Below, piece by piece: positions 1-64,000 of a stretch of DNA of 64,000 bases. The stretch is from an uncultured Caulobacterales bacterium (GTDB lineage: Bacteria > Pseudomonadota > Alphaproteobacteria > Caulobacterales > Maricaulaceae), in contig CALLIK010000007.1 in assembly GCA_938009235.1 (NCBI GenBank), positions 558,001 through 622,000 of the forward strand. Direction: 5' to 3'. The position numbers and the translations under genes were made by a program. Numbering within the stretch: the stretch's first letter is position 1; each line of letters starts with the position of its first letter. The notes beneath the pieces are model-generated. The model was not told where the DNA came from, made no database searches, and worked only from the letters and a program-made list of their open reading frames with translations.

Positions 1-307
1 GCATAAAGATGAGGGCTTGGATTTTATAATGCTGTGCGGCCGCAGCCACGCCTTGTGCATGATTGCCTGCACTGGCGGCAACAACACCGCGGGCGCGTTC
101 GGCTTCATTAAGGCCAGAAATTCGGTTCGCTGCACCGCGAATTTTAAAGGAAAACACATCCTGCATGTCTTCGCGTTTTAACCAGATGTTTTGGCCCAAG
201 GCAGCCGACAGCTTAGGCGCAAACTGCGTAGGAGTTCTCCGCGCAAGGCCGTAAACTTGCGCGGCATCTATACGCGCGCAAAGATCATCTAGATTAACGT
301 TGGACAT
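1..307 (-). CDS. ilvA: Threonine dehydratase, biosynthetic (N-terminal part)
   Basis: Partial gene running off the left edge; only about 102 N-terminal residues are present. The family deaminates threonine to 2-oxobutanoate, the first step specific to isoleucine, using PLP. The visible part has the family's opening TPT..APKLS segment, the PLP-lysine motif [16 protein letters not shown] and the [10 protein letters not shown] phosphate-binding loop that follows it. The ATG at 305-307 lies inside the end of leuB, overlapping it by 14 bases, so it is the last visible gene of the branched-chain operon and probably translationally coupled. Whether a C-terminal ACT-like regulatory domain is present cannot be seen. 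Identity is firm; length and regulation are not known. Confidence 0.93.
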
Positions 308-1349
308 AATCCGCGATCCATTCGCCCACTTGAGACGTGCTGAGATTGCCGCCCAAGTCGCCCGTTGTCTGGCCTTGCTCCAATGCGGCAGAAACAGCGG
401 TTTCTATGATGTCGGCTTCCGCGTCTAATCCGAAACTTAAACGTAACATCCACGCGGCGGAGAGGATCATCGCGAGCGGGTTCGCTTTGCCTTGGCCTGC
501 AATATCTGGCGCGCTGCCGTGGATAGGCTCATACATGCCCATGCCGCCATCAGACAGCGAGGCAGACGGGATAACGCCCATGGAGCCACAAAGGACCGAG
601 GCTTCGTCGGTTAGAATGTCACCGAACATATTTTCAGTGAGGATAACGTCGAAATCCTGAGCGCGTGTCAGCATGTGCATTGTCATCGCGTCTATGAGAA
701 GATGCTCTAGCTCGACCTCTGGATAATCGGCTGCAACGGCAATGACAGTCTCGCGCCACAGGCGAGAGGTTTCGAGCACATTTGATTTGTCAACGGACGT
801 GACTTTTTTGCGGCGAGTCATCGCAAGATCAAACGCCTTGTTCGCGATGCGGCGGACTTCGGCTTCGGAATAGCGGCACATATCAAACGCGCCTTGATCG
901 TCGCGGCCTTTATCGCCAAAATAGATACCACCCGTTAGCTCACGCATGACAATAAAATCTACACCTTCTAAGCGTTCACGCTTAAGCGGGGCGCGGTCGA
1001 TGAGCGCAGGGTAGGGTTTGCAAGGACGGATATTGGCATAGAGGTTCAAGTTCTTCCGCAGCGGCAGAAGCGACCCAAGCTCTGGACGGTCTTGTCCTTT
1101 CAGGTGATCCCATTTCGGACCGCCCACTGCGCCTAGCAACATAGCGCCTGTGCGTTTCGCAGACTCGAAGCTCTCATCTGGTAAAGGCTTTAAACCCGCA
1201 TCAATCGCCGCGCCACCAATCAGGTGTTCTTCGATGTTCAGGCTGTGCCCAAATTTAGACGCCGTCGCCTTTAGAACGGCAATAGACGCCGCCCCAACTT
1301 CAGGACCAATTCCGTCGCCGGGTAAATAAGTAAAATTAATCTCAGCCAC
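294..1349 (-). CDS. leuB: 3-isopropylmalate dehydrogenase
   Basis: Oxidatively decarboxylates 3-isopropylmalate to 2-oxoisocaproate with NAD, the third leucine step, in the cytosol. The sequence shows the N-terminal [11 protein letters not shown] motif, [10 protein letters not shown], the metal/substrate helix DAMTMHML and the nucleotide-site stretch [13 protein letters not shown] followed by [15 protein letters not shown] chose the GTG at 1347-1349 because a GAGG ribosome site sits six bases upstream and the GTG overlaps the leuD stop as GTGGCTGA. An in-frame ATG at 1376 would add nine residues that do not resemble the family. The resulting 351 residues match the usual length. It is preceded by leuD and followed, with a 14-base overlap, by ilvA. 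Confidence 0.96.
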
Positions 1350-1923
1350 GGTTTGCCTCAAACTCTGCAATCGCATCGGATTGCCCTTGTAAATACCCCA
1401 TCTCGTCTACGCCTTCCATCAGGCAGTGACGAGAGAAGGCGTCGATTTCGAATTTATATGTTCCGCCATTGCGGGGCAGGTGGACTTCGCAGGTTTCCAG
1501 ATCAACGCTCACATCTGCGCCCGGGTTTTCGAGCAACCAGTTATGGGCGCGTTTTTCAATGATGATTGGAAGTAAACCATTTTTGAGTGAGTTGTTTCTG
1601 AAAATATCGGCAATTTCAGAACTGATAACAACGCGAATGCCATAATCGGTTAGGCCCCAAGGTGCATGTTCACGCGAACTGCCGCAGCCAAAGTTATGAC
1701 CTGCGACAAGAATTTCAGACGCTTTGCCTTCGGGTGAATTCAACACGTGGTCCGTTTCAGACCCATCGGTATTATAACGTAGGTTCGAGAACACATGCTC
1801 ACCCAAACCTGCCTTTGTCGTCATAGACAAAAACTTGGCGGGCATGATTTGGTCAGTATCGATATTGGTCGAAGACAAGACTAATGTTTTTGAGGTCACT
1901 TGTTTCAAAGATCGGAAGCTCAT
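1342..1923 (-). CDS. leuD: 3-isopropylmalate dehydratase small subunit
   Basis: Swivel-domain subunit that pairs with LeuC to isomerise 2-isopropylmalate to 3-isopropylmalate. The protein is 193 residues, normal for the family. It carries NIDTDQIMPAKF near the N-terminus and the substrate-binding loop GCGSSREHAPWGL at about residue 80, both hallmarks of LeuD. The ATG overlaps the leuC stop as ATGA, so the two subunits are translationally coupled and probably made in equal amounts. The stop overlaps the GTG of leuB. No unusual residues were seen. Confidence 0.96.
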   Translation of the reverse strand: MSFRSLKQVTSKTLVLSSTNIDTDQIMPAKFLSMTTKAGLGEHVFSNLRYNTDGSETDHVLNSPEGKASEILVAGHNFGCGSSREHAPWGLTDYGIRVVISSEIADIFRNNSLKNGLLPIIIEKRAHNWLLENPGADVSVDLETCEVHLPRNGGTYKFEIDAFSRHCLMEGVDEMGYLQGQSDAIAEFEANRG

Positions 1924-3314
1924 GCCGCTGTCTCCACCTGACGGGGGTCGGTAATGACACCTGCAATGGCTGTGGCAGCCGCTGTTTCTGGCGAGGCTAA
2001 AACCGTTCGAACACCGGGACCTTGACGGCCCATGAAATTACGGTTCGAGGTTGAGACGATCAGATCACCCGGCGCACCAATGTCGCCATTCATACCGAGA
2101 CACATAGAGCATCCCGCTTCGCGCCATTCCGCGCCTGCGTCCAAAAAGATTGTGTCTAAGCCTTCGTCTTCGGCTTGAAGTTTGGTCACAACAGACCCCG
2201 GCACAACGATAGTCGTGACGCCTTGCGCGACGGTACGGCCCTTCATGATGTTGGCGGCGGCGCGTAAATCTTCGAGCCGTGAATTGGTGCAAGAGCCGAT
2301 GAAAACTTTGTCGACTTTTGTGCCTGCGATTTTATTCCCGCTCTTGAGCTGCATGTAATCCAAGGCGTCTTGGTCCGCCTCGCTTGCTGCCGCAGGAATA
2401 AGGCTGTCGATTGAAATGCCCATGCCTGGATTCGTGCCATAGGTGACCATTGGCGAAATATTTTCCGCTTTGATGTGAACCTCTTTGTCAAACACTGCGC
2501 CGTCATCCGTAGCCAACGTCAGCCAGTCCGCGCAGCTCGCTGCAAAGTCTTTCGGCGCGAATTTACGGCCTTGGATATAATCAAATGTCGTTTGGTCAGG
2601 AGCAATCATGCCGCAACGTGCGCCCGCTTCGATGGACATATTACAAACCGTCATGCGGCCTTGCATGCTCATCTCTTCAAAGACATTGCCGCGATATTCG
2701 AGTGCATAGCCCGTTCCGCCGCCCATGCCGATCTCTGCAATGATGTGCAAGATTACGTCCTTTGGCGTGACACCCGTGGGCAACTCACCATTTACATGAA
2801 TGGCCATTGTTTTTGGCTTTGGCATTAACAAGCATTGATTAGCCAAAACATGGCCGACCTGTGTAGTGCCGATCCCGAACGCAATCGCGCCAAACGCACC
2901 ATGTGTGGCGGTATGGCTGTCGCCGCAAACGATGGTCATGCCGGGTTGTGTTGCGCCCAACTCTGGACCCATGACATGGACGATGCCGCGATTATCGCTG
3001 TCCCAACCATGCGTCTCGATGCCGTGTTCTTTGGTGTTCGCCAAAAGGGTCTCGACTTGCGTTTCCGCTTGTTTCGTATGGTAAGGCCGTGTGCCGTCGG
3101 CATTGATGAGCGTCGGCGTTGAATGGTCTATTGTTGCCAATGTCCGATCTGGACGGCGCACTTTCAACCCGCGCGTTTTCAGCTCGGTAAAAGCTTGCGG
3201 CGTTGTGACTTCATGGATGAGATGAAGATCAATATAAAGCGTTGCAGGATTTGTCTCTGTCTCGGCCACAACAACGTGGCGGTTCCAGACTTTGTCGAAG
3301 AGTGTACTCGGCAT
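1920..3314 (-). CDS. leuC: 3-isopropylmalate dehydratase large subunit
   Basis: Aconitase-family [4Fe-4S] subunit of isopropylmalate isomerase. The 464-residue protein has the CGDSHTATHGAFG motif, and three cluster cysteines can be placed in IGSCTNSR (about residue 340) and GCSMCLG (about 402 and 405). The length is typical. Its ATG forms a TAATG junction with the preceding 148-residue membrane protein, and its TGA overlaps the leuD ATG, so it is embedded in a tightly coupled string. The interposed membrane protein between leuA and leuC is unusual. Confidence 0.96.
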   Translation of the reverse strand: MPSTLFDKVWNRHVVVAETETNPATLYIDLHLIHEVTTPQAFTELKTRGLKVRRPDRTLATIDHSTPTLINADGTRPYHTKQAETQVETLLANTKEHGIETHGWDSDNRGIVHVMGPELGATQPGMTIVCGDSHTATHGAFGAIAFGIGTTQVGHVLANQCLLMPKPKTMAIHVNGELPTGVTPKDVILHIIAEIGMGGGTGYALEYRGNVFEEMSMQGRMTVCNMSIEAGARCGMIAPDQTTFDYIQGRKFAPKDFAASCADWLTLATDDGAVFDKEVHIKAENISPMVTYGTNPGMGISIDSLIPAAASEADQDALDYMQLKSGNKIAGTKVDKVFIGSCTNSRLEDLRAAANIMKGRTVAQGVTTIVVPGSVVTKLQAEDEGLDTIFLDAGAEWREAGCSMCLGMNGDIGAPGDLIVSTSNRNFMGRQGPGVRTVLASPETAAATAIAGVITDPRQVETAA

Positions 3315-3760
3315 TATTGAGTTTTCCTTTGAAATACAAAAGGCAATAGGAAGAATAAAGCTGCGCCAAAGGCGGTAGGGAAAAAATAGTTGAAGTTAAA
3401 GACAAACTCATCATTCACCGTCCGCACGGCACTGGATGAAAAATATACAAGACCCGCAAGACCTATGAGTCTTAGAACGTGAGCCCATGCTGGAATTTTC
3501 TTTCCATGGGTAGGATATACATCTTTTTTGACAGTTTTGACAACTTCTGACGTGTTAAACTTCGACCCAGACTTAAACCAATTAATCGTGGGGTAGATCC
3601 AAAAGCAAGCAAATCCCAGTAGTGCAAGATATTGATACTTACGCGTCGTATCCGTCAGTGATTGGACTGAACCAGCATCGACGCTTGTGATTGTTTTGAA
3701 TAACCACAAGCCCAGAAAGGCGATACCTATCAGTGGGAATATGAGTTTTAGTTTTTGCAT
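3314..3760 (-). CDS. Small four-helix membrane protein between leuA and leuC
   Basis: I do not recognise this 148-residue protein. It has four hydrophobic segments: a first starting LIFPLIGIAFLGLWLF, a second around YLALLGFACFWIY, a third around VLRLIGLAGLVYFSS and a fourth ending ALFFLLPFVF. A basic loop (VKTVKKDVYPTHGKKIPAW) lies between the second and third. The ATG at 3760 overlaps the leuA stop as TGATG and the stop overlaps the leuC start as TAATG, so it is translated as part of the leucine operon. It is one of five unrelated-looking small membrane proteins wedged into the ilv/leu and met operons. A role in amino-acid export or enzyme tethering is only a guess. Confidence 0.85.
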   Translation of the reverse strand: MQKLKLIFPLIGIAFLGLWLFKTITSVDAGSVQSLTDTTRKYQYLALLGFACFWIYPTINWFKSGSKFNTSEVVKTVKKDVYPTHGKKIPAWAHVLRLIGLAGLVYFSSSAVRTVNDEFVFNFNYFFPTAFGAALFFLLPFVFQRKTQ

Positions 3761-5319
3761 CAATGCTGCGCGGCGATGGCACGCTCTCCTGTTTTGGCTC
3801 GGGCTTGGCGGCGTTCGATACGATTGATCACGTCGAGATAGGCGAGAGCTGAGGCGAGCACTGTATCGGTGTTTGTACCGCGGCCTTGATAGGTCTCAAT
3901 TTCAGTCGCCACACGGACAGTCGCTTCGGCCATAGCGTCTTTCCCGCCCGACACAGACGTCACCGCGTAATGTTCCAATTTCATCGGGATATTTGCGATT
4001 TCAGAAATAGCGGCGAAGACCGCATTCATCGGGCCTTTGGCGCGGCTGACATGTGTTTCGCTGCGGCCGTCTTCATGGGACAATCGCACAATGGCTTCGG
4101 GTTCGCGTTTGTCATCTGACCCCGCCGAGACATAGAGCGAGTCAACGGACCAAGGTCCGCCCGCGCCAACAGCTTCGCCCAATACAAGCGCTTCAATGTC
4201 GGAATCGAAGACTTCTTTTTTGTCGTCGGCCAATGTTTTGAACGCGGCAAAAACAGAGGCGAGTTGATTGTCTGCCAAGGTAAAGCCAAGCTTTTCTGCA
4301 CGCGCCCGTAAAGCGGCGCGGCCTGAATGTTTGCCCAGCACAAGGTTGTCCGTACTGACGCCAACATCTTCGGGCTTCATGATCTCATATGTCTCGCGGT
4401 TCGCCAAGACGCCATGTTGATGGATACCGCTCTCATGCGCGAAGGCATTCTTCCCAACGATAGCTTTGTTACGCGGCACAGGATTACCCGTGATCGTCGC
4501 GAGGAGTTTCGATGCGGCGTAGATGCCCTGCGTTTCAATACCCGTTGTCACGTTAAAGAAATCTCTGCGCGTGCGCAGCGCCATGACGACTTCTTCGAGG
4601 GCGCAATTGCCTGCACGTTCGCCAATGCCGTTTAGGGCCACTTCGACCTGACGCGCGCCGCCGCGAATGGCGGCGAGTGAGTTGGCGACGGCCAATCCCA
4701 AATCATCATGACAATGGGCAGAGAAGATCACTTTGTCTGCGCCTTCAACTTGGGTGGTCAAAAACTCGAACAAATCCTGAATTTCTTCGGGCGTCGTATA
4801 GCCCACAGTGTCAGGCATGTTGATTGTCGTTGCGCCCGCGCGGATAACGGCCTCGCAAACTTGTTTCATATAATCGCGTTCTGTGCGGATGGCGTCTTCG
4901 CAGGAAAATTCGACATCATCCGTATAATTCCGCGCAAGTTCGACCCCTGCCACAGCGCGGCGGAGGATTTCCTCTTTGGACATTTTCAATTTGTATTCGC
5001 GGTGTAAAGGGCTGGTCGCGATGAATGTATGGATACGTCCCCGCGCCGCTGGTTTTAGGGCTTCACCGCTCGCGCGGATATCGCCGTCATTGCAACGCGC
5101 GAGAGAGCACACGACGCTATCTTTGACTTCGGTCGCAATCGTTTTGATCGCCTCGAAATCGCCAACGGAGGCCGCGGCAAAGCCCGCTTCCATGACATCA
5201 ACTTTGAGAGCTTCTAGGGCTTTCGCCATGCGGAGCTTCTGCCCGCCTGTCATAGAAAACCCAGGCGCTTGCTCGCCGTCGCGTAAGGTTGTGTCGAATA
5301 TTTTGACGTGTTTAGTCAT
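3760..5319 (-). CDS. leuA: 2-isopropylmalate synthase
   Basis: Condenses acetyl-CoA with 2-oxoisovalerate, the committed leucine step. The N-terminal HMGL-like TIM barrel begins IFDTTLRDGEQAPG (metal-binding Asp in TTLRDGE). The HCHDDLGLA metal-binding histidines and GNCALEEVVMAL follow, then HESGIHQHGVL in the linker. A C-terminal regulatory domain from about residue 390 carries the expected leucine feedback site. I chose the ATG at 5319 because the family starts a few residues before FDTTLRDGE. An ATG at 5400 would overlap the upstream ACT gene by 53 bases and add an unconserved basic leader; neither has a strong ribosome site. With this start the protein is 519 residues, normal length. Confidence 0.95.
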   Translation of the reverse strand: MTKHVKIFDTTLRDGEQAPGFSMTGGQKLRMAKALEALKVDVMEAGFAAASVGDFEAIKTIATEVKDSVVCSLARCNDGDIRASGEALKPAARGRIHTFIATSPLHREYKLKMSKEEILRRAVAGVELARNYTDDVEFSCEDAIRTERDYMKQVCEAVIRAGATTINMPDTVGYTTPEEIQDLFEFLTTQVEGADKVIFSAHCHDDLGLAVANSLAAIRGGARQVEVALNGIGERAGNCALEEVVMALRTRRDFFNVTTGIETQGIYAASKLLATITGNPVPRNKAIVGKNAFAHESGIHQHGVLANRETYEIMKPEDVGVSTDNLVLGKHSGRAALRARAEKLGFTLADNQLASVFAAFKTLADDKKEVFDSDIEALVLGEAVGAGGPWSVDSLYVSAGSDDKREPEAIVRLSHEDGRSETHVSRAKGPMNAVFAAISEIANIPMKLEHYAVTSVSGGKDAMAEATVRVATEIETYQGRGTNTDTVLASALAYLDVINRIERRQARAKTGERAIAAQH

Positions 5320-5347
5320 TGGTTTGTCTTTGTATTTTGGTGCGGGT

Positions 5348-5650
5348 TTAAGCGCGTTCGGCTCGCTTGCGGCGGCCAATTTTTTCTGCACTGACAACAT
5401 TGTAAAGGCGTTCTAGTTGAAGGCAGAGCGTATCCAAATCATTTGGACCGCCTGTATCTTCCACCGCGACAAGCAAATCGAAATCGCCGTCCACGCGCTG
5501 CGTACAATGTACATCACGATAGTCATATCCACGGCGCTCGATCGTGCCGAGCGCCCTTATAAGCGTACCAGACACATCGTGGAGCACGATCTTCAATTTG
5601 CCAGACACGCCAGACGGCGTAAAAGTTTTATCACGTTGTAATTCGGTCAT
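5348..5650 (-). CDS. Short ACT-domain protein, putative acetolactate synthase regulatory subunit (IlvN/IlvM-like)
   Basis: A 100-residue protein with one ACT-like domain: a strand KLKIVLHDVSGTLIRAL, a helix with ERRGYDYRDVH, and the second half DFDLLVAVEDTG..DLDTLCLQLERLYNVV. This is the layout of regulatory small subunits of acetolactate synthase, but it is closer in size to enterobacterial IlvM than to the longer two-domain IlvN usual in alphaproteobacteria. It lies downstream of ilvB in the same operon, separated by one membrane-protein gene and a repeat element of about 320 bases. The functional assignment rests on fold and context. It could instead be a free-standing ACT sensor. It ends in a basic tail GRRKRAERA. 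Confidence 0.75.
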   Translation of the reverse strand: MTELQRDKTFTPSGVSGKLKIVLHDVSGTLIRALGTIERRGYDYRDVHCTQRVDGDFDLLVAVEDTGGPNDLDTLCLQLERLYNVVSAEKIGRRKRAERA

Positions 5651-5973
5651 TTTTCATTTCCCTGGCGCAGACGCATTCGGTCAGTTCTTTGTCTAATTTT
5701 CTTCGTGCGTTTTAATGTTGCCTCTGTCTCTACATCCAAGCGTGATTGGTACATGCCCATCCATGCGGACAAGGCGTGAGATCCAAACCATACCGCGACG
5801 ATGAGGATGACCCAAAACACCCTACTGCTCCATCAAACCGGCATGTCCGATTACCCCAGTTAGTCGTTTGGCGTGCCAAACGATTAGAGCTGGGGTCCAG
5901 AGCTTTGCTCGCGATGAGACATACTGGATACCAGCCTTTGCTGGTATAGACGGAGTGATTGGCTGACGTGAGG
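5651..5973. repeat. Intergenic palindromic repeat element inside the ilv/leu operon
   Basis: This 320-base gap separates the 166-residue membrane protein gene from the ACT-domain gene in an otherwise gapless operon. It holds two clear inverted repeats. CGTTTGGC facing GCCAAACG lies within a larger CCCCAG...CTGGGG arm at about 5853-5895. ATACCAGC facing GCTGGTAT lies at about 5928-5947. The second resembles the core of small dispersed palindromic repeats common in alphaproteobacterial genomes (compare CCAGCNNNNGCTGG repeats). I saw no second copy in this window. Reading frames across it are rich in Trp/Cys/Arg and look spurious. It may form RNA hairpins that protect or split the operon transcript. 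Confidence 0.6.
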
Positions 5974-6474
5974 TCATGAGAATGTCTCGGCAATAGAGGA
6001 TTTTTGTATAGGCTCGCCAGCAATTCTAGCGCTTAATTGCTTGCGAGCAAAAATCAGGAGCGTCACAGAACTTAAGGTCCAAATAACTGTACTCATGGTG
6101 AAACCCGTTGCTACCGTTACGGTTGAAGCTGAAATTCCGTATAAACCAAGTTCCACAGGTATGTTGATAAAGGCCAAGATCATGCCCGCTAAATTTATCC
6201 AAATTGAAATACTAAGGAGTTTTGAAATAGTTCCACTAGTCATAAAACCTAAAGGGGACAGATTGTGTGCGGCCCACAAAGAAATTGAGGCCCCGCCCAA
6301 TGCGCCAGACATAAGAATGACATATTGTAAGAAATAATATGGTGACTCGTTCGTAGAGTATTCTGAATACTCGAAAAGTAATCCGTAACAGGACATGCCG
6401 ACGAATAATCCTAGCGTTGGAACTGTCACAATGCCTACAAAAATAAGCCAAAATCGGAGTGTAGAGCGTGACAC
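5974..6474 (-). CDS. Membrane protein of about 166 residues between ilvB and the ACT gene
   Basis: Not recognised. Hydrophobic segments are visible near residues 8-30 (FWLIFVGIVTVPTLGLFVG), 45-65 (FLQYVILMSGALGGASISLW), 80-105 (KLLSISIWINLAGMILAFI) and 115-145 (VTVATGFTMSTVIWTLSSVTLLIF), so four transmembrane helices are likely. Translation appears to begin at a GTG (6472-6474), one base after the ilvB stop, which suggests coupling to ilvB. It is followed by the palindromic repeat element. It shares no obvious sequence with the other small membrane proteins of the operon. Function unknown. Confidence 0.78.
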   Translation of the reverse strand: MSRSTLRFWLIFVGIVTVPTLGLFVGMSCYGLLFEYSEYSTNESPYYFLQYVILMSGALGGASISLWAAHNLSPLGFMTSGTISKLLSISIWINLAGMILAFINIPVELGLYGISASTVTVATGFTMSTVIWTLSSVTLLIFARKQLSARIAGEPIQKSSIAETFS

Positions 6475-6475
6475 C

Positions 6476-8230
6476 CTACCGTTCCATCATGTCGGCATTG
6501 CTCCGTCCCGGTGGGACGAGCGGCCATACATTTTCATTTGGATCGATTTTGACGTGCATCAGGACAGGGCCTTCTGTTGAGAGAAGACGGTCTATGCCCG
6601 CATCCATTTCATCGACTGTGTTGACGGTGAAGGCGTCGATCTGGAAGGCTTTCGCAACGAGGGCGAAATCTGGATTGTCGTCCAAATTCGTCTCGGAGTA
6701 ATTTTTGTCAAAGAAGACTTCCTGCCACTGACGCACCATGCCCAGAACAGAATTATCCAATAGGACAATTTTCAACGGAATGCCGTAACGGAACAATGTC
6801 GCGAGTTCCTGAATGTTCATCATGATCGAGCCATCGCCCGAGACGGTAATCACGGTACGGTCTGGCGCGCCAAGTTGCGCCCCAAGGCCCGCAGGCAAGC
6901 CGAAACCCATTGTGCCTAACCCGCCCGACGTGATGTGATCTTTTGGCTCGTCGAAATAACAATGTTGCGCAACCCACATTTGATGTTGGCCCACGTCACA
7001 GGTGAAAATCGCCGCCGTCTCGTCTTTAAACATGGCGTCGGCGCGGCGTGAGAGGTCATGCAAAAGCTTTGGCGCATAAACACCCGGTGAGGCTTTCGCC
7101 TGCGCGCCGTCATAATCCCACTCATGTTCTTCGCGGCGGCCATAGCAAAGCTCTGTCCACTCAGAAATATTTGGCGCAATACCGCCGTCGAACGGGTCGA
7201 GCGCGGCGAGGTTCTTTTTAAGGCTCCCGTCGAGACCGACATTCACGCGGCGAAGTTTATTTATCTCCGCAATATCGATGTCCATGTGAATGACTTTGGC
7301 GTGAGGCGCGAATGTATCGAGCTTACCTGTAGCGCGGTCATCAAACCGCGCGCCGACGACGATCAAAAGATCGCATTCTTGCACGGCATAATTGGCAGCA
7401 CGAAGGCCATGCATCCCGAGCATCCCAAGATAGTTTGGATGATCGGACGGCAAAGAGCCGAGGCCCTTGAGTGTGGATACACCCGGAATTTGTGTGCGCT
7501 CAACTAACTCTCGTAATTCTGCAACACCGTCGCCTTGGGCCACGCCGCCGCCGATGTAGAACAAGGGCTTCTTGGCTTCGCGCATTAGCTGTTCGGCTTT
7601 TGCGATATCTTCGCTCTGGCCCATTTCAGGCTTTTGCTTTGGATATGGACGCCATTTGTGACGATCTGTTGTCAGTGCGTTTTGTACGTCTTTCGGGATG
7701 TCGATGAGCACAGGACCCGGACGGCCTTCTGCGGCGATGAAATAAGCCTCGGCGATCATACCCGGCAAGTCGGCGGGGTCGCGCACGATGTAACTATGTT
7801 TGACGATGGGCATGGTGATGCCGATAATGTCGACTTCTTGGAACGCATCTGTTCCCATGAGGTTTGTCGGGACCTGACCTGTGACGAAAACAACAGGCAC
7901 TGAATCCAAATAGGCGTCGGCAATAGCGGTGACGAGGTTCGTCGCGCCGGGGCCAGATGTGGCGAATGCCGTTCCGACTTTACCAGTTGCGCGCGCATAT
8001 CCAATCGCAGCCATGCCGCAGCCTTGTTCGTGGCGGCAGAGGATATGACGTAGCTGCGGATAATTTGGCAACTCGTCATAGACAGGCATGATCGCCCCGC
8101 CAGGATAGCCGAAGATAAGATCCACACCTTGCGCGGCAATAGATTCCAACAAGAGTTGCGAGCCAGATTTCGGCTCACGGTTCTCTAGGATTTCTGTCTG
8201 CTGACGGTTAAATTGCGTTGCTGTAGTCAT
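6476..8230 (-). CDS. ilvB: Acetolactate synthase large (catalytic) subunit
   Basis: TPP- and FAD-dependent enzyme that makes acetolactate and acetohydroxybutyrate for Val, Leu and Ile. The 584 residues include the N-terminal FGYPGGAIMPVYDEL, the catalytic glutamate in RHEQ at about residue 68, the FVTGQVPT and GVSTLKGLG segments of the FAD-binding middle domain, and the TPP/Mg motif GDGSIMMN...LLDNSVLGMVRQWQ in the C-terminal domain. The ATG overlaps the stop of the 71-residue membrane protein upstream as ATGA. It shows the features of the biosynthetic, not catabolic, enzyme: operon context and a regulatory ACT gene downstream. Confidence 0.97.
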   Translation of the reverse strand: MTTATQFNRQQTEILENREPKSGSQLLLESIAAQGVDLIFGYPGGAIMPVYDELPNYPQLRHILCRHEQGCGMAAIGYARATGKVGTAFATSGPGATNLVTAIADAYLDSVPVVFVTGQVPTNLMGTDAFQEVDIIGITMPIVKHSYIVRDPADLPGMIAEAYFIAAEGRPGPVLIDIPKDVQNALTTDRHKWRPYPKQKPEMGQSEDIAKAEQLMREAKKPLFYIGGGVAQGDGVAELRELVERTQIPGVSTLKGLGSLPSDHPNYLGMLGMHGLRAANYAVQECDLLIVVGARFDDRATGKLDTFAPHAKVIHMDIDIAEINKLRRVNVGLDGSLKKNLAALDPFDGGIAPNISEWTELCYGRREEHEWDYDGAQAKASPGVYAPKLLHDLSRRADAMFKDETAAIFTCDVGQHQMWVAQHCYFDEPKDHITSGGLGTMGFGLPAGLGAQLGAPDRTVITVSGDGSIMMNIQELATLFRYGIPLKIVLLDNSVLGMVRQWQEVFFDKNYSETNLDDNPDFALVAKAFQIDAFTVNTVDEMDAGIDRLLSTEGPVLMHVKIDPNENVWPLVPPGRSNADMMER

Positions 8231-8442
8231 GACTTGAAAGCCTTAATCAAATTAGCCGCGAGCGCGAGCGAGATAAAAAATAAAGAAACGCAAACATACA
8301 ACAGAGGCATGAAATCGTTTTTATTGTATGAGTATGCAAACGCGGAATTAAAGCTGAACCAAGTAACAAAACAAAAAGCTAAGGTCGCGAGTGCTGCGAT
8401 TACTCGACCTATAACTTTTCGCTTATGTTGAGGTTCAGCCAT
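8227..8442 (-). CDS. 71-residue membrane protein between ilvC and ilvB
   Basis: A very small protein with a basic N-terminus (MAEPQHKRKVIGR) and two hydrophobic helices, about residues 10-35 and 43-66, ending LIKAFKS. It is unrecognised. The ATG lies one base after the ilvC stop, and its own TGA overlaps the ilvB ATG as ATGA, so any ribosome finishing ilvC can pass through it to ilvB. Together with the other interleaved membrane genes this argues for a real product and not chance. Function unknown. Confidence 0.75.
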   Translation of the reverse strand: MAEPQHKRKVIGRVIAALATLAFCFVTWFSFNSAFAYSYNKNDFMPLLYVCVSLFFISLALAANLIKAFKS

Positions 8443-8443
8443 T

Positions 8444-9502
<1,059 letters not shown>

Positions 9503-11170
9503 TTAATTAGAAAACGGGAATGAGGTGACTGCGCCTTTGGAGGCAGAGCCGACGAGTTTGGCGAATTTAGCATAAGCGCCAGATGGGTATTTTGGTTTTG
9601 GTGGCGTCCAATCTTTGGCGCGTTCAGCAAGGTCTGCATCGACATTGATGGTTTGGCCTTCAACGTCGATTGTGACTTTGTCGCCGTCGCGGATATGCGC
9701 AATCGGTCCGCCATGCGCCGCTTCGGGTGCAACGTGACCGATGACAAAGCCATAGGACGCGCCAGAGAAACGGCCGTCGGTAATGAGAGCCACATGGTCG
9801 GCCAAATTCTGTCCAACCAAGGCGGCTGTCACGCCCAACATTTCGCGCATACCGGGGCCGCCTGCTGGGCCTTCGTTGCGGATAATAACAACGTCGCCTT
9901 TTTTGATGCCATTGTTTTGAACAACTTCGAAACAAGCTTCCTCAGATTCGAAAACACGAGCTGTGCCTTCAAAGAATAATGCGCCATGTCCTGCGAGTTT
10001 CACGACGCAGCCTTCAGGCGCAAGATCGCCATAAAGAATGCCGTAACCCCCACGAGATTTCACGGGGTCGTCAAAGCGGCGAACCACGTCTTGGCCTTTG
10101 GCTTCTTTCGCCTCTGCGATTTCTGTGAACAGGCTGCGGCCTGTGACCGTTTTTTGGTCTTCAATCATTTTGGCGTCGACCAAGCGTTGCCCGATCAAGC
10201 CTGACCCGCCAGCGGCATAAAGGTCAAAGGCCATGTATTTCCCGCCGGGCTTTAGATCGCCGATAACTGGCGTAGAGCGAGAAATTGTATCGAATGCGTC
10301 AATGTTAAAGGTGTCGATTTCCGCTTCAGAGGCAATCGCTAAGAGATGCAAAATCGCATTGGTCGATGCGGCAGTCGCAGACAGCGCAATCGCGGCATTC
10401 ATCAAGGATTGTTGCGTGATCATATCGCGCGGCAAGCGTTTCTCATTCACGCACTCGACGACAATTTGTCCTGCGCGATAGGCGCTCGCATTTTTGTCGT
10501 CTGATACGGCAGGCACATCATTCGCGCCCATCGGAGAGAGACCGAGGAAGGTCATCGCCATCGCCATAGAGTTGGCTGTGAACTGACCGCCACACGCGCC
10601 TGCACCTGGGCAAGCCGCTTTTTCGATGTCTTTCAATTCTTCGTCGTCAATGATGCCCGCGGCGCAGGCACCAACGGCTTCGAACACATCTTGAACGGAC
10701 AGGTCTTTGCCCTTGTGATTACCCGGCATGATGGAGCCACCATAAAGCACGACGCCCGGAACATTCATCCGCGCCAGTGCCATCGCGGCGGCAGGGATTG
10801 TTTTGTCGCAAGACACTAAGACGATAACGCCGTCGAGGCTGTGGCCTTTAACGGCTAATTCAATCGAGTCTGCGATGACTTCACGGGACATCAATGACGC
10901 GCGCATACCTTCGCTGCCCATCGTAATGCCGTCAGAAATCGCGATGGAGTTAAAGTCGACAGGCGTTCCGCCCGCAGCGCGGATGCCCGCACGGACAGGG
11001 ACCGCTAATTTGTCGAGGTCCATATTGCAGGGCCCCATATTCGTCCATGTATTGAAGACAGCAATGATCGGACCTGCAAAGTTTTCATCGCCCATGCCCG
11101 TGGCGCGCAACATGGCACGCGCGGCGGCGCGGTCGCGTCCTTTTACAATGGCATCACTACGTTTCGTCAT
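9503..11170 (-). CDS. ilvD: Dihydroxy-acid dehydratase
   Basis: Iron-sulfur enzyme that dehydrates dihydroxy acids to 2-oxo acids, the last common step before the branched-chain transaminase. Motifs include [13 protein letters not shown], the cluster cysteines in VSCDKTIPA and [12 protein letters not shown], and the C-terminal [21 protein letters not shown] chose the ATG at 11168-11170, preceded by AAGGA; an earlier in-frame TTG would add seven residues. At 555 residues it is the usual length. It is the first enzyme gene after the leader peptide and terminator, so its transcription should be set by attenuation. Confidence 0.96.
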
Positions 11171-11194
11171 ACTCTTAATCCTTAGTCCCAAACA

Positions 11195-11221
11195 TAAAAA
11201 AACCCGCTCAACTGAGCGGGT
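11195..11221 (-). terminator. Attenuator terminator before ilvD
   Basis: On the minus strand a nine-base perfect stem, ACCCGCTCA facing TGAGCGGGT, is followed directly by a run of seven or more T, ending about 25 bases before the ilvD start. It begins 24 bases after the stop codon of the leader peptide. The CCCGC of its 5' arm can instead pair with GCGGG near the end of the leader coding sequence (11256-11260), a plausible antiterminator when a ribosome stalls upstream. Presence is read directly; the switching model is inferred. Confidence 0.9.
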
Positions 11222-11245
11222 GGTTTGTGTCCGGGGTGTTCCCTT

Positions 11246-11395
11246 TTACATACCGCCCGCAGATCGCCCAATAAGGACGACGACAGATACCAGCACAAGG
11301 AGGAGAAGACCGCTAATCATAGCGGCATCGCTGGCGAGCGTCTGTTGACGCGTCGCGACTTTCACTTTTACTTCGTATTTGTCTTGCGGATGCAT
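11246..11395 (-). CDS. Branched-chain amino acid operon leader peptide (attenuator)
   Basis: A 49-codon open frame that begins at an ATG with AAGGA seven bases upstream. Its second half is ISGLLLLVLVSVVVLIGR: 13 of 16 residues from codon 27 to 42 are Leu, Val or Ile, then GRSAGGM and a TAA. It is followed at 24 bases by a Rho-independent terminator and then by ilvD. This matches the known logic of ilv attenuation, where charged Leu/Val/Ile tRNA lets the ribosome run through and termination occur. The sequence is not a recognisable homologue of enterobacterial leaders. An alternative reading as a small membrane peptide is possible because the run is hydrophobic, but the terminator makes a leader much more likely. 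Confidence 0.88.
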   Translation of the reverse strand: MHPQDKYEVKVKVATRQQTLASDAAMISGLLLLVLVSVVVLIGRSAGGM

Positions 11396-11416
11396 AATTA
11401 TCCTTAAACTCGCACT

Positions 11417-11445
11417 TCATTAACGAGTCAAGTGCAGACCCTCAA
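11417..11445 (-). promoter_or_regulatory. Probable promoter of the ilv/leu operon
   Basis: On the minus strand TTGAGG and TAATGA are separated by 17 bases, a fair sigma-70-like pair. It is placed so that transcription would begin just before the ribosome site of the leader peptide. No other good candidate lies between the metB stop and the leader. A nearby TTGACT would put its -10 on the ribosome site and is less likely. Confidence 0.45.
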
Positions 11446-11507
11446 GAAAAAAATTTGCGCCAAATAAGATAAATGCGGTGTAGTGACGACCATTTTGTTT
11501 TGCTAAA

Positions 11508-12656
11508 TTACGATATTGCAGAAAATGCTTGCGCTAAATCAGTCAAAAGGTCGCTTTCAGCTTCGATTCCGACCGAGAGTCGGAGGAGACTTTCGCTAAT
11601 TCCAGCTTCTCGACGGGCGCTTTCTGCCATTCCGCGATGCGTCATAGTTTCTGGCAGGCAGATCAGGCTTTCAACGCCGCCCAAACTCGCCGCCAATCCA
11701 AAAATCTTGAGGGCTTGGCAGAACCGCGTTGCGGCCTCTAATCCGCCAGACACTTCGAAGGACAACATTGCGCCGAAACCTGACTGCTGCGCGGCGGCAA
11801 TCGCGTGACCTGCATGTGTGGACAGGCCAGGGTAATGGACGGCGGTTACGTTGGTTTGCGTCGTTAGGAAGGCGGCAATAGCTTTGGCATTTGATTCCGC
11901 AGCGTCTAATCGCAGAGCTAATGTCCGCAATCCGCGCAGGGTTTGGTGACAATCAAAGGCGCTGGCGGTGATGCCTGCACAATTTGCCCACCATGCGAGC
12001 TGTTCTACATGGTCTGCAGATTTGGCAACAACGCAGCCGCCGATGATATCGCTATGGCCATTTATAAATTTAGTTGTCGATTGCAGCGCTATGTCTGCGC
12101 CGAGATCAAGCGGACGCAAGCGAAGCGGCGAGAGGAAGGTGTTATCGACAACAGCTATCGCGCCTGCGGCTTTGACGGTGGCGCATATGGATTTTACATC
12201 AACAACGCGCATCAACGGGTTGGACGGTGTCTCTATCATTACGAGTGCGGGTTTCTTCGCAAGCGCAGCGTCTAGTGCAGCTGTGTTGGATTGATCGACA
12301 AATTCAACGCGGATGCGGCCTTGGTCTGCGCGGTGCGTGAGCAAGCGGTGCGTGCCGCCGTAACAATCATGCGGGGCAATCACGAGGTCGTCTGCTTTGA
12401 TGAGGTTCAACACCAGATCAATAGCGGACATGCCCGAAGACGTCACAACCGCGCCCGCGCCGCCGTCTAGGTCCGCTAGGGCTTCGGCCAGAATATCGCG
12501 GTTCGGGTTATTTGATCGGCCATAATCATACTGCCCCTTCTCGGACGGGTTCGGCCAGAGATAGGTGGAGGACAGATAAAGCGGCGGCGCGATAGACCCA
12601 TGCGCAGGGTCAGTGCCAATGCCGGCTTGGACGATTTTGGTTTTTGGATCAGTCAT
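11508..12656 (-). CDS. metB: Cystathionine gamma-synthase / O-acyl-homoserine sulfhydrylase family
   Basis: PLP enzyme of the Cys/Met metabolism family that replaces the acyl group of O-acylhomoserine with cysteine or sulfide. Motifs are YDYGRSNNPNRDILAEALADLDGG, TSSGMSAIDLVL, the VDNTFLSPLRLRPLDLGADIALQSTTKFINGHSD stretch with the Schiff-base lysine in STTKF, and GGVESLICLP..MTH near the C-terminus. I chose the ATG at 12654-12656 (MTDPKTK), which overlaps the preceding small membrane gene by eight bases. The 382 residues fit the family. The donor and choice of thiol cannot be told from sequence. It is the last gene of the metX operon. Confidence 0.88.
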   Translation of the reverse strand: MTDPKTKIVQAGIGTDPAHGSIAPPLYLSSTYLWPNPSEKGQYDYGRSNNPNRDILAEALADLDGGAGAVVTSSGMSAIDLVLNLIKADDLVIAPHDCYGGTHRLLTHRADQGRIRVEFVDQSNTAALDAALAKKPALVMIETPSNPLMRVVDVKSICATVKAAGAIAVVDNTFLSPLRLRPLDLGADIALQSTTKFINGHSDIIGGCVVAKSADHVEQLAWWANCAGITASAFDCHQTLRGLRTLALRLDAAESNAKAIAAFLTTQTNVTAVHYPGLSTHAGHAIAAAQQSGFGAMLSFEVSGGLEAATRFCQALKIFGLAASLGGVESLICLPETMTHRGMAESARREAGISESLLRLSVGIEAESDLLTDLAQAFSAIS

Positions 12657-12876
12657 TTGATTTTCCAAAGAGTAATTCCGGGATACAAAATACAGATGTA
12701 ACAAGAAGAGGGAATATGAACGTCATTCTGAGAACGAGTTCAATATAATAAGTTTCGAAGCCCTGCGTAGCAGTCTTGATTGCCATCAAGCCCAATGAAA
12801 TCAAACCTCCGAGACAGCCAAAATACAAATAGAACTGCGAGGTTTGTTTCCACCATGCTTTATCGGGGTGTTTCAT
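12649..12876 (-). CDS. 75-residue membrane protein before metB
   Basis: Unrecognised small protein with two predicted helices, around residues 16-34 (YLYFGCLGGLISLGLMAI) and 47-66 (VLRMTFIFPLLVTSVFCI), and a short basic start (MKHPDKAWWK). Its ATG overlaps the upstream membrane gene's stop as ATGA, and its stop lies inside the start region of metB. It follows the same pattern as the inserts in the ilv/leu operon. Confidence 0.75.
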   Translation of the reverse strand: MKHPDKAWWKQTSQFYLYFGCLGGLISLGLMAIKTATQGFETYYIELVLRMTFIFPLLVTSVFCIPELLFGKSND

Positions 12877-13160
12877 TCGAGACTGCCCTTTGAAGGGCTT
12901 GAGTTCCTTCGCGCGAGCTTTTTGTTATTCCCGCGTGTAATCCGCCAGCTTTTCAGCGCGAGCGTGATCGCCAATAATGTCCCGAATATGCCGCCTGTAT
13001 AGCTGCCATATTTCACGGCGGTCAGGAGGCTCTCGGAAAGGGTCAATCCGTCTGCCTCGGTCCCGACCACAAAGAGGATCAAGATCAAGACGGTTGTTAT
13101 AATCCAGATGAAGGCAATACAACGGAACGCCAGCCAGAGAAAATCAGTCATTGTTCTCAT
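12873..13160 (-). CDS. 95-residue membrane protein after metX
   Basis: Unrecognised. It has two hydrophobic segments, roughly residues 5-33 (FLWLAFRCIAFIWIITTVLILILFVVG) and 48-67 (VKYGSYTGGIFGTLLAITLAL), followed by a basic, Ser-rich tail (RITRGNNKKLARRNSSPSKG). The ATG at 13160 overlaps the metX stop as ATGA; an internal ATG at 13151 is a second possible start. With the 75-residue neighbour it forms a pair of coupled membrane genes between metX and metB. A two-part exporter or membrane anchor is conceivable but unsupported. Confidence 0.75.
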   Translation of the reverse strand: MRTMTDFLWLAFRCIAFIWIITTVLILILFVVGTEADGLTLSESLLTAVKYGSYTGGIFGTLLAITLALKSWRITRGNNKKLARRNSSPSKGSLE

Positions 13161-14131
13161 GACAGACCCTTACAAAACGCGCTCAAGCGAGGCTCCATCG
13201 CATCATATTCTTTCAGGAAGGCATCATGCCCATAAAGCGAAGTAAAGGTGTAAAGCTCGGACGGTCCCGCGAGGCGATCTCGCAATTCCCGCATATCCGT
13301 CAACGGCGCGAGTTGGTCCGAAATCGCGGTCATCAGCAATGTCGGCGTTGCAATGCTCTCGGGTTCCACGCGGTGCAGGTCGACGGACTCGGACAAGGCG
13401 AGGAACCGCCGCGCATCCATATTCGCCGCAAAGACGTCGCCGCGAGCACCGAGGTAATTACAAATATCAAACTGACTAGGCTTGGTGCCTGTTTCTTCCA
13501 GATCAAATCGATCTGCAAATTCTTCGGGTGTGCGGTAAGTTGTCATCGCAAGCTCGCGGGCGAGTTTTAGGCCTGTGTCTGGTTGGCCCGCTTCTAGGCC
13601 CAATCTCACAACGCGCCGCTGAATACCGCGCCAACCCACACCAATTGGATAGGGACGATGCGCCGCGCCAATGATGCAAAGCTGCCCGATCATGTCAGGG
13701 TAATCCCGCGCAAATGTCAGGCCGCACATCCCGCCATAGGAACTGCCGATGAGGGCCGCGATTTTCGTGATACCTTGACTATCGAGGAGGGCTTTTAAAC
13801 GCTGGGCTTGGTCTGTTGTCGTGATTGTGTCGGGACATTTTAGGCCGCCATCATTTGGCGCAAAATCATAGCCGATGACTTTGAAACGGGTCAGGTCAAT
13901 TGCGCCGCCTTCGCGCACTAATCGGGACCACCACCCTCGATCTGTCTTTTTCTTAGCCTGTGGGTCGCCATCACTAATGAAACGCGTTGCGGAAATCCCG
14001 CCTAAGACGACAATGACGGGACCGTCGGGATTGCCATAGACACGCCCACGCACAACATCATTGGCGATGGTGCATCCGCGTTCCAGCGCGTTCGTGCCGA
14101 GTGCGGCCTCTATGTCATGACCGATCGCCAT
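13157..14131 (-). CDS. metX: Homoserine O-acyltransferase, MetX type
   Basis: Alpha/beta-hydrolase-fold enzyme that activates homoserine for methionine synthesis. The nucleophile elbow GSSYGGM, the acidic residue in SDQLAP and the histidine in YGHDAFLKEY form the expected triad, and DPDxx-type text (GYDFAPNDGG) matches the family's oxyanion region. At 324 residues it is shorter than many MetX proteins (about 370), mostly by lacking part of the lid. Whether it uses acetyl- or succinyl-CoA cannot be decided here. A SAM-I-type riboswitch lies directly upstream, and a GAGGG ribosome site sits 5 bases before the ATG. Confidence 0.88.
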   Translation of the reverse strand: MAIGHDIEAALGTNALERGCTIANDVVRGRVYGNPDGPVIVVLGGISATRFISDGDPQAKKKTDRGWWSRLVREGGAIDLTRFKVIGYDFAPNDGGLKCPDTITTTDQAQRLKALLDSQGITKIAALIGSSYGGMCGLTFARDYPDMIGQLCIIGAAHRPYPIGVGWRGIQRRVVRLGLEAGQPDTGLKLARELAMTTYRTPEEFADRFDLEETGTKPSQFDICNYLGARGDVFAANMDARRFLALSESVDLHRVEPESIATPTLLMTAISDQLAPLTDMRELRDRLAGPSELYTFTSLYGHDAFLKEYDAMEPRLSAFCKGLS

Positions 14132-14190
14132 GGTATCCCTCTTTCCTTCAGGGCGCGGCAGTAAAAGAGAGGGGTGAGCGGGTGTCCGCT

Positions 14191-14321
14191 GTCGTCCTCA
14201 TCTTCGCCGCTTGTACCCAAGCTGCAGGATTTGGCACCGTCCGCCTTTATCTCGAAAGATAAATTTGGGGTTGCCCCAGCTTCAAAGGGCCTGTCCCTCA
14301 GCTGGTCTTGATGATGGCGAA
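14191..14321 (-). promoter_or_regulatory. SAM-I (S-box) type riboswitch upstream of metX
   Basis: Read on the minus strand, the leader holds the conserved S-box blocks in order: ATCAAGA, then GAGGGACAGGCCC with GAAGCTG, then GGCAACC, GGTGCCAAATCC with TGCAG, and GAAGATGAG closing the basal helix. A hairpin TTTATC...GATAAA occupies the P3 position and GCAGCTTG...CAAGCGGC (one mismatch) the P4 position, with a P1 formed by CATC/GATG and flanking pairs. This is the SAM-I architecture including P4, not the SAM-II or SAM-V types typical of alphaproteobacteria. Downstream, the ribosome site (about 14136-14144) can pair with CCCTCTCTTT at about 14164-14174, so control of translation is plausible. 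Confidence 0.88.
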
Positions 14322-14369
14322 GCATATGCGCGTAAGCAACCTAGGCGTCAAGTCTGAGAGTTGCCTTGC

Positions 14370-14765
14370 TTAACTATCAGTCGTTCTTTTGGCCCAGATG
14401 ATTGCCATGAACAGGCCTTTCATCGACGGCAGAGCAATCAAGCAAATTCCTGTTGCGATGACGGACAAGATCGAGGTCAGTTGCCAATTCGGCATATCCG
14501 TTTGCCAAAAGAAGACGTGCCAGACCAAAACGGTGACGTGAGCGGCAATCGTCATTGAGGCCCAAGCGGGCGCAAGGTCAGCGCGCACATGCTCCCATTT
14601 TTTATCGCAATTGGAACACTGTGCCACGGGTTTTAAATATGCACGAAAGAGTTTACCCGTTCCGCAGCGCGGGCAACGCAATTTCATACCGCGCCAGAGG
14701 CGTGGCCAGATAGATTCCGTCTTTGAAGGTGTCCAAATATTGGGGTCTTTAGAATTATTTTCCAT
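14370..14765 (-). CDS. DUF983-like membrane protein with zinc ribbon
   Basis: A 131-residue protein with a CPRCGTGKLF...CSNCDKKW pair of CxxC motifs (zinc-ribbon-like) near residues 29-60, then two hydrophobic helices (about 68-90 and 98-120). This is the layout of DUF983 proteins, often found near cytochrome oxidase or core metabolism genes in alphaproteobacteria. I chose the ATG at 14763-14765; a GTG at 14777 is an alternative. It ends about 50 bases before the riboswitch and is divergent from the hom fusion gene. Function unknown. Confidence 0.8.
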   Translation of the reverse strand: MENNSKDPNIWTPSKTESIWPRLWRGMKLRCPRCGTGKLFRAYLKPVAQCSNCDKKWEHVRADLAPAWASMTIAAHVTVLVWHVFFWQTDMPNWQLTSILSVIATGICLIALPSMKGLFMAIIWAKRTTDS

Positions 14766-14852
14766 ATACAGACTCACTTTGTATGTCGGTCTTCGATTGA
14801 CTCATGGCGGGCCTAGGCTTAGCTCGCGGTCTTTCTTACACGAGAGCCTAAC

Positions 14853-16520
14853 ATGCCTGTTCCTGTTATTGTCCTGAATTTTGGTCACAGCGTCCTAAAA
14901 TCACTGGAGGACTACACCCAGGCTGCATCTGAAATCTACCGTCATTATCGACAAGGACAAAATGTCGTAGCTGTTACGTCTGCGCAAGGCGATCAGACGG
15001 ATATCTTGATGGCAGAAGCGCGGCGTATTGGCCCAGAGGGCGACGCGAAGAACTTACCAGAATTGCTACAACTCGGAGAGCGTCGTTCGGCGGCTCTGCT
15101 CGCGTTGGCATTGGAGCGCATTGGCGCGCCTGCTTTTGTGCGCCAAGCTCGTGATTTAGGACTAACGGCGGAAGGCTCCTTCACTGAAGCGCGCCTGACA
15201 GGATTAGACACGCCGCAATTACTTGCAGACCTTCGCGATCACGATATTGTTGTGATGCCTGGCTTTGTTGCCATTGGCGAAAAAGACCGCGCAGTCCTCT
15301 TGGGCGATGGCGGAGCCGACCTAACGGCGCTTTATGTGGCCGATCAGTTGGGCGTCGAAGCTGTCTTGTTGAAAGACGTCAGCGGCATTTACGAAGTTGA
15401 CCCAAAATCAAATCCAAACGCGGCACGTTATGATGAGATTTCATGGGATGATGCCATCCGCGTTGCAGGGCCGTTGATTGCGCCGCGTGCGCTCGGCTTT
15501 GCCCGTAAACACACTGTACCGTTCCGTGTCGGTATTCCCGGCCTTCCCTCTTATACGCGCGTAGGCGCAAAAACGGGCGCAATGAAACCTGCACCGTCCC
15601 CGCGTAAACTCCGCGTGGCGATGATGGGTCTTGGCGTTGTTGGCGGTGGCGTCTTCCGCCGCGCCGCTGAGCATTCTGATCAGTTCGAAATTGTAAAGAT
15701 CATGGTCCGTAGCCCAGAGAAATATATTGATCAGGGATATGCGGCAGACATATTAGCGACGGATTTTGAAGACCTTCTCGCGGCGCAACCTGATGTCTTT
15801 ATTGATGTCTCGGGCGGTGTTGAACCGGCTTTGACGCATTCTAAATCTATGTTGTCGCGCGGCGTCCATGTTGTCTCTGCAAATAAACAAGCCATCGCAA
15901 CAGGGGGGCAGGCCTTATTGGACTTCGCCGCTGAAAACGGCGCACAGCTTCGGTTCTCCTCATCCGCAGGCGGCGGGATGCCAGTGCTAGAAATGTGTAT
16001 CCGCGAAAAGGGCCGCATCACGGGCGTGCAAGCTTTGTTGAACGGCACGACGAACTACATGCTCGACGAAATCGGTAAAGGGCGCTCCTATGCTGAGGCG
16101 CTCAAGGATGCTCAAGATAAAGGTTTCGCGGAAGCCGACCCAACAGGCGATGTGGGCGGCGCAGATGCAGGCGCGAAAATCCGCTTGATCGCGATGCTCG
16201 GCTTTGGCGAAACGATTGGCCTCGATGATATTCCGATGGACACCATTGAGAACTTTAATCCTGTCGAGCCTGCTAAGGGTGCGTGGAAACGTATCTCTAC
16301 GCTGTCTCGAGCCGATAATGTTTTCGCAACGTCATTGGATTTAAAAGATTTGCCGAAGGATGATTTTTTTGCGCAGGCGGACGGCGAAGAAGCGCATGCT
16401 GTTTTTGACTTCGACGATGGCGACCAATACCGCATTCGCGGCAAGGGTGCCGGACGTTGGCCAACAACAGAGAGCGTCATGGCGGACCTGTTCGACATTT
16501 CCGAAACGACCCTGAGTTAG
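14853..16520 (+). CDS. Aspartokinase-like / homoserine dehydrogenase fusion
   Basis: A 555-residue two-part protein. Residues 1 to about 240 are an amino-acid-kinase fold: GDGGADLTALYVADQLGVEAVLLKDVSGIYEVDPK is the aspartokinase nucleotide and aspartate region. The remainder is homoserine dehydrogenase: MGLGVVGGGVFRR (NADP loop), SANKQAIATGG, SSAGGGMPVLE, LNGTTNYMLDEI, EADPTGDVGGADAGAKI, and the closing GKGAGRWPTTESVMADL. Both regulatory ACT regions of classical ThrA-type fusions are missing. The canonical aspartokinase N-terminal KFGGTSV is degenerate (LNFGHSVLKS), so the kinase half may be weak, altered or regulatory. It makes the homoserine used by MetX. Confidence 0.9.
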   Translation: MPVPVIVLNFGHSVLKSLEDYTQAASEIYRHYRQGQNVVAVTSAQGDQTDILMAEARRIGPEGDAKNLPELLQLGERRSAALLALALERIGAPAFVRQARDLGLTAEGSFTEARLTGLDTPQLLADLRDHDIVVMPGFVAIGEKDRAVLLGDGGADLTALYVADQLGVEAVLLKDVSGIYEVDPKSNPNAARYDEISWDDAIRVAGPLIAPRALGFARKHTVPFRVGIPGLPSYTRVGAKTGAMKPAPSPRKLRVAMMGLGVVGGGVFRRAAEHSDQFEIVKIMVRSPEKYIDQGYAADILATDFEDLLAAQPDVFIDVSGGVEPALTHSKSMLSRGVHVVSANKQAIATGGQALLDFAAENGAQLRFSSSAGGGMPVLEMCIREKGRITGVQALLNGTTNYMLDEIGKGRSYAEALKDAQDKGFAEADPTGDVGGADAGAKIRLIAMLGFGETIGLDDIPMDTIENFNPVEPAKGAWKRISTLSRADNVFATSLDLKDLPKDDFFAQADGEEAHAVFDFDDGDQYRIRGKGAGRWPTTESVMADLFDISETTLS

Positions 16521-16606
16521 ATTCTATATAGTGGGTTAGCTACGCATTAGAAAAATAAAACTGCGGTCTTGTGCAACGCTCTGCGGTGCTGTCTCGTAGT
16601 TAGATT

Positions 16607-18037
16607 ATGTCTATTAAAGAATCTGATCAAAACCCTGTCATTGTCTGGCTTCGACGCGATTTGCGTCTGACGGATAATCCTGCGCTGCATATTGCTGTGG
16701 AGAGCGGGAAGCCGCTCATTTTGCTCTATGTTCAAGAGAGCAATGCGGGTCGCGCATTTGGCAGCGCGGCGAATGTTTGGCTGCATCATTCCCTGACGTC
16801 TTTGATTGCCAATATCGAGGCAAAAGGCGGGCAGTTGATTTTACGCCGAGGCGAGGCGGCTTCAATTCTGGATGAAGTGATTGCGCAAACGGGCGCGGAT
16901 GAAGTCCATTGGAACCGACGTTATGAAGGTTGGGCGCGAGATATTGATGAAGTCATTAAAACTGATCTCAAAACGCGCGGTATCAAAGCTGAAAGCCATA
17001 AATCGAACCTCTTGATTGAACCGTGGGAAGTCGCGACGAAAACGGGCGGGTTCTATAAGGTCTTCACGCCGTTCTGGCGGGCCGCGAAAAATCTATTCAC
17101 CGTGGATGCGCCGCTTCCGACGCCGCAAGCTTTGGCCTGCGTGGATGATGTGCCGTCTGATGATTTAAAGACGTGGGGCTTTCTACCCACCACGCCAGAC
17201 TGGGGCTCGAAAATGTTGGCGTATCATACGCCAGGCGAAGCGGGCGCAATGGAGCGTTTGACGGATTTCCTTGATGGCCCTGTCGAGAGCTATGCTGAGC
17301 AGCGGGATAATCCTGCGAACGCTACAGGCACATCAAAGCTTGCACCGCATATGGCGTATGGCGAGATTTCCCCACGCCAAGTCTGGGTCACAGCGAAACA
17401 GAGCGAAGTCGATACAGAGGCGTTTCTACGGCAAATTGGCTGGCGCGAATTTTCCTATACGCTGCTGTTTTATAACCCTGAGCTGGCGAGCCAGAATTAC
17501 AAACCAGCTTTCGATAAGTTCGTATGGGACAGCGACGAGGATAAGGTCGAGGCATGGCGGCGCGGCCAGACGGGATATCCATTCGTTGACGCGGGGATGC
17601 GAGAGCTGTGGCAAACAGGCTGGCAACATAACCGTGTGCGTATGGTGTGTGCGTCCTTCTTGATCAAACATCTGCTGACAGATTGGCGTGTGGGTGAGGC
17701 CTGGTATTGGGATACATTGCTCGAGGCTGACCCTGCGTCTAATGCGGCCAGTTGGCAGTGGGTGGCGGGATCTGGCGCGGATGCGGCGCCTTACTTCCGT
17801 ATCTTTAATCCATTTAGCCAAGGCGAAAAATTCGACAAAGCGGGGGATTATGTTCGCAAATATGTGCCTGAGCTAAAGGACCTGCCGAATAAATATCTCA
17901 ACCAACCGTGGACTGCCCCCGCGCATGTGCTGGCGCAAGCGGGCGTGAAATTGGGCGAGACATATCCACGGCCAATCGTGGATCACAAACAGTGCAGAGA
18001 GCGTGCATTAGCCGCCTATAAAGACAGCCGCGCTTGA
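16607..18037 (+). CDS. phrB: Deoxyribodipyrimidine photolyase
   Basis: FAD-dependent DNA repair enzyme of the photolyase/cryptochrome family, 476 residues. The N-terminal antenna-binding Rossmann domain begins VIVWLRRDLRLTDNPAL. The FAD domain shows RQIGWREFSYTLLFYNPEL, GQTGYPFVDAGMRELWQTGWQHNRVRM, DWRVGEAWYWDTLLEADPASNAASWQWVAGSGADAAPYFRIFNP and the C-terminal GEKFDKAGDYVRKYVPEL. These are typical of class I cyclobutane pyrimidine dimer photolyases. It begins about 85 bases after the hom fusion on the same strand and could share its transcript. Confidence 0.93.
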   Translation: MSIKESDQNPVIVWLRRDLRLTDNPALHIAVESGKPLILLYVQESNAGRAFGSAANVWLHHSLTSLIANIEAKGGQLILRRGEAASILDEVIAQTGADEVHWNRRYEGWARDIDEVIKTDLKTRGIKAESHKSNLLIEPWEVATKTGGFYKVFTPFWRAAKNLFTVDAPLPTPQALACVDDVPSDDLKTWGFLPTTPDWGSKMLAYHTPGEAGAMERLTDFLDGPVESYAEQRDNPANATGTSKLAPHMAYGEISPRQVWVTAKQSEVDTEAFLRQIGWREFSYTLLFYNPELASQNYKPAFDKFVWDSDEDKVEAWRRGQTGYPFVDAGMRELWQTGWQHNRVRMVCASFLIKHLLTDWRVGEAWYWDTLLEADPASNAASWQWVAGSGADAAPYFRIFNPFSQGEKFDKAGDYVRKYVPELKDLPNKYLNQPWTAPAHVLAQAGVKLGETYPRPIVDHKQCRERALAAYKDSRA

Positions 18038-18088
18038 TGTGACGGAAACGTCATTGGTATGTGTGCGGCCACTAGGAGAAGAAGAGTC

Positions 18089-18760
18089 ATGAAATATTTA
18101 ATCACAGCTACCTCATTCCTTATACTCGCGGCCTGCGCGCCTGCGCTCTCGGTCGAGGCCACAGAAAACACTGCCGCGCCCCAAGGGCTAACAGCAATAA
18201 CAGGACCGCAAGCGCCGTTTAAATCTGTGCGCGCTGATGGGCTCGCGGAAATGATCGTCGCGGGCGGATGCTTCTGGTGTGTTGAATCTGACTTTGAAAA
18301 AATGAACGGCGTTGTCGAAGCCATTTCAGGCTATACGGGCGGCACTCTGGATAATCCAAAATACAAACAAGTCGGCACAAACCGTACAGGTCATTTCGAA
18401 GCCGCTAAAATTATCTATGATCCGAAAATTGTGAGCTACCGAACGCTGATCGATGCCTATTGGAAAACAGTCGACCCGACGGACACGCAGGGGCAGTTCT
18501 GTGATAAAGGCGAAAGCTATCTCTCCGCGATCTTCGCGACGCCTGAACAGCGTGCAGATGCAGAAGCGTCCTTGGCGTTGGTCAAAAGCAACAAGCCGTT
18601 CTCCGCGAATATCGTCACGCCAATCCTGCCTGCGGTGACGTTTTATGATGCGGAAGATTACCATCAGGATTATTATAAAAAGAGCCCTATTCGGTATAAA
18701 TATTACCGAAATGGATGTCGCCGCGATAAACGCTTGGAGCAGCTCTGGGGTTCTAAATAA
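18089..18760 (+). CDS. msrA: Peptide methionine sulfoxide reductase A, predicted lipoprotein
   Basis: Reduces the S epimer of methionine sulfoxide. The catalytic GGCFWCVESDFEKMNGV motif is intact, followed by SGYTGGTLDNPKYKQV and GHFEAAKIIYDP. The start chosen (MKYLITATSFLILAACAP) has AGGAG upstream and creates a signal peptide with a lipobox (LAAC), so the enzyme is probably anchored in the envelope facing the periplasm, unlike the usual cytosolic MsrA. An earlier in-frame ATG would add ten residues and spoil the signal. A cysteine pair near the C-terminus (FCDKG, NGCRRD) could act in regeneration. Confidence 0.92.
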   Translation: MKYLITATSFLILAACAPALSVEATENTAAPQGLTAITGPQAPFKSVRADGLAEMIVAGGCFWCVESDFEKMNGVVEAISGYTGGTLDNPKYKQVGTNRTGHFEAAKIIYDPKIVSYRTLIDAYWKTVDPTDTQGQFCDKGESYLSAIFATPEQRADAEASLALVKSNKPFSANIVTPILPAVTFYDAEDYHQDYYKKSPIRYKYYRNGCRRDKRLEQLWGSK

Positions 18761-18762
18761 AC

Positions 18763-20385
18763 CTAGGTGCGGTCTTCACGGGATGTCTTGCGATATCCCG
18801 TTGCGCGCCACGCTTTCAGAACGCGCGTTTTGCCGCCGCCTAAATCAATCTCGATTGGCGGCAAAGCCTCTAGCGTTTCGAAATCCTCGTGGAAATAAGC
18901 CTCAAAATTATGATGATACGAGACCAGTAAAACAGATCGTGCTGTATCAGGCAGAGCCCGCGTTAAATTTGCATGATGAGCGGGCGACGCATTAAGTGAC
19001 CACATGGCCAGCTCGGGCGGTGAGTGGGATATTTTTACGTCCGGAATATCTGGAGTTATTTCATAATAGTTGAGATCATAGAACACGAGGCGGTTATCAA
19101 CGGCGATATATTCGAATGACCCCAATGCTAACTTAGCGCGAATTTGGTCTGACGTTTCTGGCCACGCGCGGAGTCGTTTCACCGCATTCGAAAACCCTAC
19201 GGCATCGACGGTGCGTTCATTGGTGAGGATGCCGCCCATAAAAAGGCAGGTGCCCGTCTGCACGATCAATCCCCATTTCAACCATGCCAAACGGCGCGAG
19301 GTGCGTGTCGCCCAAAACGCTACGAGTATCGGCGCGGCAACATAGGCGGTGACGGCCCAATTTGCATTGGCGCGCGAGAGTAGGGCTTCAATTGTAATGG
19401 CGATCAAGGGCAAGGCCGCGAAGACTGCGAGCCACTTTACAGGGCTATGAGACGGCGTTGAGAGTTTGCCGCGAAAAGCTGCGATCAATGCGATCAAGAG
19501 CAGTGGAAATGGCAGAACCCCAAAGACGCCTAATTGGTCAAACCAAAATTGGATGACTTCCTGCGGGTTGAATAAATCACGTCCAAGATTTGCATTGTCA
19601 GCCGTATGAGAAATCGTCGCAAATTCATTCGCCGCATTCCACATGAGGTTCGGGGTGAGCAAGGCGGCAGCGATAGCTGCGACCACAATGCCTTTGATCC
19701 CTAACAGGGCGCGGCGGGTAGGCGGGTCGACTAAAACGGCCAAGACTAAAACGGGCACCATAAAGGCCATCGCATATTTCGACAGCAGCCCGAAACCCAA
19801 CGCTAGTCCCAATTGAATAACGCGGCCCCAATGTCCGCCGTCACGCAAGCAAGCCCAAGCCTGCAGCGCGGTCGCCCAACACAACAGCAAGGTTGCATCC
19901 GTACTCATGATAAAACTGGATAACCAAACCGCAGGCATCAATGTATAGGTTGCCGCCGCCCAAAATCCAACGCGCGCATCAAAGAAACGGCGCGCGGCGA
20001 GGAAGATCATCACGCTGGTGGCGAGGTGGAGAAATGGCGCGGCCAACCTCACAGCCCATTCCGCTTGTCCAAAAACTGAGGTCGTGGCCGCAATGACCCA
20101 TGCAATCATCGGAGGTTTAGAAAAATAACCAAAGGCTAAGTCCTGTGACCAAGCCCAATATTGCGCTTCGTCGCCGTGTAACCCCCAAGGTGCTACGAAT
20201 AAGACAAGCAGGCGAATAGCGAGGACGCCCAACAACAGGACAGCCAATTTATGGGCGGGCGTATAGGGGGACTCTTTCACGCCCACGTTATGGAGCGACA
20301 CGGTTAAAAAGGAAAGCGTGGCATATGTTTTGCATATTGTAGGGCTTAATATATCAAAAAAGAGGCGAGTTGCATGATGCAGCAT
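18763..20385 (-). CDS. GT39/ArnT-like integral membrane glycosyltransferase
   Basis: A protein of up to 540 residues with about ten hydrophobic helices and the N-terminal periplasmic-loop signature GLHGDEAQYWAWSQDLAFGYFSKPPMIAW, which places the DE acid pair typical of lipid-linked sugar transferases of the PMT_2/ArnT group. Such enzymes move a sugar from a polyprenyl phosphate to protein or lipid A on the periplasmic face. Acceptor and sugar cannot be read from sequence. The ATG at 20385 overlaps the divergent 82-residue gene; a GTG near 20286, just before KESPYTPAHKL, is an alternative and perhaps better start. It is convergent with msrA, ending three bases from it. Confidence 0.85.
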   Translation of the reverse strand: MLHHATRLFFDILSPTICKTYATLSFLTVSLHNVGVKESPYTPAHKLAVLLLGVLAIRLLVLFVAPWGLHGDEAQYWAWSQDLAFGYFSKPPMIAWVIAATTSVFGQAEWAVRLAAPFLHLATSVMIFLAARRFFDARVGFWAAATYTLMPAVWLSSFIMSTDATLLLCWATALQAWACLRDGGHWGRVIQLGLALGFGLLSKYAMAFMVPVLVLAVLVDPPTRRALLGIKGIVVAAIAAALLTPNLMWNAANEFATISHTADNANLGRDLFNPQEVIQFWFDQLGVFGVLPFPLLLIALIAAFRGKLSTPSHSPVKWLAVFAALPLIAITIEALLSRANANWAVTAYVAAPILVAFWATRTSRRLAWLKWGLIVQTGTCLFMGGILTNERTVDAVGFSNAVKRLRAWPETSDQIRAKLALGSFEYIAVDNRLVFYDLNYYEITPDIPDVKISHSPPELAMWSLNASPAHHANLTRALPDTARSVLLVSYHHNFEAYFHEDFETLEALPPIEIDLGGGKTRVLKAWRATGYRKTSREDRT

Positions 20386-20622
20386 ATTTCGAAATCAAAC
20401 GAAACAACATTAATGCCTGAGTCTCTGGGAACTTCCAAGTCAGGGATTCAGCTTAGTGATAAAAAGCGCTTAAAAAAGCAGGCGGATGATCTCACTTGGC
20501 AAATCAAGTTCTCTCAAATGAAATTAAAGAGCTGGCGCAATCCAGATGAGATGGGCTGGGGCCCTTTGGAAGACTTATTGAAAACAGCAAAGTCTGAGGC
20601 AGTGAAATTGGGCTTGAATTAA
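20374..20622 (+). CDS. Hypothetical 82-residue protein
   Basis: Soluble, charged, and not recognised. It has a Lys/Ser-rich N-terminus and a probably helical C-terminus with Trp residues (DDLTWQIKFSQMKLKSW, MGWGPLEDLLKTA). A GAGGCGAG ribosome site lies a few bases upstream of two adjacent ATG codons. It is divergent from the glycosyltransferase and stands alone. The good ribosome site and balanced composition support a real gene. Confidence 0.6.
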   Translation: MMQHISKSNETTLMPESLGTSKSGIQLSDKKRLKKQADDLTWQIKFSQMKLKSWRNPDEMGWGPLEDLLKTAKSEAVKLGLN

Positions 20623-20861
20623 CGCGAATATGTGTCGCCTCGTTCTGACGAGCGCGGGTCTTGAGGCAGGCTTCGACGCCTACCTGATGTCTACTTCTAT
20701 GGCAGGCGCGGAGAATGGATGAGAGGCTTAAACCGCCCAATATAAGACACTCATATTATGATGAGAGTAGTTTGCGATTTTCATGCTACCCTGTGTAACA
20801 TTGAACTAGAAACCGGATGTTGCCGTGATAAAGCTATCTCGCAGCTAATTAAAGTTGAGAA

Positions 20862-21863
20862 ATGAAAAAGCGTTTAGTTGACCCACAAAAAATCTATGGT
20901 GAAGGCTGGGATTTGCTTGAGGAAGGAAACTTTGAGCAAGCACTGGAAATTGGAAAAAGATTAGAAAGGCTTAGGTGGACAGGAGCGTTTGAACTGCAAG
21001 CTGCTGTATATGAAGCACAAGACGATCGTGAAAGTGCAGTTGATATTTTAAAACGCGGAATAGACAAAGTGGGCGGGCCTTATCTGTTATTCAGTCGCTT
21101 AGGAAATACGCTTTCAGATTTAGGACGCTATGACGAGGCAATTCAAACTTACAAAGATGGCTTGGCTTTAGATACAACAGATATCGCGCTCTTCAGAATG
21201 AATATAGGCCTTGTCTATTCCCGAACAGACCAAAACGAAAAAGCACTTTCTGAATACCAATCAATAGAGAAAGAAATTGCTGATCGAGGTGAGAGCGAGC
21301 CTATCTATTGGCACTATATGGCAATGTTGGCACGAGTTCTAAGTGATTTAAAATACCATTCCGATCTCGCAAAATTGATTAATCCTATCAGAAAAAAACT
21401 ATTGGATGAGGATTGCTTCGAACTTTCAAAATCTCGCATAGCCGCCGCATATGCGGTGAGTTTATTTCATAAAAACGAGGATGCTGCCTCAATCCGTTGG
21501 TTGGGTAGGGCCATTGAACTTGATAGAAATGGATGGCAGCCAAAATGGCTTTCTCGCGAAAACATTTTGAAAAAGCTCTCATCGGGTGGGATTCTTTATT
21601 ACATTACTTGCGAAGGAATTTGGCCTGCTCATTTAACAGGGAGTGGAGAAGACTGCGGTGTCTTAGCGTGTTTTGAGGTCGTTGCAGAAGATGAAAATCA
21701 AGCATTTGAATTTGCAAAATCATTTATCTCTAAGGAGGTTAGAAATTCCTTTGTATTGGGTGAAGCGGAAATTATAGAAAAACAAACTTTAGATCCTAAA
21801 GGGGTCTATGATGTGCAATCCTATATTTTCTATGATTTAAATGGAGATGAAGACGAAGAATAG
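20862..21863 (+). CDS. TPR-repeat protein of unknown function
   Basis: 333 residues. Tetratricopeptide-like repeats occupy about residues 10-240: EGNFEQALEIGKRLERL, LGRYDEAIQTYKDGLALD and NEKALSEYQSIEKEI are the clearest. The C-terminal 90 residues form a separate mixed domain (YYITCEGIWPAHL..GVLACFEVVAEDENQAFEFAKSF) ending in an acidic tail. No signal peptide, so cytosolic. It is followed by a perfect ten-base inverted repeat (21888-21920). Such TPR proteins usually bind partner proteins; the partner is not evident. Confidence 0.75.
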   Translation: MKKRLVDPQKIYGEGWDLLEEGNFEQALEIGKRLERLRWTGAFELQAAVYEAQDDRESAVDILKRGIDKVGGPYLLFSRLGNTLSDLGRYDEAIQTYKDGLALDTTDIALFRMNIGLVYSRTDQNEKALSEYQSIEKEIADRGESEPIYWHYMAMLARVLSDLKYHSDLAKLINPIRKKLLDEDCFELSKSRIAAAYAVSLFHKNEDAASIRWLGRAIELDRNGWQPKWLSRENILKKLSSGGILYYITCEGIWPAHLTGSGEDCGVLACFEVVAEDENQAFEFAKSFISKEVRNSFVLGEAEIIEKQTLDPKGVYDVQSYIFYDLNGDEDEE

Positions 21864-21886
21864 CAGAATCTAATTTTGAGATCCTG

Positions 21887-21945
21887 TGAGCGTCCTTAAA
21901 TCGCTCAACTAAGGACGCTGAGTAAAGGTTTGTTTTTGGGGGTGA
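21887..21945 (+). terminator. Inverted repeat after the TPR gene, possible terminator
   Basis: AGCGTCCTTA and TAAGGACGCT form a perfect ten-base stem with an 11-base loop. T-rich sequence (GGTTTGTTTTTG) follows about ten bases later rather than immediately, so termination is plausible but not classical. Confidence 0.5.
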
Positions 21946-22029
21946 GGAGCATAACGCGCTTTCATTTATAACCCGTCCACGTTTCCAATCCTCTCAATCC
22001 CCCATAAAATCGTACTTTCAAAAAACATA

Positions 22030-22400
22030 ATCCCCGCCTTCAAAAGCTGTGACATACTCATCTTGTTCTTTCGGACACAGGACAGGGTAGCGCTCTCTAT
22101 CTGGTTCGAGAGACGGTGGGGTTGAGCATTTGGTGGTGAGACATCGAACTGTGCCGGACCTTTTGAAGTGAGAGCCGACTAGTAGGTCTAATGGCCAAAC
22201 TCTAGGGACAGATGGGCCGCTTCGTCAAAAACCGCTGCCGCGTGGTGAATTGGATTTACAACCCAGTTCAATGATACCGCGTAAAACAAAACTTACTATT
22301 CGGTACTCCGTCGCGAGTATCAACCACGCGGGCCGTCCTAATTACTAGAGACTTCGCATTTCGGCAGTCGCCCCACACGACGGGAAGCGGCTGTGAGCAT
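22030..22400 (+). ncRNA. Candidate large structured RNA, family not recognised
   Basis: This stretch has no credible reading frame but many complementary arms. CTTCAAAAG (22038) pairs CTTTTGAAG (22160) around a domain holding CTCATC/GGTGAG (22057/22135) and CTCTC/GAGAG (22093/22108). CCGCGTGGT (22238) pairs ACCACGCGG (22323) and encloses GAATTGG/CCAGTTC (22247/22263) and GATACCGCG/CGCGAGTATC (22273/22312), a clean three-way junction with 0-3 base linkers. CAGTCGC pairs GCGGCTG (22365/22387). CTAGTA/TACTAG brackets the junction. Three stems use a T-G pair that is a G-U wobble only on the plus strand, pointing to a plus transcript. It could be a free RNA or a leader of the SDF symporter gene 100 bases downstream. 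Not RNase P, tmRNA or SRP by the motifs I can check. Confidence 0.6.
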
Positions 22401-22504
22401 ATCGCCCTGTGAATCTCTCTCTTTCACGCCTTGCCCCCGCGCCATTGCCTCCCTAGACCAACCTCAAAGAAAATAAGCGTCAGTAAAAAGACTGGGGACC
22501 CCAC

Positions 22505-23731
22505 ATGTCACGTATTCATAATATTTCGTTGCTCTTGCTGGTCGCGATTGCGGCCGCCTTAGCTGTCCTGTGTTGGTTTTTGGGTGCGTCATGGCTCGCG
22601 GCTGACATTGCGCCAGGCGGAACATATTTGGTGAAGTCCATTGCTGGACTGGCCAAGGACTCGCTCTTTGTACCGCTCAAACCGCTGATGTATGCCTTGA
22701 TTATTTTATCCATCGGTTCATCCCTTGCGATTTCGACGGGAGGCCTTGGCGCAAAATTTGCGCGGGTCTTAGGGTTTTTCGTCGGGTTCTCTTTACTGGG
22801 TATAGCCTGCGGCATTCTCGCTTATGTGCTGTTCTCAGGTTTGGACATCGGCTTGGCTGATCCAGCAAATGGTGCGGGCTCGGGCAATATGAAAGAGATG
22901 CCATTCTTGGCGAAAATCTATGGCGTGTTGACCTCGGCTTTGATGATCTCGATTTATGCGGGTATTCTATTCGGCGGCGCATTGAAGCGTTTGGATTTAG
23001 GCCGTCAAGCGGATCAAATTTCAGATCTCTTCATCAAAGGCTTTCGTAAGTTTTTGCAATACACAATTCCGCTCGCTGTCTTTGGCTCGATCACGATTGC
23101 TCTGAATAAAGAAGATGATTTTGGGGAACTCCTTAAATTGTTTAACTTGCTGATGCCTTACATCTTCGCGATGGGTATTGTTTGGATTGTCATGGTGGGC
23201 GTAACGTCCGCCATTCAGAAAAAAGGCGTCGGCTTTGTGCTTCGCGCAGTTTTGCCGCAAGCGCTTGTTGCGATGTCTACGTCCAGCTCTATGGCGACAT
23301 TGACGGCGACACGCGAAGCTTGTGATCAACTGGGTGCCAATGCCGATGAAGCAACGCCATTTTATACGATTGGCGCGACGATCAATATGGTTGGAACATT
23401 GATTGGCTTGCTGCTGCTGTCGCTCTTTACGATGAGTGCATTTGGTTTGGATGTTGGTTTGGGCGATATGCTTGTCGTTGGTTTGCAGTCGATGATCTTT
23501 GCAACAGCCGCAGCGGGTACGCCGTCTGCATCCGTTGTGCTGCTTCAAGATATCCTCGTTAGCCAAGGCGTGTCGGCGGAATATGCGACCTATGTCACGG
23601 GCTTAATCATCACGATTGATACGTTGATCCTAGACCGTTTGCGCACGGCGCTAAACACGCAGTCAGACTCGATGAGTACGGCAAACGGATTGAAGCTTTA
23701 CTACAAAACCCCGAAAGTCTTGGGTGAGTAA
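22505..23731 (+). CDS. Dicarboxylate/amino acid:cation symporter (SDF/DAACS family)
   Basis: 408 residues, rich in membrane segments, of the GltP/DctA-type secondary transporter fold. The re-entrant hairpin shows STSSSMATL (normally SSSSxATLP), then YTIGATINMVGT in the helix-7 substrate/sodium motif, AAGTPSASVVLLQDIL in hairpin 2 and DRLRTALN in helix 8, the substrate-binding end. The proline after ATL is replaced by threonine and the last motif reads DRLRTALNTQSD, so substrate preference may differ from glutamate or C4-dicarboxylates. A TGGGGA ribosome site precedes the ATG, and a strong terminator follows. Confidence 0.88.
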   Translation: MSRIHNISLLLLVAIAAALAVLCWFLGASWLAADIAPGGTYLVKSIAGLAKDSLFVPLKPLMYALIILSIGSSLAISTGGLGAKFARVLGFFVGFSLLGIACGILAYVLFSGLDIGLADPANGAGSGNMKEMPFLAKIYGVLTSALMISIYAGILFGGALKRLDLGRQADQISDLFIKGFRKFLQYTIPLAVFGSITIALNKEDDFGELLKLFNLLMPYIFAMGIVWIVMVGVTSAIQKKGVGFVLRAVLPQALVAMSTSSSMATLTATREACDQLGANADEATPFYTIGATINMVGTLIGLLLLSLFTMSAFGLDVGLGDMLVVGLQSMIFATAAAGTPSASVVLLQDILVSQGVSAEYATYVTGLIITIDTLILDRLRTALNTQSDSMSTANGLKLYYKTPKVLGE

Positions 23732-23751
23732 ACTTTAAGTCTTCTAGACAC

Positions 23752-23790
23752 AAAAAAGCCGCCTTGTTATCGTAACAAGGCGGCTTTTTT
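23752..23790. terminator. Bidirectional Rho-independent terminator
   Basis: GCCGCCTTGTTA and TAACAAGGCGGC form a 12-base perfect stem with a three-base loop, flanked by A-run and T-run on both sides. It lies between the convergent symporter and lipoprotein genes and should serve both. Confidence 0.95.
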
Positions 23791-23814
23791 ATATTTATAA
23801 TTCGAGTGAGGGGT

Positions 23815-24465
23815 TTATTTTTCCTCGGGAAACTCGATTGTTCTGGATAGGTTTTCCAAAACTTCGCGAGCCTTAAACGTTTGCGGGTCATTTGTTGACC
23901 CAGCGCGCCCGAATATAACTTCGGCAGTGGCGCGATATTTTGTGATTTCACGAACATCTGTGTTGTTAAAGAATGCGTTATTAAACCCACCAAAATTATT
24001 GAAACCAAATCCACGGGATCGGTTGAAGCCACCAAAACGTGAGTAAGGGTAGGCGCGTGACCAGCCGCGATTAGGGTTGTAAAAACTATATCCAAAGTAA
24101 CGATCATAGCCAAAGCCTCTACCACCAAGGCTAGGTGAGGCTTGGAGGCGCGTTTTTTCTTCAAGATCGCGTTCTTGCAGCGTGAATGTGTCAAACCCAC
24201 GTTCAACAGCCATTTCAGCCGCACGGTAAAGCAGCGCGTTCTCTACAGTCTCGCGTTTAGTCAAGGAATTGCCGCCAAATGTAATGCGTGCGCGGTCGTT
24301 TTCAATCATCTGCTGAGAAAACCCATCATAGCCGCCGGGCTCTGAGGCAGGCTGATAAGGTGTCGCTGTTGCGCAGGCCATGAGCGTAAACGCTGAGGCT
24401 GCGATGAGTAAATGCCGCAAAGCTTTGGTACGCTTTGATTGCGGAGTTTTGATCAAGTCAGGCAT
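23815..24465 (-). CDS. CC0125/CC1285-type lipoprotein
   Basis: A 216-residue predicted lipoprotein. The ATG at 24463-24465 follows an AAGGAGAT ribosome site. After a basic stretch comes LLIAASAFTLMACAT with a lipobox cysteine. The next part, GGYDGFSQQMIENDRARITFGGNSLTKRETVENALLYRAAEMAVERGFDTFTL split over two motifs, resembles a lipoprotein family common in Caulobacter relatives. The middle is a Gly/Phe/Tyr/Asn-rich low-complexity stretch (about residues 115-165, many FGGFN and RGFGF units), then a beta-rich tail. Function unknown; probably an envelope component. Confidence 0.75.
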   Translation of the reverse strand: MPDLIKTPQSKRTKALRHLLIAASAFTLMACATATPYQPASEPGGYDGFSQQMIENDRARITFGGNSLTKRETVENALLYRAAEMAVERGFDTFTLQERDLEEKTRLQASPSLGGRGFGYDRYFGYSFYNPNRGWSRAYPYSRFGGFNRSRGFGFNNFGGFNNAFFNNTDVREITKYRATAEVIFGRAGSTNDPQTFKAREVLENLSRTIEFPEEK

Positions 24466-24545
24466 AGGGGATCTCCTTTGTGATCTCATTGTTGTCATTA
24501 ATACCTGAATACAGGCTGAAACTACGCATTAAACTTAGGTTATTG

Positions 24546-25067
24546 TCAGCTGCCTGACACTTCATTTTCCTGTGAGGGGGCGGTATCTGTGGGTTCAGCT
24601 GTTCGTGTTTTTGGGCTTGGGATCCAGTCAATACAGTAAGAGACCAAAGCCCAAAGGGTCAAAAGCGCAGCTAAAACCGCAATTAAAACACCGTACCAAA
24701 GCGGCAGAGGTGTGTGCGTTGCGGCAATGGTTCCAAGACCGAGCCAAGGCAGCATTAAGAACAGAGTCCAAAGTAAATCCGCACGGGTCGCGCCAGTTTT
24801 ATACGCACGTTTGGCAAAAACCGCGACCAGGGCAAAGGGACCAACGGCAAAGGCAAACAACGCGAGTGTCAGCACAAACGCCGAGGTGAGATGTTCGACA
24901 CGTTTGTCATTTTCAGCAAAGCCTAAGAAAAACCAGATTGCAGCGCTTATGGCTAAGAGGGCTCCCAAACTCGCAAGTGTCATCGCAATTAAGTCGGCTT
25001 TTCGACCAGATGGCGCGGAGGCGGGCGCTGGACGTTCAGAAATGGGAAGAACAAGATCATCGGTCAT
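24546..25067 (-). CDS. Four-helix membrane protein of unknown function
   Basis: 173 residues from the ATG at 25067. A polar N-terminus (TDDLVLPISERPAPASAPSGRK) precedes four hydrophobic helices, roughly residues 28-48, 60-84, 95-120 and 122-145, and a polar Thr/Glu-rich tail. An upstream ATG would add 30 residues without conserved look. It sits between the lipoprotein and the pyrophosphatase terminator. No family recognised. Confidence 0.65.
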   Translation of the reverse strand: MTDDLVLPISERPAPASAPSGRKADLIAMTLASLGALLAISAAIWFFLGFAENDKRVEHLTSAFVLTLALFAFAVGPFALVAVFAKRAYKTGATRADLLWTLFLMLPWLGLGTIAATHTPLPLWYGVLIAVLAALLTLWALVSYCIDWIPSPKTRTAEPTDTAPSQENEVSGS

Positions 25068-25168
25068 AGGTGTTGGGTAGGGCTTTCGGTGTGGGTTTGT
25101 TACATGAAGCAAGTTGTAACACAGCGGAATGAAGCAGATCATAGGGTGATTTGACATTGATACATAAT

Positions 25169-25202
25169 AAAAAACCCGCCCCAGAAAACTCTTAGGCGGG
25201 CC
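25169..25202 (-). terminator. Terminator of the H+-pyrophosphatase gene
   Basis: On the minus strand GGCCCGCC...GGGGCGGG followed by six T. It lies 25-60 bases after the hppA stop. Strong stem and T-run. Confidence 0.85.
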
Positions 25203-25226
25203 TGAAATCTAGCAATGTAATCGCGG

Positions 25227-27323
25227 TTAGTGGGCTAAAACTGCCAGTAATAGAAGCGCGATGATGTTTGTGATTTTGATCATCGGGTTCACGGCTGGAC
25301 CAGCTGTATCCTTATAAGGGTCGCCGACTGTATCACCCGTGATGGAGGCTTTGTGAGCGTCTGAGCCCTTGCCGCCATGATGACCGTCTTCGATATATTT
25401 TTTGGCATTGTCCCAAGCACCACCGCCTGCTGTCATAGACAGAGCCACAAAGAGGCCTGTGACGATGACGCCGAGAAGCATCGCGCCGAGCGCCGAGATG
25501 GCCGCCGCGTTACCTGCTGTGAATTTCACAGCAAAGAACAACACGATTGGCGCCAGGATTGGCAAGAGGGACGGCTTGATCATTTCTTTGATCGCTGCAC
25601 CCGTCAGAAGGTCAACCGCGCGCGCATAATCAGGACGGGATGTACCCGCCATGATGCCCGGGTCGGCTTTAAACTGACGGCGAACTTCTTCCACAATCGC
25701 AGCCGCTGCGCGGCCAACAGATTGCATTGCCCATGCCCCAAAGAGGTAAGGCAACATGCCGCCAATGAAGAGACCAACAATGACATATGGATCTGTCAGG
25801 CTAAAGGTCAGGCTACCTAGACCATCAAAGAATGTTCCCGGTTCGGCGATAGATGCAAAATACTCAACGTCTTTGTAATAGGCCGCAAAGAGCACAAGCG
25901 CGCCAAGGCCAGCCGAAGCAATCGCGTAACCCTTGGTGACAGCTTTGGTCGTGTTACCTACCGCATCAAGTGTATCCGTTGTATTGCGCACGTCAGATGG
26001 CAATTCAGCCATCTCCGCAATACCACCTGCATTATCCGTCACAGGACCGAAAGCGTCTAGCGCCACAATCATGCCAGCAACGCCGAGCATGGCTGTCACC
26101 GCAATCGCAATGCCGTATAGACCGGCCATTGAATAGGTCGAGATGATACCAAATACGATAATCAGAACCGGAACGGCTGTGGCTTCCATAGAGACCGCGA
26201 GGCCTTGGATAACGTTCGTGCCGTGACCAGATTCAGACGCTGCTGCAATAGATTGCACAGGTTTATATTTAGTCCCTGTGTAATATTCCGTCACAACAAC
26301 AATCGCGCCAGTAATAATCAGACCGACAATTGAGCACATAAAGAGCTCTTTACCCGTTAGGCCTGTATCGGCGATGTCGCCAAAACCAACCATCAAATGC
26401 GTAACAATACCAATCGCGATGGCGGATAGAACACCCGTTGCGATGAGACCTTTATAAAGCGCGCCCATGACATTGACGGACCCTTTGCTCAAACGAACAA
26501 AGAATGTCCCTGCAATAGATGTGAGGATACAGACCGCTGCGATTGACATTGGATAGAGAGCTAACTCGCCCACTGTACCAAACATGATCGAACCCAAAAC
26601 CATAGTGGCCGCAATGGTCACAACATAAGTTTCGAACAAGTCAGCCGCCATGCCTGCGCAATCACCGACGTTGTCGCCTACGTTATCTGCGATTGTGGCT
26701 GGGTTGCGCGGATCATCTTCTGGGATGCCTGCTTCGACTTTACCGACCAAGTCGCCGCCAACGTCTGCGCCTTTAGTGAAGATGCCGCCGCCGAGACGCG
26801 CAAAGACTGAGATCAATGATGCGCCCAAGGAAAGGGAAACAAGACCGTCAATAATTTGACGCGAGTCAGCGCCCATGACTTTGGTGAGGATGAGGTAATA
26901 CCCAGCTAAACCAAGAAGCGCGAAACCTGCCACGAGCATGCCTGTGATTGCACCCGCTTTGAACGCGACGTTTAGGCCTTTGCCTAAGCTTTCGCGTGAG
27001 GCTTCGGTTGTCCGCACATTGGCTTGTACAGAGACGAGCATGCCGACATAGCCAGCAATACCCGAAAGAACTGCGCCGATAACGAAGCCAACTGGGGCAA
27101 TCATATTGCGGAATAATACAAAGAGTAAGATTGTTACGACGACGCCAACAACGGAAATCGTCTTATATTGTTTACTGAGATAAGCTTTCGCACCTTCTTG
27201 AATCGCGCCTGCGATTTCATTCATGCGTTCATTGCCTGTTGATTCTTTCATCAGGCTGGCACGAGTGACAATCCCGTACAAAATAGCGAGCAAGCCCGCG
27301 CCAATAATTAGATAGAGTGTCAT
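25227..27323 (-). CDS. hppA: Membrane-bound proton-translocating pyrophosphatase
   Basis: Couples hydrolysis of pyrophosphate to proton pumping across the membrane. 698 residues with about 16 helices. The substrate loops [48 protein letters not shown] and the C-terminal [21 protein letters not shown] (each split over acidic motifs) are intact. The ion-selectivity site reads [10 protein letters not shown]: the lysine after NTT is the mark of the K+-independent H+ class, as against NTTAA in the K+-dependent class. It ends at its own terminator. A soluble pyrophosphatase gene lies 4 kb away. Confidence 0.95.
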
Positions 27324-27399
27324 AACAACGTCTCTCCGTATTAGGACGTTACGTTTCAGACTGCGCTATGTGCAAAGTCTTGCACGCAATCGTCCAGGA

Positions 27400-27510
27400 A
27401 TGTTATGAAGTTGGCCGCACCGTTTTCCCCGGAAACGCTTCCCCTCGCGAGTATGAAGTTGGCCGCCGCCCGCTATTACGGTGCGCGCGCTTCCCTTCGC
27501 GTAGGTCTCA
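27400..27510. repeat. Two-copy imperfect tandem repeat of about 52 bp
   Basis: TATGAAGTTGGCCGC occurs at about 27402 and 27452, and each copy is followed by CGCTTCCC(C/T)TCGCG. The rest of the unit is poorly conserved and G/C-rich with short inverted arms. It lies in the 370-base divergent gap between hppA and the sugar dehydrogenase gene, which otherwise shows no frame I trust. Confidence 0.55.
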
Positions 27511-27694
27511 TTTGTGACAAGATGGTCATGTTAGGTCAAGGGTCTTTCGTTTAGGTTTGATTAAGCTGTTAGAATTCTGAGTTTTGAGCCAGCTATCACA
27601 GGGATTTGAGGTGAAAATAGTTTTCCTAAGATAGACACTTAAGCGTGACGCATCGTATAGATGTCGTGCGAACTTCAAATTATGTGAGACTATT

Positions 27695-28840
27695 ATGCGA
27701 AGCTTACTTCTCTGTGCGGCTCTTCTTTCAATCTCTGTGGCGGCCCAAGCCGAAACAGTTAAAGGGACGACGGGATCAGAAATTGTACTCACCGAACTTG
27801 CGCAATTTGATGGTGCATGGGCGATGACGTTCATACCAGATGGTCGCCTATTGGTGACTGAACAATCCGGCGCGCTTTGGTTAGTTGGCCGCGATGGTAA
27901 GAAGTTGGGCAAGATTGGGAATGTGCCTGACGTCACGGAACGCGGCCAAGGGGGATTGGGTGACATTATTGTCGACCCTGACTTTACTAAAAACCGCCGC
28001 ATCTATATTTCTTATGTTGAACGCGATACGAATGATGAGACCCTATCAGGTGCAGTTGTAGAGCGGGCGACATTGACGCTGTCTGCGCGCGGCGGATCAT
28101 TGATCAAACGTGAGCGCGTTTGGACGCAGTCGCCCAAAATGACAGGCAATGGTCATTACGGACATCGCATGGCGTTTAGTCCCGAAACGGCAAAAGACGG
28201 CGGTGGCTATCTCTATATTACGTCGGGGGATCGCCAGAAATTCACACCCGCGCAGAACATGGACATGACCTTGGGTAAGGTCATCAGGCTTAATCCTGAT
28301 GGGTCCACACCTGAAGATAATCCCTTTGCTGATCAAGCGGGTGTCACGGGGCAAATCTGGACGCTGGGGCATCGCAACCCTTTGGGCGTCGATTTCGATG
28401 AGCAGGGACGGTTATGGGTTCATGAAATGGGACCGAGGCATGGAGATGAATTGAATCACATTGTTCGCGCCTCCAATTATGGATATCCGATTGTCTCGAA
28501 TGGCAATCACTATTCGGGCGTCGAAATCCCTGATCATGACGAGAACCCTGTTTTCAAAGCGCCCTCTGCATTTTGGGTTCCCGCCATTAGCCCCGCAGGT
28601 TTCACAATCTACGATGGGTCGCAATTTTCGGATTGGAAGGGCAACGGATTTATTGGAGGGATGTCGTCTCAGGCTTTAGTTCGTGTTGAGTTCGATGAAG
28701 GCAAACGAGGCCCGACAGCCAAAGAGGCAGAACGGTTTGAATGGGGCAAACGTATTCGTGAGGTCGAGACGGGCCTCGATGGTGCGCTCTATGTGCTAGA
28801 AGATAATGACGGACGGTTGTTGAAGATCACGCCGAAATAG
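27695..28840 (+). CDS. PQQ-dependent aldose sugar dehydrogenase (GSDH family), secreted
   Basis: 381 residues. A signal peptide (MRSLLLCAALLSISVAAQAE) precedes a six-bladed propeller of the soluble glucose/sorbosone dehydrogenase family. Landmarks are LAQFDGAWAMTFIPDGRLLVTEQSGALW, GLGDIIVDPDF, NGHYGHRMAFSP (catalytic-histidine region), GQIWTLGHRNPLGVDFDEQGRLWVHEMGPRHGDELN and NYGYPIVSNGNHY (split motifs of PQQ/calcium sites). The periplasmic enzyme oxidises aldoses and feeds the respiratory chain. Substrate cannot be predicted. Confidence 0.9.
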   Translation: MRSLLLCAALLSISVAAQAETVKGTTGSEIVLTELAQFDGAWAMTFIPDGRLLVTEQSGALWLVGRDGKKLGKIGNVPDVTERGQGGLGDIIVDPDFTKNRRIYISYVERDTNDETLSGAVVERATLTLSARGGSLIKRERVWTQSPKMTGNGHYGHRMAFSPETAKDGGGYLYITSGDRQKFTPAQNMDMTLGKVIRLNPDGSTPEDNPFADQAGVTGQIWTLGHRNPLGVDFDEQGRLWVHEMGPRHGDELNHIVRASNYGYPIVSNGNHYSGVEIPDHDENPVFKAPSAFWVPAISPAGFTIYDGSQFSDWKGNGFIGGMSSQALVRVEFDEGKRGPTAKEAERFEWGKRIREVETGLDGALYVLEDNDGRLLKITPK

Positions 28841-28852
28841 TCAGTAGACCCT

Positions 28853-28882
28853 TCACGCTCGACGAAAGCCGAGCGTGAAGAT
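28853..28882. terminator. Hairpin between convergent genes
   Basis: CTTCACGCTCG and CGAGCGTGAAG form an 11-base perfect stem with a seven-base loop between the sugar dehydrogenase and sulfatase stops. There is only a weak A/T tail, so this is a probable but not classical bidirectional terminator. Confidence 0.6.
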
Positions 28883-28889
28883 TTAAAGT

Positions 28890-30872
28890 TTAGGGTGTTG
28901 CAACGTTGAACCACAATTCAGGCGTATCTAATGCTGTGAGATAATCTCTCGCGGCCAATGGATTGCCTTTGAGGCTAATCTCTCCAGCTTTCATCAATTC
29001 ACCAAATTCCGCTTGGCGTCCCAGTAATTTATCAAATGCTGTCCGTGTTAATGTGACTGTCACGGCTGGGTCATCAGAGAGGGTAGGGCGCGCGAGGGCT
29101 GTTGATTGATTGACCTCTATCGCAAATTCTTCGTTCGTGTCCGTGAAGATGAAGTTGAGCGTCTTCGGTGTCTTTGAGACTTTTGAGCCGTCAAACCTAA
29201 CGGCCATGGCGTCCAATAAAACGCGTGTTGGAACTGAACGCAGGACATCCGCGTTCCCGGGGTTGGTTGCATCTCTGGCGACTAGCCCGATACGTAACTC
29301 CTGCGCGCCCGTAAGGTAGTAACTCCGCCATGCGCCGCTCTCCGCTTGATATCCCATTTGCTCATAAGTGGCGGCTAACCAGTCTTTTGCGGACTGACCG
29401 CCTTGCTTGGCGAACACAAGATGGTTCAATACTTCTGCCGCCCAACGGAAATCACCCGCTTCATAGGCGTCGATACCTGTACTAAGAACCGCATCTGAAC
29501 CGCCCATCGCAGCTACATATTTCGTGGCGGCTGTCTCTGGCGGAAGCTTATGGTAATCCGCAGGCACGCCCGACCACCATCCAAAGTAATGTTGATAGAC
29601 CGCTTTTGAGTTGTGATTCAGCGTGCCGTAATATCCGCGTGCGCCAAAGTTGCGCGAGAGAAATTCAGGCTCTTTCATTGTCTCCGCAGCTTCAACTTGT
29701 CCCGCGCCGCCATTGGCTGCGCGCAGGGTCGCGTCATGGACATAGCGATAGATATCGCGCTGATGTTTCAAATGTGTTTGCACACGGTCTGTTCCCCATT
29801 TTGGCCAATGATGACTGGCGAGGGTGATGTCTGACTTTGCGCCATATGCAGCCAACATGGCATCAATACCTTGTGACCATGCCAACGCATCGCGAGATTT
29901 CGCGCCGCGCGGGGTCAACACGTTGTGGAAGGTTCCGCTCGCGACCTCTGCTGTGTGGAGAGCTTTGAAGTCAGGTAGATAAAAAATGAATTCGCTAGGC
30001 GCCTCTGTGCCGCCCATATCCATGAATTCAAATCTCACGCCGTCGATTGTTTTCTGTGTTGTACCGCCGCCTAACTCTTCTGTTGGCATAATGAGGCTGA
30101 CATTGCCGCGGGGTAGGCCAGGGCCGAGACCAGAACTGACATGCCCTAATGGGCTGCGAGGTAAGGTGGAGCCGAACATGAGTGTCGCGCGGCGCGTCAT
30201 ATGATTTCCTGCCAGAACATTTTCGCTCACGGCTTCATCTGAAAAATGCTGTGGTGCAATGATGGGAACATCGCCTGCACCGTCAGGCAGGACTCCACGC
30301 GCGCCGCCGAAATGATCGGCATGACTATGTGTGTAGAGCAGGGCAGAGACTGGACGTTCACCCAATGTGTCATTGGCGAGTTTTAGCGCGGCGCGGCCTG
30401 TTTCTATATTTGTGAGGGGGTCGATCACGATCCAACCCGTGTCGCCCTTAATCAATGTCATGACGGAGAGATCATACCCGCGCACTTGGTAAAGTCCCGG
30501 GGCGACTTCGAACAGGCCATGTTTTGCAACGAGCTTCCCTTGCCGCCAAAGTGAAGGATTGACAGTTTCAGGCGCTTCGCCTGTCAGGAAGTCATATTGT
30601 TCAATTTCCCAGACAGGTTTGCCGTCATCGTCTAAAATTGCAGGCGTCGTAATAGACGCGAGAAACCCCCGCGAGGCATCTTCGAAATCTTGTTGGTCTG
30701 AGAGGGGTAAGGCGTTGGCCAAATTTGTGTTCGACGTTCTCGTGGAGCTGGCAACAAACCCTGGCGCCGGGGCTTTGGATGTAGAGCTATCCAATTGCGA
30801 TGAACCAAGCGGCGCGTCGGCTGAACAGGCCGCTAAAGTCAGAGCTGAGCCAAGCAAGAGTGTTCTAAGCAT
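28890..30872 (-). CDS. Alkyl sulfatase (SdsA-type metallo-beta-lactamase fold), lipoprotein
   Basis: About 661 residues. The start MLRTLLLGSALTLAACSA, with GGGGA five bases upstream, gives a lipobox; an ATG 12 bases earlier is also possible. The binuclear zinc motif THSHADHFGGARG, the second metal ligands in ASGTFHNVLTPRG and HHWPKWG, and the dimerisation region fit SdsA1-like sulfatases that release sulfate from primary alkyl sulfates. The C-terminal 120 residues are an SCP2-like lipid-binding domain (FDGSKVSKTPKTLNFIFTD...MKAGEISLKGN). A marine or surfactant-exposed lifestyle would fit. Whether it desulfates natural alkyl sulfates is unknown. Confidence 0.9.
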   Translation of the reverse strand: MLRTLLLGSALTLAACSADAPLGSSQLDSSTSKAPAPGFVASSTRTSNTNLANALPLSDQQDFEDASRGFLASITTPAILDDDGKPVWEIEQYDFLTGEAPETVNPSLWRQGKLVAKHGLFEVAPGLYQVRGYDLSVMTLIKGDTGWIVIDPLTNIETGRAALKLANDTLGERPVSALLYTHSHADHFGGARGVLPDGAGDVPIIAPQHFSDEAVSENVLAGNHMTRRATLMFGSTLPRSPLGHVSSGLGPGLPRGNVSLIMPTEELGGGTTQKTIDGVRFEFMDMGGTEAPSEFIFYLPDFKALHTAEVASGTFHNVLTPRGAKSRDALAWSQGIDAMLAAYGAKSDITLASHHWPKWGTDRVQTHLKHQRDIYRYVHDATLRAANGGAGQVEAAETMKEPEFLSRNFGARGYYGTLNHNSKAVYQHYFGWWSGVPADYHKLPPETAATKYVAAMGGSDAVLSTGIDAYEAGDFRWAAEVLNHLVFAKQGGQSAKDWLAATYEQMGYQAESGAWRSYYLTGAQELRIGLVARDATNPGNADVLRSVPTRVLLDAMAVRFDGSKVSKTPKTLNFIFTDTNEEFAIEVNQSTALARPTLSDDPAVTVTLTRTAFDKLLGRQAEFGELMKAGEISLKGNPLAARDYLTALDTPELWFNVATP

Positions 30873-30938
30873 AAAAATCCCCATCCGTTTTACGGACAGG
30901 GATAGCATGATTTTCTTGTGTGGAAAGGTAAGTTGGAC

Positions 30939-31466
30939 CTAGCCTTTATAATTATTGATTCCTGAGAGGATCATTTCGCCAGCTTTTTCAGCGCTACCCC
31001 AACCCAATACTTTGACCCATTTGTCTTTCTCAAGATCTTTATAGTGGGCAAAGAAATGTGGAATTCGGTCTTGTAAAACTTGCGGTAAATCAGTGTAACT
31101 TTTGATTTTGTTATAATACTGCGTTAAATTACTATGCGGCACAGCAACAATTTTTTCATCCATTCCTGCTTCATCTTCCATCAGTAACACACCGATAGGA
31201 CGAGCGCGCACAACGCATCCAGGCATCAATGCACGTTGTCCAACAACCAAAATATCTGTTGGGTCACCGTCATCTGATAAAGTATGCGGAAGAAACCCGT
31301 AATTACAAGGATAGCGCATAGCTGTGTAGAGGAACCGGTCTACAAACATGGCTCCAGAGGCTTTATCCATCTCGTATTTGATAGGTTCGCCACCTAGTGG
31401 CACTTCGATGATTGCATTGACATCGAATGGTGGATTTTCGCCAACGGGAATTTTACTCATATCCAT
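30939..31466 (-). CDS. ppa: Inorganic pyrophosphatase (family I)
   Basis: Soluble Mg-dependent enzyme of 175 residues. Motifs are EVPLGGEPIKYEMDKASGAMFVDRFL (active-site Glu, Lys and Arg region), YPCNYGFLPHTLSDDGDPTDILVV with the DxDPxD acidic cluster, and the later FFAHYKDLEKDKWVKVLGW. It is normal in length and motif set. An AGAGGA ribosome site lies upstream of the first ATG. Along with the membrane pyrophosphatase nearby it gives the cell two ways to remove pyrophosphate. Confidence 0.96.
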   Translation of the reverse strand: MDMSKIPVGENPPFDVNAIIEVPLGGEPIKYEMDKASGAMFVDRFLYTAMRYPCNYGFLPHTLSDDGDPTDILVVGQRALMPGCVVRARPIGVLLMEDEAGMDEKIVAVPHSNLTQYYNKIKSYTDLPQVLQDRIPHFFAHYKDLEKDKWVKVLGWGSAEKAGEMILSGINNYKG

Positions 31467-31530
31467 GGGATATTAGGTCCTCTTTAAGTTCGGGGTCGTT
31501 CTACCTTCGCCCCTTCTGATTGCAAAGGGT

Positions 31531-32148
31531 TTATGCCGTAGAGAAGACTGCAAATATCCCTGACGCGATCATTACAACGCCGATTAAGACGTTAAAAACA
31601 CGGCCTGTACGGGGGTTTTGTAAAAACCTGCGAATATTTTGGGCCGCATATGCATAAATGGATAGACCAAATAACTCTAAAACGGTCACAGTCAGCAGCA
31701 TCACTAGGAATTGAGGCGCGAGTGATGTCTCGGGTTGGAAATAGAGTGGAAGCAACATTCCAAAATAGACCAATGGCATAGGAGATGTGATCTGTAGCAA
31801 AAACCCTTTGGCATACAGGCGTCCACGTTTCGGTGCGTCACCTGGATCAGGGTCTAATCGCGGTAAGGGGCCTATCATAACAGAAATCGCCATCCATCCA
31901 AGGACAAGAATACCCAACACTTTCAGAGTTAATGTCGCATTTGGATAAATCTCAAACAATGCCGCCGTACCGCTCGCCGCTAAGATCAGCCACAATACAT
32001 TTGCAGAGGCAACGCCAAACGCAGGTAAGAGTGCAGGTTTAAAGCCGTAACGAAAGGAGGACGCCAGCACGATCATGACCGCAGGACCGGGCGTTAATCC
32101 ACCTGTAAAAAACAGAGCCACTAGGCTTAGCCAGACCTCGAATTCCAT
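31531..32148 (-). CDS. LysE/RhtB family amino-acid exporter
   Basis: 205 residues with six hydrophobic helices and the family's N-terminal FFTGGLTPGPAVMIVLASSFRYGFKPAL motif (TPGPxxxxV...G...G). A further conserved SPMPLVYFGMLLPLYF lies in the middle. Members export amino acids or homoserine lactones; the substrate is not predictable. It is divergent from the ExoD-family gene and separated from ppa by about 65 bases. Confidence 0.88.
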   Translation of the reverse strand: MEFEVWLSLVALFFTGGLTPGPAVMIVLASSFRYGFKPALLPAFGVASANVLWLILAASGTAALFEIYPNATLTLKVLGILVLGWMAISVMIGPLPRLDPDPGDAPKRGRLYAKGFLLQITSPMPLVYFGMLLPLYFQPETSLAPQFLVMLLTVTVLELFGLSIYAYAAQNIRRFLQNPRTGRVFNVLIGVVMIASGIFAVFSTA

Positions 32149-32203
32149 TTTATTTACGCATCCTATTAAAAACGAGCTTGCGCCCTAGCGTCATAAACCA
32201 CAT

Positions 32204-32860
32204 TTGTCACTTGTGATAGATAAACCAAACACTAAAAATATACCTGAACCTAATGGGTCTAACGCTCAAGGCGATACGCCGCTGCAAAGCGTGATGGACC
32301 ATATTGAATTGACGCTGGACGGCGCTGAGGCAGTTGACTTAAAAACGGTCGTTGAAGCTTTTGGAAATCGAGCCTTCGGTCCCGTTATGGTGTTGTGTGG
32401 CTTATGTATGATGACCCCACTGGGTATGTTGCCAGGTATTCCACCTGCCTTTGGTGTGATCGTTATGGTTTTTGCAGGACAGCTTCTCTTTAGGCGAAAA
32501 ACACCTTGGATGCCTGAAGTCCTGCGGCGTGTTAAAATACCCGCGAGCAAACTTTTGTCGGTACAAAAAAAAGTTAGGCCATTTCTTGCGAAAATAGACT
32601 CCATTATTAGACCGCGTATACTTTGGGCCACGACAGGACCTGCGCAGGTTGTGGTGTCATTATTCGCTATACTGTTGTCACTGACATTTTTTCTGTTGGG
32701 TCTGGTGCCTTTTGGCGTTGTGCCTTCAGCGGCTATTGTTTTGTTGTTAGGCTTAGGGATCACGGCGCGAGATGGGCTTCTCATTATAATCGGTTTAAGC
32801 TTAAGTCTTGGTGTTTTTATCGGATCTGGATCTCTACTTATTAAGCTCATCACGGGTTAA
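32204..32860 (+). CDS. ExoD family membrane protein
   Basis: 218 residues. After a polar N-terminus come the ExoD-type segments LKTVVEAFGNRAFGPVMVLCGL, TPLGMLPGIPPAFGVIVMVFAGQLLF and, near the C-terminus, three hydrophobic helices ending SLLIKLITG. ExoD in rhizobia affects exopolysaccharide production, but the biochemical role is unknown. The first usable codon is a TTG at 32204; a GTG three codons later is equally possible. Confidence 0.8.
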   Translation: MSLVIDKPNTKNIPEPNGSNAQGDTPLQSVMDHIELTLDGAEAVDLKTVVEAFGNRAFGPVMVLCGLCMMTPLGMLPGIPPAFGVIVMVFAGQLLFRRKTPWMPEVLRRVKIPASKLLSVQKKVRPFLAKIDSIIRPRILWATTGPAQVVVSLFAILLSLTFFLLGLVPFGVVPSAAIVLLLGLGITARDGLLIIIGLSLSLGVFIGSGSLLIKLITG

Positions 32861-33041
32861 TTGGGCGAACTTGCCTTTAAAACTTTACAGCAATTTTGAT
32901 CAAATAAGACGATGTTCATGACGCTTAGTTTTTAGTAATGTTACATGACGGCCTGATAAGAGGACGCGAATATTAAACTGACGTTAAGCCTGAACCGTTA
33001 CGTTTATCTCTGATACCTTATTTATTGTGTAGGAGTGCCTC

Positions 33042-33524
33042 ATGTCCGCAACTCGATTATCTATCTTTGCATTAGCCGCCGTTTCGCTCGCATTTGGTGC
33101 ACAAGCACAGGCTCTCGACGCGAAACAAACGGTTCAAAAAGAAGTCACTGTGCAGCAAGAGGATGGTACCACGATCACAAAACTTGTATCAGCTGATCTG
33201 GTCACACCTGGCGAGAAAATCGTATATACTGTTAGTTATACGAATGATGATGCAAAACCTGCAACAGACTTAGTACTCGCGATGCCTGTTCCAGCAAACG
33301 TCCGCTTTCAAGAAGGCTCTGCCGATCGTGATGGTGCTGTTGTGCGTTACTCTACTGATGGCGGTTCTACCTTTAGCGAAAGAGAGTCGCTGACTCTTCC
33401 GACGGTTGGTGGCGGTACACGGTCTGCGAATTCCGATGATATCACGGATATACAATGGCGAATTGCAGGGCCTGTTGCCGTAGGTTCAACCGACTCAATT
33501 AGATTTATGGCTCGTCTGAAATAA
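33042..33524 (+). CDS. Secreted DUF11-like single-domain protein
   Basis: 160 residues: a signal peptide (FALAAVSLAFGAQAQA) and one DUF11-type beta domain with KEVTVQQEDG, LVTPGEKIVYTVSYTNDDAKPATDLVLAMPVPANVRFQEGSA (split motif) and WRIAGPVAVGSTDSIRF. The domain is typical of extracellular adhesin-like or S-layer-like proteins. An AGGAG ribosome site lies upstream. A strong terminator follows, so it is its own transcript, but it adjoins two more secreted genes with related domains. Confidence 0.82.
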   Translation: MSATRLSIFALAAVSLAFGAQAQALDAKQTVQKEVTVQQEDGTTITKLVSADLVTPGEKIVYTVSYTNDDAKPATDLVLAMPVPANVRFQEGSADRDGAVVRYSTDGGSTFSERESLTLPTVGGGTRSANSDDITDIQWRIAGPVAVGSTDSIRFMARLK

Positions 33525-33550
33525 AATAATTTACATTGATTAAGACTTTA

Positions 33551-33582
33551 AACTGTAGCTCATGGCTGCAGTTTTTTTTTGT
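33551..33582 (+). terminator. Rho-independent terminator after the DUF11-like gene
   Basis: AACTGTAGC and GGCTGCAGTT pair (one G-U) around a short loop, followed by nine or more T. Confidence 0.88.
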
Positions 33583-33802
33583 TATAATTAAATCGAAATT
33601 AAAAAAAATACTAATAAAATGTAAATAACAATCTATGCCGCTGCCGCTAAAATATTGAAATATTGACATAAAGCATCGTTCAAGAGATTTTGAGGAAAGC
33701 TTGAATGCGTTTAATTTTTGTTGTGTTAACTATGCTGCTTTGCACGCATTTAACCATCCTCCTGTAAAAGAACCAAGCAACTAACAACTTGGAACTAGAA
33801 AC

Positions 33803-34990
33803 ATGTCAAAATTGAAATTGATGAAAGGGTTACTGGGCGCATCAGCACTCACGGTTCTTTCCACGGGAACAGCCTTTGCGCAGAACAACTTCACAGCGGC
33901 TGAAACGGATGTAGAGAACACATTCACTTTAAACTATAACGTCGGAACAGTGGCTCAGCCTGAAATCTGTACGAGTGATGACATTGGGTGTTCTGACACG
34001 CCAACAGTATTCGCGGTTGACCGCTTAGTAAATGTTACTGTTGCAGCCTCTAGCCCTACGACCACTGTGGCACCAACTCAAACGGATGCAATTTTGACAT
34101 ATACTGTCGTTAATAATGGTAACGATACGCATGCCTACTTCTTGGAAACTGAAGTTGTAGGAACAAATGGCGCACCACTATTGGCTGATAATTTTGATTC
34201 TGTAACACCGACAAGCGGTCAAGCTGTTATTCAAGTCTCCACAGATGGCATTACATTTACTGATTATGACCCAGCCAATCCTCCTGTACTTGCACCAGAT
34301 GCAGTCCTTACTGTGCGTGTTTTACAGGACATCCCAAGTGGTGTGACAGATGAGCAACGAGCTGAAATCATTTTGATTGCTGATACGCGTGATGAAACAG
34401 CCCCTTTTGCTGCGACAGTTAATGACGCTGGCGGAATCAATGATCCTCTAGTTACCGAAAATGTTCTAGCTGACTTAGATGGCCCAGCAGACAATGCGAG
34501 TGATGATCTTGAAGATGGAGCGCATTCAGCTCTCTCTGCTTATCTTGTTGCAGCTGCAGAAATTAGTGCCGTCAAAACGGTTCACGCAGTGCCGGATGAC
34601 CACTGTACAGGTGGTAGCGATTTAGCGGCTTCTGGTCCAGGCGCTTACATCCCTCCAACAGCTGACGACACTTTATATTTCATACCAGGTGCCTGTATCG
34701 AATATCGCATAACAGTCTCTAATGACGGAACTGAAGCTGGCGTTGCAATTGAACTCGAAGACTACATTCAAAATGATATGCAGTTTGTAGATGCTAAAAT
34801 GTACGGTTTTAGTGCGGGATCAATTCCTGCTACTTCACCAACTGCTGATTACACGGGTGCGGGTGCGGTGTGTGTAAATCCAGGAAGCGCATGTGAAGTG
34901 GAAGTAAATGCCGCGGTTTTAGATGGTAAGGCTACGCCTGCTGCGACCGCGACGACTGCAACACTCGTTATTCGGATGTTAATCCCATAG
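33803..34990 (+). CDS. Secreted beta-rich protein, part of the DUF11/barrel locus
   Basis: 395 residues. A clear signal peptide (LLGASALTVLSTGTAFAQ) precedes an acidic, Thr/Ala/Val-rich protein. Two regions resemble DUF11-like immunoglobulin-type folds: around residues 70-190 (AILTYTVVNNGNDTHAYFLETEV) and 255-395 (ISAVKTVHAVP..., CIEYRITVSNDGTEAGVAIELEDYI). Several cysteines (EICTSDDIGC, DDHCTGG, GACIEY, AVCVNPGSACEV) suggest disulfides. It lies 160 bases before the 1,700-residue barrel gene. Function not known; a surface or extracellular structural role is likely. Confidence 0.78.
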   Translation: MSKLKLMKGLLGASALTVLSTGTAFAQNNFTAAETDVENTFTLNYNVGTVAQPEICTSDDIGCSDTPTVFAVDRLVNVTVAASSPTTTVAPTQTDAILTYTVVNNGNDTHAYFLETEVVGTNGAPLLADNFDSVTPTSGQAVIQVSTDGITFTDYDPANPPVLAPDAVLTVRVLQDIPSGVTDEQRAEIILIADTRDETAPFAATVNDAGGINDPLVTENVLADLDGPADNASDDLEDGAHSALSAYLVAAAEISAVKTVHAVPDDHCTGGSDLAASGPGAYIPPTADDTLYFIPGACIEYRITVSNDGTEAGVAIELEDYIQNDMQFVDAKMYGFSAGSIPATSPTADYTGAGAVCVNPGSACEVEVNAAVLDGKATPAATATTATLVIRMLIP

Positions 34991-35019
34991 GGATCTAGAT
35001 CCGGTTTTAGTTGATGCAG

Positions 35020-35055
35020 GTCGTGCTACCGAATGTTTCGGAGCACGGCCAAATC
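35020..35055 (+). promoter_or_regulatory. Hairpin in the leader of the giant barrel gene
   Basis: CGTGCT(A)CCGAA faces TTCGGAGCACG in the 165-base gap before the 1,700-residue gene. It is a stable stem without an immediate T-run. It may stabilise the mRNA or act as a weak attenuator between the two secreted-protein genes. Confidence 0.4.
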
Positions 35056-35154
35056 AACGGTCATGTGGGGATATTTTTGTCGAAAATCGACAAAGAGTGA
35101 TACCGCATGGGCGAATGAAGCCGCCTAGTTTGATCCTGAATTCAAATCGAATTT

Positions 35155-38100
35155 ATGACATTTAAACACTCACATATCACAGGACTACTTGTTCTCGCCA
35201 CTACGGCCTGGGTTGGTGCATCTTCTTCGCTCGTTTACGCGCAAGATGATCTTGCTGCTCGGAACTATGGTACGGAAGTCGTCAATGTTGCGTCCATGAC
35301 GTATACAGTTGGAGCTGAGACACGTTCGGTGAGGCCTGAAGCTGCCGTATTTGTAATCAGACCTCCTGCTACACCTGCGGTCATTGAGTTTTTTCGTCAT
35401 GCACCTACGGCCACCGACCCTATATTACGGGCAATCAATGGTTCTGATTACAGCCCATCAGGTCAATTAGATGGACCTTTTACAACAACAGGCAATCCGA
35501 TCACTACTGGCGGTCAGATAGTAGATTTGTCTTCGCCTATTCCATTAATTTCTGCGACGACCTATCTTGCAGGCGAACTCATGTATGTCAGTGTTACGGA
35601 TGCAGGACGAAACTTAAATAGTACCGAAATAGACACTGTTGTGATTACGGTAAACGCGAGTAATGGCGATGCAATTACACTGCGTTTATATGAATCCGGA
35701 CCTGATTCAGGCGAGTTTTTTGCTTACTTGCCATCGACAGACGCGCAATCAGATCAAAACGATAACACAATTACCGCGGACGGAAATACGCAGCTGACAG
35801 CGACTTACGTAGATATTTTTGACAGCACCGATGTGAAGGTTGATACAGCAGTTCTCAACCCTCTGAACCGTGTTTTTTCTTCGGTTGATGGAACGAGCAT
35901 TGATGAAGCTGTCGTGACGTTAATCAATTTGGACACAGGCACCAGAGCTATTGTTTATGGCGTTGATGGGTTCTCCTCTTTTCCATCAGAAGTTACGTCA
36001 GGAGAAGACAGTGTAGATTCGGCGGGCTTGATCTACGATAATGATATCGGTGAGTTTCGTTTCCCTGTTGTCGAGGCAGGAACATATCGTATCGAAGTTG
36101 AACCTCCAGAAGGATTTAATTTTTCAACTGTCGTCAGCCCAGAGAACTTAGGTGTTCTAAGCCAACAAAAGGGCTTTGTTGTTACGGAGGCCTCTTTAGG
36201 TGAAACATTTACGGTTTCCGAGACAGGTCCACTTCGTTTTGATGTACCGTTAGATCCTGAGAGCAGTTTGGTCGTAACAAAAACTGCAGATCAACCGACG
36301 GCTGATGTTGGTGATTATATTAACTACACAGTGACTATCCGAAATTCGGGTGTTTCGGCGGCTCCGGTTCGTTTGTACGATACTTTGCCAATAGGTTTCC
36401 GATATGTTGCAGGTACAACACGTGTAGAGTCTGTCGTCAGCGAAAACCCATTAGTTTCAGACGATGCAACCTTGCTAACTTTTGATATGAATATTCTAGA
36501 GCCTGGTGAAACGGCAACGCTAGATTATGCTCTTTTCGTAGGGCCTGGTGCGCATTTGGGTGATGCTGTGAACGAAGCCGTTGTACGCGATGCAACTTTG
36601 GAACAAGTTTCGAATATAGCGCGAGCAAGCATTCGTTTGCGAGAAGACCTTTTGCGTTCAACCAGTACAATCATCGGACGTATTACAGAAAAAAGCTGTG
36701 ATGGTGACACCGATTGGGTGCGGCCTATTGATAAGGGTGTCGGGGTAAATGGCGTTCGGATATATACAGAAACGGGTGCCTACACAGTCTCTGATGCCAA
36801 TGGCTTGTTTCACTTCGAAGGCATAACTGAAGGCACGCATGTGGTTCAGGTTGACGAAGAAACCTTGCCTCAAGGTTTTGAGTTGATGACGTGTGAAGAA
36901 AACACGCGATATGCTGGTGCCATGAACTCAAAGTTCATTGATGTTCAAGGCGGCGGAATCTGGCGTGCAAACTTCTACCTTAAACAAACGGGTGAAATTG
37001 CTGAGGTTGCGGAGGAGGTCTCATTTAATGATGCGACTGAGCATCTTGATTTTGATGCGAAGTGGTTAGCTGAGCAAGATTCAACATCTGAATGGGCATA
37101 CCCGTCTAGTGACCGTACGCCTTCATCTCCTTCTACACATGTCGGCATTAAACATGCGACGGGGCACAAAGTCGTCATACGTTTGAACGATCAAGATATT
37201 GAAGGTTATTACTATCAAGGTCGCGATACTAGCGCTGATGGAGATGTTCAGATTTCCAGATGGCGCGGGTTGCCATTGCAAGACGGGCGAAATGTTTTCT
37301 TAGCAGATATCTTTAATTCTAACGGAACTAAGGTCGACACGCTTCGTGAAGAAATTTGGTATGTGAAAAATATTGCGCGAGCAATCCCTGTTCCAGATCA
37401 ATCTATATTGGTTGCGGATGGCCGGACGTCGCCCGTCATTGCGATCCGCATGGAAGATCAATCAGGTCGCCCAGTTCATGCTGGACGTATCACGACCATT
37501 AATCTTGAATCGCCTTACCGTCTATATGACGAAAGCGGTGACAACCGTTTGCGTGAGCAAACACAAGAATTATCTGCCCCGCTTTCAAATCGAAGAGATT
37601 TTTCTGTTGGAGCAGATGGAATATTGCGCGTGCCTTTGGAGCCAACGCTTCGAACGGGTAAAGTTACGGTTATTGCAACCTTGGACACTGGGCGTGAAAT
37701 CCCCATTTATATGTATCTTGAGCCTGAAAAGCGCGACTGGATTCTGGTTGGTTTGGCCGAAGGATCAGCTGCCCTACAGGATATTGAAGGCAACATTAAT
37801 GCCTCTGCGGGTAATGCAGATGATATTGTAGCGGACGGGCGCGTCGCGTTTTTTGCTAAGGGCATGATCAAGGGCAATTGGTTGATGACGCTGGCCGTTG
37901 ATACCGATACGAACAGAGGGACACGTGACAGTGAGTTTTCTGGAGAAATTGACCCGAATGCTTATTACACAATTTATGGTGACCAGACCTATCAAGACTT
38001 TGAAGGTGTCTCTCGTTACCCTCTGTTTGTGAAGCTAGAGAAACGTCAAGCCTATGCTTTGTTCGGTGATTATGACACGAATATCACTGAAGGCAGATTG

Positions 38101-40257
38101 ACCAGCTACAACCGCAAACTCACGGGTTTGAAAGCGGAGTATATTGGCGATGATTTGCAAGTCTTAGGTTTTGCGGCTGAAACAAACCAAGGCTTTACGA
38201 AAGATGAAATTGGAGCGGAAGGTCTATCTGGTCCTTATGAATTGTCGCATGATGAAATTCTGCCCCAGTCGGAAGAAGTTGTGATTGAAACGCGTGACCG
38301 TGTGCGACCAGATATCATTCTGGAGAGCAAAACACTTGTGCGCTATTTAGATTACACATTGGACTATTATACTGGGCAGTTGACCTTCCGTTTACCCGTT
38401 GATGCGACAGATGCTGAATTCAACCCGAATGTTATTGTGGTTGATTACGAGACATCTGAAGATGCGGAACGTAATATAACGGCTGGCGGGCGCGTTCAGG
38501 CGCAGTTCTTCGGTGACAAGTTACAAGTTGGGTCTACATTTATACACGAAAATGGAAGCTCTTTATCTGCGGGTGTGAAGTCTAATCAGATTGGTATCGA
38601 TTTCATTGCACAGTTGACTGATACAACAGGACTACGGGCAGAATACGCAGTAACTGATCAATCTGATGACGGACAAGGCGTTGCCAACGCTAAACTTCTA
38701 GAGATTGTACACACATCAGAAAAAATTCTGGCAGAAGCTTATTTCCGCGAAGAAGATGGTGATTTTGGTTTAAATCAAACAGGTTCGAACACGAATGGCC
38801 TGCGCCGTTATGGTGCACGTGGCGAGTTCAAAGTGAATGAATTGACAGATGATAAAACTGGACGCCGTACCACGAGTAAGTTGAGGGCTGAGATTTACAG
38901 GGAAGAAAACCTTGGAACTGATAATGCGAGAACCAGTGGTGAATTTTTAGCGTCGCAAAATGGAACGAAGTTGAATGTTTCAGGTGGGTTACGTGTTACA
39001 CAAGATGAATTTGTTGATGACGATGACCGGACATCCCTTCTGGCTGTAGCCCGTGCGTCTTATGAACTTGGCCGACATGGAATTACATTTCAGGCCTCTG
39101 CTGAGGCACCTATTGACGGCGAAGACGAAGTGTCTGGTCAACCGCAACGTCTAACATTTGGCGTGGACAAACGTATTGGGAATTTAGCCATTTTGAATGT
39201 ACGTCACGAATTACTTAATGGAGCAGGTCAAAAATCTGCAAATACAACATTAGGTATCTCTGCGACGCCATGGACAGGTGGTACAGCTACGGTTGCTGCA
39301 GATAATCTCACAAATGACAGCGGGCAACGTTTAGGTGCAACTGTTGGTTTGGACCAAACTGTGCGCTTGACGGATAAAATTTCTGGCCAAATCGGTGTAC
39401 GAGCTCGGCGGATGATCCGTGAGGAAGATGAATTTATACAAGTGGCTTCGGATGGAGTTATCTCGGCTGTGGAAACGAATACAGATTTCCAATCTATCTA
39501 TGTCGGCGCAGCTTATAGAGATGAAAAAATGAGTACATCCGCTCGCCTTGAAATGCGGGACACGACAGATGACCAAACTTGGGTGCTCGCCAGTTCGGCT
39601 GCAAGAGAACTATCTGATACGCTGTCTATTGCTGCAACTGCCCGTGCCCGTATTTCAGAAAGCCTAAGCGATACTGGAACGGATAAACGTTATGAAGCAC
39701 GTTTAGGTGCCGCATGGCGCCCACGAAATGAAGACACTGTATTCTTCAACCGGTTGGACTTTGTTAACTCGCAGCCGCTTAATGATATTAACACAACTAA
39801 ATTCGTCAATAACGCGGCGATGAACACCATGTTGTCTGACCGTTGGCAGCTGTCTACGAATCTCGGTACGAAATATGTAGAAACAGAAATTGATGATCAA
39901 ACTCTATCGAATTGGACGCATCTGTTGGGGGCTGAAACACGCTTTGATTTAACCGAAAAAATAGATTTTGGGTTGCGAGGTTCAGTGCTGACAAGCAAAG
40001 ATACAGGGACTGCATATTCTTGGGGCCCGAGTATCGGTGTGTCACCTGTTGACAATGTATGGGTTAGCGCGGGTTACAATGTTAAAGGGTTCAAAGATTC
40101 TGATTTTGAAGCGGCGGAATATGCTAGACAAGGTCTTTATCTTCAGCTTCGTGTGAAATTTGACCAAGATACGGCTAGCGGTCTTTTACGTCGAATTAGC
40201 CCAGCCGCGGATACACTTGGGCCAATAGAGTACCCTCAGGTGCTGACTACGCCATAA
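35155..40257 (+). CDS. Giant secreted protein: DUF11 and SdrD-B-like domains plus C-terminal outer-membrane barrel-like region
   Basis: 1,700 residues with a signal peptide (LLVLATTAWVGASSSLVYAQ). From about residue 365 to 465 is a DUF11 domain (LVVTKTADQPTADVGDYINYTVTIRNSG, split motif; RLYDTLPIGFRYV). About 500-600 is an SdrD-B/carboxypeptidase-like domain (STIIGRITEKSCDGDTDW, YTVSDANGLFHFEGITEGTHVVQV). About 660-860 are further beta domains (KHATGHKVVIRLNDQDIEGYY). From about 860 to the end are alternating aromatic/polar strands (AYYTIYGDQTYQDFEGVSRYPLF, LDYTLDYYTGQLTFRLPVDA) of the kind seen in large outer-membrane beta barrels. It probably sits in the outer membrane and displays the N-terminal domains or secretes its small neighbours. 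Start codon is an ATG at 35155 without a strong ribosome site. Confidence 0.82.
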   Translation: MTFKHSHITGLLVLATTAWVGASSSLVYAQDDLAARNYGTEVVNVASMTYTVGAETRSVRPEAAVFVIRPPATPAVIEFFRHAPTATDPILRAINGSDYSPSGQLDGPFTTTGNPITTGGQIVDLSSPIPLISATTYLAGELMYVSVTDAGRNLNSTEIDTVVITVNASNGDAITLRLYESGPDSGEFFAYLPSTDAQSDQNDNTITADGNTQLTATYVDIFDSTDVKVDTAVLNPLNRVFSSVDGTSIDEAVVTLINLDTGTRAIVYGVDGFSSFPSEVTSGEDSVDSAGLIYDNDIGEFRFPVVEAGTYRIEVEPPEGFNFSTVVSPENLGVLSQQKGFVVTEASLGETFTVSETGPLRFDVPLDPESSLVVTKTADQPTADVGDYINYTVTIRNSGVSAAPVRLYDTLPIGFRYVAGTTRVESVVSENPLVSDDATLLTFDMNILEPGETATLDYALFVGPGAHLGDAVNEAVVRDATLEQVSNIARASIRLREDLLRSTSTIIGRITEKSCDGDTDWVRPIDKGVGVNGVRIYTETGAYTVSDANGLFHFEGITEGTHVVQVDEETLPQGFELMTCEENTRYAGAMNSKFIDVQGGGIWRANFYLKQTGEIAEVAEEVSFNDATEHLDFDAKWLAEQDSTSEWAYPSSDRTPSSPSTHVGIKHATGHKVVIRLNDQDIEGYYYQGRDTSADGDVQISRWRGLPLQDGRNVFLADIFNSNGTKVDTLREEIWYVKNIARAIPVPDQSILVADGRTSPVIAIRMEDQSGRPVHAGRITTINLESPYRLYDESGDNRLREQTQELSAPLSNRRDFSVGADGILRVPLEPTLRTGKVTVIATLDTGREIPIYMYLEPEKRDWILVGLAEGSAALQDIEGNINASAGNADDIVADGRVAFFAKGMIKGNWLMTLAVDTDTNRGTRDSEFSGEIDPNAYYTIYGDQTYQDFEGVSRYPLFVKLEKRQAYALFGDYDTNITEGRLTSYNRKLTGLKAEYIGDDLQVLGFAAETNQGFTKDEIGAEGLSGPYELSHDEILPQSEEVVIETRDRVRPDIILESKTLVRYLDYTLDYYTGQLTFRLPVDATDAEFNPNVIVVDYETSEDAERNITAGGRVQAQFFGDKLQVGSTFIHENGSSLSAGVKSNQIGIDFIAQLTDTTGLRAEYAVTDQSDDGQGVANAKLLEIVHTSEKILAEAYFREEDGDFGLNQTGSNTNGLRRYGARGEFKVNELTDDKTGRRTTSKLRAEIYREENLGTDNARTSGEFLASQNGTKLNVSGGLRVTQDEFVDDDDRTSLLAVARASYELGRHGITFQASAEAPIDGEDEVSGQPQRLTFGVDKRIGNLAILNVRHELLNGAGQKSANTTLGISATPWTGGTATVAADNLTNDSGQRLGATVGLDQTVRLTDKISGQIGVRARRMIREEDEFIQVASDGVISAVETNTDFQSIYVGAAYRDEKMSTSARLEMRDTTDDQTWVLASSAARELSDTLSIAATARARISESLSDTGTDKRYEARLGAAWRPRNEDTVFFNRLDFVNSQPLNDINTTKFVNNAAMNTMLSDRWQLSTNLGTKYVETEIDDQTLSNWTHLLGAETRFDLTEKIDFGLRGSVLTSKDTGTAYSWGPSIGVSPVDNVWVSAGYNVKGFKDSDFEAAEYARQGLYLQLRVKFDQDTASGLLRRISPAADTLGPIEYPQVLTTP

Positions 40258-40271
40258 TATAACCGTAAGGT

Positions 40272-41105
40272 TTAGCTATCTAATGCGCGACCTAAATAGA
40301 TATAGAGTTCTGGCAGGAGGCCTATATCTCCAACAGCCACAACACGGCCTCCATCAGCGGCGCTTTTGCCTTCCCAATTTGTAAGTCGTCCGCCCGCGCC
40401 ATGAATAATTGGGATGAGCGCGCGAACATCACATGGCTTCATTCCCGCCTCGACGATGATGTCCATTCGGCCTTCTGCGATCAACCCATACCCCAACGCA
40501 TCCAAACCTAAACGCATAAAACGTGTGCCAGCGCCAATGATCTTAAACGCCGCAAGCTCTCCGGGACGGAACATCCCGAACGGCGCTGTGCAGCCTAAAA
40601 CGGCATCACGGATTTCAGCGCAAGATGATGTTTTAAGTGAGGTAAGCGTGACATCTGAATTAACTTCAGTTTCGAGCCAAGACTTACAATGGTCCGCATC
40701 CGTATGACCGACATAACGTTTACCCAACGCTGGAAGGTCTATCATACCTAAAACAGGGTCGTTATTGTGAGAGAGTGCAATGAGCGTACTCCACACAGGG
40801 ACCCCTGCCACGAAGGCACGGGTTCCGTCGATGGGGTCCAATGTCCACGAAAACCCATTCGCACCGACGTAGTCTGAACGTTCTTCGCCTTCGATTGAAT
40901 CTTCAGGGAATTTAGTTCGTATCTCCGCCCGTAGAGCGTCTTCTGCGTCGATGTCGGCTTGCGTGACTGGGTCGTAATGACCTTCACCCGCCTTATTCTC
41001 TACTCCCTTAGGGTCAGCGAAGAGAGGCAAGGTGATGTCACGTGCTATCTTTGACAGCACGTGCAAGTGATCAAGCCGCGTTTTGATTTCAACAGATAGA
41101 GTCAT
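40272..41105 (-). CDS. hisN: Histidinol-phosphatase, inositol-monophosphatase type
   Basis: 277 residues of the Mg-dependent IMPase fold. The motifs are DPVTQADIDAED (metal site), EGEERSDY, and WTLDPIDGTRAFVAGVPVW, where DPIDGTR plus the AFVAG signature distinguishes HisN-like from inositol phosphatases; the C-terminal IVEAGMKPCDVRALIPIIHGAGG supplies the last metal Asp. It probably makes histidinol from histidinol phosphate. It is convergent with the barrel gene. Confidence 0.9.
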   Translation of the reverse strand: MTLSVEIKTRLDHLHVLSKIARDITLPLFADPKGVENKAGEGHYDPVTQADIDAEDALRAEIRTKFPEDSIEGEERSDYVGANGFSWTLDPIDGTRAFVAGVPVWSTLIALSHNNDPVLGMIDLPALGKRYVGHTDADHCKSWLETEVNSDVTLTSLKTSSCAEIRDAVLGCTAPFGMFRPGELAAFKIIGAGTRFMRLGLDALGYGLIAEGRMDIIVEAGMKPCDVRALIPIIHGAGGRLTNWEGKSAADGGRVVAVGDIGLLPELYIYLGRALDS

Positions 41106-41138
41106 GATTGGGCAGCTATCAGTCTTGGCTCGAGGTGT

Positions 41139-41543
41139 CTATTGCGCAACCAAACGTAACTTTGGCTTTGCTGCCTGCTCAAGAGACTTTGCAAGATCCA
41201 AAAGATGCTTTCGTGGTGCGTCATCCATCGCATAATAAGCGCGAACGAGATCCATGGTTTCCTTACGAGATAACACATCTGGAGCAATGACATCTGGGTT
41301 GGGTTCACTCGAAAGAGGATCGTGTGAGCCCAAGCCTTCGTAAAAATATTGTATAGGAACGGATAAGGCTTCCGACAATTCAAACAATCGCGCGGCCGAG
41401 ACACGGTTTGCGCCGCACTCATACTTTTGGATTTGTTGGAACCGAATCCCAACTTCTTCTGCTAAAGTCTGTTGTGTGAGGCCTAGAAGGCGACGACGGC
41501 GGCGTAAGCGTTTGCCTACATGTAAATCAATATCGCTGGTCAT
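41139..41543 (-). CDS. XRE-family transcriptional regulator
   Basis: 134 residues from the ATG at 41543. A helix-turn-helix of the Cro/CI type occupies residues 8-65: VGKRLRRRRRLLGLTQQTLAEEVGIRFQQIQKYECGANRVSAARLFELSEAL. A C-terminal helical tail follows. This arrangement is common in small alphaproteobacterial regulators similar to those near stress or surface genes. It is about 35 bases upstream of hisN on the same strand, so the two may share a transcript. Targets unknown. Confidence 0.88.
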   Translation of the reverse strand: MTSDIDLHVGKRLRRRRRLLGLTQQTLAEEVGIRFQQIQKYECGANRVSAARLFELSEALSVPIQYFYEGLGSHDPLSSEPNPDVIAPDVLSRKETMDLVRAYYAMDDAPRKHLLDLAKSLEQAAKPKLRLVAQ

Positions 41544-41704
41544 TCTAAAATCCCCTACGGTTGTTTGTGTGTTCGCTTCATAGGGGAGCAAGTGCCGTGC
41601 CAATGTTTCGCCTCTTGGGGGAATGATGCTGAGAAAAATGTAATAGTTAGAGACAAATCCTCAATTTTTGAGTGTTTCATATGAGGTGCTTTTACATGAG
41701 GTAG

Positions 41705-42595
41705 TTATTGCGCCGCGACATCCTGCGGACGTGACTGTTCAATAATAGTGCGGCTGATGCGTTCTAGGTCGTCTTTGAGTTTCCGATACCCTGGCTTTGG
41801 CGCCAAGGTGACAGGGTTAACGTAGATGTCTCGATTTAGTTCAATCTGGATGGCTTCGACTCCGTTAACAGGAGACCCATAATGTGCGGTCGTGTAACCC
41901 CCCGCATAAGGGTAGTTAACGCCAACATTATAACCGGCCTGTGTGAAGAGCGCCTTGAACTGCTTCACAGTATCAGGGTGACAAGAGGTTCCGAACTTAT
42001 CCCCTAGAATTACGTCAGGACGTCTCGCGCCCATAGGTGCGAAGCCCGGCATTGAGTGGCAATCTATCAAGAGTGCGCGTCCAAAGCGCTCCAATGATTG
42101 ACTAAGGAGGCCCTGCAGTGTTGCGTGATATGGATGATAGAGCGTATCTAAGCGCGCCTTAATCTCTGGAATCTTGAGAGGGCGAGAATAAATAGAGATC
42201 GTTTCAGACAAATTGATGGGCACAACACCGAGTCCTGCGGCTGAGCGTGGAGTCTGTGGATTGATCAGGTTGTGTCCCAATTCAGCCAACCACTCAGGGA
42301 GTAACTCATCTGGAGCCCTATTCACATCTACGACGATGCGTGGGAATAAAGCCCGTAAGAGTGGGGCTCCTGAATCAACGACGCTTTCAAATAGGGTGTC
42401 GACGAATATGTCTTCATTCCGTCGTAACTGATGTGCGGAAAGGTGAGAGCGCTTCAAAAGACTTTTAGGGTATATTGATCCCGAATGGGGCGAGGCAAAA
42501 AGAACACCAGAGCGCCAAGTCTGAGGATGATCTACAATATGTCCAGTACAATAGGTACTCAGGTCTTCAGATTTTGTTGTCTGTATGAATTTCAT
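41705..42595 (-). CDS. hutG: N-formylglutamate amidohydrolase
   Basis: 296 residues of the FGase family, which hydrolyses N-formyl-L-glutamate in histidine degradation or other N-formyl compounds. Characteristic text: FASPHSGSIYP, RNEDIFVDTLFESVVDSGAPLLRALFPRIVVDVNRAPDELLPEW (split motif), LIDCHSMPG and NRDIYV near the C-terminus. The ATG at 42595 is used; the in-frame codon just upstream is a TTG. No other hut genes are visible, so its real substrate is open. Confidence 0.85.
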   Translation of the reverse strand: MKFIQTTKSEDLSTYCTGHIVDHPQTWRSGVLFASPHSGSIYPKSLLKRSHLSAHQLRRNEDIFVDTLFESVVDSGAPLLRALFPRIVVDVNRAPDELLPEWLAELGHNLINPQTPRSAAGLGVVPINLSETISIYSRPLKIPEIKARLDTLYHPYHATLQGLLSQSLERFGRALLIDCHSMPGFAPMGARRPDVILGDKFGTSCHPDTVKQFKALFTQAGYNVGVNYPYAGGYTTAHYGSPVNGVEAIQIELNRDIYVNPVTLAPKPGYRKLKDDLERISRTIIEQSRPQDVAAQ

Positions 42596-42736
42596 CAAAA
42601 ACGTCTATATAATGGAAAACCACGCGCGTCGTCAGACAATTTTAAACTTGCGAAGCTACAAGAATGTCGCGACTGGCCGATGTGTTGCATAGCATGAAGG
42701 TCTAAGTTCATAATGAAACACGACGGGGACAGGAAT

Positions 42737-43096
42737 ATGGCCACAATTCTATATGCCGAAGATGATGACGCAATGCGTAAGTTCTTTGAGAAGGCGCTGG
42801 AAAAGGCTGGTCATCACGTTATTGCCTGCGCCGATGGGGAACGGGCCTTAAGGGCATTGAAGTTTGCCGATGGTGCTTTCGATTTGCTTCTAACCGACAT
42901 TATGATGCCGGGCATGGATGGTATCGAGCTTGCAAAACAGGCTGAAACACTGTCTCCAGGTATTAAAATCATGTTTATTACAGGCTTTGCTGCTGTTGCT
43001 ATGAGCGACCAAGATGCCAGCAATCAGACCGTTTTGTCCAAACCTGTGCATTTGCGCCAATTGGTCAACGAAGTTGATCGTTTGATTGCCGCATAA
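42737..43096 (+). CDS. cpdR: CpdR-like single-domain response regulator
   Basis: 119 residues, a bare receiver domain: acidic pocket EDDDAMRKF, phosphorylatable Asp in LLLTDIMMPGMDGIELA, the threonine in MFITGF and the lysine in VLSKPVHLRQLVNEVDRLIAA. The MFITGFAAVA...KVLSKPFHLR-like stretch is the recognisable CpdR signature, and the protein ends in AA as CpdR does. In Caulobacter CpdR delivers substrates such as PdeA and CtrA pathway proteins to ClpXP. Start chosen at MATILYAEDDD with GGGGACAGGAAT upstream. It is next to the island's tRNA target. Confidence 0.88.
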   Translation: MATILYAEDDDAMRKFFEKALEKAGHHVIACADGERALRALKFADGAFDLLLTDIMMPGMDGIELAKQAETLSPGIKIMFITGFAAVAMSDQDASNQTVLSKPVHLRQLVNEVDRLIAA

Positions 43097-43219
43097 CTTA
43101 TAAAAGACGCTGCGATTACCTAGGGATTAGGGCTTGCTACCTCGTAATGCCTTGCGTATATCGCCGTTTCCCGAACGCGTATGACCTTTGGTCGAGCGCT
43201 TCAACGTTCAGATTTGGAC

Positions 43220-43294
43220 GGGCGATTAGCTCAGTGGGAGAGCACTACATTGACATTGTAGGGGTCACTGGTTCAATCCCAGTATCGCCCACCA
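43220..43294 (+). tRNA. tRNA-Val (GAC)
   Basis: The acceptor stem GGGCGAT pairs with ATCGCCC, followed by A and an encoded CCA. The D arm is GCTC..GAGC. The anticodon stem is CTACA/TGTAG around TTGACAT, anticodon GAC. The T arm is ACTGG TTCAATC CCAGT. All four arms are intact. Its 3' half from 43247 to 43294 is the attachment site of the downstream island. Confidence 0.96.
43247..43294 (+). repeat. attL: left attachment repeat within tRNA-Val
   Basis: A 48-base perfect direct repeat shared with 50919-50966. It begins at ACATTGACATTG of the anticodon arm and runs through the CCA end. The intact tRNA is therefore restored by the incoming element's left end. Confidence 0.95.
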
Positions 43295-43597
43295 TCCTGA
43301 CTTACATTTAGTTTAACGATAACAACACGTTAGACTAAATGTGTCTATTTTTCAAGTTCTTAGTGAAGTGCTGAGCGAAGGGCTTAAGTGCTATGTAAGT
43401 GCAAAAGCGTATTTTGAAGAAATTCTTAATAGTAATTGCCGCTTAGCTGTATTCACTAAGAAAACCATCTCTAAAGGCTTTGTTACAGAAATATGTGATT
43501 TTGTTGATCCAAGTTTGTACGGTTGTTATTCTGCTGCACCCTCCTCTGGATAGCTTCAGGCGTTGATATCAAGCGCTAGGGTGACTACTTAGAGTGG
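43295..43597. other. Left-end noncoding region of the island with probable integrase arm sites
   Basis: No convincing gene. It holds TAAGTGCTA and TAAGTGCAA eleven bases apart at 43383-43405. The same pair (TAAGTGCAA twice) lies at 50771-50793 just upstream of the integrase gene. One helical turn of spacing and presence at both ends fits binding sites for the integrase's N-terminal domain. A 70-codon frame over this region has no ribosome site and is doubtful. Confidence 0.6.
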
Positions 43598-44083
43598 ATG
43601 ACAAGTCCAGCTGAAGAACTTCGTACCATAAAACGTTTATGGGCAGGAAATAGGTGTAAAACCATTGAGCTTGCAGCTGATTCCTCAATACGGGTTTACT
43701 GTGATAAAGTTGGTGGTAATTGTGATCGCTGGGTATTCATTATGGAGGAGGGTAATGAAGATGTTGTCGCTATTGCGTCTCTGACTCATTGGGAGGACTT
43801 TGAAAATTTACCGTGTTTGCATCTCGGTTACGCGGTTGTCCCAGATAGCCAAGGAAAGGGGTATGGCGAAAAAATGGCTAGGTTAGCTATATCTAGTATA
43901 GAGACATTCCTCAATAATAAAGGGATAACCAACTGGTATGTTTCCGCTTTAGTAGGTGTAGAAAACATTAAATCTCACGTTATAGCTAGGAAGGTTTTTG
44001 GTGAGCATATTAATCGTTCCGTCGACCCTGTTACAAAAATAGAAAACTTAGTGTTTAGGCAAGAGTATAAATCCCCAACTTAA
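43598..44083 (+). CDS. GNAT family N-acetyltransferase
   Basis: 161 residues. The acetyl-CoA loop is LGYAVVPDSQGKGYGEKMARLAI (motif split: VVPDSQGKGYGEKM), with beta-strand FIMEEGNEDVVAIASLTHW before it and a C-terminal VENIKSHVIARKVFG that matches the family's motif B. The substrate is unknown; small acetyltransferases on islands often modify antibiotics or toxins. The ATG at 43598 lacks a strong ribosome site. Confidence 0.82.
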   Translation: MTSPAEELRTIKRLWAGNRCKTIELAADSSIRVYCDKVGGNCDRWVFIMEEGNEDVVAIASLTHWEDFENLPCLHLGYAVVPDSQGKGYGEKMARLAISSIETFLNNKGITNWYVSALVGVENIKSHVIARKVFGEHINRSVDPVTKIENLVFRQEYKSPT

Positions 44084-44401
44084 AGCTAACGTCTATATCC
44101 AAACAACCATCAAAGGTAGAGGCTTGTGACACAAGCCATTAAAAGAATGCAGTCTACTTAATTTGTCAAAATTAGATTATATTAAGTAAAAACTGAAGAG
44201 CTTGAAATCTTATTAAGTCACAGTCACTTTTACTGTGGGCTTAACTTCAACTGGGACTTCGATTATTAGTGAAGGGTACCACGAATTATTATGAGCACTT
44301 AATGCATTCTATCAAACAGTGTTAGCCTGCATGTTTTCAAAAATTATAAATTTATATTTATACCCATACTTATATCGACATTTTATTTTAATTGAATTTA
44401 A
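44084..44401. other. A/T-rich noncoding stretch, nothing recognised
   Basis: About 320 bases, A/T-rich, with no credible frame on either strand and no strong hairpin. It separates the acetyltransferase from the transposase remnant. Confidence 0.5.
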
Positions 44402-44454
44402 GACTCGTAAGGAGTTGTTTTCGTTTTTCTGGTGTCATTGGTCCAAAAAATGAG
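44402..44454 (+). repeat. Left copy of a roughly 53-bp direct repeat flanking the transposase remnant
   Basis: Begins GACTCGT and contains CGTTTTTCTGGTGT and CAAAAAAT. The second copy at 44918-44970 aligns without gaps at about four bases in five. It probably marks the ends of the decayed insertion or an internal duplication. Confidence 0.6.
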
Positions 44455-44519
44455 TTTTGACTCTGTGTGACTCTCCTAGAGTTCTCTTGGTTGCCTCAAG
44501 CAAAGATGTGCATGGGGGT

Positions 44520-44911
44520 AAGTAGCCTAAGCACTACATCAACATTATGGCATGTTCTTACTTGGCGCACTGTCATGCAGTCGTCCAAGATTGGCCTACA
44601 GAAGTGGGTTATCGCGATGTACCTAATGTTCACAAACCTCAAAGGCTTGTCTAGCATGAAGTTACACCGCGACCTTGGCCGTCACTCAAAAGATAGCATG
44701 GTTTATGGCGCAGAAAATCCGTGAAGGTTGGAACGACGGCCAAGACGGCGACAATCTAGAAGGCATTGTTGAAGTCGATGGGACTTATATCGGCGGTAAG
44801 TCTAAGAATATGCACGTGAAAAATCGCAAGGCCCGCAAACAGTATTCAAATAAGGGAACTGTTGTCGGTATGATTGAACGCGATGGTGAAATACGCGTGG
44901 CTCATAATTGA
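44520..44911 (+). pseudogene. Broken IS1595 (ISXO2-like) transposase remnant
   Basis: The upstream frame (44467-44724) reads KIGLQKWVIAMYLMFTNLKGLSSMKLHRDLG, like the IS1595 N-terminal helix region before the LGV..KTAWFM segment. The sequence then continues in another frame from 44675 as VTQKIAWFMAQKIREG, EVDGTYIGGKSKNMH and GTVVGMIERDG, then stops. The DDE domain is cut after the first catalytic Asp region and the gene is frameshifted, so it cannot make an active transposase. Confidence 0.78.
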
Positions 44912-44917
44912 ATGAAA

Positions 44918-44970
44918 GACTCGTACAGAGTCTTTCTCGTTTTTCTGGTGTAATCGGTTCAAAAAATTAC
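44918..44970 (+). repeat. Right copy of the roughly 53-bp direct repeat
   Basis: Begins GACTCGTACAGAG and ends near CAAAAAATTAC. Partner of 44402-44454. Confidence 0.6.
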
Positions 44971-45173
44971 CACTGGCTCTATGCGAGTATCTAATAGCCT
45001 TATAGGGCGATTCAAGCGGCAAGTTGAGCAAGATTATTCTATGAGCATAATTGGGGGCCGTTTATCGAGTTAAACTACAGGTTATAAATAAAAATGAGTA
45101 ATGTTTGAGTCTATTTATACCCGCTAATATGCAGGCTATGATGTTGAAAAAATTGAATAGTTTTGCAATTTCT

Positions 45174-45370
45174 CTGAGTAACATCTACTATATAAAACCT
45201 ATTTCAGGTCTTCTTCTTATTATTTTTCTTATATATAGATAAAAGAAAAAAAAGAGCTAAAGAAATTACGCAAAGGTAAATGTTACTCAGCGTAAAGGGT
45301 AAATAATATATACACTTCAATTACTTAACTGCTGTTTAGGGGGGTATAAAAGAGGCAAAATGTTACTCAG
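45174..45370. repeat. Three copies of ATGTTACTCAG upstream of the Cys-rich gene
   Basis: ATGTTACTCAG occurs directly at 45280-45290 and 45360-45370, both followed by a CGTAA within a few bases, and inverted at 45174-45184. The surrounding gap (44971-45480) is very A/T-rich with no trusted frame. Eleven-base repeats 80 bases apart suggest an operator or iteron-like site controlling the following gene. Confidence 0.6.
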
Positions 45371-45480
45371 GGCGTAACCTTTTGCAGTTTGTGGCCACTG
45401 GGAGAAGAGCAAGCCGAAATCACTTGCGATAGATATAATAAAAGGCTTTGAGGGGATATTAAAGTGGAAGGTCTCATATA

Positions 45481-45996
45481 GTGTCCAATCAAGCTTGGCA
45501 TAAGTACAGACAGAGATGGGCCGATGCAGGTAACCCTCTAACGGGGTGGGAATATGTTGATATCGAAGATATGCAGCCAGAGCGCGAAGTATGTTCGTTT
45601 TGTCCTAAATTGCTGCGGTATGTGCACATCATAAAGCATTTCGAGCAAAACTTAACCGAACGCGTTGGGTGTATTTGTTGCGGTCGTCTTACGGGGGATG
45701 AAGAGGGAGCAAAAAAACGTCAAGATAGCAAGAAACACCAGAATATTAGAAAAAGTAATTTCCTAAAAAATGGATGGTGCGAAACTGAAACGTCCGATGG
45801 TCTACTTTGGACTCTTTCGGCGAGGAAAGCTGAATGTAAAATCTTTATGCACGCTGTGGGGAATTATACGGCAAAGATATGCCCAAAGAACTTAGAAAAA
45901 AATGTTCCGCTAATAACCATCGACAATGACACCTATTGTGTCTTTTTGAAGGAAATGCAGGATCAAGTGTTTGAAAAGTATGACATGCTCAAGTGA
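45481..45996 (+). CDS. Cys-rich putative zinc-binding protein
   Basis: 171 residues from a GTG. Two cysteine clusters, CSFCPKLLRYVHIIKH (about residues 38-53) and VGCICCGRLTGD (about 60-71), form a likely zinc site. A Lys-rich stretch (KKRQDSKKHQNIRKSNFLKNGW) follows, then a beta-rich C-terminus. I do not recognise a family. It is convergent with the ABC ATPase module, ending about 20 bases from it, and lies downstream of the ATGTTACTCAG repeats. A DNA- or RNA-binding island protein is plausible. Confidence 0.68.
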   Translation: MSNQAWHKYRQRWADAGNPLTGWEYVDIEDMQPEREVCSFCPKLLRYVHIIKHFEQNLTERVGCICCGRLTGDEEGAKKRQDSKKHQNIRKSNFLKNGWCETETSDGLLWTLSARKAECKIFMHAVGNYTAKICPKNLEKNVPLITIDNDTYCVFLKEMQDQVFEKYDMLK

Positions 45997-46017
45997 TTTT
46001 CATGATGCTATTTGCAT

Positions 46018-48072
46018 TTATAGAGTCTGGAGAATGTAATTGTCGAATTGAAGAATGTGTGCCTCTCCTCGAGCAACCCCAGCTTTCACTTTTGGCAGCT
46101 CTTCGGATGTAGTCACAATGATTTGTCTGTTTGTGGGAGTATTCGACGCGGCCCAACCAAGGAAGCTCATAAGGTCAATATCTTTCATTTCTTGTTGGCC
46201 AGGCTCGTCAAATATAGAAAAGCCAATATTGTTAACATCATGACTCTCGGATAGTTCCAATAATCCTAAATAGTAAGCCCACTTTAATCGAATGCCGTCG
46301 CTTGCAGACGCCTCGAAGCCAATGTCTTTCTCTACTGCCTCGCCTTTTTTATTGGTTGTAAAAACTTGGGGACGAAAATTATCATCTGACAGATTTATCT
46401 CGTCAGGTTTGAATGAGCTAAAAGAAAACAATTTCAGTAAGTTTTGTATATTTCTTTGGTATTTAGATATTTTAAGCTTGTCTGAAGGAGAAAGTTGACC
46501 ACTGCCCAACTTTTTCATTCGGCTAGTTTCAATTGCCCATTTTTTCGAAATTGTTTGAAGTTCATCGACCCTAGAATCCAAACCCTCCTGAAGAACATGC
46601 CAGCGTTCAAGTTTTGACTGCTTCTGCACGATATTCTGAATAGTAGAACGATGTTTACTGGTTTCGGACCTAGTTAAATCATTCTTGATGTTACGTATTT
46701 GACTCCGTTGAACCCTGATGTCCTCGTTTAGAGACCTATATTTTATTCGAGTATCATTTAGCGTTTTCTCTGTAATTTCTTTTATAGATTTATACAAATC
46801 AAGTTGAGATCGTACAAAGGCAATGTTTTCATCAATTGCCATACCCTTCTTTGTAGTCTCCGGAAGTAACTCCCGTGAAACCCCTTGGTGACAAGTTGGG
46901 CATGAGCTGTCGCTTGCAGACGAACCAAGGGCGGAGCCAAGAGATTGTAATTTCTTAGCATCTAAGTTTCTTTTTAGATCAAGCTCAAGAAGTGATATTT
47001 GTTGAATGACCGAGTTGTGCTCAGTAGTATTAAGATGAAATTCATTTCTCAGGAAATTTATTTTAACCGATGTAGTGTCAAGCTTCTCCTGCGTTTCTAT
47101 TAGTTGATCTTGGAGTAATTTTGCAGCCTCACCTACGTTGACCAATTCCACTCTATCCAAAATGTTGATATCATTTTTCACAAGTTCTTTTGCCGTTTCG
47201 AAGGGTTGCCAATCGTCTTCATGATAAAGAAAAGTGTTTAATTCAACGCTTTTAGAAAACTCTGTATTCGGTTTAATAGGAAGGCCTTCAAACCTCATTA
47301 AACTTCCCGCTTCTGAAATTAAGAGTTTTCGGTGCAAACTCCATTCGGCCTCTAGAGATTTAATGCGTTTTTTTATCTCCGACCTGTCTCTTCTAACTTT
47401 TCCTGCGTCTAAGTTGAGTATAAACTCCATAACTCTCCTCGACATGTCTTGAATGCCGATAAATGTAGGAAAGGGTCCTTGGATTGTTGACCAACCGCTT
47501 TTTTGTTCAACAAAAAACATCGGGAATAAGGTCTCTAGGTAAAGAGGGCACTCCGATCCATCATATTTGGGTACAGCGGGAAGTTCCCATCCGATGAAGT
47601 CAGCGAGGAATGTATGGAACCCTTTCTCTCGTGTAGCTGAGCCAGCGTCTGATAGGAAGAAGTCTCTTTGTTCAAATGCCTTTGACCCATCAGTTAACTT
47701 TCCACCGTACCACACTTGGACCAACTTTTTTTCTTTGCCCCCAGCAATGTCCCTCCGAATTGTAACAACTGAGCCAGAGGAGTTTTCGATCTCTAGCATC
47801 GCATAGGATTGCAAGACGTACTCATAATCCTCAACTCCCCCGTGCTTCTTGTGAGCTATTCTTTCTTTCATCGCTAACGGCAAAGGAACATCAAGTTTTG
47901 GACCCAGAGATCGTTCCATTCCCAAACAGTAAACTATTGACTGAACGCAAGTTGATTTACCTGAACTATTGTCTGCTTGTATTATATTTAGGCCATTCTT
48001 TAGGTTTAAATCAGCTCCAAACGTGTTAGTTGAAGTTAACGAACGTAGGCGGATGGCGCGAATAGTAATCAT
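46018..48072 (-). CDS. SMC/Rad50-like ABC ATPase of a putative three-component conflict system
   Basis: 684 residues. The N-terminal half-ATPase begins MITIRAIRLRSLTSTN and has Walker A NSSGKST at 35-41. Long coiled-coil stretches follow (about 220-385 and 405-530) around a central CPTCHQG near residue 392, a hook-like position although only one CxxC is present. The C-terminal half holds the signature region (SASDGIRLKWAYYLGLLEL) and Walker B FSIFDEPGQQE near 624, then VTTSEELPK as the switch histidine-less region. The length is typical of ABC-3C-type ATPases. The start overlaps the middle gene's stop as ATGA. It probably senses or clamps DNA and controls the nuclease-like partner. Confidence 0.85.
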   Translation of the reverse strand: MITIRAIRLRSLTSTNTFGADLNLKNGLNIIQADNSSGKSTCVQSIVYCLGMERSLGPKLDVPLPLAMKERIAHKKHGGVEDYEYVLQSYAMLEIENSSGSVVTIRRDIAGGKEKKLVQVWYGGKLTDGSKAFEQRDFFLSDAGSATREKGFHTFLADFIGWELPAVPKYDGSECPLYLETLFPMFFVEQKSGWSTIQGPFPTFIGIQDMSRRVMEFILNLDAGKVRRDRSEIKKRIKSLEAEWSLHRKLLISEAGSLMRFEGLPIKPNTEFSKSVELNTFLYHEDDWQPFETAKELVKNDINILDRVELVNVGEAAKLLQDQLIETQEKLDTTSVKINFLRNEFHLNTTEHNSVIQQISLLELDLKRNLDAKKLQSLGSALGSSASDSSCPTCHQGVSRELLPETTKKGMAIDENIAFVRSQLDLYKSIKEITEKTLNDTRIKYRSLNEDIRVQRSQIRNIKNDLTRSETSKHRSTIQNIVQKQSKLERWHVLQEGLDSRVDELQTISKKWAIETSRMKKLGSGQLSPSDKLKISKYQRNIQNLLKLFSFSSFKPDEINLSDDNFRPQVFTTNKKGEAVEKDIGFEASASDGIRLKWAYYLGLLELSESHDVNNIGFSIFDEPGQQEMKDIDLMSFLGWAASNTPTNRQIIVTTSEELPKVKAGVARGEAHILQFDNYILQTL

Positions 48073-48545
48073 AATAATTTGTGCCCTGCGGTCACTACTT
48101 GTTTGACAAATGTTTCTGTTACAGCAGATGAGACATTATCTAGAAAATGCTTTTCGGTAATTAAAACATCAGTTGCTTCAAGAATTTTCTCTGCCGCAGA
48201 AACTCCTTTTTCAGTTAACTGCAAGGTTGCCCGATTTGAACTTACAAGCCATTTTGCAAGGTCTTCCCCAACTAAAAAGTCTAAGTTTCTACTAAAAGCG
48301 GGCTCAACTCGCATGCGCCAATCGCTAAACGGAATGCTTTTGCTTATTAATTCAAATAGTTTCGCGCGGGAATGGGTGGAACGGATTGCGTCATTTAGCA
48401 AATGTAGTTTTGCCAAAGAGCATTTATTGCCTCTAGATCGATAAAGTATAAGTATTGTGGTGCTAAGTCTCCAAGCGATACGCATATCACCAGAAACAGG
48501 TTTTGGACGAGCCACAAAAGAAAATCGTTGATTTGTCATAGTCAT
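48069..48545 (-). CDS. Small middle component of the ABC module
   Basis: 158 residues, mostly helical with a winged-helix-like look: RIAWRLSTTILILYRSRGNKCSLAKLHLLNDAIRS, then LVGEDLAKWLVSSNRATLQLTEKGVSAAEKI, whose LTEKG resembles a wing/HTH end. Proteins like this occur as the middle component between effector and ATPase in ABC three-component systems. That assignment is from context and general form, not from a motif. It is coupled to the ATPase by a four-base overlap and follows the effector gene by 12 bases. Confidence 0.72.
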   Translation of the reverse strand: MTMTNQRFSFVARPKPVSGDMRIAWRLSTTILILYRSRGNKCSLAKLHLLNDAIRSTHSRAKLFELISKSIPFSDWRMRVEPAFSRNLDFLVGEDLAKWLVSSNRATLQLTEKGVSAAEKILEATDVLITEKHFLDNVSSAVTETFVKQVVTAGHKLL

Positions 48546-48557
48546 TCTACGAACCCC

Positions 48558-49469
48558 TTAGACAAAATCTAATGGGCAACGTATGAGCCAATCACTCAAA
48601 GTTCCTTGAGAAATTGCCTGTATTGTGGGGTTACCTAAGCTTGGGAGATGAGTTTTCAGTTGCTGTTCTACGCGAACTAAGCTTTTTTGAAGCTGATCTT
48701 GAGGTGCACCAGTTAAGCCGACCATTCCCAAAAGATCCTCTTCTGAGTTTATACTATTCTCTGAAATTTCCCATAAATCAGGAAAGCTATCCCTCAACTG
48801 CGCTAGAGTTGTTTGCCTTTTTAGCCAAGCTTTTACATGGAGAAGTTTTCGACGATTAATCTGATCGGCTCCCTCATCAGGAAACGCCTTTTTAAGTTTA
48901 GTTTGTAGTCGATCGTCTATGAGATTTCCCTTTAAGGAAATTTCTTCATCTGTCGGGGGGGCGATTTTTAACGGTATCCCAATGGATTCAAGTTTTAATT
49001 TTTCTAGTTCAGAGCTAAAGTCATCTTGACTGTGTATTAGTCCATGAAAAGTAGGTGCTACAAAGTCTAAATCTAGTATATTTAATTTGTCCACTTGTGT
49101 CTGTATGAACCTTACTACGTCTTTATTATCGACAAACGGGCATAGAAGTATCCATCTATCTATCTTTACGGTACCTAATAATTTTGAAATTGTGTCTTTG
49201 TATTTAATTAGCTTCTTTAAATCTGAAGTGACCTTCCTCTTCTGTGCTTTTGAGGACTTTGCGACATCAACAGCTTCTCTCGGAGCAAAACTCTGATAGA
49301 GGCAGCCGCCCATTGTGTAGTACTCTACCCCGCAATCACCATTTACGGAATCAGGAATAGACTGGACGTTGGTTGGCCCATGGCGGAGCTGAACAAGCTT
49401 TTTAGCAAACTTTTCCCATTCTTTACCGTCCCACCCCCGTTGATGCATTTTATCCTCGTGCTCAAACAT
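48558..49469 (-). CDS. Putative effector of the ABC module, nuclease-like N-terminal domain
   Basis: 303 residues. The N-terminus GWDGKEWEKFAKKLVQLRHG... then GDCGVEYYTMGGCLYQSFAP resembles the core of Mrr/PD-(D/E)xK restriction-type domains, which commonly read GDxGID...YQxK. Here the position after Q is S/F, so a normal catalytic lysine is not obvious. The C-terminal 120 residues (LQTKLKKAFPDEGADQINRRKLLHVKAWLKRQ and a leucine-rich tail) may contact the middle component. First gene of the three-gene module, downstream of the integrase on the same strand. Confidence 0.7.
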   Translation of the reverse strand: MFEHEDKMHQRGWDGKEWEKFAKKLVQLRHGPTNVQSIPDSVNGDCGVEYYTMGGCLYQSFAPREAVDVAKSSKAQKRKVTSDLKKLIKYKDTISKLLGTVKIDRWILLCPFVDNKDVVRFIQTQVDKLNILDLDFVAPTFHGLIHSQDDFSSELEKLKLESIGIPLKIAPPTDEEISLKGNLIDDRLQTKLKKAFPDEGADQINRRKLLHVKAWLKRQTTLAQLRDSFPDLWEISENSINSEEDLLGMVGLTGAPQDQLQKSLVRVEQQLKTHLPSLGNPTIQAISQGTLSDWLIRCPLDFV

Positions 49470-49541
49470 AATACCTGTTTGAGTTGCGCTTTTGAGCCGC
49501 AGTTGTCAATGAAACTCCGACGCGGAAACAATATGGAATTG

Positions 49542-50756
49542 TCATTCCAACAATAAAGATACAGCGTCTGCCTTGTGACGTGCCGATAAGTGGGCGTAGC
49601 GGATCGTCATCGTATGACTTGAATGCCCAAGTAGCTCTCTTACCGTGTTTAGTGGTGCTCCCTTAATTACCAGTTTTGAAGCAAAATGGTGTCGGATATC
49701 ATGCCAACGAAAGTCATGTATCTCTGCGTCAAGCAGCAAACGTTTCCAAGCGGTTTTGACATCTTTGAATGGGCCACCTGTGTAGCTTAGGAACACATAG
49801 GAACCCTCTTTTCGTATTTGTTTTTTCCAGCTTGATAATACTGAGTAGGCTTCATTGTTAAGGGGTATGTGACGAGTTTTTCGACTTTTGGCATTTGTGC
49901 CTTCTATAGTAAGTTGCCTGCGTTCAAAATCAATATTATGCCACTTCAACGAAAATAGTTCACCGCGCCTAATCCCTGTGTTCATGGCCACCAATACCAT
50001 GGGTTTTAAGTGATCTACGAAGACGTTGGTATCGAGGTCCCTCAATAGGGTTTTACTTCGAGCATTACGCCACTGGTTTCCATTTCGTCTTTGGTTTCGA
50101 AGGTGGTTTTCACGTTTATCAAGAGCAGAGCGAAGCCGAATCTCTTCTGGACCTGATAGAAAACGGATCTTCAGGTTAGAATTAGTTTTCATTGGTTTCA
50201 TCTTCCTGAGTGGATGTTCAGGGATGAAGTCCCATTCCTCTGCTTTTGTGAGCGAGGCACGCAGCGTTGCATAGCTCCTATTCGCTGTGTGAGGTGATAG
50301 GCCAGATACAACTTTTGCAATTCGCCATTTCTCAACAGTCTGCGGGGTAATATCTTCCATTCGCATTTTCAAAAACGGGGCGCAATCAACCAACAAACAA
50401 CGCTTCGTTGCTGCAGATGCGTTATGGTTAGCCTCTACCCATTCGAAGTAATGTTCTTCAAGAAATTTTCGATATGTCGTGATCTCTTTGTCTTTTTTCA
50501 CATCGAGGATAGGCTCGCCACCTTGGTAGTATCTTGCAAGGATTTGTTGGGCCAAAATTCTCGCAAGTTTAACAGAATACGCGCTCTCAGGTCCGATTTT
50601 GATCCGTCCACCACGCCGATACTCGCAATAATACGTCATTTTGCCAGTTGGTTGGACCCTGATTAGAAAGCCTACAAGTTTTCTGTCCCGTATCTCATAA
50701 GGTTTAAGTTTAGGCTTTGCTCTGTCGATTACAGCCTGTGTGATTGTCACTTTCAT
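49542..50756 (-). CDS. int: Tyrosine recombinase (phage-type integrase)
   Basis: 404 residues with the P4-like layout: an N-terminal DUF4102-like arm-binding part (KPYEIRDRKLVGFLIRVQPTGKMTYYCEYRRGG), a core-binding SAM-like domain, and a catalytic domain with Arg in NTGIRRGELF, HDIRHHFAS, LGHSSHTMTIRYAHL giving the R-H-x-x-R-H-Y set. It lies 160 bases from attR, transcribed inward, as usual for tRNA islands. Its paired TAAGTGCAA sites lie just upstream of its start, which could also let it repress itself. Confidence 0.95.
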   Translation of the reverse strand: MKVTITQAVIDRAKPKLKPYEIRDRKLVGFLIRVQPTGKMTYYCEYRRGGRIKIGPESAYSVKLARILAQQILARYYQGGEPILDVKKDKEITTYRKFLEEHYFEWVEANHNASAATKRCLLVDCAPFLKMRMEDITPQTVEKWRIAKVVSGLSPHTANRSYATLRASLTKAEEWDFIPEHPLRKMKPMKTNSNLKIRFLSGPEEIRLRSALDKRENHLRNQRRNGNQWRNARSKTLLRDLDTNVFVDHLKPMVLVAMNTGIRRGELFSLKWHNIDFERRQLTIEGTNAKSRKTRHIPLNNEAYSVLSSWKKQIRKEGSYVFLSYTGGPFKDVKTAWKRLLLDAEIHDFRWHDIRHHFASKLVIKGAPLNTVRELLGHSSHTMTIRYAHLSARHKADAVSLLLE

Positions 50757-50770
50757 GGCTACATTACTTT

Positions 50771-50793
50771 CTTAAGTGCAATGTAAGTGCAAA
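50771..50793 (+). promoter_or_regulatory. Right-end paired TAAGTGCAA repeats, probable integrase arm site
   Basis: TAAGTGCAA occurs twice eleven bases apart between the integrase start and attR, in the same orientation as the matching pair at 43383-43405. The 23-base strings differ at one position. Confidence 0.6.
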
Positions 50794-50918
50794 TTGGTGG
50801 AATTTATGCCGAGGGCGTGAGAATGGCTAAAAAGTACAAGTCCCAGAAACAGTAACGTATTCAGGAACGTAGACCTGAATTTCGACTGTGACTGTAACTG
50901 GCTGTTTGGCTTAGCCTC

Positions 50919-50966
50919 ACATTGACATTGTAGGGGTCACTGGTTCAATCCCAGTATCGCCCACCA
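50919..50966 (+). repeat. attR: right attachment repeat (tRNA-Val 3' half)
   Basis: The 48-base perfect copy of 43247-43294. It lacks the acceptor 5' strand and D arm, so it is not a working tRNA. Confidence 0.95.
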
Positions 50967-51147
50967 GATCTTTTAATGGATCTAATGGTGCGTTTAAGAA
51001 CTATGAAAGCATAAATGATGGATTGTGTGGGCCATCCTTTCAATAGTTGTATATCTATGTGAGACAGTGATCGAAATTACAGGCAATGTGGGTTTATAAT
51101 TGCTGATTAGAGACTGTCTTTGATAGTACATCGAGTTTGGGATAACG

Positions 51148-52050
51148 ATGAAGCGACCTAAGTCGGCACATAAGAATGCCATTAAGAAATTACTGGCACC
51201 TGAATCTTTATTGGATTTATTAGAGGCCGCAAAAAAATGCCCTTTAACTCCTGAAGGTAATTTAGAGTTCGCAGCATACCAGAACAGCGTGTTTGAGCGT
51301 ATATTCCCTGGGTTCACCTATCAGTTTTGTTCGACGTGCCAAATTAACCTTTCAGGTGAGGGGGCGCTTTCCAATCTGACGAGTGTAGACTGGAACCTAC
51401 CCGAAGCTTGTATGCAGAGTTATCTTGAGAACGCTCATTTAGATGACCTGTCACCCATCGTATATGCAAACCCTGGTCGAGCGTTAAATTACACCTATGT
51501 ATGTCCACAAGAACTGATTGATAAGCATCCATTATTTATCGCTCATAGCCACAAGTTTGACATTCATCATGTGATCTCAGTTGGGTTTTTACATCCTGGA
51601 CATCTGAACACATTTCTTTCCTTCGATTATATGGGGAATAAGGCGAATAAGAATTGGGTTTCATTCAATCATATGAAGGTTGAACTCGCCTCATTTCCTT
51701 TCGCTTTAGCGTGGTTTTATAGATCCGGTGTCTTTGATGAGCCTACCTTGCGTAAAATATTCCTTCTATTGGAAGGATTGACTGAGAGTCGATTGTCAAA
51801 CCTTCGCAAATACATAAATGCCCCCATGCAAAGTTATGAGGATCAGGCGGCCGCACTCGGTATTAGAGCCAGTACGTTGAAAGAAGATCTCGCACTGATT
51901 CGTAATGGGACAATGTATAAGTTGGGGCTTAAAACAGCTCCAAACCGAAACACGCCAACACGTTTATTGGACCAACATTTTGGATTTTTGCAAATGTTAG
52001 GTGATCATACGACGGATTTAGTTGGTATCACGATACCTGAAAATTCTTAA
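51148..52050 (+). CDS. LuxR-type sensor-like protein with divergent C-terminal helix-turn-helix
   Basis: 300 residues. The N-terminal region has the autoinducer-binding-domain look: a W..PEACMQSYLENAHLDDLSPIVY block that places the conserved Trp and Asp-Pro-like pair, then SVGFLHPGHLNTFLSFDY. The C-terminus MQSYEDQAAALGIRASTLKEDLALIRNGTMYKLGL resembles a LuxR HTH (IA..LGIS..TVKxHL..I..KLG) but departs at many positions. So it may be a LuxR solo that no longer binds a usual site. It is convergent with the SET-domain gene (nine bases between stops) and may control the peptide locus. The homology call is moderate. Confidence 0.55.
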   Translation: MKRPKSAHKNAIKKLLAPESLLDLLEAAKKCPLTPEGNLEFAAYQNSVFERIFPGFTYQFCSTCQINLSGEGALSNLTSVDWNLPEACMQSYLENAHLDDLSPIVYANPGRALNYTYVCPQELIDKHPLFIAHSHKFDIHHVISVGFLHPGHLNTFLSFDYMGNKANKNWVSFNHMKVELASFPFALAWFYRSGVFDEPTLRKIFLLLEGLTESRLSNLRKYINAPMQSYEDQAAALGIRASTLKEDLALIRNGTMYKLGLKTAPNRNTPTRLLDQHFGFLQMLGDHTTDLVGITIPENS

Positions 52051-52059
52051 CCATAACAT

Positions 52060-53736
52060 TTATGGTGGTTCGAACAGCCATTCAGACACCATATTTTTTG
52101 ATTGATATTCAGCCTTCATAGTTGACGGCAAACTATCATAGTTTTGAACGATTTTTGTGCAGTGACGACTCCCGCAAAGGCAGTTTTGTAAAACCCATGT
52201 AGAGTTCTCTGTGCATCTGTAATCCCAAGTCAACTGCTCGCCCACTTCAATATCCCGGGTTGTAAAAATTTCAGTTAAGTTTCGAATGCCGCAATTCGGT
52301 TCACAGGAATGGCATAAGCAGTGGGCTAAGCCACGGTATCCGAACACATAGGATTGCGGCCCAACTTGAACAGCGTGATCGCGCATTTCATATGGTAATG
52401 CTAAAGCGTGTTCAGCTTCATATTTTTCACCTTCGAAGACTGCAATGCATTCGCCGGCTTGAATTCTTTCTGTCGCGAAAACGGCTAGCCCCATGGCTCC
52501 GTTTTCTCTGACAGAAATTTTTGTATTGTCCGTACTTGAGGATACGAAATGCTGATCGGCTAATTGCCTCTCTGCCCTTGATGTGTGCCGTAGGGTATAA
52601 GTCCAATGTGACTTGTCCGCTAGAAATGGGAAAAGAGCTGCTGACGTTTTTTGACAGAAAACGAGAGGATGCGAGTTTTTGAGACACCCAAAGACAAGCC
52701 TGTCTGTAAACGCTGTATTCAATATATGTGCAGTGCCTTCGGCTGGTATTTCGCACAGGAGAGGCAAACTAGCATGTATGGGACTGATACAAAGCGCCAT
52801 AGATTTCATCATCTTGTAAAATATGTCTCCGCCGCGCGCACTGGGTGAAATGATTTGTGCGGAAATCGTCATAACTGGCGTTTGTGGTTCTAGCCCGAAG
52901 TGAAATTTCATTTTCTTGAAAAAATGGTCGGGTTGATCTAGTAAATCTGGGCAATCTAATTCACTAAATATAAGTGGGTTATACCACTCTTCACTGTAAA
53001 ACAGACGTTCCAATTTCGCCATGCGTGAATGTAAAAGACCAACGATAGCGAATGTTGTCGTATCTCGTACTAACGTCACATAACCAGGGTCCTGTAATCT
53101 GTCATACATCAAGTTTCGACATGTCGTTTTGTCTGTCCATTGATGAAAACCAGGGGGTAGCTCAATGTCGTCAACAGACATTGTTTGGAGCTTAATTTGC
53201 GCATCAGTAAGGGCGAATGAGATTAGGCGTTCTTGTTCTAGAAGTCTTTCCGCATCGTTTGGATTATCTAGGCATCGAGACCATTCAATAAACTTTAAGC
53301 TCGCAGGTAGAGGTCGAAGTGGATCATCCTCATGGAAAGCAAAGTGGTAGTAAGGTGCTGCGCAAAATCCAGATCGAAAATAGTCGGCTATTTCATTAGA
53401 AACTTCTCTAGAGAGTGATTTTGAGGTGAAGGTTTTTATTTCAAATAGTTCAACCGAAAGGTTTGATTTAGCTATCACATCAACAAAGCCTCCAGTTTCA
53501 AAATCAATACCGATTACCACTGAACCTGCTTTATAAGCAGACGTCAGATTGGATATTATGTCTTTGGTGTAAGTCATACCGGGCATGATTTCTGGAATCC
53601 CTGGAGGGTATAAGCGAATTGTTGATGTCGCTACACGGCCTACAGCTGCGTTGATTTTAATACGTTCTGTGGGGGCAACATAAGCCTCCCAAACGTTTAA
53701 AACTTCTGATTGGTTCGAAGACGCTAAGATGGGCAT
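52060..53736 (-). CDS. Fusion: Orn/Lys/Arg decarboxylase C-terminal domain, acyltransferase-like segment and SET methyltransferase
   Basis: 558 residues. Residues about 25-60 read RVATSTIRLYPPGIPEIMPGMTYTKDII, the hallmark YPPGIPxxMPG of the C-terminal domain of Orn/Lys/Arg decarboxylases. Residues about 205-370 look like a GNAT acyltransferase (LVRDTTTFAIVGLLHS, ISAQIISPSARGGDIFYKMM). Residues about 405-540 are a SET domain: GLAVFATERIQAGECIAVFEG, YRGLAHCLCHSCEPNCGIRNL, IEVGEQLTWDYRC, and post-SET CLCGSRHC for zinc. The start abuts the upstream gene's stop with no gap (TAAATG). The decarboxylase catalytic half is that upstream gene, so the enzyme is split, with its C-terminal part fused to a transferase and a lysine methyltransferase. 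I know no such fusion. Confidence 0.75.
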   Translation of the reverse strand: MPILASSNQSEVLNVWEAYVAPTERIKINAAVGRVATSTIRLYPPGIPEIMPGMTYTKDIISNLTSAYKAGSVVIGIDFETGGFVDVIAKSNLSVELFEIKTFTSKSLSREVSNEIADYFRSGFCAAPYYHFAFHEDDPLRPLPASLKFIEWSRCLDNPNDAERLLEQERLISFALTDAQIKLQTMSVDDIELPPGFHQWTDKTTCRNLMYDRLQDPGYVTLVRDTTTFAIVGLLHSRMAKLERLFYSEEWYNPLIFSELDCPDLLDQPDHFFKKMKFHFGLEPQTPVMTISAQIISPSARGGDIFYKMMKSMALCISPIHASLPLLCEIPAEGTAHILNTAFTDRLVFGCLKNSHPLVFCQKTSAALFPFLADKSHWTYTLRHTSRAERQLADQHFVSSSTDNTKISVRENGAMGLAVFATERIQAGECIAVFEGEKYEAEHALALPYEMRDHAVQVGPQSYVFGYRGLAHCLCHSCEPNCGIRNLTEIFTTRDIEVGEQLTWDYRCTENSTWVLQNCLCGSRHCTKIVQNYDSLPSTMKAEYQSKNMVSEWLFEPP

Positions 53737-54972
53737 TTAAGATACCTTTCTACTATCAAGTGTCATCTGGAGGGAGTCACGTAAGGAGGATATGGTTTGA
53801 TTGATCTGAGGCTTGTGAGTTGGAGATGCGCAGAGGAGAAGTAATGTTGTCACCGTGGCTTTTTCGACATCAAGGTCAAAATGTTGAGACAAATACTGAG
53901 CCCAAACCCGGGCATCTACAGACTTTAAATTAGACGTACTTATCAAAATATGAGCAGGGTCCAAACTTTCCGCACCAACATGTTCCGGCCGTACAGCATA
54001 AATATCAGGATGAATTTCTGGAATTCGTTCAGATAGGTTTTGCGCCGCTTCGTCGGCTTGCGAGAACGCTAAATTCCATTCGCCGTTCAAGGTTTTATTG
54101 AGCCGATGCTCTGAAATCATTATGTCAACAAATGAAATACTTGAAGATCGAAATCCGAGGTCAAGGGCTTCGTCCCAGATGCCAGCTATATGTTTATTGT
54201 TTGTGATCATGCAGCCTAAACTAGAGGGAAGTAACCCGCGTTTATGAGGGCTGGTGAGCCAAGCATCACAAAGTGGCAGTAAGGACTGACCATTGTTTGT
54301 CTCAGCCCTAAATGTTGTCGCGTCCCAAGCTCCATCAATGAAAAGTAATATGCCTTGTGATTTCGCATATTTATAAATTTTCATTTCTTCAGATTTAGAT
54401 CGAAATCCATCATAGGAAGGTAAGACTAGAAAAATTGCGGCAACGTTCTGGGCGCCATGTTTCTCTACTAGAGATATTATAGCCGAACATTCAATTGGAT
54501 GTGTGGTGCCATGGTTAGGATTAGGTACCCTTGGAATACGAACAGCCTGCCATCTACCGAAAACTAATCCACCAATTGTACTTTGATGACAGTTTTGATC
54601 GAATAAGATGAGTTTTCTAGTTGTTTGCAACTTCGGCAGAACGGCGGTCAAAAGTATCAATATTGCCCCAGATGACCCTCCGAAAGAGAGGCAGGCATAT
54701 GATGATTTGTATAGTTTTGCGAGCTTATGATTTACGGCCTGTGCCGGACCTTGTCCAAGTGCGGTAGGTAAATTAAAATGCCTGTTTGAAATTGAATGCT
54801 CGGCGTAATCCCATAACTTTGAATAGAGCTCTGAGAAATGATGTGCATAAGCTTCAATGTGTTTGGGCCGAAAGACACCGACCCATAGTAGTTTAAAAGT
54901 ACGTTGAAAAAGAATCAAAGTGAATAGTGCAGCTTGTTTCCTTTGTATTTTGTCTACCCCTTTCAGCTTCAT
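53737..54972 (-). CDS. PLP-dependent Orn/Lys/Arg-decarboxylase-like catalytic protein
   Basis: 411 residues of fold-type I PLP enzyme. The sequence shows FGGSSGAILILLTAV (phosphate-binding start), LFDQNCHQSTIGGL (a stacking His region), FIDGAWDATTF (the Asp that contacts the pyridine nitrogen, about 211) and the Schiff-base lysine in SPHKRGLLPSSLG at about residue 244. This is the large domain of an Orn/Lys/Arg decarboxylase lacking the wing and C-terminal domains; the latter is found in the next gene. I chose the ATG at 54972, which overlaps the stop of the 40-codon peptide as ATGA; an earlier TTG at 55008 would extend into it. Substrate may be an amino acid or a peptide residue. Confidence 0.82.
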   Translation of the reverse strand: MKLKGVDKIQRKQAALFTLILFQRTFKLLWVGVFRPKHIEAYAHHFSELYSKLWDYAEHSISNRHFNLPTALGQGPAQAVNHKLAKLYKSSYACLSFGGSSGAILILLTAVLPKLQTTRKLILFDQNCHQSTIGGLVFGRWQAVRIPRVPNPNHGTTHPIECSAIISLVEKHGAQNVAAIFLVLPSYDGFRSKSEEMKIYKYAKSQGILLFIDGAWDATTFRAETNNGQSLLPLCDAWLTSPHKRGLLPSSLGCMITNNKHIAGIWDEALDLGFRSSSISFVDIMISEHRLNKTLNGEWNLAFSQADEAAQNLSERIPEIHPDIYAVRPEHVGAESLDPAHILISTSNLKSVDARVWAQYLSQHFDLDVEKATVTTLLLLCASPTHKPQINQTISSLRDSLQMTLDSRKVS

Positions 54973-55091
54973 GATTTGGATTTCGAAGCTATTTTGACTG
55001 GGGTGCAAAAGCTAAGGCGAGGCTTAACGAAGAGAGACCTCACGATCACAGATGTAATGGACGTATTTGCAGTGGATGTTGGGGTAGTCAT
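54969..55091 (-). CDS. 40-residue peptide coupled to the PLP enzyme
   Basis: An unmarked short gene. The ATG at 55089-55091 has a strong AGGAG ribosome site six bases upstream, and the TGA overlaps the ATG of the PLP enzyme as ATGA. The peptide is Ser/Thr-rich at its start (MTTPTSTANTSITS), has a short hydrophobic-basic middle (VIVRSLFVKPRLSF), one cysteine (FCTP) and a tail VKIASKSKS with four lysines or serines alternating. Strong ribosome site, exact coupling and the modifying enzymes next door suggest a substrate or signal peptide; that is an inference. It could instead be a leader that only helps translate the next gene. Confidence 0.65.
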   Translation of the reverse strand: MTTPTSTANTSITSVIVRSLFVKPRLSFCTPVKIASKSKS

Positions 55092-55099
55092 GTTTCACT

Positions 55100-55133
55100 C
55101 CTGAAGTTTTTTCCTTTTTAGAAAAACTTCTAT
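55100..55133. repeat. A/T-rich inverted repeat beside the peptide gene ribosome site
   Basis: GAAGTTTTT faces AAAAACTTC with about an eleven-base loop, immediately upstream of the AGGAG site. It may be a terminator for the NACHT gene transcript or a control element hiding the ribosome site. Confidence 0.45.
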
Positions 55134-55189
55134 TGAGTGCCCATGAACACGTCTTAAACCTAAACTAGCGTTTTGCGATTAAGGTGCTG

Positions 55190-57859
55190 TTATTGTTGTG
55201 TTTTGAGGGTATTGTTTTTGAAATTCATGTAAGATCTCTCTATATTAGAAGGTAAATAGTGACCTTTTGGAGTATTCCCTTGCTTACAGTCTTCTAACAT
55301 TGACTCGGGAATTTGATTAAACTCGGCTTCCATATCGACAAATGTGCAGTGTCTAAAATTAGCTGCATGCGATGCATTTTGAAACGACGTAAAATTAAAC
55401 CGACTATTTACAAATATACAGCGGTCAAAAATCACACCACTCATATTCACCAAACTAAAATCAACATCAGTGAAGTGACACTGAGCAAACTGAGTATCTT
55501 TAATTCTTGTGTCGAAAAAATTCACTTTTCTTAGACTTGAGAATTGAAACAAACAATCTCGGTATATGTTGCCTAGCAGTTCGGTCATGTACCAGGCCGT
55601 ATGTTGAAAAAAAGATCGTTTGAAAACGGAGGACATGATCCTGATATGATTCCAGCTCGTCATGGCGAAGTTGGTTTCGTCACATATTGTATTCTCAATA
55701 TACCCCGTGTTAAAACTTAACCTACTCATATCAGCCGACGTCAAATGAATTGCTGATAATGAATGAGCTAAGAAGTTAGGCACGTAGAGTGGAGCGTCTG
55801 TTAGGGTCTCCATGCCAGAACTCATTGCAGTAGACAATTGGATGCGCCTTAAGTCTGCTGGGCCAAACGTTCCTTCTGTATCTGAAAATAAAAATGAAAC
55901 ATTTTCTCGCTTATATCGCTCAACGTTTAAGGCGGACCAAATTAGAAAAATAAAACTCCCTGCAGACTTAATTTGGTCAATGAAATCAGGTAAGTTTTTT
56001 GTTGATCCATTAAACTCATTTGAAAGAAACGGTTCTTTTAAAAGCGTCAGGGCCGCGTTCCAATCTAGTTTAATGAGGCTGTCATATCTCAGGGCCGCTT
56101 CGTTTTGACAGAAAGTGGCTAGGCTGGATTCTTGTGGCCCTGTTTGACATAATGTTATCCAATGGAAGATAGCTTCATTGAAATTATCTTGACTGTTAAA
56201 GGCTGTAATTAACGTAACGAAGGCATCCAAAAATAGCGTTGAGAGAACATACTCAACTATTGATTGGTGCGTAAAGCCAAGTGTGATGCCATTCTTTTTT
56301 TTGCCTATGTGGTGGTTGAAGCCTGCTGACTTTCTTTCAGGAAACGCTGCATGTAACGTTACATACGAAGACATTAGAGATCTAATTTCTTGTCGTGTTT
56401 TGTTGTCTTGTATGTACGCTTTGATCTGAATCGGAGTTAAGTTTTTTTGCCCGCCATTATGCCAACTCGCCAAAGAAATACATTGAAGTAAGTGCGTTGA
56501 GATTGGGTTCTCTAAATTAATAGTTTCTGATGCACTTCCGTTCAAGATATCTTGCTGTTTAAGGTGCTTTAAAATTTTTCTGTAGATTGAGTTTATGTTT
56601 TTTTCGTAAGTGATCTGATCTACAATTTCGTTTGCAGGGCGTATGGATCGATCCGGCGGATCTTCGGAAAATGCAGTCCTGCAAATCATGTGGGCTAGCA
56701 AAGGTTCTGCACCAAATTCTGAAAATTCATTATACTCGGCACACAAAAATTCAGGAAGATTAGTACAAGGTGCTAATTTTTTGGCAGAAATGTAATTGCT
56801 CCACCATTGTGCTCGAAGGTCGCGTCCTACTTGGTCAACAGCTTGAGTGTTAGACAGTTTCACCTGTCCATCCATTGCGACCATCCTCAATACTTTCACC
56901 TTAGAGTGTTGCTGAGAAACTTTGTTGGTGATTTCAGCGCGACCTAAAAGGATTGCACGAAGAGTTTTGCCGTGAAGACTGCAAATTTCTTGTTCGGATT
57001 TGAGGCGGGAAAAAAGTTCGTCCCGTTTTAAATGGGAAGTCTCATCGCTCACGCTAATCTCATCTATTCCGTCTAATATAACGCAAGCTGTTGAATATGA
57101 AGATGCCCTGAAGTGGAGTAGAAAGGAGTCGAGGGAAAAGGCGTCTGTCACATGTTGTGTTGGGTCAGTAATATCAATGCTAATAGATGAGAGCTTAGTG
57201 GCTCTCATGTAAATTGAGAAAATGTCTGATGTAGAGAGTCTATTCGCCAAATGTAGAGCCAGTATTGATTTGCCGGAGCCCGGACCACCATTAATAAATG
57301 TCCAGTCTACATTTTCCTCTCCTCGCCATCCAGTTTCTGCAAAACTTTCTAAGTCTTGCGGCTCATAAAGAACGCACGCGTTTGGATGTTCTTCTATCAG
57401 CTGCAGTGGAACGTAGATATCACCAACAGAAAAGGACTCCCCCATAATGTATCGGGAATATTCTGTTTGTATCCAATCTGCATGCTGTCGATAGATTTGA
57501 TCTGAAATGGTTGAAGGTGCAGGAACATTGTTGTTTGATATAAGGACCTGCTTGGGACGGGCGGCTTGATGCGCCCAAACAGTCTCAAATGCGACGACCC
57601 ATTGATCTGCAATATCGGTCTCAAAGAGGCCTTCAATAAGTTTAAAAAAAGAAGCCGTGTAACGTGTAGGGATAACGTTTTTATTTTTCCATTTGTTTAC
57701 AGTAACGGTGCTTATACTTTTCCCACGTGCGTAATTTTGAAACTCGAGACTGAAGGACTCTTCAGTCCATCGTCCAATTTGAAAAAAGAAACGAAACAAT
57801 TCTGAGGGCCTGAATGTTTCATATGCCTTTGGAGGCGGAATGCTAATTTTCTGGTTCAA
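55190..57859 (-). CDS. NACHT-type STAND NTPase with N-terminal HTH and C-terminal pentapeptide-like repeats
   Basis: 889 residues from a TTG with AGGAC six bases upstream. The N-terminus (EFQNYARGKSISTVTVNKWKNKNVIPTRYTASFFKLIEGL, split) resembles a Cro/CI-type HTH. Walker A is GGPGSGKS near 190 and Walker B VILDGIDEI near 263, the DGxDE form typical of NACHT. A helical middle follows with LLAHMICR and FTHQSIVEYVLSTLF, the latter like the NACHT-associated helix. From about 680 the sequence becomes pentapeptide-like (LTSADMSRLSFN, LRKVNFFDTR, DVDFSLVNMSG). Bacterial NACHT proteins act in antiphage defence and as regulators. No separate effector domain is evident apart from the HTH. Confidence 0.85.
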   Translation of the reverse strand: MNQKISIPPPKAYETFRPSELFRFFFQIGRWTEESFSLEFQNYARGKSISTVTVNKWKNKNVIPTRYTASFFKLIEGLFETDIADQWVVAFETVWAHQAARPKQVLISNNNVPAPSTISDQIYRQHADWIQTEYSRYIMGESFSVGDIYVPLQLIEEHPNACVLYEPQDLESFAETGWRGEENVDWTFINGGPGSGKSILALHLANRLSTSDIFSIYMRATKLSSISIDITDPTQHVTDAFSLDSFLLHFRASSYSTACVILDGIDEISVSDETSHLKRDELFSRLKSEQEICSLHGKTLRAILLGRAEITNKVSQQHSKVKVLRMVAMDGQVKLSNTQAVDQVGRDLRAQWWSNYISAKKLAPCTNLPEFLCAEYNEFSEFGAEPLLAHMICRTAFSEDPPDRSIRPANEIVDQITYEKNINSIYRKILKHLKQQDILNGSASETINLENPISTHLLQCISLASWHNGGQKNLTPIQIKAYIQDNKTRQEIRSLMSSYVTLHAAFPERKSAGFNHHIGKKKNGITLGFTHQSIVEYVLSTLFLDAFVTLITAFNSQDNFNEAIFHWITLCQTGPQESSLATFCQNEAALRYDSLIKLDWNAALTLLKEPFLSNEFNGSTKNLPDFIDQIKSAGSFIFLIWSALNVERYKRENVSFLFSDTEGTFGPADLRRIQLSTAMSSGMETLTDAPLYVPNFLAHSLSAIHLTSADMSRLSFNTGYIENTICDETNFAMTSWNHIRIMSSVFKRSFFQHTAWYMTELLGNIYRDCLFQFSSLRKVNFFDTRIKDTQFAQCHFTDVDFSLVNMSGVIFDRCIFVNSRFNFTSFQNASHAANFRHCTFVDMEAEFNQIPESMLEDCKQGNTPKGHYLPSNIERSYMNFKNNTLKTQQ

Positions 57860-58449
57860 TCTTTCGTCCTAATGTCCGCTAGAAAGCGGTCGGTTTCAGG
57901 TCTGTTAACCAACCCTGCGATAGTAGGGTTCACACTTCATTCCTTTTCAATATACTAAATCAATATTCAGTTCGGTGCTGAGAATCTACATCTAAAGATA
58001 TCTTATTTTACGGATTTTTACCCAAATTTCCTACATAAACTAAGGGTTGTAGGTTTTCAGACGTCGTAATGATGAAAATTCATAATGTGATTTGTAAGGT
58101 ACCTTGCAGTTTACATGTTGGTGATTGCGCTTGTATCGCGCTCCCACGTAAAGTGCCGTACCATCCGGCCTGGCGTGCATGGGTGATCACCCTAAGCGGC
58201 TTAAATGTTTTGAGTCGGCTAAGTTTGAATTTTCTCTGTATGAATAGAAATGCAGGCCTCAGTGTTTCAGTGTCGAACTGATATATTTGAGGCCTGTAAC
58301 TTTCAAATTCAAAATGTCTTTTCCAAGATTTAAGACGTTTAAAATATGGCTTTATGGTGTTGCCTGAAAGTCAAAGTGTTATCACTTTATATCAAAGCAA
58401 ACCGAGTCCTAAGGTTGTTGCTGAGCCCTAGATCACCTAAGTCTATGTC
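57860..58449. other. Divergent intergenic region with palindromes
   Basis: About 590 bases between the NACHT gene and the 618-residue secreted-protein gene. It contains the perfect palindrome GGGTGATCACCC at 58181-58192 and a nested hairpin at 58253-58296 (CAGGCCTCA facing TGAGGCCTG, with TCAGT facing ACTGA inside). A 70-codon frame at 58069 has no good ribosome site and I do not call it. The hairpin is not followed by a T-run. Confidence 0.5.
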
Positions 58450-60306
58450 ATGCTGGGAACTCGCTACATTATCTACGTTGGGATTATAGCGGGCCTTTGT
58501 GTGAGCACAGCAGCCCATGCGAGGCCATTATCCAAAGCTGAGCGTGTGATTTGCCCAAAGCTGAAGTCATGCGTCGATATTTTGCGCCGTCATGATGCAT
58601 CTGAATTTGATTATTCTGTTTTAGAGACTGAGTTTCAGGGGTTTGGTTTAGTTGGACGGAATGCCCTTTTCGACATTCTGTTCAGCGATGCTGGCAACGC
58701 GGGGGTCTCTCAGATGATCGTGTCGTTGGGGCCATTGAGTGATTTGGAACGACGGAAGGTAGAACAGCGTTGGTCTAAAGAGACAGCTGCAAAGTTCTTA
58801 CCGCTCTTTATGGATGGTAAACTGCGCTCACGTGATAAAATTTTGCTGACTTTGAGTGATCCCGACCCGCAAGTGCGTGAAACGGCACGTCAGGCCCTTA
58901 TACTTCTACCCAGTGCCGCAACGTTGCAGCCTGTACCAACAGATATAGTTGAACCTTTACTACAGGGATTGGCCATCGATCCCATGTCAGTGGCGGCCCC
59001 TTATCTCGCGCAGGTTGCTGCGAATGGCCGAGAAGAGCTCGTCTCCACTCTGCTTAATAGTCAAAATTCGGACATTGTTGGGGCTGCTTATGCTTCGCTT
59101 CATCGTCAAAATCCACGTCAGGCGTTTGACCTTTTGTTGACGCAAATGAAACAAATTGAGACAGCGAAGCAGGCGAGAGTTATCGGCGATGTTTTGGTGA
59201 AACGTCACGCTGAAAGGTCTGACGGGTTTTACCTTAAATTCGCAGGAGAAATCTCAACGGATAAGACCTTCCCAATTCCCGCACGTGCCGTTGGTTTACA
59301 TGCTGTTTTTAAGATTCAAGGCGAAAAACGACCTACACTCCTAGCGCAGCCCTCCGAACCCTTTGCGTTTCTTATACGAGGTGAAAGTCAGGCGACACAG
59401 GATATTTACCTGCCCGTTTCGAAAGCTGCGAAGCTCGACAATGCTCTGTCCTTTATCTGGAAAACAGCCACCGAAGAGAAGTGGGGCAATCGAGACCAAG
59501 TCTCCGAGGCATTCAAAGACACACGCCTTAAATTTCGCGTCATAGAGGACCTCATCCGCTCGGATGACCTGCATAGTGTTCGCGTTGGATTAAGTAAGGC
59601 TGGCTTAGCTCATAAAGCTTCCATTAGCTCTCAGGTTAATCACCCCGTCAAATCCATTGCCCTAGCTGCAAGACAGGCATTGGAACTAAAAAAAGAAGAC
59701 AAAAACCCGCGTGAAATCTGTCGTGTATCCCAATTCGACTTAACTGATATGCTGGAACAAATGCCGTATTTTGAATCCGCTTGGTTCGAGACTAACGCTA
59801 AGTCCCGTGTGAACGCGGATAGACAAAATTTGGTCACAGCTCATCCTACCGCTCAGGGGTGGTTAGCAGGATATGACCTTGGAAGAGGTCGTTCAGAGGC
59901 CGCTTATTTAGAGGGAAGTCTTATCCAGTTTGATAACAAGACAGGCGGGTTTAACCTTATTGACGGATTTTTATCCCCCATAGCTATCCTGCCTAATCGG
60001 AGGCTTCGCTTGGGCGAAACAACCTCTCGCTTTTGGCTGTTGGATAGGTTTCAGGACGAGACAAAGGGCATTGCGGCGTATCAACTTAACCTCGGCTCCA
60101 AGACGCAATTGGCTCGTCGTGTGGCTATATTGCCCCCAGACGCCAAAGCTTTTTCGGTGGCGCAAAATGGTGACCTTCTTGTGACATTTGACACCTCTAA
60201 ACCGACGACACCTCAGCCACCTCTTCGTTATACATCTAGCGGGCGCGTGTCTTTGGCCTGTGTTCCGCCGACCCCTTCTAGGGCTTCACCTTCGACGTTG
60301 AATTAA
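58450..60306 (+). CDS. Secreted or periplasmic HEAT-like helical protein, unknown function
   Basis: 618 residues. A signal peptide (IIYVGIIAGLCVSTAAHA) precedes a helical domain with repeat-like units (LRSRDKILLTLSDPDPQVRETARQALILLPSAA; a HEAT look at about 130-260). The C-terminal third is beta-rich and propeller-like (GWLAGYDLGRGRSEAAYLEGSLIQFDNKTGGFNLIDGF). It ends four bases before the mrp start, so the two are probably cotranscribed. Alternative ideas were not supported by any motif I know. Confidence 0.78.
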   Translation: MLGTRYIIYVGIIAGLCVSTAAHARPLSKAERVICPKLKSCVDILRRHDASEFDYSVLETEFQGFGLVGRNALFDILFSDAGNAGVSQMIVSLGPLSDLERRKVEQRWSKETAAKFLPLFMDGKLRSRDKILLTLSDPDPQVRETARQALILLPSAATLQPVPTDIVEPLLQGLAIDPMSVAAPYLAQVAANGREELVSTLLNSQNSDIVGAAYASLHRQNPRQAFDLLLTQMKQIETAKQARVIGDVLVKRHAERSDGFYLKFAGEISTDKTFPIPARAVGLHAVFKIQGEKRPTLLAQPSEPFAFLIRGESQATQDIYLPVSKAAKLDNALSFIWKTATEEKWGNRDQVSEAFKDTRLKFRVIEDLIRSDDLHSVRVGLSKAGLAHKASISSQVNHPVKSIALAARQALELKKEDKNPREICRVSQFDLTDMLEQMPYFESAWFETNAKSRVNADRQNLVTAHPTAQGWLAGYDLGRGRSEAAYLEGSLIQFDNKTGGFNLIDGFLSPIAILPNRRLRLGETTSRFWLLDRFQDETKGIAAYQLNLGSKTQLARRVAILPPDAKAFSVAQNGDLLVTFDTSKPTTPQPPLRYTSSGRVSLACVPPTPSRASPSTLN

Positions 60307-60310
60307 ACCT

Positions 60311-61411
60311 ATGCCCTATTCTGAAGACAAAGCCCTGAAAGCTCTGACAGCTATTTCTGATCCAATAAAGCCAGGCGATATAATTGCGTCGGGTCGTTTG
60401 GCTTCGCTCGAAATGTCAGATGGTGTTTTACAAGCTGTCTTGCAAATACCGCCGCCAGACGCTGAAGCCTTTTTCCCTATCAGAGAGGCAGCTCAGCTTG
60501 CTCTTGAGGGACTTGAGGGTGTTAAGACGGCTCGGGTTGTTCTCTCCGCCCATAAATCGGGACCACAAATGGCAGGCCGCAAACGTGGAAACCCGCATCA
60601 ACCACGCCGTCCTGACGGCGTTCAGGGTGACGGTGAAGTGAAACGGATTATCGCAATATCTTCGGCTAAGGGCGGTGTTGGGAAATCGACCATGGCCGCA
60701 AACTTAGCCGTTGCTTTGGCGCGCTCTGGTCTTCGCATAGGGTTGCTTGATGCAGATATTCATGGGCCGAGCTTACCGATGTTGTTTGGAACGGCGGGCA
60801 GCAAAGCCCGAACGATTGCTGTCGGGCAACGTAAAATTATTGTTCCCGTTGAGGCGATGGGCGTGAAGACAATGTCTATTGGATATCTCACACCTGATGA
60901 TGATAGCCCAATCATTTGGCGAGGGCCGTTGGTGCAAGGCGCTATCTCTCGCATGTTGTGGGATGTCGATTGGGGCGAGCTTGATTTGCTATTGATTGAT
61001 ATGCCGCCTGGCACAGGCGATGCGCAATTGGGGTTGGCTCAAGATATAAAACCGAGTGGAGCCGTTATTGTGTCGACGCCTCAGGACTTAGCACTTTTGG
61101 ATGCCCGTAAGGGTGTCGCCATGTTCCGCAAGGTCGACATTCCCGTACTCGGATTGATCGAAAACATGGCTGTTTTCACCTGTCCAGATTGTGGGGGTCA
61201 GCATCATATATTTGGGACAGGTGGAGCTAAACGTGATGCCGAGAAACTGAACGTAGAGTATCTGGGCGCGGCGCCCCTTCATATGTCCATTCGTGAGAGC
61301 GGAGATAGTGGTGTCCCTGTCGCATCAATTGTAGGACCTATGTCAGATATATTCGAAAATCTGGCAAATCGCGTGACTGAAAAATCTTTAGAAACGCCTC
61401 AGCGGGAATAG
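60311..61411 (+). CDS. mrp: Mrp/ApbC iron-sulfur cluster carrier ATPase
   Basis: 366 residues. An N-terminal MIP18-like domain (about 5-90) is followed by the deviant Walker A SSAKGGVGKSTMAANLAVALA, DADIHGPSLPMLFG, switch region LLIDMPPGTGDAQLGLAQ and the cluster-binding CxxC motif FTCPDCGG near residue 292. This is the standard Mrp form that moves Fe-S clusters to apoenzymes such as LeuC and IlvD. It follows the secreted-protein gene with a four-base gap and overlaps the convergent coq9 gene by 13 bases. Confidence 0.94.
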   Translation: MPYSEDKALKALTAISDPIKPGDIIASGRLASLEMSDGVLQAVLQIPPPDAEAFFPIREAAQLALEGLEGVKTARVVLSAHKSGPQMAGRKRGNPHQPRRPDGVQGDGEVKRIIAISSAKGGVGKSTMAANLAVALARSGLRIGLLDADIHGPSLPMLFGTAGSKARTIAVGQRKIIVPVEAMGVKTMSIGYLTPDDDSPIIWRGPLVQGAISRMLWDVDWGELDLLLIDMPPGTGDAQLGLAQDIKPSGAVIVSTPQDLALLDARKGVAMFRKVDIPVLGLIENMAVFTCPDCGGQHHIFGTGGAKRDAEKLNVEYLGAAPLHMSIRESGDSGVPVASIVGPMSDIFENLANRVTEKSLETPQRE

Positions 61412-62097
61412 CGACGTCTACGGGCGCGGCCTTTTTTTGGGCGGGTCAACATATCCAATCCGCCGTATCTTAGCTGCCCGAGTATTTCTGTTGGATTGGG
61501 CAAGTCTTTGGTCGCTGATTTCATGCGCCATTTGAAAGATTCAAAACTAATGACATTGGCAATACGTGCGTCCAAAAACGCGCGGGCCTGAGCTTTGTCG
61601 TCTGATTGATCGGACAGCCAAACAGGTAACGTTGATCCAATGACACCCGCAAGAATGACGCGTTTGGAATAGTAATTCGCATCCGTCGACGTATCGCCGA
61701 TTGCGCGCCAAATCGTATCTGCGGCTTGCCAAAGTTGTTGAAACCCTGTCGCGGCAAGGTCGGGTAAAACAAGTCTCGATGATGCGCGGCGCGCAGCTTC
61801 TTCATTGTCACCAGTGGCTTCAAGCCTAGCCAAAACACCTTGAGTGACTCGATCTCTGATTTTGAGGGACGAGAGGTCGAGCGTTTCGATTTTGGCTTTT
61901 GTCTGCGCGTCTAAACGGGAGGCCCAGTGATCTAATAGGCTGCTAACGCCAGATTCAAAATATAGCTGTTCTGACCCTTCTGGCAGGTCTGTTTCGTGCA
62001 CGGCTTTTTTTAACGTTAAAGTCGTCCAACCTTCGAACGGCGCTATTTTCAAAGCAGCGTCAAGAATGTCATCACGAATTTGTTCTGGTGAGCTCAT
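61399..62097 (-). CDS. COQ9 family protein (ubiquinone biosynthesis)
   Basis: 232 residues. It has a TetR-like helical N-terminus (SSPEQIRDDILDAALKIAPFEGWTTLTLKKAVHE) without clear DNA-binding use and the COQ9 core LYFESGVSSLLDHWASRLDAQTK, RASSRLVLPDLAATGFQQLWQAADTIWRAIGDTSTDANYYSKRVILAGVIGSTLPVWL (split). COQ9 binds quinone intermediates and helps hydroxylation in ubiquinone synthesis. The C-terminal tail is very basic (RPKKGRARRRRYSR). Its 3' end overlaps mrp tail to tail. Confidence 0.88.
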   Translation of the reverse strand: MSSPEQIRDDILDAALKIAPFEGWTTLTLKKAVHETDLPEGSEQLYFESGVSSLLDHWASRLDAQTKAKIETLDLSSLKIRDRVTQGVLARLEATGDNEEAARRASSRLVLPDLAATGFQQLWQAADTIWRAIGDTSTDANYYSKRVILAGVIGSTLPVWLSDQSDDKAQARAFLDARIANVISFESFKWRMKSATKDLPNPTEILGQLRYGGLDMLTRPKKGRARRRRYSR

Positions 62098-62132
62098 AGG
62101 CTCAATATAGGGGCGGTGTTAGGAAAAGTCAC

Positions 62133-63614
62133 CTAGGCCTTACGCCGTAGAACTGCGCGTTTGAACCAGATGACCACAACTTCAGCTCCCGCGCCAGATA
62201 ACACGCCGAAGCGGAAAATACGTCCCGCCATCGCAATTGTGCCGACGCACAGAAGACACAAGAACGCCGTAGAGAGTAAAAGCTCCCACATCGGCGGGTC
62301 AGACGGCAATCGTACGATCGCTGCGAATGGCGCAGAAAAGGGAATGAATGTGGCAATGCGTAACAATGTACTATCTGGTGCAGTTAATCCCAAGAAGATG
62401 ACGGGTACACAGGCCATCAGAATAAACAATATAGGTGTCGTTAAAGTCTGCGCATCTTGCATGGATGAGGATAGAGACCCCAGCGCAATGAAGAACGCCC
62501 CGTAGAGAACGTAGCCTAGAATAAGATAGATAATCAGGAAGATAATCATCTTCGCATTGAAGGCTGAGACTAAGCCTTTGACGACATCTTGATCGGGACC
62601 AAAGGCGACGTAACCCACCACCCCAGCAACGCCGACGATGATATAGGGGGCCATCATGGATAGGGTCAGGGCGGCAACGCCTAATAATTTCCCAAGAATA
62701 ATCTCTGAAAATCGAGTTGTTGCGAGCATCATTTCGAGAAGCTTATTGAGCTTCTCTTCCAACATAGATGTCAGCAGCATATAGGCACCTGAGAAAACTG
62801 TGAACCAGAGAAAAAGGGCGAGAACAGTTGCGACGGCATAGGGAACCGTATCGCTAGAATTTACGCCCTGATCGTTACTGTCAGTTTTGGACGGGTTGAA
62901 CAGGGCGGCTTCTGGCGCTGTGGCAACAAGACGGTCATGCTCCTTTACGCTAAGGCCTTCTGACTCCAAATATGTGATGCGGGCTAAGCGGCGTAGATAA
63001 TGATCAACTAGATTTGGAACGTCAACTTTCTTGATATCCATTGACCAATATTCGGTTTGAGGGCGTCCTGGGCCGTCGCCATGTTTGAATATGACGGCAC
63101 CGCTGAGTCTAGCTGTCTCTCCGTCAACTAAGATTGTGTCTTCGCCCATCAGGTAGGGAAGTAGGGCGTCGAGGGTCGATGCGGGTGGATCGACAAATGT
63201 AAATTTAGAGGTAGGTGCATCAATGTTTGCACTCAATACGGGGACATTCTCTGTTAGGTAAGCTTGCCCCGCTTCTGAACCTTCGGACCGTACCATGCGT
63301 TTAAACTCTGCACGGGTGTCTTTGTCTTGAATAAAGAAGGCTTTTGTTAAAAGAATAGCCTGCGCTTTGTCATCTTGCACTTCTAAATGTAAATCCATCA
63401 GACGAGCTTCATGCTCGCCTGTTGTGTCGATGACTGTCACATATTGTGTCGGGGTGAGGTCTAGATCAGCTTGGGCCATTAAAACCCCAAAGCCGCCGAA
63501 TATGAATGGTAGTAGGAACGAAATCCAAAAACCCCATGTTTTAACGTAACCGAGATAGTCACGCCTCGCGATCAATAAAGTGCGACGTAGGTTTACTTTG
63601 GGTAGGAGGCTCAT
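62133..63614 (-). CDS. ABC-2 type exporter permease (NatB-like)
   Basis: 493 residues. One N-terminal helix (WGFWISFLLPFIFGGFGVLM) anchors a large periplasmic domain (about 55-245), then five or six helices with the family motif MLEEKLNKLLEMMLATTRFSEIILGKLLGVAALTLSMM (split). That is the NatB/YhaP-type permease of Na+ or antibiotic exporters. The start overlaps the ATPase gene's stop as ATGA, so the pair forms one transporter. Substrate unknown. Confidence 0.9.
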   Translation of the reverse strand: MSLLPKVNLRRTLLIARRDYLGYVKTWGFWISFLLPFIFGGFGVLMAQADLDLTPTQYVTVIDTTGEHEARLMDLHLEVQDDKAQAILLTKAFFIQDKDTRAEFKRMVRSEGSEAGQAYLTENVPVLSANIDAPTSKFTFVDPPASTLDALLPYLMGEDTILVDGETARLSGAVIFKHGDGPGRPQTEYWSMDIKKVDVPNLVDHYLRRLARITYLESEGLSVKEHDRLVATAPEAALFNPSKTDSNDQGVNSSDTVPYAVATVLALFLWFTVFSGAYMLLTSMLEEKLNKLLEMMLATTRFSEIILGKLLGVAALTLSMMAPYIIVGVAGVVGYVAFGPDQDVVKGLVSAFNAKMIIFLIIYLILGYVLYGAFFIALGSLSSSMQDAQTLTTPILFILMACVPVIFLGLTAPDSTLLRIATFIPFSAPFAAIVRLPSDPPMWELLLSTAFLCLLCVGTIAMAGRIFRFGVLSGAGAEVVVIWFKRAVLRRKA

Positions 63615-64000
63615 TCGAATATCTCCACTGTATTCGATGTTGTTGAGTCGGACACGGCTTTCATATCTTGCCGCACATCATCCCCTACAAGCGCGACAAA
63701 AGCTTCATGTAGCGTGGCGCGGATCGGCTCATACTTGGAGAGGTGTAAGTTTTGTTCGACGGACCGTTCGAGAATATCGTGGGCCTGCGCACTTGGTTTC
63801 AAGGTGAGAGATAGCTCGCCATTCGGCCGTGTCTTTATGTTCTCTGCAAAAGGGGTCGCGAGTTCCAATAGTCCGTCAAAATCCGACGCCAAGATAACGC
63901 GGCGCGGAGCCTTTGCGAGTGCGGCTTCTGTTGTGCCGTCAAAGACCTTACGTCCAGACGCCATGAGGATAATTCGATCACAGAGCCGCTCGGCGTGTTC
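63611..64000 (-). CDS. ABC exporter ATP-binding subunit (C-terminal part)
   Basis: Runs off the right edge; only about 130 C-terminal residues are present. The visible start EHAERLCDRIILMASGRKVFDGT is the end of the ATPase core after the switch histidine, followed by the accessory C-terminal domain seen in NatA-type proteins. Coupled to the permease by ATGA. Walker motifs lie outside the window. Confidence 0.85.
   Translation of the reverse strand, partial: EHAERLCDRIILMASGRKVFDGTTEAALAKAPRRVILASDFDGLLELATPFAENIKTRPNGELSLTLKPSAQAHDILERSVEQNLHLSKYEPIRATLHEAFVALVGDDVRQDMKAVSDSTTSNTVEIFE

Follow-up and report, generated by a model that had tools for sequence, protein, structure and literature searches.

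A split decarboxylase coupled to a GNAT-like–SET fusion protein in a Caulobacterales bacterium: possible source of an undescribed small signal

Introduction

What could be made by a row of coupled genes in which one decarboxylase appears to be cut into pieces, and in which one of these pieces is joined to two further enzyme domains? This question is raised by a locus in the window, by which we mean the whole stretch of 64,000 nucleotides from an uncultured Caulobacterales bacterium that was analyzed here and to which all coordinates refer. In the literature searched we found no description of this combination of parts. An initial annotation had suggested either that a short peptide is modified by the encoded enzymes or that a modified polyamine or signal is made. 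The second of these outputs is supported here as a possibility, and the gene block, which is rare and has a possible signal-receptor gene beside it, gives a hint of a small signal that has not been described.

Results and Discussion

A decarboxylase divided over adjacent genes

Direct reading of the open reading frames confirmed the coupled row described before. It consists, on the minus strand, of a 40-codon gene (54969..55091), a PLP enzyme gene (53737..54972, 411 aa) and a gene for a 558-aa fusion protein with an OKR C-terminal domain, a GNAT-like region and a SET domain (52060..53736). In the window an AGGAG stands upstream of the peptide ORF, whose TGA stop shares the sequence ATGA with the start codon of the PLP gene, while the ATG of the fusion gene directly abuts the TAA of the PLP gene. 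The PLP protein is the PLP-dependent core of an Orn/Lys/Arg-type decarboxylase, as it matches Pfam OKR_DC_1 (E 1.8e-7) above the curated cut-off, by which all Pfam matches (OKR_DC_1, OKR_DC_1_C, SET, NPHP3_N and Pentapeptide) were judged, and as hhalign against CadA/AdiA/L036 gave 98.1% (E 1e-13). Its residues H129, D213, W216 and K244, invariant in all six rows of the alignment, align with H245, D330, W333 and K367 of CadA, which we take to be the PLP lysine (K367) and neighbouring active-site residues. The divergent homologue in L038 gave no OKR_DC_1 match at E 0.1. The decarboxylase C-terminal domain is present, but it is carried by the fusion protein (residues 22-83, 53488..53673, minus strand, OKR_DC_1_C E 5.6e-7), so that the proposed split of the enzyme holds.

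The likeness to CadA and AdiA thus lies in the core and C-terminal domain families and in the four aligned PLP-site residues. Unlike these enzymes, the window decarboxylase would consist of three chains with its C-terminal domain on another enzyme, and the 411-aa PLP protein is without the wing domain and has an extra hydrophobic stretch near its N-terminus (5/6 rows). The presence of the pieces of one decarboxylase in adjacent coupled genes counts for the explanation that we consider best, possible though somewhat short of an even chance, namely a biosynthesis-and-sensing cassette in which a modified amine is produced by a decarboxylase/acyltransferase/methyltransferase complex and sensed by a LuxR-like protein. 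The 40-aa peptide would then supply the N-terminal arm, the 411-aa protein would act as the catalytic core, and the fusion protein would carry the C-terminal domain of the decarboxylase. By docking on the core, this domain may keep the decarboxylase close to the GNAT-like and SET domains.

Distribution and conservation

The row is present in 8/18 genomes of the window's genus, at one fixed site and as a unit, since every occurrence includes the peptide gene and a dyad, is led by a STAND gene and is followed by a convergent regulator gene; the same site is empty in one relative. Outside the genus, divergent forms were found in two genera and in a single Gracilibacteria genome. Among 99 genomes of the family, GNAT-SET occurs in five, all of which also have a relative of the PLP protein, and this co-occurrence supports the biosynthesis-and-sensing cassette. 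The sole other match of the PLP protein in these 99 genomes was weak (G178, E 5.6e-6) and by eye belongs to another family. In genome G198 ~128 kb separate the gene for the OKR decarboxylase from those for GNAT and SET.

The Gracilibacteria locus has no OKR decarboxylase; there the gene immediately before GNAT-SET encodes an Orn_Arg_deC_N decarboxylase, which has a different fold (Orn/DAP/Arg family) and is closest to lysine/ornithine decarboxylases. The link to decarboxylation therefore arose with two unrelated enzymes, which counts for the cassette. In wider samples the GNAT region was found only in the window's own genome (385 genomes of its class and 398 of its phylum) and only in G721 (332 genomes of that genome's phylum), and no occurrence was confirmed in the sampled viral contigs.

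The short peptide

Homologous loci do keep a conserved short gene, the absence of which would, by the initial annotation, have refuted its reading: the peptide is present in 8/8 genus loci and in two divergent copies (L036 and L038). Its synonymous sites are saturated, and between the window and L053 the 21-codon core has 13 synonymous and 0 amino-acid changes. Saturated synonymous sites without amino-acid change, together with the presence in 8/8 loci, make the gene more than a chance ORF, and judged from this substitution pattern its amino-acid sequence is under purifying selection. The C-terminal half is the conserved part, with an invariant Cys and Pro.

A peptide ORF that merely couples or attenuates, and thereby sets translation of the PLP gene, would fit the overlap of the two genes in the genus loci, which reads ATGA or GTGA, and short upstream ORFs are common. 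However, this is unlikely, as the amino-acid sequence is itself selected and is recognisable in L036 and L038. A programmed frameshift joining the peptide to the PLP protein is not favoured either, since the junction differs between loci, with a longer overlap in L038 and a stop, one base and an ATG in L036.

The initial annotation took the peptide as a RiPP-like substrate that is decarboxylated, acylated and methylated. The peptide is indeed conserved, coupled to the enzyme genes and equipped with the invariant Cys and Pro, but several observations make this model improbable. In G198 a same-family peptide precedes the relocated OKR decarboxylase and not the GNAT and SET genes. The C-terminal position of the conserved half is the reverse of the usual leader and core, and the peptide does not show the pattern of a RiPP precursor, linked to its modifying enzymes and built of a conserved leader and a variable core. 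Moreover, at the PLP site the four aligned residues match decarboxylases of free amino acids. Finally, the peptide resembles the arm (FCTPGH region) before the core domain of E. coli CadA, where its best match is 135-155, a likeness of which 0.23 such windows are expected by chance per protein. AdiA shows no such likeness, and a PDB profile search with the peptide did not find it. Since the peptide accompanies the decarboxylase even after relocation of that gene and resembles the N-terminal arm of CadA, it is more likely a detached decarboxylase arm than a substrate. In the Gracilibacteria locus no such peptide was seen, by eye or by a strict motif scan that misses the divergent copies too.

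The GNAT-like region and the SET domain

Of the domains assigned earlier to the fusion protein, the OKR C-terminal domain and the SET domain (residues 416-506, 52219..52491, minus strand, Pfam E 1.2e-10) stand by Pfam matches above cut-off, while the GNAT assignment of residues 95-398 (52543..53454, minus strand) is made by predicted fold only. None of 8 fusion members matched a GNAT family of Pfam, and a PDB profile search for GNAT gave one irrelevant match (E 2.2). The AlphaFold model of the fusion protein (mean pLDDT 49, 5 sequences) has strands and helices in GNAT order, and most of the 50 Foldseek matches listed for it carry the description acetyltransferase (best E 3e-4), with the highest TM-score among them for LasI (0.53 by target length). 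In the cassette that we prefer, the complex would convert a cationic amino acid, perhaps lysine, ornithine or S-methylmethionine, to a methylated, N-acylated amine, where both the substrate and the order of the steps are presumed.

The SET domain may point to a more specific chemistry, because the best single-sequence PDB match of the fusion protein is BurB (E 1.6e-7). BurB is reported to act as a methyltransferase on free methionine, yielding the substrate of the decarboxylase BurI (PMC12542666, PMC7496086). In plants an ODC homologue decarboxylates S-methylmethionine, and of the plant candidates a DAP decarboxylase is the one nearest to BurI and SMMDC (PMC11464771).

In a special case of the cassette, working like BurB-BurI, the SET domain would make S-methylmethionine and the decarboxylase DMSP-amine, which would be acylated by the GNAT or turned into DMSP by other enzymes. 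BurB/BurI likewise pairs a SET enzyme and a PLP decarboxylase for cationic amino acids. The Orn/DAP/Arg family of the Gracilibacteria partner and an aldehyde dehydrogenase gene just upstream in G198 also speak for this special case. We nevertheless regard it as doubtful, as the Gracilibacteria decarboxylase is closest to enzymes for lysine/ornithine and the SET domains are not BurB orthologues. They share 29-36% identity with the BurB fragment, as against 56-62% for five same-order proteins, and in the tree they fall outside the BurB clade, with a BurB group of 6 set apart (100/100). Against MLL1 the SET domains score about equally, and in a profile search MLL1 (1.9e-11) ranked above BurB (1.9e-10). 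The system differs from BurB/BurI also in the added GNAT-like domain and, in the window, in the OKR-type decarboxylase.

A LuxR-like regulator and a possible operator

A regulator gene, a STAND gene and a dyad accompany the row, all of which the initial annotation had missed. The convergent regulator gene (51148..52050, plus strand, 300 aa) lies behind the row in 8/8 genus loci and occurs in G198 too, where it has remained next to GNAT and SET despite the relocation of the decarboxylase gene. Its occurrence in 4/99 family genomes, 4/4 of which also have GNAT-SET, argues for the biosynthesis-and-sensing cassette. In G331, where the contig ends ~510 bases past the SET gene, no regulator match was obtained.

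We consider the regulator LuxR-like by fold only. Foldseek matches 1-16 of its model (pLDDT 44) are LuxR-type receptors, stemming from few proteins (RhlR, SdiA, QscR), with E 0.18-1.1 and TM-scores of at most 0.25. A LuxR assignment was not supported by hhalign against 14 LuxR proteins (a comparison set of 14 of 16 loci, L070 and L077 being left out for a wrongly chosen ORF) or by HMM searches in both directions. Autoind_bind matched one of six regulator members at E 0.032, below cut-off and no better than unrelated families. The fold matches of the regulator speak for the cassette; the low confidence of both models, fusion protein and regulator, and the negative profile searches for a GNAT and a LuxR protein speak against it.

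An 18-bp dyad (57912..57929), a possible operator of the row, is found once in each of the 8/8 genus loci, where 42-55 bp separate it from the start of the STAND ORF; about 640 kb scanned gave no other copy. Of random palindromes with equal half-composition, 99.6-99.8% lie farther from the lux box than this dyad does, in a comparison picked once the site was known. Both results favour the cassette. Taken by itself, the window does not make the pattern significant (11/100 shuffles reach the count), and the dyad sequence was not seen near the genes of G198, G331 or L005. The regulator might sense the product and act on the dyad before the row, giving feedback; the STAND protein could be the binder instead.

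A putative GNAT-fold enzyme, a regulator that is LuxR-like by predicted fold and a lux-box-like dyad recall LuxI-LuxR systems, which differ in that here a decarboxylase and a SET domain are added and the regulator is below profile detection. PF00765 gave no match in the GNAT region, in the 8 system-bearing genus genomes (including the window's) or in G198, and matched in only 1/18 genus genomes overall. More speculatively, the product of the row may be a cell-cell signal of a class new to bacteria, an amino acid that has been decarboxylated, methylated and acylated and is perhaps a sulfonium amine. A three-chain decarboxylase would hold GNAT-SET via its transplanted C-terminal domain, and a far-diverged LuxR-type receptor would sense the signal and control the row via the 18-bp lux-box-like site. 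If true, this would be a LuxR-type circuit with a signal not from LuxI, would add a second route by which SET domains may act on small molecules, and would show a decarboxylase divided in such a way that its own domain tethers two further enzymes.

The STAND ATPase and the neighbouring genes

The first gene of the row encodes an 889-aa STAND-type ATPase with C-terminal pentapeptide repeats (55190..57859, minus strand; NPHP3_N and Pentapeptide above cut-off), found in 8/8 genus loci. SET domains usually act on lysine of proteins, which would suit a defence or stress module led by this ATPase, with the enzymes responding by modification of a protein or small molecule. Of all parts, the STAND protein also varies most among genus loci (35-50% identity to the window), and in G331 a NACHT protein gene adjoins the PLP gene. 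Such a module is nevertheless quite unlikely, given the one fixed site of the cassette in the genus and a single noise match (E 0.023) of PADLOC on the four large proteins of the block; the nearby Lamassu genes, which PADLOC recognises, lie outside it in a separate tRNA-Val island. The idea that the block changes faster than its flanks fails against a HEAT-repeat gene (42-53% identity to the window), and the block is faster-changing than the response regulator, XRE, hisN and ApbC genes only.

Domains of the coupled genes

Reading of the sequence bore out the initial annotation's three coupled genes, all on the minus strand: the gene for the 40-aa peptide (54969-55091) is coupled by ATGA to that of the 411-aa PLP protein (53737-54972), which is coupled by TAA|ATG to that of the 558-aa fusion (52060-53736), starting directly after the TAA. 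OKR_DC_1, OKR_DC_1_C and SET all scored above curated Pfam cut-offs. The GNAT region gave no sequence match in Pfam and PDB profile searches; a low-confidence predicted model of the fusion has GNAT topology, and the 50 Foldseek matches listed were mostly acetyltransferases. The PLP core was matched by hhalign (98.1%, E 1e-13) to a joint alignment of the E. coli decarboxylases CadA and AdiA and an OKR decarboxylase of family genome G198 (L036), and its K244, D213, W216 and H129 fall on CadA residues that we take to have active-site roles. Near its N-terminus the PLP protein carries a hydrophobic stretch (19-residue mean hydropathy 1.5-1.9 in five of six rows, 0.5 in L038, the locus of family genome G331), which is possibly a membrane contact.

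In a SET tree, 11 system rows and 6 rows of BurB, a SET methionine S-methyltransferase, lie on opposite sides of one branch (100/100), a split that holds for these two groups compared alone; two ungrouped rows may fall inside, and deeper forks are weak. The SET domain was therefore not called a BurB. It may still act on a free amino acid in the manner of BurB (PMC12542666 and PMC7496086). Five genomes of the order (L011, L012, L014, L015, L021) encode proteins 56-62% identical to a BurB fragment, and the proteins are probably true relatives of BurB.

Conservation and distribution of the block

The finding is real, and within the genus the block is kept as a unit. All eight genus loci have the order STAND, peptide, PLP, fusion and then the convergent regulator, flanked by a HEAT-repeat gene on one side and a response-regulator gene on the other. 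Among eight regions from system-less genus genomes both flanks were visible only in G098 (L093), the other seven being uninformative; in G098 they lie ~310 bp apart with no block gene between. With the window as reference, identities over the other seven loci were 35-50% for the STAND protein, 51-69% for the PLP protein, 51-67% for the fusion, 62-77% for the regulator and 42-53% for the HEAT gene, so that the block does not change faster than every neighbour; the response regulator showed 92-96% (L002's copy as reference).

In the window a 7.7-kb island (43220-50966) lies between response regulator and block; in the other seven loci response regulator and regulator are near each other. The island comprises tRNA-Val (43220-43294), whose last 48 nt are duplicated exactly at 50919-50966, an integrase gene (49542-50756), Lamassu-like LmuA, LmuB and LmuC genes (46018-49469) and a 113-nt repeat in two copies, 72% identical (44389-45017).

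The system is rare within the searched set. A GNAT-region profile built from 8 rows matched 10 of 137 family genomes (8 of the 18 of the window's genus, G198 and G331), and no further genome in samples of 385 from the class, 398 from the phylum and 332 from the phylum of the Gracilibacteria genome. A pattern scan of a genome collection gave four relatives; three of them carry the title 'uncultured Caulobacterales bacterium' and the fourth is from Gracilibacteria. Among 99 family genomes the regulator was matched in four, each of them with GNAT-SET; G331, the fifth GNAT-SET genome of the 99, gave no regulator match, and its contig ends ~510 bases past the SET gene.

Divergent forms suggest a link between GNAT-SET and decarboxylation

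In G331 (L038) a peptide-like ORF and the PLP, OKR_C-GNAT and SET genes are all separate. A gene for a 1072-aa NACHT protein (L038:3606-6824), divergent from the PLP gene, is a second pairing of the pathway with a STAND-type ATPase; at E 1e-4, tblastn did not match the NACHT protein to the STAND protein of the window. In G198 (L025) the GNAT and SET genes stand with the convergent regulator, and an aldehyde dehydrogenase gene lies just upstream; the genome's OKR decarboxylase, ~128 kb off, carries a C-terminal domain of its own and is preceded by a peptide of its own. At the Gracilibacteria locus (L005) GNAT-SET directly follows an Orn_Arg_deC_N decarboxylase gene, the best solved relatives of whose product are lysine/ornithine decarboxylases. 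Decarboxylases of two unrelated folds thus accompany GNAT-SET, and of all the evidence we count this as the strongest for decarboxylation being among its functions.

The peptide and the proposed sensor

Beyond the start, ten aligned peptides share I16, R25, C29 and P31 throughout; within the genus, selection on the 21-codon core is purifying. The best CadA window, residues 135-155 (ALFKYVREGKYTFCTPGHMGG), lies immediately ahead of the core domain, with 0.23 chance occurrences of so high a score expected per protein of CadA's length. The same comparison gave no such window in AdiA, and a PDB profile search no match to the peptide. This resemblance, the gene position and the peptide's staying with the decarboxylase in G198 make it rather probable that the peptide is a detached arm of the decarboxylase. 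Modification of the peptide by the enzymes, one of the initial proposals, is not preferred; most likely the block encodes a small-molecule pathway and a dedicated sensor for it, and we infer the chemistry and signal role of this pathway.

An 18-bp dyad lies 42-55 bp ahead of the STAND ORF start in 8/8 genus loci, with three perfect palindromes and 5-7 of 9 pairs in the rest. The sites score 23.9-30.7 with a matrix built from those same sites, and the best other place in ~640 kb scanned scores 12.8. For the window taken by itself the pattern lacks significance, with three matches, of which two are this site read on either strand, against three or more in 11 of 100 shuffles. In a comparison chosen post hoc, the palindrome is closer to the 20-bp lux box (PMC4444344) than 99.6-99.8% of random palindromes matched to it in half-composition. 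Foldseek matches 1-16 of a poor regulator model (pLDDT 44) are LuxR-type receptors from few proteins (E 0.18-1.1), and profile tests gave no support for a LuxR-type regulator; the STAND protein could bind the dyad instead of the regulator. The perfect palindrome, ACCCGACGATCGTCGGGT, also occurs unchanged on one viral contig (L103:588-605).
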